In this document: positions 1 to 33,763 of the stretch, one piece after another | Layout: the number at the start of each line of letters is the position of its first letter | How positions within the stretch are numbered: position 1 is the first letter of the stretch | Assembly: GCA_000806015.1 (NCBI GenBank) | Contig: JWKY01000003.1 | Location: forward strand, 1 to 33,763 | DNA from: an archaeon GW2011_AR19 | Lineage (GTDB): Archaea; Nanobdellota; Nanobdellia; Pacearchaeales; GW2011-AR1 | DNA length: 33,763 nucleotides | Direction of reading: 5' to 3' | Translations under genes and position numbers: made by a program | Notes under the pieces: model-generated | Seen by the model: the letters and a program-made list of their open reading frames with translations, nothing else | What the model was told of the DNA's origin: nothing | Database searches by the model: none

Positions 1-93
1 GACTTCTTCAACATTCCAGTCACGCTTCTCCTCGCAGTCTGCCATAAAGCCCATTTGCAAGCAGCAGAGGGCTAACCTGCCAACCTAGTCTAC
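1..93 (-). ncRNA. Probable archaeal SRP (7S) RNA, 5' part, truncated by the window edge
   Basis: Reverse complement GTAGACTAGGTTGGCAGGTTAGCCCTCTGCTGCTTGCAAATGGGCTTTATGGCAG...GCGAGGAGAAGCGTG resembles the archaeal SRP RNA 5' domain. A TATA-like TTTAAAT lies ~25 nt upstream of the presumed start, and there is no ORF. Confidence 0.5.
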
Positions 94-158
94 ATAAAAG
101 ATAAGAAATAGCAATTTAAATAATTTTTGTTTTTAGGTTTTTTTAAGTCTGCATTAGT

Positions 159-944
159 TTAGTGTGTTTCCCAAAGAACTAATTTTCCCTCGCTGTCTCT
201 TAAGAACAAAGTGTCGCCAGTTTTTGTCCAAACATACTCTTCATTTTTCCAAAATAAAATTTTAGAATTATCTTCTTCCTCCCTAACCTTTACAACAACT
301 TCTTTTTTTGAATTTAAATTAAAATTAGGAAAAATAAAAATTTTTCTGCCTTCATCTTTAATTTTCCAGTTATTTAGATTGCAATTATAATTGCAAGAAT
401 TATAAAAAATAGCTTCTTGAGAATCATAATTAAGCTCTTTTAATTCAATGCACTCTGCGCAAACATTAATTGATTTCTCGCAAAGAGCTTTATTTTCTTT
501 TATGCAATTTTCCCAAGCTGACTTGAAATCATCATAATAAATATCTTTTCCAGAAGGAAAATAATAATTTGCAAATCCCTGTTCCACTTGCTTTAAATTT
601 ATATTTTTATTATTAAGAAAAACATAAGCAAGTGTTCTGTTATATCTGTCTTTTTTATCTTTTCCATATTCAAGCCTGACTGTTTTATTTAAAATTTTTT
701 CATTGAGAGAATCTTTTGCCTCTTGATAATATTTTTCTTTTTTTTCAGGAGTGTTAATTCCAAGGAGTCTTATCTTTCCAAGCTCAGTTTCAATAGTGTC
801 TCCATCAACAATTCTTTTAACAATTGTCGTGTCAGAATCAGAAAAAGAATCTATAACTAAGCCATCCAACCAGGAATAATTTACTGCGATAAGAAAAATA
901 ATCAAGAAAATTAAAATAATGGTTTCATTTTTTGTTAATTTCAT
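159..944 (-). CDS. Membrane-anchored/secreted staphylococcal nuclease-like (TNase) domain plus C-terminal lamin-tail-like domain
   Basis: N-terminal TM; VKRIVDGDTIETELGKIRLLGINTPE and DRYNRTLAYVF SNase motifs; C-terminal CNYNCNLNNWKIKDEGRKIFIFPNF resembles LTD. Confidence 0.85.
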   Translation of the reverse strand: MKLTKNETIILIFLIIFLIAVNYSWLDGLVIDSFSDSDTTIVKRIVDGDTIETELGKIRLLGINTPEKKEKYYQEAKDSLNEKILNKTVRLEYGKDKKDRYNRTLAYVFLNNKNINLKQVEQGFANYYFPSGKDIYYDDFKSAWENCIKENKALCEKSINVCAECIELKELNYDSQEAIFYNSCNYNCNLNNWKIKDEGRKIFIFPNFNLNSKKEVVVKVREEEDNSKILFWKNEEYVWTKTGDTLFLRDSEGKLVLWETH

Positions 945-992
945 ACATTTTAGTATAATAATTAATTTAAATAACTCTTTATAATTTTTATT

Positions 993-1979
993 ATGGATAA
1001 AATGATTTTGTTAGCAGATAGAAATTCTAATGCTTGGGACTTTTCTAATAAAATTCAAAAATATATAGAGGAAAAATATAAAATTAAAATTCCTTTAATG
1101 GAGGTTGAAATAAGTCATTTTAGAAATAGGGAAATTTATATGCATATCCCAATGAGTATAAGAAAAAAAGAAATTTATTTTATACAAGATTCAACAAAAG
1201 ATCCTCAAACATGGTGGGTTGAACTTCTGTTGCTAAAAGATTTATTATTAGGGGCTTCTGCTGAAAGTGTAACTTTGGTTTTACCGGATATGTATTATAG
1301 CCGGCAAGATAGAAAAGATAAACCCCATGTGCCAATTTCAGCGAGAGCGCTTGCGAATTCAATTTCTTCAGATTTAAAAAAAATAATCACAATGGACTTG
1401 CATGCAGCGCAGCTTCAAGGATTTTATCCTCAAAATATCCCGGTGGACAATCTTTATAGTTTTCCGGAAGTTGTCAGACATTTAAGAGAAAAACATTCAG
1501 GGGAATTAGAAAAAATGGTTGTTGTTTCTCCGGACGCAGGTTCTGCTCCAAGAGCTAAAGCTTTTTTAAAAAAACTTGAAAAAGCCCAAAAAGAGGATAA
1601 TAAAAAACAAGAATATTCCATTGCATTAATAGACAAGACAAGATCTAAACAAGGAGAGATTCAAGAGATGAAACTTATTGGAAATGTTAAAAATAAAAAT
1701 GTTTTTATTCCAGACGATATAATAGATTCCGGAAATACTTTGTGCGGGGCAGCAAAACTCCTTAAGAAAAAAGGCGCTAAAAAATTATTTTGTTACGGAA
1801 CACATGGTCTTTTTACAGAAGGTCCGGAAAAAGTTTGTAAATATTTTGATTTTGTTATGACCAGCAATACTCATCATCAAAAGTTTTCCGGCTTAGAAGT
1901 TATTGATATGAGTCCGCTTTTTGCAGAAGCAATTTACAGAGCGCAAAAAGGACTTTCTATTTCTGAATTGTTTGAATGA
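993..1979 (+). CDS. prs: Ribose-phosphate pyrophosphokinase
   Basis: YYSRQDRKDKP, DLHAAQLQGFY, VVSPDAGSAPRA, FIPDDIIDSGNTL motifs. Confidence 0.93.
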   Translation: MDKMILLADRNSNAWDFSNKIQKYIEEKYKIKIPLMEVEISHFRNREIYMHIPMSIRKKEIYFIQDSTKDPQTWWVELLLLKDLLLGASAESVTLVLPDMYYSRQDRKDKPHVPISARALANSISSDLKKIITMDLHAAQLQGFYPQNIPVDNLYSFPEVVRHLREKHSGELEKMVVVSPDAGSAPRAKAFLKKLEKAQKEDNKKQEYSIALIDKTRSKQGEIQEMKLIGNVKNKNVFIPDDIIDSGNTLCGAAKLLKKKGAKKLFCYGTHGLFTEGPEKVCKYFDFVMTSNTHHQKFSGLEVIDMSPLFAEAIYRAQKGLSISELFE

Positions 1980-2047
1980 TTTTTTAATTAAATTAATTAT
2001 TTTTCTCGGGAAAGTTTTATAAGCAGAATTATATTTTTGATGTTTAA

Positions 2048-2131
2048 GCGGGAGTGTCGGAGTGGTCAAACGAGCAGGACTTAAGATCCTGTAGCTTAGT
2101 GCTTGCGCAGGTTCGAATCCTGTCTCCCGCA
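2048..2131 (+). tRNA. tRNA-Leu (anticodon UAA)
   Basis: Acceptor GCGGGAG/CTCCCGC, anticodon arm CAGGA-CTTAAGA-TCCTG, long variable arm, T-arm GGTTCGAATCC, discriminator A. Confidence 0.95.
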
Positions 2132-2178
2132 TTATATTTATTATAGAATTCTTTTAGAATTAAACTTTTTTATTTCCC

Positions 2179-2412
2179 TTATTCTTGTTTTCTCGCTTGT
2201 ATCTTAACACCAAGCTCCTCAAGTCTTTTAATATGCGCCTGCATAATTCCCTCAACATTCTGAATCATTTTAAACAATTCATTTCTTTCGTTGATAAGTG
2301 TGTTTAAAGCTCCCTGATGAAAAGCAATTTCCTGCTCTCTTGACATTTTAGGGGGCTCGGGTGTTTTTTTATTAAGGGCTTTTTCAAGATTTTCTTCATT
2401 TATTTTAGACAT
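2179..2412 (-). CDS. Small coiled-coil hypothetical protein
   Basis: 77 aa ORF, charged/helical, in the gap between tRNA-Leu and argS. Confidence 0.6.
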   Translation of the reverse strand: MSKINEENLEKALNKKTPEPPKMSREQEIAFHQGALNTLINERNELFKMIQNVEGIMQAHIKRLEELGVKIQARKQE

Positions 2413-2445
2413 AAATTATAAAAACTAAATATCCTTATAAACTTT

Positions 2446-4152
2446 ATGAAAAAAGTGATTTCAAATTTATTGCAAAAGACTATACAAAAATCTTTTAATT
2501 TAAAATTAACAATTCAGGAAATTGATAATAAAATTGAAATTCCTCCGGATTCTTTAATGGGAGATTTTGCGTTTCCGTGTTTTTTTCTCAGCTCAAAACT
2601 AAAGAAAAATCCAAATGAAATTGCAATTAAAATGAAAAATGAAATTAATAATTCTTCAAGAGAAATTTCTGAAATAAAAACTGCCGGAGCATATCTTAAT
2701 TTTTTTGTCAACAAAAAAATTCTTGCTGTTAATTTAATTAAAGAAATTTCAAAAAATAATAAAAAATATGGAGAGAATAATTCTGAAAAAGGAAAAAAAA
2801 CTTCAGTTGAATTTCCGTCTCCAAATACAAACAAGCCTCTTCATTTAGGACATTTAAGAAATATAGCAATTGGCGAGAGTGTTTCAAGAATTTTGGAATT
2901 TTCAGGAGGAAAAGTTTTTAGAAACAGCTTGAATAATGACCGGGGAGTTCATATATGCAAATCAATGGTTGCTTATGAAAAATACGGAAGCAATAAAACT
3001 CCGGAATCAGAAAAAAAGAAATCGGACCATTTTGTCGGAGATTATTATGTTTTGTTTTCTAAAAAAGAAATGTCTGAAGAGAACGCGCAGGAAATGTTAA
3101 TAAAATGGGAAAATGGAGACAAAAAAGTTCTTGCTCTTTGGAAAAAAATGAATAAATGGGCTTTAGACGGATTTAAAGAGACATACAAAAAATACGAAAT
3201 TAAATTAGATAAAGAATATTTTGAAAGTGAAATTTATATGAAAGGCAAAGAGTTTGTTGAACAAGGATTAAAAAAAGGAATTTTTAAAAAAAAGAAAGAC
3301 GGAAGTGTATTTATTGATTTGAATAATGAAAAACTTGGAGAAAAAATTGTTTTAAGAGCAGACGGCACTTCTGTTTACATCACTCAAGATTTGTATCTTG
3401 CTAAATTAAAATTTGACGAGCTTAAAATTGATAACTCAATTTATGTTGTCGGCAATGAACAGGATTATCATTTTAATGTTCTTGTTGCAATCTTGAAAAA
3501 ACTGAAATTTGATTTTGCAGATAAAATAAAACATTTGTCGTATGGAATGGTTGTTTTGCCTGAAGGAAGAATGAAATCAAGAGAAGGAAAAGTCGTTGAT
3601 GCAGATGATTTAATTGAAGAAATCCAGAAGTTAGCAAAAAAAGAATTAATTTCAAGGAGCAAACTTTCAGCAAGAAAATTGGAATCAAGAAGTTTAAAAA
3701 TTGCTTTGGCTTCTATAAAATATTTTCTCCTTAAAACAGATATAAATAAAGATATGCTTTTTAATCCTGAAGAATCAATCAGATTTGACGGCGATACTGG
3801 ACCATATATTCAGTATTCTTATGCGCGCGCAAATTCTATTTTGGAAAAATCAAAAATCAAAAATAATTTAAATAAATTTGAAATTAAAACTCTTCATCAA
3901 TCAGAAATAGAATTAATAAAAAAACTTTCCCAATTTAAAGAGGTTGTTTTAAAATCCCGTGAGACTCTTAATCCGTCTTTGATTGCCCATTATTCTTATC
4001 AGCTTGCGCAGAATTTTAATGAATTTTATCATTCCTGCCCCGTTGTTGATTCAAAAGAAGAGGAATTTAGATTAGCTCTTGTCAAATCATTTATGCAGGT
4101 TTTAAAAAATTCTGTCTGGCTTTTGGGAATAGATATTTTGGATGAGATGTAA
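2446..4152 (+). CDS. argS: Arginyl-tRNA synthetase
   Basis: HLGHLRN (HIGH), GRMKSREGKVV (KMSKS-like), DGDTGPYIQYSYARANSI. Confidence 0.95.
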   Translation: MKKVISNLLQKTIQKSFNLKLTIQEIDNKIEIPPDSLMGDFAFPCFFLSSKLKKNPNEIAIKMKNEINNSSREISEIKTAGAYLNFFVNKKILAVNLIKEISKNNKKYGENNSEKGKKTSVEFPSPNTNKPLHLGHLRNIAIGESVSRILEFSGGKVFRNSLNNDRGVHICKSMVAYEKYGSNKTPESEKKKSDHFVGDYYVLFSKKEMSEENAQEMLIKWENGDKKVLALWKKMNKWALDGFKETYKKYEIKLDKEYFESEIYMKGKEFVEQGLKKGIFKKKKDGSVFIDLNNEKLGEKIVLRADGTSVYITQDLYLAKLKFDELKIDNSIYVVGNEQDYHFNVLVAILKKLKFDFADKIKHLSYGMVVLPEGRMKSREGKVVDADDLIEEIQKLAKKELISRSKLSARKLESRSLKIALASIKYFLLKTDINKDMLFNPEESIRFDGDTGPYIQYSYARANSILEKSKIKNNLNKFEIKTLHQSEIELIKKLSQFKEVVLKSRETLNPSLIAHYSYQLAQNFNEFYHSCPVVDSKEEEFRLALVKSFMQVLKNSVWLLGIDILDEM

Positions 4153-4290
4153 AACTAACTCATCAAAAACCCAAACCAAAACATATTTAAATAAAAATTT
4201 CCTAAATTATTCATCTGAAAAAAGGGGTGAAAACTCTTTATTTCAATAGATTTAATGAAAGAGGAATAAAAAACAAGAAGTTTTTTAACG

Positions 4291-4316
4291 CAAACGCGAT
4301 AAAGATATCGCATTTG
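4291..4316 (+). promoter_or_regulatory. 5' leader hairpin upstream of the 112-aa membrane protein
   Basis: CAAACGCGATAAAGATATCGCATTTG: GCGATA/TATCGC stem with AAGA loop, extended by CAAA/TTTG, directly before AAAGGAGGTG. Confidence 0.5.
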
Positions 4317-4344
4317 AAAGGAGGTGAATTAATTTAAATTTAAG

Positions 4345-4683
4345 ATGGCAAAAACAAGAGGAGTAGATATTGTGGGAAAGTGGGCGTTTCTTATCGGTGT
4401 AATTCTTGCAGTAGTTCTTGGATTATTTGACCCTGTAATGGGAAATTGGGCAATAGTTCTTGTAGTTATCGGACTTATTGTGGGATTGCTTAATGTTACT
4501 GACAAAGAAGTCACACCTTTCTTAATGTCCGGAGCAGTGTTAATAATTGCAAGTGCTCTCGGCGGCAGTTTAATGAGTGACATGCCTTTCGTCGGAGCAA
4601 TTCTTGACGCATTGCTTGCAGTATTCGTGCCAGCTACAGTTATTGTAGCAATAAAAAACGTTTTTAGTTTAGCGCGAAATTAA
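4345..4683 (+). CDS. Small hydrophobic multi-TM protein
   Basis: 112 aa with several TM segments, SD-like AAAGGAGGTG upstream. Confidence 0.8.
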   Translation: MAKTRGVDIVGKWAFLIGVILAVVLGLFDPVMGNWAIVLVVIGLIVGLLNVTDKEVTPFLMSGAVLIIASALGGSLMSDMPFVGAILDALLAVFVPATVIVAIKNVFSLARN

Positions 4684-4774
4684 TTAAATTTTATTTTTTT
4701 TATATATTTCTTTTTATTTTTTTATAATTTATTAAAGTGAAAACATTAAAAATCCAGTTCACCTAATTTTTATT

Positions 4775-5392
4775 ATGGACTCAAAAATAGCATTAAAGCA
4801 ATTAAAAATTCTTGATAAATATGGAAAAAAGATGCGTTTGGCAGCGGAAAACTGGCAGAACAAATTTCAAACTTTAATTTCTATAATCCTCTCAGCAAGA
4901 ACAAGAGATGAAACAACGATAAAAGTTGGAAACTTATTATTTAAAAAATATTCAACAGCAAAAAAAATTTCAAATGCCCGACTTAAAGAAATTGAAAAAA
5001 TAATCAGACCGGTAAATTTCTATAAAAATAAATCAAAAAATATTTTAAATTGCGCTGAGGTCTTGGTTAAAGAATATCACTCTAAAATCCCTGAATCTAT
5101 TGAAAAATTAATTGAACTTCCGGGAGTTGGAAGAAAAACAGCTAATGTTTTTTTGGCTGAAATTGGAAAAGATACAATTGGTGTTGATACTCATGTAAGC
5201 CACATTTCACAAAAACTTGGATGGACAAAACACCAAAAACCAGCGCAAATAGAAAAAGATTTAGAAGCTCTTTTTCCTAAAAAATATTGGAAAAAAATAA
5301 ATGAAACACTCGTGCGTTTCGGAAAAACTTATATAAGCAGGAAAGAAAAAGATGATTTTTTGGAGAAAATAAATAAATTAAGATTTTTCTAA
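4775..5392 (+). CDS. nth: Endonuclease III-like DNA glycosylase/AP lyase
   Basis: ELPGVGRKTANVFL (HhH, catalytic Lys) and GVDTHV (catalytic Asp). The C-terminal 4Cys Fe-S motif is absent. Confidence 0.88.
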   Translation: MDSKIALKQLKILDKYGKKMRLAAENWQNKFQTLISIILSARTRDETTIKVGNLLFKKYSTAKKISNARLKEIEKIIRPVNFYKNKSKNILNCAEVLVKEYHSKIPESIEKLIELPGVGRKTANVFLAEIGKDTIGVDTHVSHISQKLGWTKHQKPAQIEKDLEALFPKKYWKKINETLVRFGKTYISRKEKDDFLEKINKLRFF

Positions 5393-5394
5393 AT

Positions 5395-5603
5395 GGTTCT
5401 GTTGAAAAAGTTTTAAGTTCGTAATTTTTTTGGCAATTTATTATAAAACAAGGGTGGGTCTCGTTTGAAAGACGAGGTTGAGTGCGAGCGTTTGCGCGAG
5501 ACAAACTTAGAAAATTAAAATCAATAAAAAGAAATATTACAAGAGCAGACGGGAGTGGGAATTTGAACTCAAAACTAAAACAAAAATTAAGATTTTCAAC
5601 AGA
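5395..5603. repeat. Intergenic segment bounded by 14-bp imperfect inverted repeats and containing a GCGAGC...GCGAGACAAACTTA repeat
   Basis: GGTTCTGTTGAAAA at ~5395-5408 versus TTTTCAACAGAGCC at ~5590-5603. Internal GCGAGCGTTTGCGCGAGACAAACTTA at 5484-5509 matches copies at ~13.8 kb. Confidence 0.45.
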
Positions 5604-5726
5604 GCCCCTTCTAAATAAAAGTTTTTAAAACACGGTCTTTAAAAGAACGTCATTTTTGAATAATAACATAATCGCAAGATTTATAAGGGCTTATTTGTTT
5701 AAGGTTTAATAAACCAATATAAAAAA

Positions 5727-7007
5727 ATGCCCCTAGAAAATATTCTTAAAACAGCAAAGAAAACTGCGCTAACTTTAGCTGCAAGCGCGATGTTTTTTAC
5801 AGGAATAAATTATCAAAATAACAACGCTTACTCCCAGTCAGTTAAAAAGACGAAAACCCAGCCGGTTCAAGAGGTAAAAAATTCTAAATTCCCTGAAAAA
5901 GATTTAAAAGTAGTTGAAATTCCTTTCTGGAGAATTGTATATAGTGAAGGAATCCCTGCCGAGGTACGCATTTCAGGAAACAATAAAGTTATGGTTTTTG
6001 AACACAGACAAGAAGAAAAAAGTGATATTTTTTTGGCGAACATTGGAAGCGAAGAAGCTATAAAACTGGATTTGGGGTCTGGTTTTCATAGAGAACCTTC
6101 TATAGACTATAAAGGAAGAAATATTGTTTTTAGTTCTGAAACAGATACTTCTAAAGGAGAAATTTGGCTTGCAGATTTGGATAAAATGAAACTTATAAAT
6201 CTTTCAAATCATCCAGATGCAGATTTTCAGCCAAGCATAGATGACAATGGAGAAAAAGTTATTTTTACAAGTGAAAGAAATAAAAAATCAGAAATTTATC
6301 TTGTTCAGCTTAAAAAATCAAAGCCGGAAAAATTGATTAATTTTTCAAATGATAAAAAAAGCTGGTATTATTTTCCGCAAATTAGCGGCAACGGAAAAAA
6401 TGTTGTTTATGCCAAAGAAGACGCCAGACAAAGTATATGGGTAAAAGAAACTGAAAACCCGTATGGAGAAAAAATGCTGGAAGAACACAGCAACTATTGG
6501 TATATGGATCCGCAAATTAGCCGAGACGGAACCAGGATAGCCTGGACCAGGGTCAAAAAACAAGAATCATCTAATAAAAAAAAGATTTTTCTGGCAGACA
6601 TTGTTACAGGAGATAATTTTGAAATTTCCAATGGAGAAAATAGCGAAAGACCGAGCATAAGCGCAAACGGCGAATATTTAGCTTGGCTTGAAGGTTCATC
6701 AATTATAGGAGAATATAAAATTAAAGTGCAGGATACAAAAACAAGAAAAATAAAAAAATTAGGAATCTCCCTTCCTTCAGGGCTTTTAGAAAACGAGTAT
6801 CTTTCAAGAGACGGAGTTAATAGCACAAATCACTTTTTTAGAATATCTCCTGATGGAAAGTTTCTTGGCATTTTCTTACCGCATGAATCAGGAGCAATTT
6901 ATGGAATAGGAAATCCGCATGAAGAACCAGGACTAATGTATACAGTAGATGAAAAAGAAATTAAAAATCCAAAAAAGAAAGAATCTTTATATGGGAACGA
7001 TAAATAA
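5727..7007 (+). CDS. Secreted TolB/PD40-like beta-propeller protein
   Basis: Signal-like N-terminus; repeated motifs such as PSIDDNGEKVIFTSER, PQISRDGTRIAWTR, PSISANGEYLAW. Confidence 0.8.
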   Translation: MPLENILKTAKKTALTLAASAMFFTGINYQNNNAYSQSVKKTKTQPVQEVKNSKFPEKDLKVVEIPFWRIVYSEGIPAEVRISGNNKVMVFEHRQEEKSDIFLANIGSEEAIKLDLGSGFHREPSIDYKGRNIVFSSETDTSKGEIWLADLDKMKLINLSNHPDADFQPSIDDNGEKVIFTSERNKKSEIYLVQLKKSKPEKLINFSNDKKSWYYFPQISGNGKNVVYAKEDARQSIWVKETENPYGEKMLEEHSNYWYMDPQISRDGTRIAWTRVKKQESSNKKKIFLADIVTGDNFEISNGENSERPSISANGEYLAWLEGSSIIGEYKIKVQDTKTRKIKKLGISLPSGLLENEYLSRDGVNSTNHFFRISPDGKFLGIFLPHESGAIYGIGNPHEEPGLMYTVDEKEIKNPKKKESLYGNDK

Positions 7008-7088
7008 ATTGGGTAATTAGATAAGTTTTGAATCTAAATTTCCTATTAATTTTTGTTATTAAAATAAATTTTTTAATGGTTCCCAATA

Positions 7089-7102
7089 AAACCATATGGT
7101 TT
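7089..7102. promoter_or_regulatory. Perfect palindrome AAACCATATGGTTT, candidate operator of the MNT/HEPN operon
   Basis: 14-bp perfect palindrome ~8 bp upstream of the TATA-like TTTATATAG (7111-7119), with the start codon at 7140. Confidence 0.6.
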
Positions 7103-7139
7103 CCAAAAGATTTATATAGTTTCAGATAATACTAATAAA

Positions 7140-7688
7140 ATGGAGAGACAAACAGCATCTCAAAAGATTTTGCATTTATTTTTTGATTTTCCAGAAAGAG
7201 AATTTGGACTTAATGGGATAGTAAATTTAACAAAAGTTTCAAAGAAAAATGCAAATAAAATAATTAATTTTCTGCTAAAGAAAAATTTTTTAAAAAGAAA
7301 AATAGTGGGAAAAAGCTGGTTAATAACTTGTAATCTGCTGCATGAATATAATAAAACAATAAAAAAAGCATATAATTTAGAAAAAATTTACAATTCAGAT
7401 ATAATTAACAAAATAAAACAAAAATTTCCGGGATATAAATCAATAATTCTTTTTGGAAGTTATAGAAAAGGAGATGATACTGAAAAAAGCGATATTGACA
7501 TCGCAGTAGAAATCTCAGGAAATCAAAAAATTAAAATAAAAGAATTTGAAAAAATAAAAGAAATAGGATACAGAAAGAGCATTCCGATAAATTTGCATAT
7601 TTTTTCAAGACAATCTATAGATAATAATTTATTTTCTAATATTGCAAATGGGTTCATACTTGACGGGTTTCTGGAGGTTAAGAAATGA
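7140..7688 (+). CDS. N-terminal wHTH fused to minimal nucleotidyltransferase (MNT) domain, HEPN/MNT antitoxin-like
   Basis: HTH-like N-terminus; LFGSYRKGDDTEKSDIDIAVE matches GSx10+DxD MNT motif. Confidence 0.85.
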   Translation: MERQTASQKILHLFFDFPEREFGLNGIVNLTKVSKKNANKIINFLLKKNFLKRKIVGKSWLITCNLLHEYNKTIKKAYNLEKIYNSDIINKIKQKFPGYKSIILFGSYRKGDDTEKSDIDIAVEISGNQKIKIKEFEKIKEIGYRKSIPINLHIFSRQSIDNNLFSNIANGFILDGFLEVKK

Positions 7689-8077
7689 ACAAGTTCCCAG
7701 ATAAAGACAGAGCAAGAAGTTTAATGCAAAATTCCATTAGAGATATGAAATACACTTTAACCTTAAATATTTCTGAAGAATCAGCTAATACAATTGTAAG
7801 GAACATCTATGAATCATTCAGAATGCTGGGAGAAGCAATATTATTAAAAAAGGGCATAAGACCAATAGACCATATAAACTCAATAGATGAAATTTTAAAA
7901 TTAGAACTAAAAACTTCAAAACCATTAAACATATTAGAAAATTTAAGAAGATTAAGACATAATATAAATTATTATGGATACAAAGCAAATATTTACGACG
8001 CAAAAGAATCCATAAGTTTTGCAAAAAATTGCTTTAATGAGTTGTTAAAAAAAATAAATAAGATAATTGAAAATTAA
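7685..8077 (+). CDS. HEPN-domain protein (putative toxin)
   Basis: 130 aa helical protein with RRLRHNINYYG (Rx4-6H-like), ATGA overlap with the MNT gene. Confidence 0.75.
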   Translation: MNKFPDKDRARSLMQNSIRDMKYTLTLNISEESANTIVRNIYESFRMLGEAILLKKGIRPIDHINSIDEILKLELKTSKPLNILENLRRLRHNINYYGYKANIYDAKESISFAKNCFNELLKKINKIIEN

Positions 8078-8078
8078 A

Positions 8079-9164
8079 ATGAAATCCCTAAACATTCAAA
8101 AATATCTCTCTTTTGCAATAAAATTAATCCTGATTTTATCAATAATCAATGCTATAAATAACCAATTTTGGTATATAATGTCCACAAACATTTTTCTGTT
8201 AATTTTAATGTTTATTCCCCAGATAGTAAAAAGATATCAGATAAAAATTCCTGCTGAATTTGAGTGGACACTGCTGGTTTTTGTAATTTTCACACTTTTC
8301 CTTGGAAAAATCAGCGGGATTATTGTTCCAATATTTTTTGGAATTGCAATCGCCATGATAGGATTTATGATTCTGGCAATTCTTTATTCAAATAATCAAA
8401 TAAAAAAAGATTATTTTTTAATAATTTTATTTACATTCAGTTTCACAATAACTTTCGGATTTCTCCTTGAACTCTTGAAATATTATCTAAAAATATTTTT
8501 AGGAGATGAGATAAGCCTCGGAATTTACAAGTTTTCTATGCAAAACATGACTTTTGTAATAATCGGAGCGGCAATAGCTTCAATAATGGGATACATTTAT
8601 ATGAGTTCAGAAAAAGGGATGATTAGACAGGCTGTAAAAAAAATTATAGAAAAAAATCCAAAATTATTTTTAAAGAAAAATAATTCTTCAGATGAAATTT
8701 TAGAGTTAATAAAAAATAAGGAGAGCGAAGAAATAGAATTTAAATCAACTTTAAGAACAAATCTTCATACAAATGAATTTGATAAGAAAATGGAATTCTC
8801 TGCATTAAAAACAATTACCGCTTTTCTAAACTCAAATGGCGGAACTTTATTGCTCGGAATTACTGATGAAGGCAAAATCTTGGGAATAGAACACGATAAA
8901 TTCCCGGACACAGATAAATTTAATTTGTATTTAATAAGCATGATAAAAGAAAGAATTGGAAAAAAACATTTTCATTTAATAGAAATCCAGAATAGCGTGA
9001 TTGAAGGCAGAACAATTGTAAAGCTCAGCTGTAAAAAAAGCAAAAATCCTGTTTTCCTAAAATCAGATTCAAATGAAGAAGAATTTTATGTAAGAATGGG
9101 TCCGTCAAGCGTTCAATTAAAGGGAAGCGAGCTGGTGGATTATGTAAAAAGGAAATTTGGATAG
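8079..9164 (+). CDS. Multi-TM protein with C-terminal Schlafen AlbA_2-like domain
   Basis: TM-rich N-terminus, then EEIEFKSTLR...SALKTITAFLNSNGGTLLLGITDEGKILGIEHD. The track start at 8067 is TTG; ATG at 8079 directly follows the HEPN stop. Confidence 0.82.
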   Translation: MKSLNIQKYLSFAIKLILILSIINAINNQFWYIMSTNIFLLILMFIPQIVKRYQIKIPAEFEWTLLVFVIFTLFLGKISGIIVPIFFGIAIAMIGFMILAILYSNNQIKKDYFLIILFTFSFTITFGFLLELLKYYLKIFLGDEISLGIYKFSMQNMTFVIIGAAIASIMGYIYMSSEKGMIRQAVKKIIEKNPKLFLKKNNSSDEILELIKNKESEEIEFKSTLRTNLHTNEFDKKMEFSALKTITAFLNSNGGTLLLGITDEGKILGIEHDKFPDTDKFNLYLISMIKERIGKKHFHLIEIQNSVIEGRTIVKLSCKKSKNPVFLKSDSNEEEFYVRMGPSSVQLKGSELVDYVKRKFG

Positions 9165-9211
9165 AATTCTATTTTAACTAAATTTATAAATTCTATTTAT
9201 TTTTATTATTT

Positions 9212-10420
9212 ATGAAAATCTCTGACAAAACAATTCGCGCTTATGCTTTAAAAAATGCGCTTTCTTATAATGGAAAAGCTCAGCAAGGAGCAGTAATTTC
9301 TGCATTATTTAATGAAGGAATGAAAAAAGAAGAAGTTAAAGAATATGTAAAAAAAATTTCTGAAATTATAAACGAAATTAATTCGTTTTCTCCTGAAAAG
9401 CAGGAAAAAGAATTTGAAAAATTAAAAAATGAAATTTCTGAAAGAGAAATTCGCGAAGGGCTTTCAGAACTGCCGAATGTCCCAAAAACAGGCGTTGTAA
9501 TGAGATTTAGGCCTGCGCCATCAGGACCATTGCATATCGGGCATATTATTTCTAATATGATAAATTCTCTTTATACAAAAAAATATGGAGGAAAGTTTTA
9601 TATTATTATTGACGACACTAACCCTGAAGAAACTCTTCCTGAAGCTTATAAAAATATAAAAGAAGATTGCGATTGGATTTTTGGAAATGTCTATGAATAT
9701 CTTAATGCTTCAGATAGAATGGAAATTTATTATGAATATGCTGAAAAATTAATTAATAAAAATTCAGCTTATGTCTGCGCTTGTTCGCAGGAAGAATTCA
9801 AAAAATTTGCAGAGCAAAAAAAAGAATGTCCCTGCAGAAAAAACTCTATTAAACATAATTTAGAGAAATGGAAAAAAATGCTGGATAAAAATGGTTTTTC
9901 AGAAGGAGAAGCTGTTTTAAGATTCAAATCAAATATGCAGGATTCCAATCCCGCAATGAGAGATTTTCCTTTAGCAAGAATTAATCTTCATAAACACCCT
10001 TGGCAAAAAAAGAAATATCGTGTTTGGCCCTTGATGAATCTTTCAGTAACAACAGACGATATTGAATTGAAAATAACCCACATAATTCGGGGAAAAGACC
10101 ATGCAGATAATGCAAAAAGGCAGGAAATGATTTACAAAGCTCTCGGACTTGAAAAAAAATTTCCCTGGACATTTTTCATGGGAAAAATAAAATTCACCGA
10201 TATTGCATTGTCTAAAAGAAAATTAAATACTGCAATTAAAGAAGGAAAATATTCGGGAGCAGAAGATGTCAGACTTCCAACAATTACTTCATTAAAAAAA
10301 AGAGGATACAAGCCGGAAGCATTTGCAAAATTCGCAGAGCAAAGAGGGTTGACAGACGTTGATAAAATAATAAGCCAGAAAGATTTTTTTAAAGTAATAG
10401 ATACTTTTAGTGAAGATTAA
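9212..10420 (+). CDS. gltX: Archaeal-type glutamyl-tRNA synthetase, lacking the usual C-terminal anticodon-binding region
   Basis: MRFRPAPSGPLHIGHI, CACSQEEFKKF..CPCR, HIIRGKDHADNAKRQ, LSKRKL..AIKEGKYSGAEDVRLPTITSLKKRGY; stops at 402 aa. Confidence 0.9.
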   Translation: MKISDKTIRAYALKNALSYNGKAQQGAVISALFNEGMKKEEVKEYVKKISEIINEINSFSPEKQEKEFEKLKNEISEREIREGLSELPNVPKTGVVMRFRPAPSGPLHIGHIISNMINSLYTKKYGGKFYIIIDDTNPEETLPEAYKNIKEDCDWIFGNVYEYLNASDRMEIYYEYAEKLINKNSAYVCACSQEEFKKFAEQKKECPCRKNSIKHNLEKWKKMLDKNGFSEGEAVLRFKSNMQDSNPAMRDFPLARINLHKHPWQKKKYRVWPLMNLSVTTDDIELKITHIIRGKDHADNAKRQEMIYKALGLEKKFPWTFFMGKIKFTDIALSKRKLNTAIKEGKYSGAEDVRLPTITSLKKRGYKPEAFAKFAEQRGLTDVDKIISQKDFFKVIDTFSED

Positions 10421-10476
10421 TATATTAACTTTAGAATAGTAATGTTTAAAAAGGCAAAAAATCTAATACTTTCAAG

Positions 10477-10968
10477 ATGTTAGCTAAAAACAAAAAAGGA
10501 ATATCTGAAATCGTCGTAACTATAATTATAATTCTATTAGCAATTGTAGTTTTTGCAGTTGTTTCAGTTGTTGTAAAAGGGACTGTTTCAAAAGGCGCAG
10601 AAAATATTGAATTAGCAAGCGCTTGCTTAGATGTTGAAATGCATGCTGTAAAGATTGCACAAACAACTCAAAGCGAGATTAATCCAACACCTATTCCAGA
10701 TTCATATGATATTACAGTTTCAAGAAGTTCTTCGGGAAAAAACCTTGATGGAGTTAAATTAATAGTTGAAGATGCAACAAAAGATAAAAGTGTTGGAAGT
10801 GAAAATATAATCGAATCAATTAAACCATTAGACAAAAAAACATACACTGTCTCTGGAATTGATTTTACTCCAGCTCAGGTAACAGTAGTTCCTTTCTTTA
10901 TGAAAAAATCAGGAGAAGTATCTTATTGTGATAATTCTCAAACTGATGAACTGGTTATTGAGGCTTAA
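10477..10968 (+). CDS. Archaeal type IV pilin/archaellin-like protein
   Basis: Class III signal peptide KNKKG-ISEIVVTIIIILLAIVVFAVV. Confidence 0.75.
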   Translation: MLAKNKKGISEIVVTIIIILLAIVVFAVVSVVVKGTVSKGAENIELASACLDVEMHAVKIAQTTQSEINPTPIPDSYDITVSRSSSGKNLDGVKLIVEDATKDKSVGSENIIESIKPLDKKTYTVSGIDFTPAQVTVVPFFMKKSGEVSYCDNSQTDELVIEA

Positions 10969-11019
10969 AGCTTAATTGAATTTTATTGATTCTTACTTTC
11001 TGATTTGTTTAACGAGTAA

Positions 11020-11460
11020 ATGAAAATAATAAAAACAACTACATGGAAAAATAAGAAATTTTTGAATTTATTTATTAAACAAATGTTAAGTAAATCTCCT
11101 TTGGACCCATGGCCCGTTATCAAAAATTCTCCCTTGTTTGTATTATACAACCCTCATGAAAATAAAGAAGTTTCTTATTGTACAATAAAATCATGGAACA
11201 ATCTTTTTGAATTGGGAAATGTTTTAACTGAAAAAAAATTAAGGGGTAAGGGATATTCAAGCGAGTTAATAAATAAAGTGCTAGAAGACTATAAAAAAAT
11301 ATATGTTACTTGCGAAACTAATCTTGAGAGTTTTTATAAGAAATTTGATTTTGAAAAAATAAAATATTCACCTTATCCTATAAAACAAAGAGTTGGATTT
11401 GTAAATTTCTTTAGTTTTCTTGGAACAAAAAAATATATCTGTATGGAGCGTTCGATTTAA
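11020..11460 (+). CDS. GNAT-family acetyltransferase-like protein
   Basis: LTEKKLRGKGYSSELINKVLEDYKKIYVTCETNLESFYKKFDF resembles GNAT motifs A/B. Confidence 0.65.
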   Translation: MKIIKTTTWKNKKFLNLFIKQMLSKSPLDPWPVIKNSPLFVLYNPHENKEVSYCTIKSWNNLFELGNVLTEKKLRGKGYSSELINKVLEDYKKIYVTCETNLESFYKKFDFEKIKYSPYPIKQRVGFVNFFSFLGTKKYICMERSI

Positions 11461-11562
11461 AATTTTTTGCTGCATATAAAACGGCTATAGTAGTTTTTTT
11501 GTTTATGGATTTTTTTAACACTGAAACTAAAAATATAAAAACTATCATATTTTCCCCCGAGT

Positions 11563-12528
11563 ATGAATAAAAAAGGGGTTAATAAATGGATTATATTTTT
11601 TGCGCTTTTAATTGGAATAATTCTTATTTATTATTTATTTAAAAAATATGGATTGCCTTATTTAAAAAACAATGCAACAGACAGCTATACAAACACTTTT
11701 GAGAGCATTGCAATATTTATTGTTGTTGTCATATTAAGCTATTTCTTTATAAAATTCAGTTCACAATTATTAAAAAGTTATTTAATCAGCAACGGCGAAA
11801 AAAGAGATGTTAAATTAGTGCTGTCTGTTTACAAATATTTTATGTGGATTTTTATTTTATTTATTACTTTTTCATTGTTGTTTAAACAAGTAGGCTCGCT
11901 AATTACTTCATTGGGATTAATCGGTTTTGGAATAACCTTTGCATTGCAAAAACCAATCTTAAATTTTGTCGGCTGGCTTACAATTGTCTTTAATAAAACT
12001 TACAAGTTAGGAGATGTAGTCTCAATAAATAATACAAATGGAAGAGTTTATGATATTAAGGCGATGTACACTAATGTATCTGAACTTGACAGCATCGGTG
12101 ATCCAACGGGTAAATCAATTTCAATCCCAAATGAATTTGTTTTAACAAGCTCTGTAACAAATTTCACAAAAGGGACAAATTATATTTGGGATGAAGTTGC
12201 GATTTATTTAACCTATCAAAGCAATTGGAAAAAAGCGCAAAAAAAAGCTGAAAAAATAATTCAGGATTATTATGACAAAAATATTAAAAAAGAATTAAAG
12301 AAAACATTTAAAGAAGAATTTAACGCGCAAAATGAAATCGTTCCAAGAATATCCATTAATGAAAAAGGAGTTATTTTAAGATTCAGATATCTGGTGGATT
12401 TTAATTCCGCGAATGAAACCAAAGGCGCAATGATTAAAATATTACTAGATAAATTAAAAGGCAAAGATATTATCTTCGGCAAAATTGAGAATATTACTAA
12501 AGCGGATAATAAAAAATTTTTAAGTTAA
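11563..12528 (+). CDS. MscS-family mechanosensitive channel
   Basis: TMs, then GFGITFALQKPILNFVGWLTIVFNKTYKLGDVVSIN...SISIPNEFVLTSSVTNFT. Confidence 0.9.
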   Translation: MNKKGVNKWIIFFALLIGIILIYYLFKKYGLPYLKNNATDSYTNTFESIAIFIVVVILSYFFIKFSSQLLKSYLISNGEKRDVKLVLSVYKYFMWIFILFITFSLLFKQVGSLITSLGLIGFGITFALQKPILNFVGWLTIVFNKTYKLGDVVSINNTNGRVYDIKAMYTNVSELDSIGDPTGKSISIPNEFVLTSSVTNFTKGTNYIWDEVAIYLTYQSNWKKAQKKAEKIIQDYYDKNIKKELKKTFKEEFNAQNEIVPRISINEKGVILRFRYLVDFNSANETKGAMIKILLDKLKGKDIIFGKIENITKADNKKFLS

Positions 12529-12530
12529 AA

Positions 12531-13499
12531 TTATTTTAGATAATTTTCAGTTATTCTACTGATTAACTTAATTAATTTTTCCGGTTTAATCGCACTCCCG
12601 CTTAATCTCGGGCTCCCGCCGATTAAATCACTTCCGCCCCATTTTTCATTTTTCTTTCGCTTGACATTCTTGGAAAGCGAATGGAAACTTCCTGTTTGCT
12701 TTTTTTCAATTTTATTTAATTCAGCATAAATTTTTTCTAAAGGAAATAAAACAAATGGATTGGTTTTTAATAAAACATAATTATAATTTTCATTTCTTTT
12801 TTTAACTAAAATAATTTTATTAATTCCGTTTTTTATAAATTTCATTCTTGCATAAGGCCCTATTTCTTCAATCATGTGGATATCTTTATTAGACTGAATT
12901 AATTTGTATTCCGTATCTAAATCAGTCATCTTGCATTTACCTTGAGAATATTTGTCTATTCTTGTTAATACTTCTTTAATTAAAATTTTAATTTCCCCAT
13001 TAGTCATTGTATAAAGTTTATTTGTATAGCGTGATTTAATATAAGGCTCAAATACCCAGGCAACTTCTTTCATAATTTTAGAATTAGTATCAAAAGGATA
13101 AGTTCCTCCAGTAATATCTAATTTGTCTTCTATTTCAACTAATTTTTCGATTAAAGGCTCATCATTTTTCATTATTCTTTTATAATTAAATAACAGCCAT
13201 AACGATAAGCAAACATCCTGGTCAGGATCATTTACATAGACGTTGATTTTTTGATTGTCTGAATTAAAAAAATTTTTAATCATTCCTTGTTTTATAAAAA
13301 AATAAATTTGGGCAGAAGTGCTTTTTGTAATCAGCCTGTTAACACCTTCGTGATGATTAATATTTAATCTTCGCCCGTCTATTTGATGATTAGTTGGTCC
13401 GGAAACATAACCATCTAAAGCAATGGAAAATCTCGGACTTTGAGAGATAAAATTTTTCCAGGTTTTTGTGACTCCTTTTTCAACTATTAATTCAATCAT
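12531..13499 (-). CDS. DHH-phosphoesterase-like conserved protein containing an in-frame repeat insertion
   Basis: NINHHEGVNRLITKSTSAQI, NDPDQDVCLSLWLL, C-terminal WGGSDLIGGSPRLSGS (DHHA1-like). ATG at 13499 is ~25 nt from TATA-like CTTATAAATCC, so it is preferred over 13514. Confidence 0.6.
   Translation of the reverse strand: MIELIVEKGVTKTWKNFISQSPRFSIALDGYVSGPTNHQIDGRRLNINHHEGVNRLITKSTSAQIYFFIKQGMIKNFFNSDNQKINVYVNDPDQDVCLSLWLLFNYKRIMKNDEPLIEKLVEIEDKLDITGGTYPFDTNSKIMKEVAWVFEPYIKSRYTNKLYTMTNGEIKILIKEVLTRIDKYSQGKCKMTDLDTEYKLIQSNKDIHMIEEIGPYARMKFIKNGINKIILVKKRNENYNYVLLKTNPFVLFPLEKIYAELNKIEKKQTGSFHSLSKNVKRKKNEKWGGSDLIGGSPRLSGSAIKPEKLIKLISRITENYLK
12655..12704 (-). repeat. Palindromic repeat family P2, copy 1 (in-frame, encodes KQTGSFHSLSKNVKRK)
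   Basis: TTTCGCTTGACATTCTTGGAAAGCGAATGGAAACTTCCTGTTTGCTTTTT, 44/50 identical to 28205-28255; contains TTCGCTT...AAGCGAA stem. Confidence 0.85.
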
Positions 13500-13727
13500 A
13501 AGAAGATAGAACAAAGTGGATTTATAAGATTTATTATAAAAATTTGCGAGAATTACCTGCTCGTTTCATTAGACCACACTTGGGTGAATGCGTCAAAAAT
13601 TTCCTATTTTTGTTCCTTTTTCATTCGCAAAAATTAAGAAGATTGCCACAACAACAAAGTTCAATAAAATGAATTAATCAATTAAAATAATTAATAATTA
13701 TAAAAGCTGTCTGGGCTGGTGGAGGGG

Positions 13728-13907
13728 GCGAGCAAGTTCACGGAGGACAAATTATTTTTTATAAATTACCGAGTGAGCTTGGGAGTAGAAGTGCTGGCGA
13801 GTGATTTCGCGAGACAAACTTATTTTATTTACTTGCATTAATGCGAGCGGGGTCGGGAGTTGGGTGGAGCAAACGATGGTGCGAGCAAGTTTACGAGATA
13901 AACTTCC
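13728..13907 (+). repeat. Tandem degenerate copies (about 2.5) of GC-richer repeat family P1
   Basis: Units begin GCGAGCAAGTTCACGGAGGACAAA (13728), GCGAGTGATTTCGCGAGACAAACTTA (13797), GCGAGCAAGTTTACGAGATAAACTT (13881), with NCGAGYGRGSTYGGGAGT second halves. Confidence 0.75.
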
Positions 13908-13950
13908 TTTTAAAAAACCTTATAAATAATTTATTCCTGCAATTATCATG

Positions 13951-14021
13951 GCGGTTGTAGTATAATGGCAGTACGTGCGGTTGTGGTCCGCAAAACGGGA
14001 GTTCGATTCTCCTCTTCCGCC
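13951..14021 (+). tRNA. tRNA-His (anticodon GUG)
   Basis: Anticodon arm TGCGG-TTGTGGT-CCGCA; T-arm GGGAG-TTCGATT-CTCCT; G at 13950 available as G-1; acceptor GCGGTTG/CTTCCGC with two U-U mismatches. Confidence 0.9.
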
Positions 14022-14166
14022 CTTATGAAAAACAGAAAGCAATTTGCGGAATTTGACAAAATTCCAGCCTCTGCCATTTAGAAAGAAGAAAGCACATATC
14101 AAAAAGCTTTTTCTAAGACAAAAGAAAAGTTTATGAAGATAAGAAATAATAATTAAATAACAAAAA

Positions 14167-14664
14167 ATGAACTTCCAATTTTATTTAGAAAAATTATCTA
14201 ATTCGGATATTTTCAAAAAATTTAAAAAAGAAAATAAAGGAGCGTATCTATGTTCTGGATTTTTTTCAATTGATATTCAGGGAAAAGACAATCAACAACA
14301 TTTAGATTTTTATTCTTCTTCTAAAAATAAAATGGTCAGTTTTCAACTTGAAAAATCTCTTGAACCAGTTCCTTTAGAAAATTATGATAAAAGAGTCCCT
14401 GAAAAATTAAAAGATAATTTAGATTTTGACTTTGATGAAATTGAAAAGATGATTCTCAATAAAATGAAAGAGGAAAATGTTAATAAACAAATCCAAAAAT
14501 TATTATTTTCTTTGCAAAATATGAAGGGAAAAAACTTCTTAATTGGAACAATCTTTATTTCCGGAATGGGAATTTTAAAAGTCACAATTTCTTTAGATGA
14601 AAATACAATTGTTAATTTTGAGAAAAAATCTATTTTAGATATGTTTAAGATTATTAAGAAATAA
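14167..14664 (+). CDS. Hypothetical protein
   Basis: 165 aa ORF with promoter-like AT-rich upstream region; family not recognised. Confidence 0.6.
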   Translation: MNFQFYLEKLSNSDIFKKFKKENKGAYLCSGFFSIDIQGKDNQQHLDFYSSSKNKMVSFQLEKSLEPVPLENYDKRVPEKLKDNLDFDFDEIEKMILNKMKEENVNKQIQKLLFSLQNMKGKNFLIGTIFISGMGILKVTISLDENTIVNFEKKSILDMFKIIKK

Positions 14665-14737
14665 TTGACAAAAATTATTAATATAAAGAGATTACCTGTT
14701 TGTCAAAAATGTAAGGGAACCAAGTTTCCCTTGACAA

Positions 14738-14944
14738 TCAACCTTCCTTTGATAGTTTTGTTCCTTTTTTGTTTTTATAAGGAATTTCTTTACTACAAAT
14801 TATTTCAGAAAGAAATATGTCTTTGTTAGAAAATCTCCCTTTTATAGAATATACCTTTTGTATATAATTTCTTGATTCTATTGCTGATAATCCAAAATCC
14901 CTCATCTTTTTATATAATGGACCTTTCTCCAGATTTATTTTCAT
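14738..14944 (-). CDS. Small hypothetical protein
   Basis: 68 aa ORF between genes; the C-terminal part overlaps a possible repeat. Confidence 0.4.
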   Translation of the reverse strand: MKINLEKGPLYKKMRDFGLSAIESRNYIQKVYSIKGRFSNKDIFLSEIICSKEIPYKNKKGTKLSKEG

Positions 14945-14975
14945 AGGTTAAACAATCCAAACAGCTTTAATAATT

Positions 14976-15575
14976 TTATGGTTTTTCAACAACAAAGTTA
15001 ATCATCATTTCTGAATTGTGCGTTGAAATAATTTTAAATCCGATTTTCTTGAATAAATCATGGATTTCTTTTTCGTCGTATAAATAATAATACCTCTCCC
15101 CTTTATCAGTCCATCCAACATATTTTTCTTTTCCTTTAATATTTTTAAATCGTTTTGATTTTATATTCCACACTCCAATTTCAGCTTTTGCTTTTGGCTT
15201 TAAGACTCTATACAGTTCTTTAACAGCCTTTTCCCTTTTTTGTTTGCCCTCAACACAATGCAACGCTGAAATGCAGATTGCAAAATCAAAAAATTCATTT
15301 TCATAAGGAATTTCCCAAATATTTGCCTGTTTAAATTCTGCATTAATTTTTTCTTTCTTTGCTTTTTTTTCTGCAAGTTTGAGCATTTCTTTTGAAAAAT
15401 CAATTAAATATATTTTTCCATTTTTTATATTCACAAGATGCCTTCCGCTTCCGCTTCCTAAATCCAAAACTTTGCCGGATTTTTTTTTCAAAAATTTAAT
15501 TGTATGCTCTGCTGGAATTGTTTTGTATTCGTGCCATTCTGGCGCGATTTTATTCCAAATTTGTTTTTGACTCAT
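14976..15575 (-). CDS. SAM-dependent methyltransferase, Trm9/ALKBH8-C-like
   Basis: VLDLGSGSGRHL, FDFAICISALHCVEGKQKREKAVKELYRVLKP, WTDKGERYYYLYDEKEI. Confidence 0.78.
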   Translation of the reverse strand: MSQKQIWNKIAPEWHEYKTIPAEHTIKFLKKKSGKVLDLGSGSGRHLVNIKNGKIYLIDFSKEMLKLAEKKAKKEKINAEFKQANIWEIPYENEFFDFAICISALHCVEGKQKREKAVKELYRVLKPKAKAEIGVWNIKSKRFKNIKGKEKYVGWTDKGERYYYLYDEKEIHDLFKKIGFKIISTHNSEMMINFVVEKP

Positions 15576-15605
15576 GAATTAATCTAGAAAAACAAGGTTA
15601 AAAAA

Positions 15606-17573
15606 TTAATCTATCTTCTTCCTCCTCAATAAATTAGCGTTTGCGACAACAGTTATTGACGAGAGAGCCATTGCTATTTCTGCTACAACAGGATGCAAAA
15701 CTCCGGCAATAGCCAAGGGAATTGCAATTGTGTTATAAGCAAAAGCCCAAAATAAATTTTGTTTTATTTTTTTAAAAGTTGCTTTTGAAAGATTAATTGC
15801 TTGAACAACTCCATTTAGCGAACCCTTTGCCAAAACAAGGTCTCCTGATTCTATAGCAATATCTGTTCCTGTTCCAAGTGCAATGCCGACGTTACTTTGT
15901 TTTAAAGCAGGCGCATCATTTATTCCGTCTCCGACAAAAGCAACCATCTTTTTTTCTTGTTCCTGTAATTCTTTGACTTTGTTTGCTTTTTCTTCCGGAA
16001 GAACATTTGCCAAGATTTCATAAATTCCAACTTTTTCTCCAATTGCTTTAGCAGTAGCTTCATTGTCTCCAGTAATCATTATTGGTCTTAATCCAGCTTC
16101 TTTTAATTTTTTAATTGCTTCAACAGAATCTTCTTTAAGAGCATCAGCAACAGCAATTGCCCCTAAAATAATTTTATTTTCAGAAATAACCATCGTGGTA
16201 TATCCGAAATTTTCAAAATTTTTTATTGTTTCTTCAAATTTTTTTAATGAAATTTTTCTTTCATTCATCAATGTTCTGTTTCCTATAACTATGCTCTTTC
16301 CTCTGATTTTTCCTTCAATACCTCTTCCTCTTAAAATTTTAAAGTTTTTCACTTCTTTATATTTTTTCAATCCAATCGATTCTGCATATAAAACAATTGC
16401 TTTTGCAATAGGATGTTCAGAATTCTTTTCAAGAGAAGCAGCAATTTCAAAAAGATTTTTTTCCTTTTCTTTTGGATAAACTTCTGCAACTTCCGGCTTG
16501 CCTTTTGTGATAGTTCCCGTTTTATCCAGGACAATTATTTTAATTTCTTTCATTGTCTGAATTGCTTCTCCTTTTTTTATTAAAATTCCCCTTTTTGCAC
16601 CCATTCCGGAACCAACCATCAAAGCTGTCGGCGTTGCTAATCCTAAAGCGCAAGGACAAGCAATTACAAGAACAGCTATTCCGATGCTGATTGACCTGCT
16701 TAAATCATTAGAAAAAATCAGCCAAGCAAAAAAGGTTAACAATGCAACAACTAAAATAATCGGAACAAAAATGCTTGTAATTTTGTCTGCAAGTTTTTGT
16801 ATAGGTATTTTTTCACTCTGTGTTTCTTCAACTAATTTTATTATATGCGCAAGAAAAGTGTCTTTTCCAATTTTTGTTGCTTTAACATACAAAATTCCGT
16901 CCTGATTTATTGTAGCGCCAATTACATTATCGCCCTTAATTTTATCTCTAGGAATTGATTCTCCTGTAACCATTGACTCATCCACAGAAGATTCTCCTTT
17001 TACAATAATTCCATCAGTTGGAATTTTTTCTCCAGGTTTTATAATTAATATATCATTCACTTTAACTTCAGAAATGTCAATTTCAATTTCTTGATTATTT
17101 TTTAAAATTCTTGCTTTTTTTGCTCCAAGTTCAAGAAGTTTTTTAATTTCCTGACTGGCTCTCCCTCTTGCAACAGCTTCAACATATTTTCCGGTTGTAA
17201 AAAAAGCCATAATCATTGCAGAAACTCCTGAATAATCATCTACAATTCCTGTGAAACTTAAGAATCCGGTTAAGTATGCAACAATGGTTCCGAGAGCTAT
17301 TAAAGAATCCATATTAAAATAAAATGTAAACAATCCGCGCATTCCACTTTTAATAGTATCCCATCCAAAAATAAAAAGAACAGGAAATCCCAAAACCAAT
17401 AAAATAGGGACCATCCAACTTTCTGGTAAAATCTCAATGCCAAATAGTCTTCCTGAGAACATGAAAATAGCTATTGGAATTGTAAAAAGCCAGGAGAAAA
17501 TTAATTTTTTCTTCCAGATTTTAATTTCTTCATCTTCTGCTGGTTCGTCGTGTTTTCCGTGTTCGTGATTCAT
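15606..17573 (-). CDS. copA: Copper-type P1B-ATPase without an N-terminal HMA domain
   Basis: [50 protein letters not shown]-terminal His residues [10 protein letters not shown]. Confidence 0.92.
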
Positions 17574-17617
17574 TTCTTCATCTCCTGCATTTCGTGGTTT
17601 TCATGCTTGTGTTGCAT
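17570..17617 (-). CDS. 15-aa His/Met-rich mini-ORF ([15 protein letters not shown]) overlapping the copA start
   Basis: ATG 2 nt after the upstream methyltransferase stop; its TGA overlaps the copA ATG (ATGA). Confidence 0.35.
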
Positions 17618-17619
17618 CT

Positions 17620-18213
17620 TTATTTTGTTCCATAGGTAAGGGTAGTAAATAACCCAACCTTATTTTGTTTAATATTCCTAAATTTATTTATTTCAAATAG
17701 GTACTTCATTTCTTCCGGAGAATACATTTTATTGTTACCGGGCTCAATTTTTTGGAATATTTTGTTTAAAGCAAGACCAAAACTCAAGTCAACAACCGCT
17801 AAGGAACCATTTTTCTTTAATATTTTATAAAAATTTTTCATGACTAAGTCGGGTTTTGAATAATGGTGAAATGCATCCACACTAAAGACATAATCAAATG
17901 AATTATCCTTAAAGCCCATTTTTTCAACAGACTTAATTTCTAATTTAGGCTTATTTAATTTTCCTTTCGCAATTCTTAACATTTCTCTTGATATGTCAAT
18001 CCCATATAAACTGAGATTTTTTTTAGAATTTTCCAGTATTTTTAAAAAATTACCTGTGCCGCATCCCGCATCGAGGATTTTAGAATTATCTTTTATCTTA
18101 ACAACGTTTATCGCTTTTTTTTGGGTCTTTCTTATCCAATTTCCAAAAAAGAAGTCATAATACCCTGCTATTAAATTAAAAAACTTTACATTTATTTGTT
18201 CTAAATTTTTCAT
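17620..18213 (-). CDS. Class I SAM-dependent methyltransferase
   Basis: ILDAGCGTGNFLKILE, YGIDISREML, FDYVFSVDAFHHYSKPD. Confidence 0.85.
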   Translation of the reverse strand: MKNLEQINVKFFNLIAGYYDFFFGNWIRKTQKKAINVVKIKDNSKILDAGCGTGNFLKILENSKKNLSLYGIDISREMLRIAKGKLNKPKLEIKSVEKMGFKDNSFDYVFSVDAFHHYSKPDLVMKNFYKILKKNGSLAVVDLSFGLALNKIFQKIEPGNNKMYSPEEMKYLFEINKFRNIKQNKVGLFTTLTYGTK

Positions 18214-18222
18214 TTTTAAACT

Positions 18223-18441
18223 TTATTCCTTTTCTATATTTGAAATTTTATATCCTGTTCGCACAACAGCTTTTTTAATTTCATCTTCTGAAACAGAATC
18301 TTCGCATTCTGCTGTTCCTTTTTTTAGCATTAAACTTACATTTGCATTCTTAACTCCAGGAACTTTTTTCAAACTTTTTTCTACATTTGATGCGCAGCTT
18401 GCGCAATGCATTCCGTTTATAGTAATTTTTATTTTTTTCAT
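18223..18441 (-). CDS. copZ: Heavy-metal-associated (HMA) copper chaperone
   Basis: GMHCASCASNVEKSLKKVPGVKNANVSL, 72 aa. Confidence 0.9.
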   Translation of the reverse strand: MKKIKITINGMHCASCASNVEKSLKKVPGVKNANVSLMLKKGTAECEDSVSEDEIKKAVVRTGYKISNIEKE

Positions 18442-18449
18442 TTTACCTC

Positions 18450-18596
18450 CTATTTTAGTTTTTCATTTTTAATTGAGTGTTTAGTTATTTCAATATTGCA
18501 TGATTTATATTTCTTGCACCATTCTTCGCATTTTTTAGCGAATTTTTTTTCTTTATATTTAAAATTGCATTCTTTGCATTTGTATATTTTTTTCAT
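18450..18596 (-). CDS. 48-aa Cys-rich small protein (missed by the ORF track)
   Basis: MKKIYKCKECNFKYKEKKFAKKCEEWCKKYKSCNIEITKHSIKNEKLK; overlaps the end of the preceding gene (18593) and is followed by AGGAGG of copZ. Confidence 0.75.
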   Translation of the reverse strand: MKKIYKCKECNFKYKEKKFAKKCEEWCKKYKSCNIEITKHSIKNEKLK

Positions 18597-18829
18597 TTTC
18601 TGTCCCTCACCGGAGTTTGCAATTGTTTAATTAACCATATTATAAATAAAACCAAAGCCACCAAAATTAAAGCCATAAATAAAAATCCAAAAATCCACAT
18701 TCCTGAAAAACTATAATTTCCCATCATGCCTCCAAAACCCATCATCCCAAATCCGCTGAATAAAAATAATGCCAAGATTACTACGATTACAATTATCAAA
18801 ATATTATATTCATTATTTTTGTTTGTCAT
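18593..18829 (-). CDS. Small Met/Gly-rich membrane protein
   Basis: 78 aa, two TM segments, GFGMMGFGGMMGNYSFSGM. Confidence 0.75.
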   Translation of the reverse strand: MTNKNNEYNILIIVIVVILALFLFSGFGMMGFGGMMGNYSFSGMWIFGFLFMALILVALVLFIIWLIKQLQTPVRDRK

Positions 18830-18830
18830 T

Positions 18831-19190
18831 TTAATCTTTACTTTTCATTTCATTTAAAATATGAATGCAATTTTTAGACATGTGTTTGTCAATCAAGAAC
18901 ATTAGGGGCTTGATTGTCTCTTCATTTAATTTATAATATCTGAATTTTCCATTTATTTCATCTAAAACAAAACCGCACATTTTTAATCTGGCTAAATTAT
19001 GCGACACTGCCGTCTGGTCAAAATTTAATTCTTTTATTATTTCAGAAACATTTTTCTTGCCTTTTCTTAATAAATTAATAATTTTTAATCTTGGTTCAGA
19101 AACAAGAGTTCCAAAAAATATTTTGTATGCTTCGTATATCTGTTGTTCATTTATTTTATGAGGGTGTTGTAATATGGACTTGTTTATCAT
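18831..19190 (-). CDS. ArsR-family transcriptional regulator
   Basis: SEPRLKIINLLRKGKKNVSEIIKELNFDQTAVSHNLARLKMCGFV. Confidence 0.9.
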   Translation of the reverse strand: MINKSILQHPHKINEQQIYEAYKIFFGTLVSEPRLKIINLLRKGKKNVSEIIKELNFDQTAVSHNLARLKMCGFVLDEINGKFRYYKLNEETIKPLMFLIDKHMSKNCIHILNEMKSKD

Positions 19191-19211
19191 ATGAAAGATA
19201 CATACATATGA
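19187..19211. promoter_or_regulatory. Inverted repeat TCATATG-N11-CATATGA at the arsR start
   Basis: tcatatgaaagatacatacatatga between TATA-like ATTTAAAT (minus strand, ~19217) and the arsR start codon. Confidence 0.5.
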
Positions 19212-19733
19212 CTATTTAAATGTCTTTAATTTTTTATTTATTCTGCAATTTCCATTCATTGATTTAGTTATAAAAAATATAGAGACAATTAATAATAAAA
19301 TACCAAGAATTTGAATCTCCAATCCTTTAAACGGAAAATACATTAATGCCAATGGAGCCCCAATTAATCCAAATAAAAAAGCTCCGCAAGTAGGACAGCC
19401 GACTCCAAATGCTCCGATTATTCCTCCAAAAAATCCAAATACTCCTCCTTTTTTTGTGTTGATAAATGAAAACTTAAACACCACTAAAGAAAGATATATT
19501 CCGAATAGGATTGACATTATTGTTATTAATAAAACAGTTAAATAAATAAAATTGACGCCAGACATCATTATCGCAATCTTTAAACTATTGTTGGCGACAG
19601 TTGAAACCATAAGATAATATAAAATCCCAAAAAAAATCAAAGCAGTGATCCAGGTTATAATACGAAATTTTTTATAGGAAAAAACTTTTATTAAGTTTAT
19701 CCAACTTTGTTTAATATCTTTTTTAAAAGTCAT
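19212..19733 (-). CDS. Multi-TM protein with intramembrane CPTCG motif
   Basis: GGIIGAFGVGCPTCGAFLFGLIGAPLALMYFP. Confidence 0.8.
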   Translation of the reverse strand: MTFKKDIKQSWINLIKVFSYKKFRIITWITALIFFGILYYLMVSTVANNSLKIAIMMSGVNFIYLTVLLITIMSILFGIYLSLVVFKFSFINTKKGGVFGFFGGIIGAFGVGCPTCGAFLFGLIGAPLALMYFPFKGLEIQILGILLLIVSIFFITKSMNGNCRINKKLKTFK

Positions 19734-19748
19734 TTTAATAATTCTTGT

Positions 19749-20294
19749 TTATTTTATGAATTCATCTATTCTAACTTCGCTATATTCTTCAAGAATTTCA
19801 ATTTTATTGAATTTTGTCAAAGCAATTTTTGCGTCCATCTTTTTGAAGGGAGCAACATAAACATTTGCAGGATATTTTTCTGCAAAAGCTTCAAGATTGT
19901 CTATTAATCCTTCTTCACAAACATAGTCTTCACAATTATAGTTTATGATAATCCCTGGAGGACCGGAACCATCGGCATGCTCAAGCATATGTTTTTGTAC
20001 GGTTATCTGCATCTGCTCTTTAAGAACATGAGATTCGGGAGAAACTTCAATATGTCCCTGCATGTCCGTTGGAGGAAGGATTTTAACACTTGAAATTCCC
20101 CAGACGATTAATCCGACAATTACTCCAATAATAATTAATGTAATTGTCCAATTTTTTATTTTTTTAATTGGGATTTTTTTCTTTGGTTCTTTAATTAATT
20201 CAGAATGTTTTGCTGCATTATGCGAGGCTAAACCATCTGCATTTGCAAAAGTTCTATCGCAAGCTTCACATTTATATATTATTTCTTCCGTCAT
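19749..20294 (-). CDS. C2H2 zinc finger + TM + DUF3105-like domain
   Basis: YKCEACDRTFANADGLASHNAAKH; one TM; MLEHADGSGPPGIIINYNCEDYVCEEG...IALTKFNKIEILEEYSEVRIDEFI. Confidence 0.75.
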   Translation of the reverse strand: MTEEIIYKCEACDRTFANADGLASHNAAKHSELIKEPKKKIPIKKIKNWTITLIIIGVIVGLIVWGISSVKILPPTDMQGHIEVSPESHVLKEQMQITVQKHMLEHADGSGPPGIIINYNCEDYVCEEGLIDNLEAFAEKYPANVYVAPFKKMDAKIALTKFNKIEILEEYSEVRIDEFIK

Positions 20295-20307
20295 TTTTAT
20301 TTATTTT

Positions 20308-20517
20308 TTAAGTTAAACATTCTTTATAAATGTCAGGATGATGCCCCATGTGTTCTCTCCAGGATTCTTCTGTGTAACCTGGCTGAAGAGAGCATTTATC
20401 TGTCCCAGAACTTCCAGAATCTTTAACTGCATAAATTATCCCAGGAAAAAAAGTCAAAATTAAAAGTCCGACTATTAAAATCCCAAGAATAATGTAAATA
20501 ATTATTTTTTTATTCAT
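20308..20517 (-). CDS. Small single-TM Cys/His-containing protein
   Basis: 69 aa; TM then CSLQPGYTEESWREHMGHHPDIYKECLT. Confidence 0.7.
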   Translation of the reverse strand: MNKKIIIYIILGILIVGLLILTFFPGIIYAVKDSGSSGTDKCSLQPGYTEESWREHMGHHPDIYKECLT

Positions 20518-20518
20518 C

Positions 20519-20947
20519 CTAACACATTCCTTTTTTCATTTTTAATTTATGATTAATTAAAAAACTTATTCCAATAATATTTGTCAGAATTCCAATTCCT
20601 AAAAACCATTTTTGATAAGACATTAAAATCATTGCAATCCCGGAAATTCCGGCAATAGGAATTAAATTAAATAAAAAATGAGAACAACAAGCAACCATGC
20701 TTCCTGCAGAAACCCCGCCTGTTCCGGCGACGGTTCCTGTCACTGCTGCAGTATGTTGTATTGAACTATAAAGTCCGATTTGAATTCCAAATCCTATTGC
20801 AAGAGGAAAGATAAAATACCATAAACTTCTCAAATTCAAAAAAGCAAAATTAATTCCCTGAAAAATAGAAAGCACACTAAGATAAAAAACCAAGATTCCA
20901 AATCCAGCTAATAAGCCGTATAAAACTGAATTATCTTTTCCAGTCAT
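20519..20947 (-). CDS. Multi-TM protein with MVACCSH motif
   Basis: TGGVSAGSMVACCSHFLFNLIPIAGISGI, C-terminal KMKKGMC. Confidence 0.75.
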   Translation of the reverse strand: MTGKDNSVLYGLLAGFGILVFYLSVLSIFQGINFAFLNLRSLWYFIFPLAIGFGIQIGLYSSIQHTAAVTGTVAGTGGVSAGSMVACCSHFLFNLIPIAGISGIAMILMSYQKWFLGIGILTNIIGISFLINHKLKMKKGMC

Positions 20948-20954
20948 TTTTTAT

Positions 20955-21392
20955 TTACCATTTCTTGCAGCATTCAATAAGTTTTTTTGCAACTTTGCTG
21001 AATTTTTTATTATTTCTGAATAAATAAATTAAATAAAAAATCGTCCAAAGCCCAAGAATAAGAATCAAACTATTAAATTCAAAATTTTCAAGAATAGCAT
21101 AAATAATAAAAATAAATGTTAATAGTAAGGGCAGTCTGAAAATTTTAAATTTTTCTCTGACATTTTTTTCCCATAAGTAAAATATGCCTAAAGAGGTATG
21201 GCCCATAAGAATTGCTATAATAATTTTATCTGTGAAAGTTTTTGTTAAAAATAAAATTAAGAGGGCAATCCAAGTTAAACTAACTGAAACACATAAAGCG
21301 CAGAATTTTTTCCAATTAAATAAATTTTTTAAAATTAATAAAATAAAAAATAATCCAATAATTCCAATTATTGTATAAAATAAAAATTCCAT
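20955..21392 (-). CDS. Multi-TM protein with CALC motif
   Basis: 145 aa hydrophobic; KKFCALCVSVSLTW, C-terminal IECCKKW. Confidence 0.7.
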   Translation of the reverse strand: MEFLFYTIIGIIGLFFILLILKNLFNWKKFCALCVSVSLTWIALLILFLTKTFTDKIIIAILMGHTSLGIFYLWEKNVREKFKIFRLPLLLTFIFIIYAILENFEFNSLILILGLWTIFYLIYLFRNNKKFSKVAKKLIECCKKW

Positions 21393-21393
21393 T

Positions 21394-22263
21394 TTAAATA
21401 ATTTTTCTCCCGGATTCTTCCCAGGCAGTCATCCCTCCATCAAGCTCATAAATTTTTTGATAGCCCATTTCTAATAATTGTTTTGATGCATCTGCAGACA
21501 TTTTCCCGCTTCTGCAATAAACAGCTATTGGAACAGAAACATCCATAGGCAATTTTTCCATATACTTGCCAAGATTTTCCCAATCTTCAATTATTTCATC
21601 AGTTCCGTTAATCTCGCCGGAATAAGGAATGTGAACATTTAATAAAAAAACACTTTCATTTTGAATAACTTTTTCAAATTCTTCCGGAGGCAAAAGTTCA
21701 ATTGAGCCTGAAATAGTGTTTTGATTTTCTCCTGAACCCCCTAAACTAATCTGAATTAAAATTCCGACGATTATTAATAAAATAAGAGTTAACAAAGTTC
21801 CCTGAAACGGAAAAGTTTTGTAATTTCTTTTTTTAGTGATTGCTTTGCTTATTGAAGGAGTTGACAAAACAATTATTCCTCCAAGAAAACTGCTTGCTAA
21901 AGAATAATTAAAAACATAAGTTGTTCCATAATCTCCTATAAAAGAAAGATATAATGGGCCAAGAGCCTTGAATAAAGGCATTAAAGGCAGAACAGTTGTA
22001 AAAAATATTATTGCAACTATGAGAAAATTTTGAAGCGGAATATATTTCTTTTTAATTATTCTTGCAAACCACATTCCCATTGACATTGCAAAAGCTCCAA
22101 GAAAAAGCGTAACAACAACTTTGCTTACTCCAAGCCACATTGCAGCGGCTCCGGCAGCTCCTGCTCCGACAACGCAAAGAGGGCAGTGAGCCATTACGCT
22201 TTTTGATAAAAAAATAATTAATGGAATTGCAAATAATAAAGAAAAAAGTTTATTTAATTTCAT
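21394..22263 (-). CDS. Multi-TM protein fused to a C-terminal rhodanese domain
   Basis: AHCPLCVVGAGAAGAAAMWLG N-terminus; IAVYCRSGKMSADASKQLLEMGYQKIYELDGGMTAWEESG rhodanese. Confidence 0.88.
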   Translation of the reverse strand: MKLNKLFSLLFAIPLIIFLSKSVMAHCPLCVVGAGAAGAAAMWLGVSKVVVTLFLGAFAMSMGMWFARIIKKKYIPLQNFLIVAIIFFTTVLPLMPLFKALGPLYLSFIGDYGTTYVFNYSLASSFLGGIIVLSTPSISKAITKKRNYKTFPFQGTLLTLILLIIVGILIQISLGGSGENQNTISGSIELLPPEEFEKVIQNESVFLLNVHIPYSGEINGTDEIIEDWENLGKYMEKLPMDVSVPIAVYCRSGKMSADASKQLLEMGYQKIYELDGGMTAWEESGRKII

Positions 22264-22300
22264 ATTATATATAAAGAAATTTCATATAAAAGGGTTTGGG

Positions 22301-22314
22301 TGAAACTGGTTTCA
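22301..22314. promoter_or_regulatory. Palindromic operator TGAAACTGGTTTCA
   Basis: Upstream of TATA-like TTTTATATG for the 22263 gene; differs at one central base from the palindrome at 25002. Confidence 0.7.
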
Positions 22315-22331
22315 GGGAAGAAATTACTTAT

Positions 22332-22703
22332 TCATTCAACAATCAAAACCCCTTTCATAGCCTCGTGTCCGCTTCCGCAATAAATATGGCAAGAAAAAGA
22401 AAAATTTCCCTTCTTTTTTGCAACAAATTCCCCCTCGCCATGAATATCTATTCCAAACTCAGGAATTGAAATAGCATGCTCTACATCAAGATTATTTATT
22501 TTAATTCTTACTCTTTCCCCTTCTTTAACTTTTATAACATTTGGATTAAATTCAAATTGTTTCGCATTAACAGTTATCTCTCTAACATTTCCATTGTCAA
22601 TAACTTTGGCACTAGTAACTGATTTAAAATTAAAAATTAATAAAAAAATTAAAATAATAAAAATAAACAAACTAACAAAAATAATTAATTTTTTATTCTG
22701 CAT
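22332..22703 (-). CDS. Membrane-anchored cupredoxin with CuA-type ligand motif
   Basis: VEHAISIPEFGIDI and CHIYCGSGHEAMKG (C-x3-C-x3-H-x2-M). Confidence 0.88.
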   Translation of the reverse strand: MQNKKLIIFVSLFIFIILIFLLIFNFKSVTSAKVIDNGNVREITVNAKQFEFNPNVIKVKEGERVRIKINNLDVEHAISIPEFGIDIHGEGEFVAKKKGNFSFSCHIYCGSGHEAMKGVLIVE

Positions 22704-22707
22704 TTTA

Positions 22708-23190
22708 TTATATTTTCATAAACTCGCTGGAAGTTCCGTCGTTATTTACTGCATAAATTATAAATTCTCCCGATTTTGGTCCAGGCATTCCAGGAGAACC
22801 AGAGGGCATTCCAGGAAGCGCGATTCCTTTTATGTCTGGTTTTTCTCTTAAAAGTTTTTCAACAGCTTCAAGAGGCATGTGCCCTTCAATAAAATAATTT
22901 CCGATTATTGTTGTGTGGCAGGATTGAAGTTCAGAAGGAATTCCGTATTTATTTTTTATTTCATTTGGGTCATCAACACTAAGAGAATTTACTTTAGGAG
23001 AAACTTTGCCATCAATATAAGTCACATAAGTTGAACAGCATCCGCATGTCAGAGATTTGTGAATATCTATCTCTCCTGGAATTGCATTTATATTTTCAAA
23101 ACTACTTGCTTTTGAATTTTGCGAGAAAATAAATATTCCTGCTAAAATAATAACTGCTGCAATTATTAAAATTAATAAACTTTTCTTCAT
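22708..23190 (-). CDS. DUF411-family metal-binding protein
   Basis: HKSLTCGCCSTYVTYI, GIPSELQSCHTTIIGNYFIEGHMPLEAVEKLL, IKGIALPGMPSGSPGMPG. Confidence 0.92.
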   Translation of the reverse strand: MKKSLLILIIAAVIILAGIFIFSQNSKASSFENINAIPGEIDIHKSLTCGCCSTYVTYIDGKVSPKVNSLSVDDPNEIKNKYGIPSELQSCHTTIIGNYFIEGHMPLEAVEKLLREKPDIKGIALPGMPSGSPGMPGPKSGEFIIYAVNNDGTSSEFMKI

Positions 23191-23690
23191 TTTCTTTTTC
23201 CTGTTTGTTTAGTTAATTTAATAATCCATAAAATAATCAAAACTATTAATCCAATTAATAATATTAAATAAAGAATATTCAAAAAATTCCAGTATCCAAA
23301 ATTAGAACTTCCCATCATTCCTGAACCATAACCTCCATACATCATACTCATCATGTTCCCGCCCATCATTCCATAAGAAGAAACATTTTCATTGCAGTAA
23401 ATAGTTTTTGCCATATTGATATGAACTGTTTTCAAAGATTCAGAACCTTCTCCGCCAATCATCTCATCCATTAATTCGTGAGCTTCGCCAGGATGCATTT
23501 GCTCCATATAATAATCTCCTATTGCTTCAAGTTGTTCATCTGTAAGTTTATCACAACTAATTCCCGAATCAATAAGTTGTTTTGTCTCAGTAAAATTATG
23601 TTCGTGGGCAAAAACTGAACTAAGATTGAGTAATAAAACAACAATCAGAATAGGAATTATTTTTTTACTGGTGATCTTTAAGTTATTCAT
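23187..23690 (-). CDS. Secreted/membrane Met- and His-rich protein
   Basis: Signal-like N-terminus, AHEHNFTE, GMMGGNMMSMMYGGYGSGMMGSS, C-terminal TM. Confidence 0.8.
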   Translation of the reverse strand: MNNLKITSKKIIPILIVVLLLNLSSVFAHEHNFTETKQLIDSGISCDKLTDEQLEAIGDYYMEQMHPGEAHELMDEMIGGEGSESLKTVHINMAKTIYCNENVSSYGMMGGNMMSMMYGGYGSGMMGSSNFGYWNFLNILYLILLIGLIVLIILWIIKLTKQTGKRK

Positions 23691-23691
23691 T

Positions 23692-23859
23692 TTAACATCC
23701 TCCGACCATTGCGCTTGATGATGCTGAACTTACTGCAGAGGCTGTTTCAGAATTTACATTTTGAGTTGCAATGTTTCCGCTTCCTGTCTGGAATACAAGA
23801 TACAATGCAAACAAAAATAAAATCCCTATAACAACCCACATTATTATTTTTTTATCCAT
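23692..23859 (-). CDS. 55-aa single-TM protein ending MVGGC (missed by the ORF track)
   Basis: MDKKIIMWVVIGILFLFALYLVFQTGSGNIATQNVNSETASAVSSASSSAMVGGC. Confidence 0.75.
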   Translation of the reverse strand: MDKKIIMWVVIGILFLFALYLVFQTGSGNIATQNVNSETASAVSSASSSAMVGGC

Positions 23860-23874
23860 TTTAACCTCCTGTTT

Positions 23875-24006
23875 TTATTTTAATATGCTGAAAACGAGTA
23901 AACTAACTATTAGCAAAATAATTATTAAAGCAACCCAAGAAACTCCTCCTCTTTTTTCTTGAGCATTTGCTTCTGCATGATTATGTCCTGCTGAGCAACA
24001 ATCCAT
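23875..24006 (-). CDS. 43-aa single-TM protein with CC..H.H N-terminus (missed by the ORF track)
   Basis: MDCCSAGHNHAEANAQEKRGGVSWVALIIILLIVSLLVFSILK; SD GGAGG inside the preceding gene end. Confidence 0.7.
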   Translation of the reverse strand: MDCCSAGHNHAEANAQEKRGGVSWVALIIILLIVSLLVFSILK

Positions 24007-24007
24007 T

Positions 24008-24289
24008 TTAACATCCTCCGACCATTGCGCTTGATGAAGATGAAGTTGCGCTACCTCCAGCTCCTGCTGGAATTATTCCATGCATTTCATAATTCATTAT
24101 TTCATCTTCTGTCCAGCCAGTTGTATCTATTTTACTATTAACCGATTTCCCGGCAATGTTTGCGCTTCCTGCCTGAAATACAAGATATAAAGCAACTAAA
24201 AATAAAACTCCTATAACAACCCACATTATTAGTTTTCTTTTACATTGTAGCTTTTCTTTTTCTAAAAGAAAAACCCATTTTTTATCCAT
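24008..24289 (-). CDS. Single-TM protein ending MVGGC, paralog of the 55-aa protein
   Basis: MDKK...LIMWVVIGVLFLVALYLVFQAGSANIA...SSSSSAMVGGC. Start at 24289 (GGAGGGTGTTAAAATGG) preferred over track start 24364. Confidence 0.75.
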   Translation of the reverse strand: MDKKWVFLLEKEKLQCKRKLIMWVVIGVLFLVALYLVFQAGSANIAGKSVNSKIDTTGWTEDEIMNYEMHGIIPAGAGGSATSSSSSAMVGGC

Positions 24290-24290
24290 T

Positions 24291-24965
24291 TTAACACCCT
24301 CCGACCATTTCCCCGCCAGATGAAATTTGCCCCTGCTCTGCTCCTCTGTATAAATTGCTTGCAAGATTTACATAATCTGTAGAATCTATTCCATTTGCTT
24401 CAAGAACTTTTGCTTTTTGTTCGTGAATTCCAGGGAAAAATAAAACTTTCCATTTTCCTAATTCAGATAATATTTCATAGTCAGACATTTCAGGATTATT
24501 AATAAGAAGATATTTAGCCAGCCCTCTCATTGCATAACTATGCGCGCATCCGCAGGCTGCCTGACCGTTTGGAAAAATTATTGCATCAGCGCCGCAGCAA
24601 TACTCGCAACTTATTGCGCTTCCTATTTTAATATATCTCGCCATCTGCTCGCTGTTCAGCTCCTTGCTTTCATATGAACTTAATTTTTGAATTACTTCAT
24701 TAGCAAGTTTAGGATTGCTTGCAGAAACATCGTCGTAGCTAACTCCTAATGCTGAACCATAAACTGCAGGAACTCCTGTTGGAATTATATCTGAGCTTAA
24801 AATAGTCGCTCCAGTAATTCCGGCGTCGCCGCTAATATTTGCTCCCGGATTTCCATAAATTTTGCCAGCAGCAAAAACTATAATTAATGCCAATGCTGCA
24901 ACTATTCCTATTTGAATATAAAATTCAACATCTGTTTTTTTTGTTTGTTGACTTGCACTTTCCAT
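24291..24965 (-). CDS. TM-anchored Cys-rich protein (CEYCCGA...CGCAHSYAMRG) ending MVGGC
   Basis: One N-terminal TM; ISCEYCCGADAIIFPNGQAACGCAHSYAMRGLAKYLL; ends GGEMVGGC. Confidence 0.82.
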   Translation of the reverse strand: MESASQQTKKTDVEFYIQIGIVAALALIIVFAAGKIYGNPGANISGDAGITGATILSSDIIPTGVPAVYGSALGVSYDDVSASNPKLANEVIQKLSSYESKELNSEQMARYIKIGSAISCEYCCGADAIIFPNGQAACGCAHSYAMRGLAKYLLINNPEMSDYEILSELGKWKVLFFPGIHEQKAKVLEANGIDSTDYVNLASNLYRGAEQGQISSGGEMVGGC

Positions 24966-25001
24966 AATTTTTCAAAGAATTAATCTTTTATAAATGCTTC
25001 T

Positions 25002-25017
25002 GTGAAACTAGTTTCAC
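25002..25017. promoter_or_regulatory. Perfect 16-bp palindrome GTGAAACTAGTTTCAC in the divergent promoter region
   Basis: Located ~9 bp upstream of TATA-like ATTTATAAAAG for the minus-strand operon and upstream of the plus-strand regulator gene. Confidence 0.75.
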
Positions 25018-25062
25018 TGGGAGTTTAGCAAGTTTTTTAAATCCAAATTTCATAAAAAGAAT

Positions 25063-25548
25063 ATGGAAAATAAAAACATTGGATTTTTGCTCATTGGAAT
25101 TTCAATTTTAATAATTGTTATAATCTTTTTATATAGTTCTGCTTTAAAAGAAATAAGCGCGGGGTCTTGTTCAATGGAAGAATTTAGCTGTCCTATGAAT
25201 AAATCTATAGACAATCAGACATATATTTCTCTGGGAGTTGTTGCTTTGCTGATGATTGTAGGATTCATTTTAATCTTTTCAAAACCCCAAGAAAGAATAA
25301 TTTTTAAAACCAGAACAATAGAAAAAAAATTCCCAAAAAAAGAAATTAACACTCAGGAACTAAAGCCGGAAGAAAAAGAGATATTAAGATTAGTTCAAAA
25401 TAATAAAGCAATATTTCAGGCAGAGCTTATTGAAAAAACCAAGTTTGGAAAAGCAAAAGTAACTCGTATTTTAGATAGATTAGAAGGAAGAGGATTTGTT
25501 GAGAGAAAAAGAAGGGGAATGACCAACATAGTTGTTTTGAAAGAATAA
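25063..25548 (+). CDS. Membrane-anchored wHTH regulator with Cys/Met exoloop
   Basis: Two TMs flanking EISAGSCSMEEFSCPMNKSIDNQ; C-terminal ILRLVQNNKAIFQAELIEKTKFGKAKVTRILDRLEGRGFVERKRRGMTNIVVL. Confidence 0.85.
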   Translation: MENKNIGFLLIGISILIIVIIFLYSSALKEISAGSCSMEEFSCPMNKSIDNQTYISLGVVALLMIVGFILIFSKPQERIIFKTRTIEKKFPKKEINTQELKPEEKEILRLVQNNKAIFQAELIEKTKFGKAKVTRILDRLEGRGFVERKRRGMTNIVVLKE

Positions 25549-25621
25549 AAATTATCAGATATGATTTATTATAATAATTTATGTCAAACAATTTAAAAAG
25601 TTCTTCTAAATAAACAATTAT

Positions 25622-27055
25622 ATGTCAACTAAAGATAAAATCGAGCGATTTCGCGGAGGACAAAAATTAATTACAAATAACCGAGCGAGGTCGGGAGTAG
25701 AACTCGGACTTGGAATAAAAAAACCAGTAAGAAGCATTTCAGGAGTAACTCCTTTAACTGTTGTTCTCGCGCCAAAAAAATGCAGCCACGGAACTTGTAT
25801 TTATTGCCCTGGAGGAGAGCATGTCCCTCAAAGTTACACAGATAAAAGTCCGGCAATTATGCGCGCAATGAAATTAAAATATGATCCTTACGAGCAAGTA
25901 AAAGTCAGGCTAAATGTTTTGAAATTAATGAAACATCCAACTGACAAAATTGAAATAATAATCCTCGGAGGAACATTTTTGCAATATCCAAAAAATTACA
26001 AATATAATTTTATAAAAAAAATTTTTGATGCTCTAAACAACAAAGATTCAAAAAATTTAGAAGAAGCAAAAAAAATAAATGAGAAAGCGAAACACAGATG
26101 TGTAGCAATGTGCATTGAAAATCGCCCGGATAATTGCGCCGATAAAGATATTAAAGAAATGCTTAAATTTGGTTGCACAAGAGTTGAAATCGGAGTTCAG
26201 ATGCCCGACGATGAACTTTACAGAAAAACAAACCGAGGACACAATGTTCAAGATGTTGTTGAAGCAACTGAAAGGTTAAAAAATGCAGGATTTAAATTGG
26301 GATATCATATAATGCCAGGCTTGCCCGGAAGCGACAAAGAAAAAGATTTAAAATTATTTAAAAAAATTTTTAAAGATGAAAAATTCCGCCCGGACCAGCT
26401 AAAAATTTACCCCTGCCAAATAATTGAAGATTCACCTCTGGCAAAAACCTACAAATTAATTAAATATACTCCATATAATGAAAAAGAAACAAAAGAAATT
26501 TTAATAAAAATGATGAAAATAATTCCTGATTATTGCAGAGTTATGAGAATGATGAGAGAGTTTCCAAAAGAAAAATTAATTAAAGGAACTGAAAAATTAG
26601 ATTTAAGAAAAGATATTGAAGAAGAATTTAGAAATAAAGGATTAAAAATTAGGGAAATAAGGATGAGAGAAATCGGCTTTAATAAAAAGACTCTTGATTT
26701 AAACGCTAAAATAAAAATAATTGAATACCAAGCTTCTAATGGAAAAGAATATTTTTTGGAATTTATAAATAAAGAAGATATTTTATTTGGCTTATTAAGA
26801 TTAAGAATTTTTGATAAAACAGCAATAATTCGCGAGCTTCATGTTTACGGACAGGCATTAAATTTAGGAGAAGAAGGAGCTGAATCACAGCACATTGGTC
26901 TTGGAAAAAAATTAATGCAAAAAGCAGAAGAAATTGCAAAAGAAAATGGATTTAATAAATTAAAAATTATCTCTGGAGTCGGGGTAAGAGAATATTATAA
27001 AAAACTTGGATATAAATTAGATGATGACAGGGTTTATATGATTAAGAAGTTATGA
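25622..27055 (+). CDS. elp3: Elp3-like radical SAM/GNAT tRNA U34 acetyltransferase
   Basis: KPVRSISGVTPLTVVLAPKKCSHGTCIYCPGG; C-terminal GNAT ELHVYGQALNLGEEGAESQHIGLGKKLMQKAEEIAKENGF. Confidence 0.92.
   Translation: MSTKDKIERFRGGQKLITNNRARSGVELGLGIKKPVRSISGVTPLTVVLAPKKCSHGTCIYCPGGEHVPQSYTDKSPAIMRAMKLKYDPYEQVKVRLNVLKLMKHPTDKIEIIILGGTFLQYPKNYKYNFIKKIFDALNNKDSKNLEEAKKINEKAKHRCVAMCIENRPDNCADKDIKEMLKFGCTRVEIGVQMPDDELYRKTNRGHNVQDVVEATERLKNAGFKLGYHIMPGLPGSDKEKDLKLFKKIFKDEKFRPDQLKIYPCQIIEDSPLAKTYKLIKYTPYNEKETKEILIKMMKIIPDYCRVMRMMREFPKEKLIKGTEKLDLRKDIEEEFRNKGLKIREIRMREIGFNKKTLDLNAKIKIIEYQASNGKEYFLEFINKEDILFGLLRLRIFDKTAIIRELHVYGQALNLGEEGAESQHIGLGKKLMQKAEEIAKENGFNKLKIISGVGVREYYKKLGYKLDDDRVYMIKKL
25641..25710 (+). 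repeat. Repeat family P1 copy, in-frame at the Elp3 N-terminus
   Basis: TCGAGCGATTTCGCGGAGGACAAAAATTAATTACAAATAACCGAGCGAGGTCGGGAGTAGAACTCGG aligns with intergenic 13728-13796. Confidence 0.75.
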
Positions 27056-27065
27056 AAAAACCTGC

Positions 27066-27230
27066 TTACAAGCTCACTCGCGAAGTCGCTCAGATTTTTT
27101 AATAAATTGATTGTAACAGCTTTTTGATTATTAATTGCCGGGATTAATTCAACTTTTTGAGATATTACGGTGATAACTTTTTTCTTAGCATAGAAATCTG
27201 CACTTGTGCGATTTCGGAGCAAATAAATTC
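27066..27230. repeat. Two degenerate fragments resembling family P1
   Basis: agctcactcgcgaagtcgctcaga (RC TCTGAGCGACTTCGCGAGTGAGCT) at ~27071-27094 and TGTGCGATTTCGGAGCAAATAAATT at ~27205-27230. Confidence 0.4.
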
Positions 27231-27265
27231 ATTTTTCCTTTGGAAAAATGCAAATTTAAAAAATC

Positions 27266-28162
27266 TTAAATCCTAATCTCCCCAGTCTGCCAATCTCTTA
27301 AAATATGTCTTGCTGTTCTGTCTTCATCAACAAACCCGCCTTTTTTTAAAAATCCTTTTTTTCTTCCAAGTTCTTCAATTAAAATTTCTGAATCTCCGTT
27401 GGTTTGAATATCATAAAATTTTTCTAAAATCTGAGGATAGACGCTGATTAATTTTGCAACTACAATTTCCGGATCTTTTACCTGGCTAAATGAACGGCCT
27501 CCGGCTATTGTTTGTTTTGATATTTTGTCTTTTTCAAGGTGAGTGTATTGTTCTTCCGGAATTACTCCCGGGCTGTCAAGTATAAAAATATTCTCATCTA
27601 ATTTTAATTTTTGAATTCCTTTTGTAAATCCCGCTTCTGAACCGACTCCTGCTGAACTTTTCCCAATTAACAAATTTATCAAAGAACTTTTGCCTGTATT
27701 TGGGTAGCCAATTATTCCAACAAGAATTTTTTCTCCAAAAGGTTTTTTAATTTTTTTAGATAAAATTTTTATTAAATTCCTTAATTTTTTTATATCCCTC
27801 CTTTCTTTACAGGAGATTAAAATGCTCGGAAATAAATTAATTTTCTTTTCTTTTTTATTTAATAAAAGATCTGATTTATTTAAAACATAAATCAATTTCT
27901 TATTTTGTTTATGCCCTTTATGCAAAATTTCCTGTTTTGTATCTTTATGCCCTTCCTTAGGGTATTCCTTAGGGTATTTTTTTATTTGCTCTTCAATTTC
28001 AGGGTTTCTGGTTTCTTCAATAAATCTTGCATCAAGAATCTCCAAAATTATATCTGAATCCCGAATAATTTTTAAAATAAGCATTGGATATTTCCCGCGT
28101 TGTTTGTTTATATTTTCAGTATGCCTTGTTCTTCTTGAAGAAAAACTGTATCTTGGTTTCAT
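27266..28162 (-). CDS. Circularly permuted GTPase (YlqF/RbgA/MMR_HSR1 family)
   Basis: DSDIILEILDARF, YVLNKSDLL (G4), GYPNTGKSSLINLL (G1), DSPGV (G3). Probable start MKPRYSFSSRRTRH at 28162; the track extends to 28324 through a repeat. Confidence 0.88.
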   Translation of the reverse strand: MKPRYSFSSRRTRHTENINKQRGKYPMLILKIIRDSDIILEILDARFIEETRNPEIEEQIKKYPKEYPKEGHKDTKQEILHKGHKQNKKLIYVLNKSDLLLNKKEKKINLFPSILISCKERRDIKKLRNLIKILSKKIKKPFGEKILVGIIGYPNTGKSSLINLLIGKSSAGVGSEAGFTKGIQKLKLDENIFILDSPGVIPEEQYTHLEKDKISKQTIAGGRSFSQVKDPEIVVAKLISVYPQILEKFYDIQTNGDSEILIEELGRKKGFLKKGGFVDEDRTARHILRDWQTGEIRI

Positions 28163-28167
28163 TTGAT

Positions 28168-28256
28168 AAACTTCCTGTTTAGCGAATGAATACAAAAATT
28201 TCTTGTTTCGCTTGACGTCTTCGGAAAGCGAATGAAAACTTCCAGTTTGCTTTTTG
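28168..28256 (-). repeat. Repeat family P2, copy 2 plus an adjacent partial copy
   Basis: TTTCGCTTGACGTCTTCGGAAAGCGAATGAAAACTTCCAGTTTGCTTTTT, 44/50 identical to copy 1; partial AAACTTCCTGTTTAGCGAATG at 28168-28188. Confidence 0.82.
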
Positions 28257-28440
28257 CTTTCATAGATAATTGATGAAAAAGCAGTTTTTAAAAATAGCTG
28301 GTTAAGAAAACCCTTAAGATTCAAAAATTTATAGAAAAGTATTTAAAGAAAAGTGATTTTTTCTATTTAAATTTGTCATTTTTGTATAAAGACACAAACT
28401 TTATAAATAAATTTAAGCAAAATATCTAAAAAACATTAAA

Positions 28441-29640
28441 ATGAAAGAAATAGATAAATCAAGAGCAGAGGTATATAATCTAAGTACTTTTAAACCTGAA
28501 CAATGCGGAATTGCTTCCTGGACAGAAGACAAAATAAATTATTCTCATGGAATTGATCCCTCTTTTAGAAATAGGGTGATTGCTGTTAATGGATTTAGAA
28601 ATAAAAACGAGTACTCTGATTTTGTTGATTTTTGTATTGACAGAGATAATTTAAGCGATTATAGGACCGCAGCCAAGTTTATTAATAATAATCCAAATGC
28701 GAAAGTTGTAGGAATTCAGCATGAATTTGGCATTTTTGGTGGAAAAGAAATTAATGGGAAACGCACTGGAGACTATTTATTAGAATTTATAAATCACTTA
28801 AAAAAACCAATTGTTACAACATGCCATACTGCTTTAGACGCCCCAATTAATGAAAAAGAGATTTCAATTTTTAATGAAAGAAAAAAAGTTCTTAAAGAAA
28901 TTCTCTATAAATCAGATAAAGTTATTGCGATTTCTAATACTGCAAAAGAAATATTGATAAAATATGGAATTAAGCCAGACAAAATAGAAGTAATTCTTCA
29001 TGGAACCCATAAATTTAATGAACTGCCAAAACATTCAAAAAAAATTTTGGGGCTGGAAAAAAAATTTGTAATGTCTATGGTTGGATTAGTTAGACAAAAA
29101 AGAGGCATAGAATATGTTATTAAATCTTTACCACCGGTTATTGAAAAATATCCTAATTTTTTATTTGTTATTTCTGGAAAAACGCATCCAAAAGAGTTTA
29201 TTGGAGATAAAGAGCCGTATAGGAATTTTTTAAAAAGTGAAGTTTCGAAATTAAAATTAGAGAATAATGTTTTATTTGTAAATAGATATCTTCCTCTGAA
29301 TAGTTTATTAAGATATATTCAAGCTTCAGATTTATGTATCACTCCCTATACAGATCCAAGACAAACTTCAAGCGGAGTATTAAGTTATAGCATTGGATTA
29401 GGAAAACCAGTTATTTCAACACCCTTTAATTATGCTAAAGAGTTACTTAGCGACGGAAAAGGAGTAATCTTGCCAGATTTTAATAATCCGGATTCTATGT
29501 CTAAAGCAATTTTAAATTTATTAAACAATCCAGAAAAAATACAAAGTATAAAAGAAAAGATAGCTCCTCTTAAAGAAGATATGCTATGGGAAAATGTTGC
29601 TAAGAAGTATATAAAAATAGAAAAAAGTTTAATTTCTTAA
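28441..29640 (+). CDS. GT4-like glycosyltransferase
   Basis: EQCGIASWTEDKI N-terminus; MVGLVRQKRGIEYVIKSLPPVIEKYPNFLFVISGKTHP; SSGVLSYSIGLGKPVISTPFNYAKELL. Confidence 0.88.
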   Translation: MKEIDKSRAEVYNLSTFKPEQCGIASWTEDKINYSHGIDPSFRNRVIAVNGFRNKNEYSDFVDFCIDRDNLSDYRTAAKFINNNPNAKVVGIQHEFGIFGGKEINGKRTGDYLLEFINHLKKPIVTTCHTALDAPINEKEISIFNERKKVLKEILYKSDKVIAISNTAKEILIKYGIKPDKIEVILHGTHKFNELPKHSKKILGLEKKFVMSMVGLVRQKRGIEYVIKSLPPVIEKYPNFLFVISGKTHPKEFIGDKEPYRNFLKSEVSKLKLENNVLFVNRYLPLNSLLRYIQASDLCITPYTDPRQTSSGVLSYSIGLGKPVISTPFNYAKELLSDGKGVILPDFNNPDSMSKAILNLLNNPEKIQSIKEKIAPLKEDMLWENVAKKYIKIEKSLIS

Positions 29641-29641
29641 T

Positions 29642-30547
29642 ATGAGTTATATAAATTTTTTGTTAAAAAAATTTCAAAAAGAAAAAATTATTAGATATAA
29701 TAAATTAAATTTTAAAGGAGTTGGGGATTTTAGTGTTTACAATCCTTCTGCATCGTTTAATTATTTAGGCAGAGAATATATCTTTGGAAGAGTTGAAAAA
29801 AAAGAAGAAAAAAGTAATTCTTGGGTAATATTATTTAAAAAAATCGATTCTTTTTGGGAACCTGAATTTAAATTTAAAAGTTTAAAACTTGAAGATCCAT
29901 TTATTGCATTTATAGATAATAAATTTATTTTAGGAGGAACTGAAGTTAAAAAAAGAATTTTTTCTAAAAAAGTCAAATTCAGAGGAGTTTTTTATTCAGG
30001 CAAAGATGTTTTTTCTTTGGAAAGATTTTTTGAAGGTCCTTGGGGAATGAAAGACATACGATTAACTCAATTAGATTCTAATAAGATCGGAGTTTTTACA
30101 AGACCTATGGGGGGAAAATTCAAGAGAGGAAGAATAGGATTTAATGTGATTAATTCCCTAAATGAATTAACGATTAAAGCAATCAATGAAGCAGAAATCA
30201 TAAAAATCCCTTTTTCAGAAGATGAATGGACGGGAGTAAATGATATAATAATTTTAAATAAAAAATTGCTTGGAATATTAGCGCATGTCGCTTGTTCTAG
30301 GGGAAAATTTAAAGAAAAATTTTATTATCCGGCTAGTTTCTGTTTTGATATTTCTGAAAAAAAAGCATTTAATTTCAAAATTCTTTTTACAAGAGCTAAT
30401 CTCCCATTTGGTTGGTCAAAAAACCCTCTTTTATATAATGTAGTTTTTCCTGGAGGAATAACAAAACAAAAAAAAGAATTTAAAATTTCGGCAGGTGTAG
30501 GAGATTACGAAGCATATGAAATTGTTCTAAAAAATCCTTTTAAATAA
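29642..30547 (+). CDS. DUF1861/GH130-like glycoside phosphorylase-type protein
   Basis: DFSVYNPSASFNYLGREYIFGRVE, KLEDPFIAF, GPWGMKDIRLTQLDSNKIGVFTRPMGG, EWTGVNDIIILNKKLLGILAHVA. Confidence 0.75.
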   Translation: MSYINFLLKKFQKEKIIRYNKLNFKGVGDFSVYNPSASFNYLGREYIFGRVEKKEEKSNSWVILFKKIDSFWEPEFKFKSLKLEDPFIAFIDNKFILGGTEVKKRIFSKKVKFRGVFYSGKDVFSLERFFEGPWGMKDIRLTQLDSNKIGVFTRPMGGKFKRGRIGFNVINSLNELTIKAINEAEIIKIPFSEDEWTGVNDIIILNKKLLGILAHVACSRGKFKEKFYYPASFCFDISEKKAFNFKILFTRANLPFGWSKNPLLYNVVFPGGITKQKKEFKISAGVGDYEAYEIVLKNPFK

Positions 30548-30563
30548 AGAATTTAGAGATATA

Positions 30564-30676
30564 CGCCCCGTCCGAGATTCGAACTCGGGTCACCGCCGTG
30601 CTTTCTCGCTTCACTTGAAGTTATCTCGTATGACGAGCTGAAAGGGCAGCATTCTTGGCCACTGAACTAACGGGGC
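30564..30676 (-). tRNA. tRNA-Glu (UUC) with a ~40-nt intron after position 37
   Basis: GCCCCGT...CTGCC-CTTTCA|GCTCG...AAGCA|C-GGCGG...CCCGAGTTCGAATCTCGGACGGGGC; intron ~30599-30638. Confidence 0.92.
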
Positions 30677-30766
30677 AAATTATACAAATTATAAAACTTT
30701 AAGAATAAATCAGTTTTTAAAAGTAACTTTAATAAACTTTAAATATAATCTTTTCCTATTTCTTTA

Positions 30767-31927
30767 ATGAATGAAGAGGTTAAGATAACTTTTGGGGGAT
30801 GGTATCAGAGAACATCTTTGCATTTGACTGAAGTTTATGATTTTTTATCTAAAGGTGAATCACGATTAGAGTTGTCTAAGAATAAATTAAAAGAATTTCA
30901 CAAGGATTTAAATTTAAAATTTGCCGTGAAAGAAACAGGAAATCTTGATTTTATTAAAGCAGAAACTAAAAACGGAATAGAAATAAGATATTATGAAGAC
31001 GGGCTTTATATTCTGGAAATTAAAAAAACAAAAAATATAGAATCATCTGTAAAATTAGTCAAGAATTATTTTGAAAATTATTTTAATCCTGCAATAAATT
31101 ATCTTTTTTCCTTGGGGGCTCCGACTCCAAAAATTCTTTCAGATATAAAAGAACCGCACCAAATTGTAATAACTAAATTTGACGAAAAACATTCTGAATT
31201 TGATGTACTGCAAAAATTTGGAAAAGTTTACAGCAAAACTACTTCAAAAGAAATTAGTGTCTATAAAACTCCTGAATATATTTTTGTAATTGGAGCAGGA
31301 AATGAGGAAGTTCTTGCATCAATTGTTGAGACGCAAATTTTTTTTAGGGAATTTAAAAGCCAGCTTCATAGATATTTGAGCATACATCGGGAAATTTGGG
31401 AAGAAATTTCTGAAATTAAAGAAAGAAAATTTATCAAGGGAAAAGATGTTGAATTTTACAGAGTGCAGTTGGAAATTTATAAAAAAACAATAGATTTAAT
31501 TAATAACAGAATTAATCAAATGCCGAGCTATGCGCGTACGAGGGCTTCTTTAGCAAAAACTTTAGAGATAGAAAAACAATTAAATGAACTTTTTCAGTAT
31601 AAATTTGAAGATTTATTTAATACTCATTCTTACATCAAGGAAATTTGGAGCATGACTAAGGATTATGTAAATTCTGCAATCAGCGTTTTAGTTGAAGTTG
31701 CAAATAAGGCAAATGTTTCAGGCATCAGATCAATCCAGATTTTAGCGTCTATTGGAGTTTTTGTCGGGATAATCGGTTATTTAACAAAAGATGCTCTTCC
31801 AAAATTCTCAAAGACCGGGCTATTTTATTTTTTAATTTTAATCGGCGCAGTTATATTAATTGACCTTTCAATAAAGTTTTTTGCAAAAAATAAAAAGTAT
31901 GAATTGAAATTTCCTGAGAAGAAATGA
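30767..31927 (+). CDS. Hypothetical protein with coiled coil and two C-terminal TM segments
   Basis: 386 aa; IQILASIGVFVGIIGYLTK and FYFLILIGAVILIDLSIKFF. Confidence 0.8.
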   Translation: MNEEVKITFGGWYQRTSLHLTEVYDFLSKGESRLELSKNKLKEFHKDLNLKFAVKETGNLDFIKAETKNGIEIRYYEDGLYILEIKKTKNIESSVKLVKNYFENYFNPAINYLFSLGAPTPKILSDIKEPHQIVITKFDEKHSEFDVLQKFGKVYSKTTSKEISVYKTPEYIFVIGAGNEEVLASIVETQIFFREFKSQLHRYLSIHREIWEEISEIKERKFIKGKDVEFYRVQLEIYKKTIDLINNRINQMPSYARTRASLAKTLEIEKQLNELFQYKFEDLFNTHSYIKEIWSMTKDYVNSAISVLVEVANKANVSGIRSIQILASIGVFVGIIGYLTKDALPKFSKTGLFYFLILIGAVILIDLSIKFFAKNKKYELKFPEKK

Positions 31928-32030
31928 ATTAGTTGTGTAAATTAAATTGCCGTGGCGGCGTCAGTTTAGGGCGTTTTCTATGAAACTGAAAGTCCTATTC
32001 ATTGAGGTGGGCTAAATATTTTAAAGCGTA

Positions 32031-32077
32031 CCTCTACATATTCATCGAAAATAGAAAAATATATAAATATGTAGGGG
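32031..32077. promoter_or_regulatory. Inverted repeat flanking the fic promoter
   Basis: CCTCTACATATT (32031-32042) and AAATATGTAGGGG (32065-32077) around TATA-like ATATATAAAT, start codon at 32090. Confidence 0.5.
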
Positions 32078-32089
32078 CATAGTTATTCT

Positions 32090-32947
32090 ATGATTATAAG
32101 AAAAAAGACTAAAGGCAATAAAACATATTATTACCTTGAACACAGCATAAGAAAAGAAAATAAAATAATAAAAAAAGAGAAATATCTGGGGACTTCTATT
32201 CCCAAAAATATTGAAAAAGTAAAAGAAGAATTTAACAGAAGCTTAAAAATTGGCATTTATGATAAGTTTGAAAAAATAAAAAATAATTTTCAAGCCGAAT
32301 GGAAAAGAATTCCAGAAAGTGTGAAGGAAAAAGAACTTGAAGAAATATCCATCGCATTTACTTATAATACAAATGCTATAGAGGGTTCTACAATAACTTT
32401 AGAAGAAGCAAGAGAGATTATTCACGATAAAATTTCTCCAAACAAACCATTAAGAGATGTCAGGGAAATAGAATCTCATAGCAAGGTATTTTTAGAAATG
32501 TTAAAAAAAAGGGAGAAAATTACAAATGCTCTTCTTTTAAAATGGCATAAAGATATTTTTGGGCAGACAAAAACAGAGATTTCCGGTAAATTTAGGGATT
32601 ATCTTGTTAGAGTGGGTCCTCATTTGGCTCCCGACTGGCAAGATGTTAAGAATTTAATGAAAAAATTTATAGAATTTATAGAAGAAAATAAAAAAATGAA
32701 TCCGGTGGAACTCTCTGGAAGGGCGCATTATAAATTTGAAAAAATACATCCTTTTGGTGACGGCAACGGTAGAATTGGGAGACTTCTAATTAATTTTATT
32801 TTATGGAATAATGAATGCCCTACGATTATTATAGAATATAAAAAAAGAAAATCATATTATAAAGCATTGCAAAAAGATGAAGAAGGTTTTGTTTCTTATT
32901 TTTTTAGAAGATATCTTTCTATTCATAAAAAAAGATATAGCAAATAA
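32090..32947 (+). CDS. Fic-family protein with N-terminal inhibitory motif
   Basis: HPFGDGNGRIGRLL active site; TNAIEGS matches (S/T)xxxE(G/N). Confidence 0.92.
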   Translation: MIIRKKTKGNKTYYYLEHSIRKENKIIKKEKYLGTSIPKNIEKVKEEFNRSLKIGIYDKFEKIKNNFQAEWKRIPESVKEKELEEISIAFTYNTNAIEGSTITLEEAREIIHDKISPNKPLRDVREIESHSKVFLEMLKKREKITNALLLKWHKDIFGQTKTEISGKFRDYLVRVGPHLAPDWQDVKNLMKKFIEFIEENKKMNPVELSGRAHYKFEKIHPFGDGNGRIGRLLINFILWNNECPTIIIEYKKRKSYYKALQKDEEGFVSYFFRRYLSIHKKRYSK

Positions 32948-32994
32948 TTCCACCTTCTAACTGCCGCGCTTTTTTTAATCCGTGAATAACAACT

Positions 32995-33060
32995 TCTAAA
33001 AAATATTAAAAAAATAAAAAAAGAAAAATAAAAAATAAAAGAATAAAAAAGAAAAATAAA
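32995..33060 (-). terminator. Poly-T-rich termination tract (minus strand) after the 33062 gene
   Basis: Nearly pure A/G plus-strand tract, giving multiple T runs on the minus strand, in a convergent intergenic region. Confidence 0.35.
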
Positions 33061-33061
33061 A

Positions 33062-33520
33062 TTATCTTCGTTTTCTTGTATCCTTCCAAGCAACAAAGCC
33101 TAAAATAATTAGAGATGCTATTCCTGCTAATCCTCCTAATAAAGGAATTATTCCTGCAAGAGGAACTAATGCCAGCCATCCGGGATAGTTTCTAATTTCA
33201 AAAATTCTCCAGCGCGCAATTATACCCAGCACAGCGAGAATAGCCCATCCGACAATAGGAATTAGCCATAAGAATGCCCACGCCCAGTGGAATTTTCCTA
33301 AACTAAGAACTAATCCAGTTCTTGCAAAAGGAATCCAGGCAAGCCAAGAATTTTTATGTTTTAATTTTTTTCCAATTGTTGCCCAAGCAAGCGAAGTATA
33401 TATCCAAACTGCAATAAGAATTATTACAAAAAGAACAATTGCTCCGATAATTAATGCTCCAAGAACGCTGCCAGTAATTGCATCTGTAATTGCTTTTGAT
33501 AGTGTTTCTGTTAAAGTCAT
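33062..33520 (-). CDS. Small multi-TM protein, DUF5684-like
   Basis: Four hydrophobic segments; SWLAWIPFARTGLVLSLGKFHWAWAFLWLIPIVGWAILAV; SD AAAGGAGGTGAAAAATG. Confidence 0.75.
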   Translation of the reverse strand: MTLTETLSKAITDAITGSVLGALIIGAIVLFVIILIAVWIYTSLAWATIGKKLKHKNSWLAWIPFARTGLVLSLGKFHWAWAFLWLIPIVGWAILAVLGIIARWRIFEIRNYPGWLALVPLAGIIPLLGGLAGIASLIILGFVAWKDTRKRR

Positions 33521-33666
33521 TTTTCACCTCCTTTCATTTGAATTTTTTCCTGAAATTTAAATGAATGAAAATTTTTCCTGAATTTGCTTTCAATTCTTTT
33601 TAAGATATATATTAAAGTAATTTTGTCTTTTTATATCTTGTGAAAGAGATTTTTACAAAATTTTAA

Positions 33667-33763
33667 TGAGCCTACCAAGATTTGAACTTGGGACCCCTGC
33701 CTCTCTTAGAGATTTATTCCAGAGAGAAACAATCCTTATGGATTGCACTCATATAAGAGCAGT
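33667..33763 (-). tRNA. 3' part of an intron-containing tRNA, most consistent with tRNA-Ile(UAU); 5' end outside the window
   Basis: CTGCT-CTTATA|intron|A-GGCAG anticodon arm, T-arm CCAAG-TTCAAAT-CTTGG, acceptor TAGGCTC, discriminator A; intron ~33703-33751. Confidence 0.75.

Follow-up and report, generated by a model that had tools for sequence, protein, structure and literature searches.

Can a short palindromic repeat enter protein-coding genes in frame in an archaeon, as Rickettsia palindromic elements (RPE) do? The window analysed here, the whole stretch of 33,763 nucleotides from contig JWKY01000003.1 of archaeon GW2011_AR19, raises this question because two copies of a palindrome of about 50 bp are found on its minus strand (12655-12704 and 28206-28255). 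The original prediction described the two copies as alike and placed them, in one and the same frame, in two unrelated ORFs encoding a DHH-like protein and a GTPase. They are indeed identical at 44 of 50 positions. The differences were also rightly assigned mostly to the loop, since four of the six lie between the TTCGCTT/AAGCGAA arms; two of these four form a compensatory G-C/A-T pair.

The genome of origin (GW2011_AR19 MAG, G000; 678 kb, 74.5% complete) was compared with two sister genomes, G002 (Nanoarchaeota MAG C24_maxbin.164) and G001 (Candidatus Pacearchaeota NC_groundwater_125_Ag). All genomes used are draft MAGs, and the three of this genus are 75-93% complete. Searching G000 with the first 50-mer recovered the second window copy (E = 6.5e-13) and two copies on other contigs (2.3e-12 and 5.1e-11). 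A covariance model (R1), built from ten copies of the repeat unit that we call B, gave more than 20 matches in G000 at E < 1e-3, about ten in G002 and one strong match in G001, the best E-values reaching 1.6e-17.

The 45-bp unit B inside genes

Two features define the first locus:
12531-13514, minus strand: host ORF, DHH-like protein, with a conserved C-terminal WGGxxxIGGSPR motif 3' of the insert
12657-12701, minus strand: B unit of 45 bp (15 codons), in frame in the DHH-like protein, peptide KQTGSFHSLSKNVKR; there are homologs without it, and its removal restores the linker

The segment is absent from the G001 homolog and from those of six bacteria (Sungbacteria, Planctomycetota, Gemmataceae, two Uhrbacteria and one other); among the homologs compared, it is present only in the G002 ortholog, which is 88% identical. 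When the 45 bp AAGCAAACAGG...CAAGCGA (12657-12701) are taken out, the linker reads E-KKKNEK-WGG and has six residues, as in most bacterial homologs (for example E-GTTDDR-WGG). The AlphaFold2 model has a mean pLDDT of 85.7, and its sole internal stretch with pLDDT below 50 (residues 276-285) lies in the insert. Given the restored linker and this low-pLDDT segment, the DHH-like segment is a 15-residue loop insertion common to two sister species. The proposed in-frame invasion of this ORF is thus borne out by the homologs without the segment. The original prediction had staked itself on two points, that most homologs would be free of the segment and that the genome would hold further copies, and both agree with what was found. 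The host protein had no match in Pfam or NCBIfam, and a Foldseek search with its model ranked DHH-superfamily entries at the top, none of them significant, so that the name "DHH-like" is tentative.

Fifteen B copies from six genomes align ungapped over 45 bp and share two hairpins, AAAC/GTTT and TTCGYTT/AARCGAA, the latter with an inner C-G/G-C. Double-sided changes occur in 7 of the 13 pairs, with 24 compensatory cells, and none of 500 shuffles reached this score, a control that can be inflated by sequence kinship; sliding the partners collapses the signal. RNA folds of single copies were no better than those of shuffles, and the structure claim therefore rests on the covariation. All three sense frames are open in 11 of the 15 copies (2.4% of shuffles), and several copies have only two open. 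Being a multiple of three in length and usually free of stops, B can land inside a gene, adding 15 residues; it would be tolerated as a frame-neutral spacer, mostly in flexible loops or tails.

The hosts are varied. Within G000 and G002, B is read in frame in the DHH-like protein, in uL24 of G002 (a C-terminal insert seen by comparison with G001), in the C-terminal tail of a protein on contig C143 of G002 and in the tail of a membrane protein (contig C17 of G000, C24 of G002); in a signal-peptide protein of G002 it lies directly 3' of ATGAAA. In-frame hosts in other genera are thermosome and ScpA (G097), eS6 (G130) and TFE (G071). The constant frame assumed from the two window copies does not extend to the family, as uL24 and the C143 tail read B in another frame than the DHH-like protein. 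At the C-terminus of HisRS, the unit of G000 has 47 bp, so that the frame is shifted; G002 keeps a remnant and G001 is empty. The copies on contigs C138 and C143 of G002 are identical over the 45-bp unit and lie in unrelated genes and in different frames, which argues for recent movement. B is therefore dispersed and multicopy, occurring in the genome of origin and in congeners, at intergenic as well as intragenic sites, and B-like copies were found in 6 of the 87 genera of the family.

The start-codon unit A

The second window copy lies in a different context, defined by the following features:
27266-28162, minus strand: GTPase related to YlqF (ribosome biogenesis; TIGR03596), start set from the sister species
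28163-28263, minus strand: 101-bp insertion at the GTPase start codon, made of a 56-bp A unit and a nested 45-bp B unit (101 = 56 + 45); site empty in G001 and G002
28208-28252, minus strand: B unit nested in the A unit
28159-28263, minus strand: predicted leader mini-ORF MKAKSKLEVFIRFPKTSSETRNFCIHSLNRKFIK followed by a stop, whose TGA overlaps the GTPase ATG (ATGA); read from the sequence, with other A units following the same grammar

Instead of lying within the GTPase ORF, as had been thought, this copy is part of an insertion at the start codon of the gene. The empty site of G001 reads ...TTAAATTATTT joined directly to ATGAGACTAAGATAC, while the window reads ...TCAATTATCT, then the 101 bp, then ATGAAACCAAGATAC; the G002 site is also empty. 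The GTPase matches TIGR03596 with E = 1.3e-36, which is below the cut-off of that model. The claim of a common frame holds as a reading of the sequence, but the copy at 28206-28255 is upstream of the true ATG (28162). Since the sister GTPases start at this position without the insert, translation probably reads this copy in a different frame, as part of a predicted leader mini-ORF, and the TTG start call gives the GTPase a spurious N-terminal extension of 54 residues. B is nested in the 56-bp A unit after ATGAAAGCAAA. The same A+B composite is found on contig C8, upstream of a gene, with a different 56-bp A subtype; subtracting B from it leaves a canonical 56-bp A unit.

A second A unit of the window precedes another gene:
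33538-33593, minus strand: A unit of 56 bp with a TTG start, mini-ORF ending in ATGA; R2 match at E = 6.8e-9

It is followed by a mini-ORF, MKGGEK and a stop, whose last bases form the ATGA of the gene behind it (33062-33520).

A units were collected with a second covariance model (R2), which gave 32 of them in the genus at its threshold of E <= 1e-3. At E <= 1e-5, A-like matches are present in 27 of 141 genomes and in 20 of the 87 genera of the family. Class-level searches with R1 and R2 (285 genomes each) returned matches within this one family only, and no Rfam family matches the A or B elements. The A units are 47-62 bp long and are located exactly on the start codon of a gene. Each has a mini-ORF of 16-21 residues with its own ATG at the start, and all share one grammar, in which ATGAAAGCAAA.. 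is followed by TTTTCATTCATT, by a stretch rich in GGA and by ATGAAA. Of 27 units from other genera, 25 have a mini-ORF that opens at the first ATG and closes with the TGA contained in the ATGA of the gene start; their lengths are 47, 50, 53, 56 or 62 bp (binomial p ~2e-10). Within the genus this rule holds for 18 of 25, and most exceptions terminate no more than 4 nt from the start or continue into the following unit. Family-wide, 33 of 40 distinct units have a length of 2 modulo 3, by which the mini-ORF ends in an ATGA overlapping the next start codon.

Such an overlap predicts termination-reinitiation, which has been experimentally shown for ATGA in an archaeon (PMC6728339). The insert carries a GGA-type ribosome-binding motif, its own start and an open frame and would return the ribosome to the original ATG; translation of the downstream gene would then proceed by termination-reinitiation at the end of the mini-ORF. 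Unit A would then be tolerated as a coupled mini-cistron that preserves translation. In units without a close upstream gene, TATA-like motifs are most frequent at -27 to -29 relative to the first ATG, a position that suggests that the mini-ORF may be leaderless. Eight of 10 A folds have the gene AUG largely base-paired, which is less the case after shuffling. The motif TTTCATT can pair with the 5' or the 3' ATGAAA, giving two possible, mutually exclusive hairpins, and this pairing may keep the gene start codon masked as long as no ribosome has traversed the mini-ORF. The peptide itself was considered as a conserved feature and set aside, as two frame variants (MKANRKFSFIR and MKAKTGSFFIH) both keep the ATGA relation; we therefore favour selection that would act on coupling rather than on the peptide.

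Several other repeats and features were recorded. A second insert within the GTPase reading frame (about 27905-27982, minus strand), KKYPKEYPKEGHKDTKQEILHKGHK, is absent in both sister species and contains a different small repeat, TACCCTAAGGAAGGGCATAAA. The uL24 of G002 (L098 7113-7700, contig C173) has a seven-residue insert, YPKEGHK, from a 21-bp repeat of the TACCCTAAGGAAGGGCATAAA type, and its C-terminal stretch KPETQPSPRDTQGGHENPKEGQDLQAGDSG recurs in another ORF of C173. In G000 (L094 2436-2678, G000:C1), the uL24 frame ends early at KIIVGKKNNRTKKGTGNN and the downstream DNA is still gene-like, indicating a frameshift or an assembly error. Elsewhere in the window, a repeat of 50-60 bp (24224-24292) belongs to another dispersed family, of which the G002 contigs hold many copies at 91-98% identity, and the repeats at 13729-13789 and 27144-27262 are dispersed too, being common to several G001 and G002 contigs. 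Two tRNA matches (30564-30676, minus strand; 2048-2131, plus strand) measure 113 and 84 nt, and at least the longer one may hold an intron.

Turnover, relatedness and spread of the units

Occupancy of the same start codon varies between the sister genomes. At uL14, G000 has a 47-bp unit, G001 a 56-bp unit of another subtype and G002 an empty site. L7Ae has A only in G000; as this gene begins with ATGACT, the insertion site is the start codon, not AAAG alone. The leaders of thermosome and of C8_9562 contain A in G000 and lack it in G002, the number of units at L41e is three in G000 and one in G002, and both genomes have A at the Rpp-like gene. Over several genera, A units recur 5' of uL14, of phosphoglycerate mutase (PGM) and of the Rpp-like gene.

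Both units start with AAAGCAAACAGGAARTTTTCATTCG; A (v1) ends with GAGGACAATCAAATGAAAG and B with GAGGACGTCAARCGAAAG. Moreover, R1, built from B copies, matches an A copy at 4.5e-9. From these similarities, we infer that B may be an A-like unit in which RCG has replaced the ATG and the opposite arm has changed to compensate. Several tandem A/B-like units, read in frame, also make up the C-terminal tails of the orthologous membrane proteins (G000:C17 18281-18387 and G002:C24 867-965), and these tails are very different in the two species.

Taken together, we consider it quite probable that these repeats form a dispersed, mobile, non-autonomous palindrome family of a Pacearchaeota family, with B inside genes and A on start codons with a putatively coupled mini-ORF. 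Several observations count against this reading: searches for a mobility enzyme found none, the HisRS copy of B shifts the frame, some B copies have only two open frames, single copies fold no better than shuffles, and some A units do not follow the ATGA rule. In addition, A recurs before the same genes across genera, as might be expected of long-standing leaders with a function and not of mobile DNA. A units would then be ancient, vertically inherited, attenuator-like leaders and B units decayed leaders captured by read-through, as suggested by the presence of A at uL14, phosphoglycerate mutase, the Rpp-like gene and L41e in several genera and by the strong constraint on the ATGA grammar. However, the same start codon can be empty, occupied or filled by another subtype within one genus (uL14, L7Ae, GTPase, L41e), B lies mid-gene in unrelated genes (DHH, thermosome), and two of the B copies, from unrelated genes, do not differ anywhere in the unit; we thus regard vertical inheritance as unlikely, and for B the mid-gene insertions already refute it. 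We give practically no credit to the DHH segment being an ordinary variable linker with a chance look-alike as second copy: its position in a low-confidence loop would suit this explanation, but E-values of 1e-11 or better, dozens of copies, the covariation and the exact 45-bp length speak against it.

How the units would spread is a separate matter. The Y1/RAYT transposase (PF01797) is absent from the three genus genomes (75-93% complete), in searches where the positive controls were detected. The unit ends are short direct repeats (AAAG/ATGAAA), from which a target duplication is indistinguishable. A serious candidate, to which we give somewhat less than an even chance, is that ATGAAAG/AAAG microhomology between existing copies lets the units spread through template switching or gene conversion, with no transposition enzyme: the direct-repeat ends AAAG and ATGAAAG, the nesting and tandem arrays of units (L41e, thermosome leader, C17/C24 tails) and the lack of a Y1 transposase in the genus favour it, whereas the sites are unlinked and share no flanking homology beyond a few bases. 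Within the mobile-family reading, a more specific scenario seems to us evenly balanced between true and false. It would be a class of mobile DNA that targets ATGA start codons, in which a mini-cistron of about 50 bp re-supplies the ribosome-binding motif and the start, couples the gene and rewires leaderless archaeal genes, including those of ribosomal proteins, and from which an ATG-less derivative would have given the 45-bp, frame-neutral B.

Relation to known palindromes and significance

The closest functional analogues are the RPE (PMC2229807, PMC2996958; Ogata et al. 2000, 2002, 2005). Like B, the RPE and the Wolbachia protein-coding palindromes are dispersed palindromes, both intergenic and in frame in conserved genes, with multiple open frames, tolerance in loops and no known mobility enzyme. 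They differ in length (105-146 bp for RPE, PMC2229807, and 45 bp for B), in the two short hairpins of B, in the archaeal host and in the start-codon form with its putatively coupled mini-ORF. RPE proper are further set apart by the host of the present units, a Pacearchaeota-like MAG, and by matches confined to one archaeal family in the class.

An archaeal RPE-like family had been expected to be notable, and a dispersed family is indeed present in this archaeon. An earlier study described palindromic repeats with coding potential from Methanocaldococcus jannaschii (Suyama, Lathe and Bork 2005; cited by PMC2229807 and PMC2996958). By their description in these citing papers, on which the comparison is based, they are archaeal palindromes, some of them fused into protein genes, and an archaeal family of coding palindromes is therefore not unprecedented. 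They belong to a different lineage, and we know of no start-codon form among them.

REP/BIME elements with RAYT, and the GTAG and CGTC REPs (PMC3733652), are likewise short mobile hairpins, sometimes found in genes, and CGTC occurs in many B hairpins; in B, however, it is inside the hairpin and not at its foot, and the genus has no Y1 transposase. MITEs (Correia/NEMIS, ERIC, RU; PMC2229807) are also non-autonomous and sometimes fused in frame, but the elements described here are much shorter and show neither a clear TA target duplication nor terminal inverted repeats of the classical kind. Overlapping ATGA gene pairs (PMC6728339) share with A a stop/start overlap expected to couple archaeal translation, except that here the upstream cistron is a mini-ORF of 16-21 residues brought by the repeat. 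B is a new archaeal protein-coding palindrome, and for the start-codon form A no description was found in searches of an open-access collection of papers.

These units extend protein-invading palindromes to DPANN archaea, where they hit core machinery (chaperonin, ribosomal proteins, TFE), and the empty sites in sister species allow the relative dating of insertions. Gene callers probably set wrong starts at A loci, as the TTG call of the GTPase illustrates. Finally, the example of unit A suggests a way for selfish DNA to remain harmless, namely by letting translation continue across the stop/start overlap, and such a unit would offer a simple route by which a leaderless gene gains a leader, a mini-ORF and coupled translation.

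Follow-up and report, generated by a model that had tools for sequence, protein, structure and literature searches.

A divergent copper gene cluster of the archaeon GW2011_AR19 is probably controlled by a membrane protein that may itself sense copper. Our analysis of the window, that is, the whole stretch of 33,763 nucleotides, supports a family of transmembrane one-component regulators in which a loop likely binds Cu(I) and a winged helix acts on the palindrome TGAAACTAGTTTCA, controlling a copper operon, a reading to which we assign a probability of roughly 0.6. A preliminary description had read this gene as a one-component metal sensor, and this reading is supported, with metal binding, the identity of the metal, the topology and the sign of regulation remaining inferred. 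The source genome is 678 kb in size and 75% complete.

The regulator gene (25063-25548, plus strand) encodes 161 amino acids comprising two transmembrane (TM) helices, an exoloop and a C-terminal MarR/DUF7343 winged helix; its translation opens MENKNIGFLLIGISILIIVIIFLYSSALKEISAGSCSMEEFSCPMNKSIDNQTYISLGVVALLMIVGFILIFSKPQ, and the loop reads SAGSCSMEEFSCPMNKSIDNQ. As initially claimed, two TM helices flank a short loop, which we find to be 20-30 residues long. Hydropathy over 105 orthologs places the core of helix 1 at residues 7-24 (25081-25134, plus strand) and that of helix 2 at residues 55-72 (25225-25278, plus strand), and in the AlphaFold2 model obtained with these 105 orthologs (mean pLDDT 84.9, pTM 0.47) helices 3-35 and 44-72 form a hairpin. 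A low-confidence or disordered linker, residues 79-91, separates this hairpin from the winged helix, residues 102-159 (25366-25539, plus strand), which is delimited by Pfam, AlphaFold2, Foldseek and the ortholog alignment. Residues 103-159 score above threshold for both DUF7343 (36.0 bits, cut-off 27.6) and MarR (34.6 bits, cut-off 24.6), and Foldseek ranks MarR-type winged helices first, the best match being the MarR-operator complex 5h3r with an E value of only 3e-3. The winged helix-turn-helix (wHTH) proposed for the cytoplasmic part was thus recovered. With TM segments and a DNA-binding domain in one chain, and with two hydrophobic helices in the 105 orthologs, the protein qualifies as a membrane-bound one-component regulator, and the existence of a membrane wHTH family is well established. 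Its topology, in contrast, is inferred from charge distribution and not from experiment: the N-terminus and the segment after helix 2 are rich in K and R, the loop is acidic, and the positive-inside pattern fits N-in, loop-out and C-in in 102 of the 105 orthologs. The extracytoplasmic location of the loop, also part of the original claim, therefore holds as a prediction only.

Members of this family were found in 276 of 371 phylum genomes by profile search (E of 1e-12 or better), and a search of 92 relatives gave a match in 60 genomes, 46 of them strong; 80 further ortholog loci were added by searching genome contigs. The titles of related loci include Pacearchaeota, Woesearchaeota, Nanoarchaeota, Aenigmatarchaeota, Micrarchaeota and Nanohaloarchaeota, which identifies the source as a DPANN archaeon. 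Although these orthologs share down to about 31% identity, the predicted DNA-contact surface of the winged helix appears unusually frozen, that is, near invariant: Q119, K130, R135, R150, R151, G152, M153 and N155 are invariant in 105 orthologs, and R148, K149, D138, E141 and E147 nearly so. The same genome also encodes a paralogue (G000:C1:151572-151886), a larger membrane-anchored wHTH protein that lacks the Cys loop and has a more extensive N-terminal domain instead. At its locus (L002 1-3315, G000:C1), two weak palindromes with two mismatches flank the paralogue gene, whose neighbour is a highly acidic protein of secreted type.

The predicted extracytoplasmic loop (residues 32-52; 25156-25218, plus strand) was defined by ortholog conservation and ligand statistics. 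Over 107 aligned orthologs, conservation reaches 97% for Cys36 (25168-25170), 99% for Cys43 (25189-25191), 79% for Pro44 and 63% for Met45 (25195-25197), and His occupies alignment column 40 in 68%. Met45 is replaced in about a third of the orthologs, mostly by His; the commonest form of the loop is C-x-H-G-x2-C-P-M, and another large group has loops ending in C-P-[AV]-H. The second Cys is followed by Met at C+2 or His at C+3 in 95 of 106 loops, with neither in the remaining 11, and His or Met lies between the two Cys, also in 95 of 106. The preliminary description had pointed to C-S-M and C-P-M groups as metal ligands and had named poor conservation of the loop Cys and Met as a possible refutation. 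When this check was run the proposal survived it, as far as both Cys and the Met of C-P-M are concerned, but the Met of C-S-M (residue 38), kept in only about 7% of orthologs, is dispensable. In 100 of 106 orthologs the protein has no Cys other than these two; their spacing ranges from 4 to 13 residues, and among the loop ligands of the aligned sequences only they are universal. CueR needs no more than two thiolates for Cu(I), holding the ion between two Cys seven residues apart, a pair comparable to the C-x(4-13)-C loop found here; this would account for the universality of the Cys alone. Binding of Cu(I) by the loop is nonetheless inferred from its ligands and from the targets described below, as biochemical data are lacking for the whole family.

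Between the divergent start codons at 24965 (minus strand) and 25063 (plus strand) lies GTGAAACTAGTTTCAC, a perfect 16-bp palindrome (25002-25017) whose 14-bp core, TGAAACTAGTTTCA, spans 25003-25016; both the divergence of the gene from a DUF411/cupredoxin operon and the palindrome in the shared promoter region had been noticed beforehand, and both are correct. The upstream regions of close orthologs hold the same palindrome. Among 108 non-redundant ortholog loci, picked by protein similarity alone, the core is exact in 53 and present with at most one mismatch in 83, whereas a second-order Markov model built on this DNA predicts 0.006 and 0.30, respectively. Similarly, the exact core is found in 90 of the 371 phylum genomes, compared with two for a reversed control, and in 29 of the 92 relatives, compared with none. 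Such recurrence, at the loci and in the genomes alike, cannot be due to chance. Moreover, of 75 exact genomic sites listed, 60 are within 2.5 kb of a regulator gene, against a chance of about 0.5%, and 39 are within 100 bp; when the first 92 genomes are left out, 48 of 58 listed exact sites are within 2.5 kb. Some phylum genomes may be identical to assemblies from which loci were fetched, and the sample is therefore not fully independent. On this comparative evidence, in the absence of binding data, the palindrome is evidently the operator of the regulator. We did not find its sequence, TGAAACTAGTTTCA, in the literature searched.

The operator is placed either upstream of the regulator, within a divergent promoter, as in the clade of the window, or just past the regulator stop, before the next gene. 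In 17 loci (L046, L031, L052, L059, L063, L066, L086, L090, L094, L106 and seven others) the regulator's operator opens with the TGA stop of the regulator gene itself, such that the coding end is fused with the regulatory site. The window contains a second operator, TGAAACTGGTTTCA, with one mismatch (22301-22314), inside the operon and 9 bp from the TATA box of the rhodanese gene (22284-22291, minus strand); beyond these two sites of the cluster, a pattern search of the window genome returned only sites with two mismatches, about as many as the control. At three loci (L142, L136 and L128) the operator precedes copper-type genes with no regulator on the fetched stretch. L144 and L137 also have exact sites, but these are within reading frames and were dismissed as chance occurrences. 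One genome, G314, holds nine exact copies of TGAAACTAGTTTCA (contigs C3, C7, C27, C33 and C34), and among the five listed none is near its regulator gene; either an enlarged regulon or a repeat could be behind these copies, which remain unexplained.

The geometry of the operator relative to the promoter is fixed. The TATA box of the divergent operon, TTTATAAA (24987-24994, minus strand), recognized by its sequence and by a spacing profile over 81 sites, lies 8 bp from the operator core, and with the start codon at 24965 the transcript should be near-leaderless; a probable TATA box of the regulator gene itself (25033-25042, plus strand) has a spacing to the operator that varies among orthologs. 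When sites are oriented to their target gene, a TATA-like match is present at 58 sites, and in 50 of these it lies 7-10 bp beyond the operator; the start codon is often 37-39 bp past the operator, again implying near-leaderless transcripts. Of the 64 sites located downstream of their regulator gene, 42 have a third half-site, GTTTC, that begins exactly at +18, just past the TATA box, and 44 have one within +17 to +19, against an average of 0.3 sites in composition shuffles. A TATA box bracketed in this way by operator and half-site suggests steric repression.

The sign of regulation is nevertheless open, since the site of CopR from Pyrococcus furiosus also lies directly upstream of the BRE and yet CopR is an activator (PMC7830388). 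It is possible, if only tentatively so, that the regulator described here works likewise, as a tethered dimer upstream of the BRE that recruits TBP and TFB when metal is bound; this variant does not exclude the other steps of our preferred explanation. The window clade speaks for it, as there the palindrome abuts the upstream side of the BRE and the half-site on the far side is missing from all 17 upstream-type sites, as in CopR (PMC7830388). In the downstream-type sites, however, a half-site right behind the TATA box would be expected to block TBP and TFB. We therefore lean, though not far, towards repression.

The cluster that diverges from the regulator runs on the minus strand from 24965 to about 15606, and encodes a Cys-rich membrane protein, small proteins ending in MVGGC, DUF411, cupredoxin and TM-rhodanese proteins, an ArsR regulator, an HMA chaperone and a P1B ATPase. 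Its first gene (24291-24965) specifies a TM-anchored Cys-rich protein with the motifs SCEYCCG and CGCAHS and a C-terminal MVGGC (SCEYCCG...CGCAHSYAMRGLAKYL). No Pfam or NCBIfam family matches this protein above cut-off, and among orthologs no other gene comes first after the operator as often (24 of about 80); judging from the sequences, it represents an unnamed copper or thiol protein family of DPANN archaea. Later genes encode the DUF411 protein (22708-23190; PF04214, 7.5e-25), the cupredoxin-like protein (22332-22703; PF13473, 3e-9) and, behind the second operator, the TM and rhodanese protein (21394-22263; PF00581, 5.9e-11). Further along are the ArsR/SmtB-family regulator (18831-19190; NF033788, 63 bits, cut-off 55), the CopZ-like HMA metallochaperone (18223-18441; PF00403, 4.5e-14) and a Cu(I) P1B-1 ATPase (15606-17573; TIGR01511, 585.7 bits, cut-off 397), whose CPC, YNx4P and MxxSS motifs were identified by eye. 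The presence of an ArsR-family regulator within the cluster was counted against our preferred explanation.

Two further features of these neighbourhoods deserve mention. First, the C-terminus reads exactly MVGGC in three proteins of the window (24291-24965, 24008-24364 and 23692-23859, all on the minus strand) and in members from about 25 ortholog loci. Among 1424 neighbourhood ORFs, 45 of the 46 proteins ending in GGC carry this tail; they are small, membrane-anchored and belong to several unrelated sequence clusters. The tail might handle metals or thiols or act as a processing or sorting signal, and we found no mention of it in such a role in the literature. Second, the protein at 19749-20294 (minus strand) combines a C2H2-type zinc-finger-like motif, a TM helix and a DUF3105-like domain, with Pfam matches below threshold, and its relatives occur at a few other regulator loci.

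Copper genes accompany the regulator well beyond the window. Neighbours were labelled by clustering their sequences and by motif patterns, and representatives were compared with Pfam; in 50 loci of at least 9 kb this revealed a P1B ATPase in 31, an HMA protein in 31, a cupredoxin-like protein in 14 and DUF411 in 6. At least one of Cu-ATPase, HMA, cupredoxin or DUF411 is present in 39 of these 50 long loci, as anticipated for orthologs next to copper genes, and in 46 if Cys-rich proteins are counted; by comparison, we estimate from ATPase matches that a random 12.5-kb stretch contains a Cu-ATPase in about 1% of cases. Genes fronted by the operator encode Cu(I) P1B-ATPases, HMA, HMA-DsbD, DUF411, cupredoxin and Cys-rich proteins. 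In the 92 relatives, strong regulator matches and Cu-ATPases co-occur (36/10/7/39, Fisher p = 1.4e-9), and in 25 of the 36 genomes with both they are no more than 15 kb apart on one contig. Kinship of the genomes inflates such p-values, of which the conserved position is independent. Linkage to copper genes is thus demonstrated, and we regard the connection of regulator, operator and regulon as strong.

What the loop responds to is less certain. The main rival to copper is a disulfide redox switch, in which the Cys pair would reversibly report extracytoplasmic oxidant or thiol status, and copper genes would be induced because copper toxicity is a redox stress. We consider this unlikely, but it is kept alive by thiol-handling neighbours, as DsbD-like (DsbD_2), DsbA-like and rhodanese-like genes are frequent targets or neighbours of the regulator, and a disulfide would explain equally well why only two Cys are universal and why their spacing is variable. 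However, a disulfide needs no Met or His, which nonetheless stand beside the Cys in most loops, and it is HMA, Cu-ATPase and cupredoxin that dominate the loci with a C-x-M loop, 22 of 24 of which carry a copper-type gene. It is less probable still that the loop senses not copper but a different soft metal or metalloid (Ag, Hg, Cd or As). All soft metals are bound by two thiolates, and HMA domains and ArsR regulators also occur in Hg, As and Cd systems; but 29 of 33 full-length linked ATPases have all three motifs of the Cu(I)/Ag(I) signature (CPC/YNx4P/MxxSS), cupredoxin and DUF411 indicate copper, and no mer or ars enzyme was found among the frequent neighbour clusters. Equally improbable is that the loop and TM helices are a mere anchor, the DNA-binding state being set by another protein such as the Cys-rich first-gene product or the ATPase, for although the loop is short and anchoring beside a membrane-protein operon would permit such partner control, no tool supports it directly and the two Cys are near invariant in an otherwise variable loop.

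Comparison with known systems did not place the regulator in any described family of copper regulators. Its likeness to MarR/DUF7343 (PF01047, PF24034) resides in the C-terminal domain, above both cut-offs, and in the palindromic operator beside the gene, yet standard MarR proteins are soluble, with dimerisation helices around the wHTH, where the regulator has an N-terminal TM hairpin with a Cys loop. CopR of Thermococcales, an archaeal copper regulator with an N-terminal HTH and a TRASH metal domain of motif TTNNCAWWWTGNNAA (PMC7830388), is similarly divergent from copper genes, with a semi-palindromic site directly upstream of the BRE (PMC7830388), but it differs in lacking the TM-hairpin sensor and in its unrelated operator; membership was rejected since no TRASH match appeared in Pfam at E up to 1 and Cys36 and Cys43 are the only Cys. 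CopY/BlaI (Penicillinase_R) was rejected as well, with PF03965 at 15.1 bits against a cut-off of 22.6 and no Cys past residue 43, hence no C-terminal CxC, as were MerR/CueR and CsoR, without any MerR or CsoR match in Pfam at E up to 1. A CusS-like two-component sensor was ruled out by the absence of a kinase domain in the regulator and of any frequent kinase cluster in regulator neighbourhoods, even though CusS-type proteins resemble the proposed loop in sensing copper outside the membrane. ArnR and ArnR1 of Sulfolobus acidocaldarius are, like the regulator, archaeal membrane-bound one-component regulators with two TM segments (PMC6396743), but their HTH is N-terminal and their TM part C-terminal, the reverse order, and they have HAMP-like and sensor domains, control the archaellum upon starvation, and lack a metal motif. 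We found no description in the literature of DPANN copper regulators of this kind or of transmembrane one-component copper sensors.

From conserved Cys in an outside loop, a DNA-binding domain inside and an operator before copper genes, we infer that the regulator probably senses copper, or a similar metal, and exerts control in response. The short loop, with two invariant Cys and Met or His, would most likely bind Cu(I), although Ag(I) or a different soft ion is possible. On the cytoplasmic side, the MarR-type winged helix, inferred to be probably dimeric, would bind TGAAACTAGTTTCA beside the BRE and TATA box of an operon for exporter ATPase, HMA chaperone, cupredoxin, DUF411 and Cys-rich membrane proteins. 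Binding of metal may then shift the TM hairpin and alter operator binding, most likely releasing repression, such that sensing and transcriptional control would reside in one protein with no kinase between. The generalization that such a kinase-free family, in most DPANN-phylum genomes sampled, detects copper outside the cell through a C-x(n)-C-P-M/H loop and directly governs an operator that brackets the TATA box (TGAAACTAGTTTCA, then some 9 bp, TATA, and GTTTC at +18), has not changed in sequence even though the proteins have diverged to about 35% identity, and in many species starts with the regulator's stop codon, strikes us as only slightly better supported than its negation.

Extracellular copper sensing is assigned to two-component kinases, and most one-component regulators are without TM regions (PMC10141476), the one-component copper sensors treated there being cytoplasmic. 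Compared with CueR, CsoR and CopY on the one hand, and CusS and CopS on the other, sensing and DNA binding would here be united in one membrane protein without phosphotransfer. Membrane-bound one-component regulators are already known in archaea, and what is added is a well-supported regulon with an untested ligand. If true, a single membrane protein for both jobs would be a new sensing architecture, and its operator would be conserved across a phylum of mostly uncultured archaea with very small genomes. With the operator defined, in vitro tests of the idea need no culture of the organism, and DPANN archaea would gain a predicted regulon that points to their copper-handling genes, including several unnamed families.
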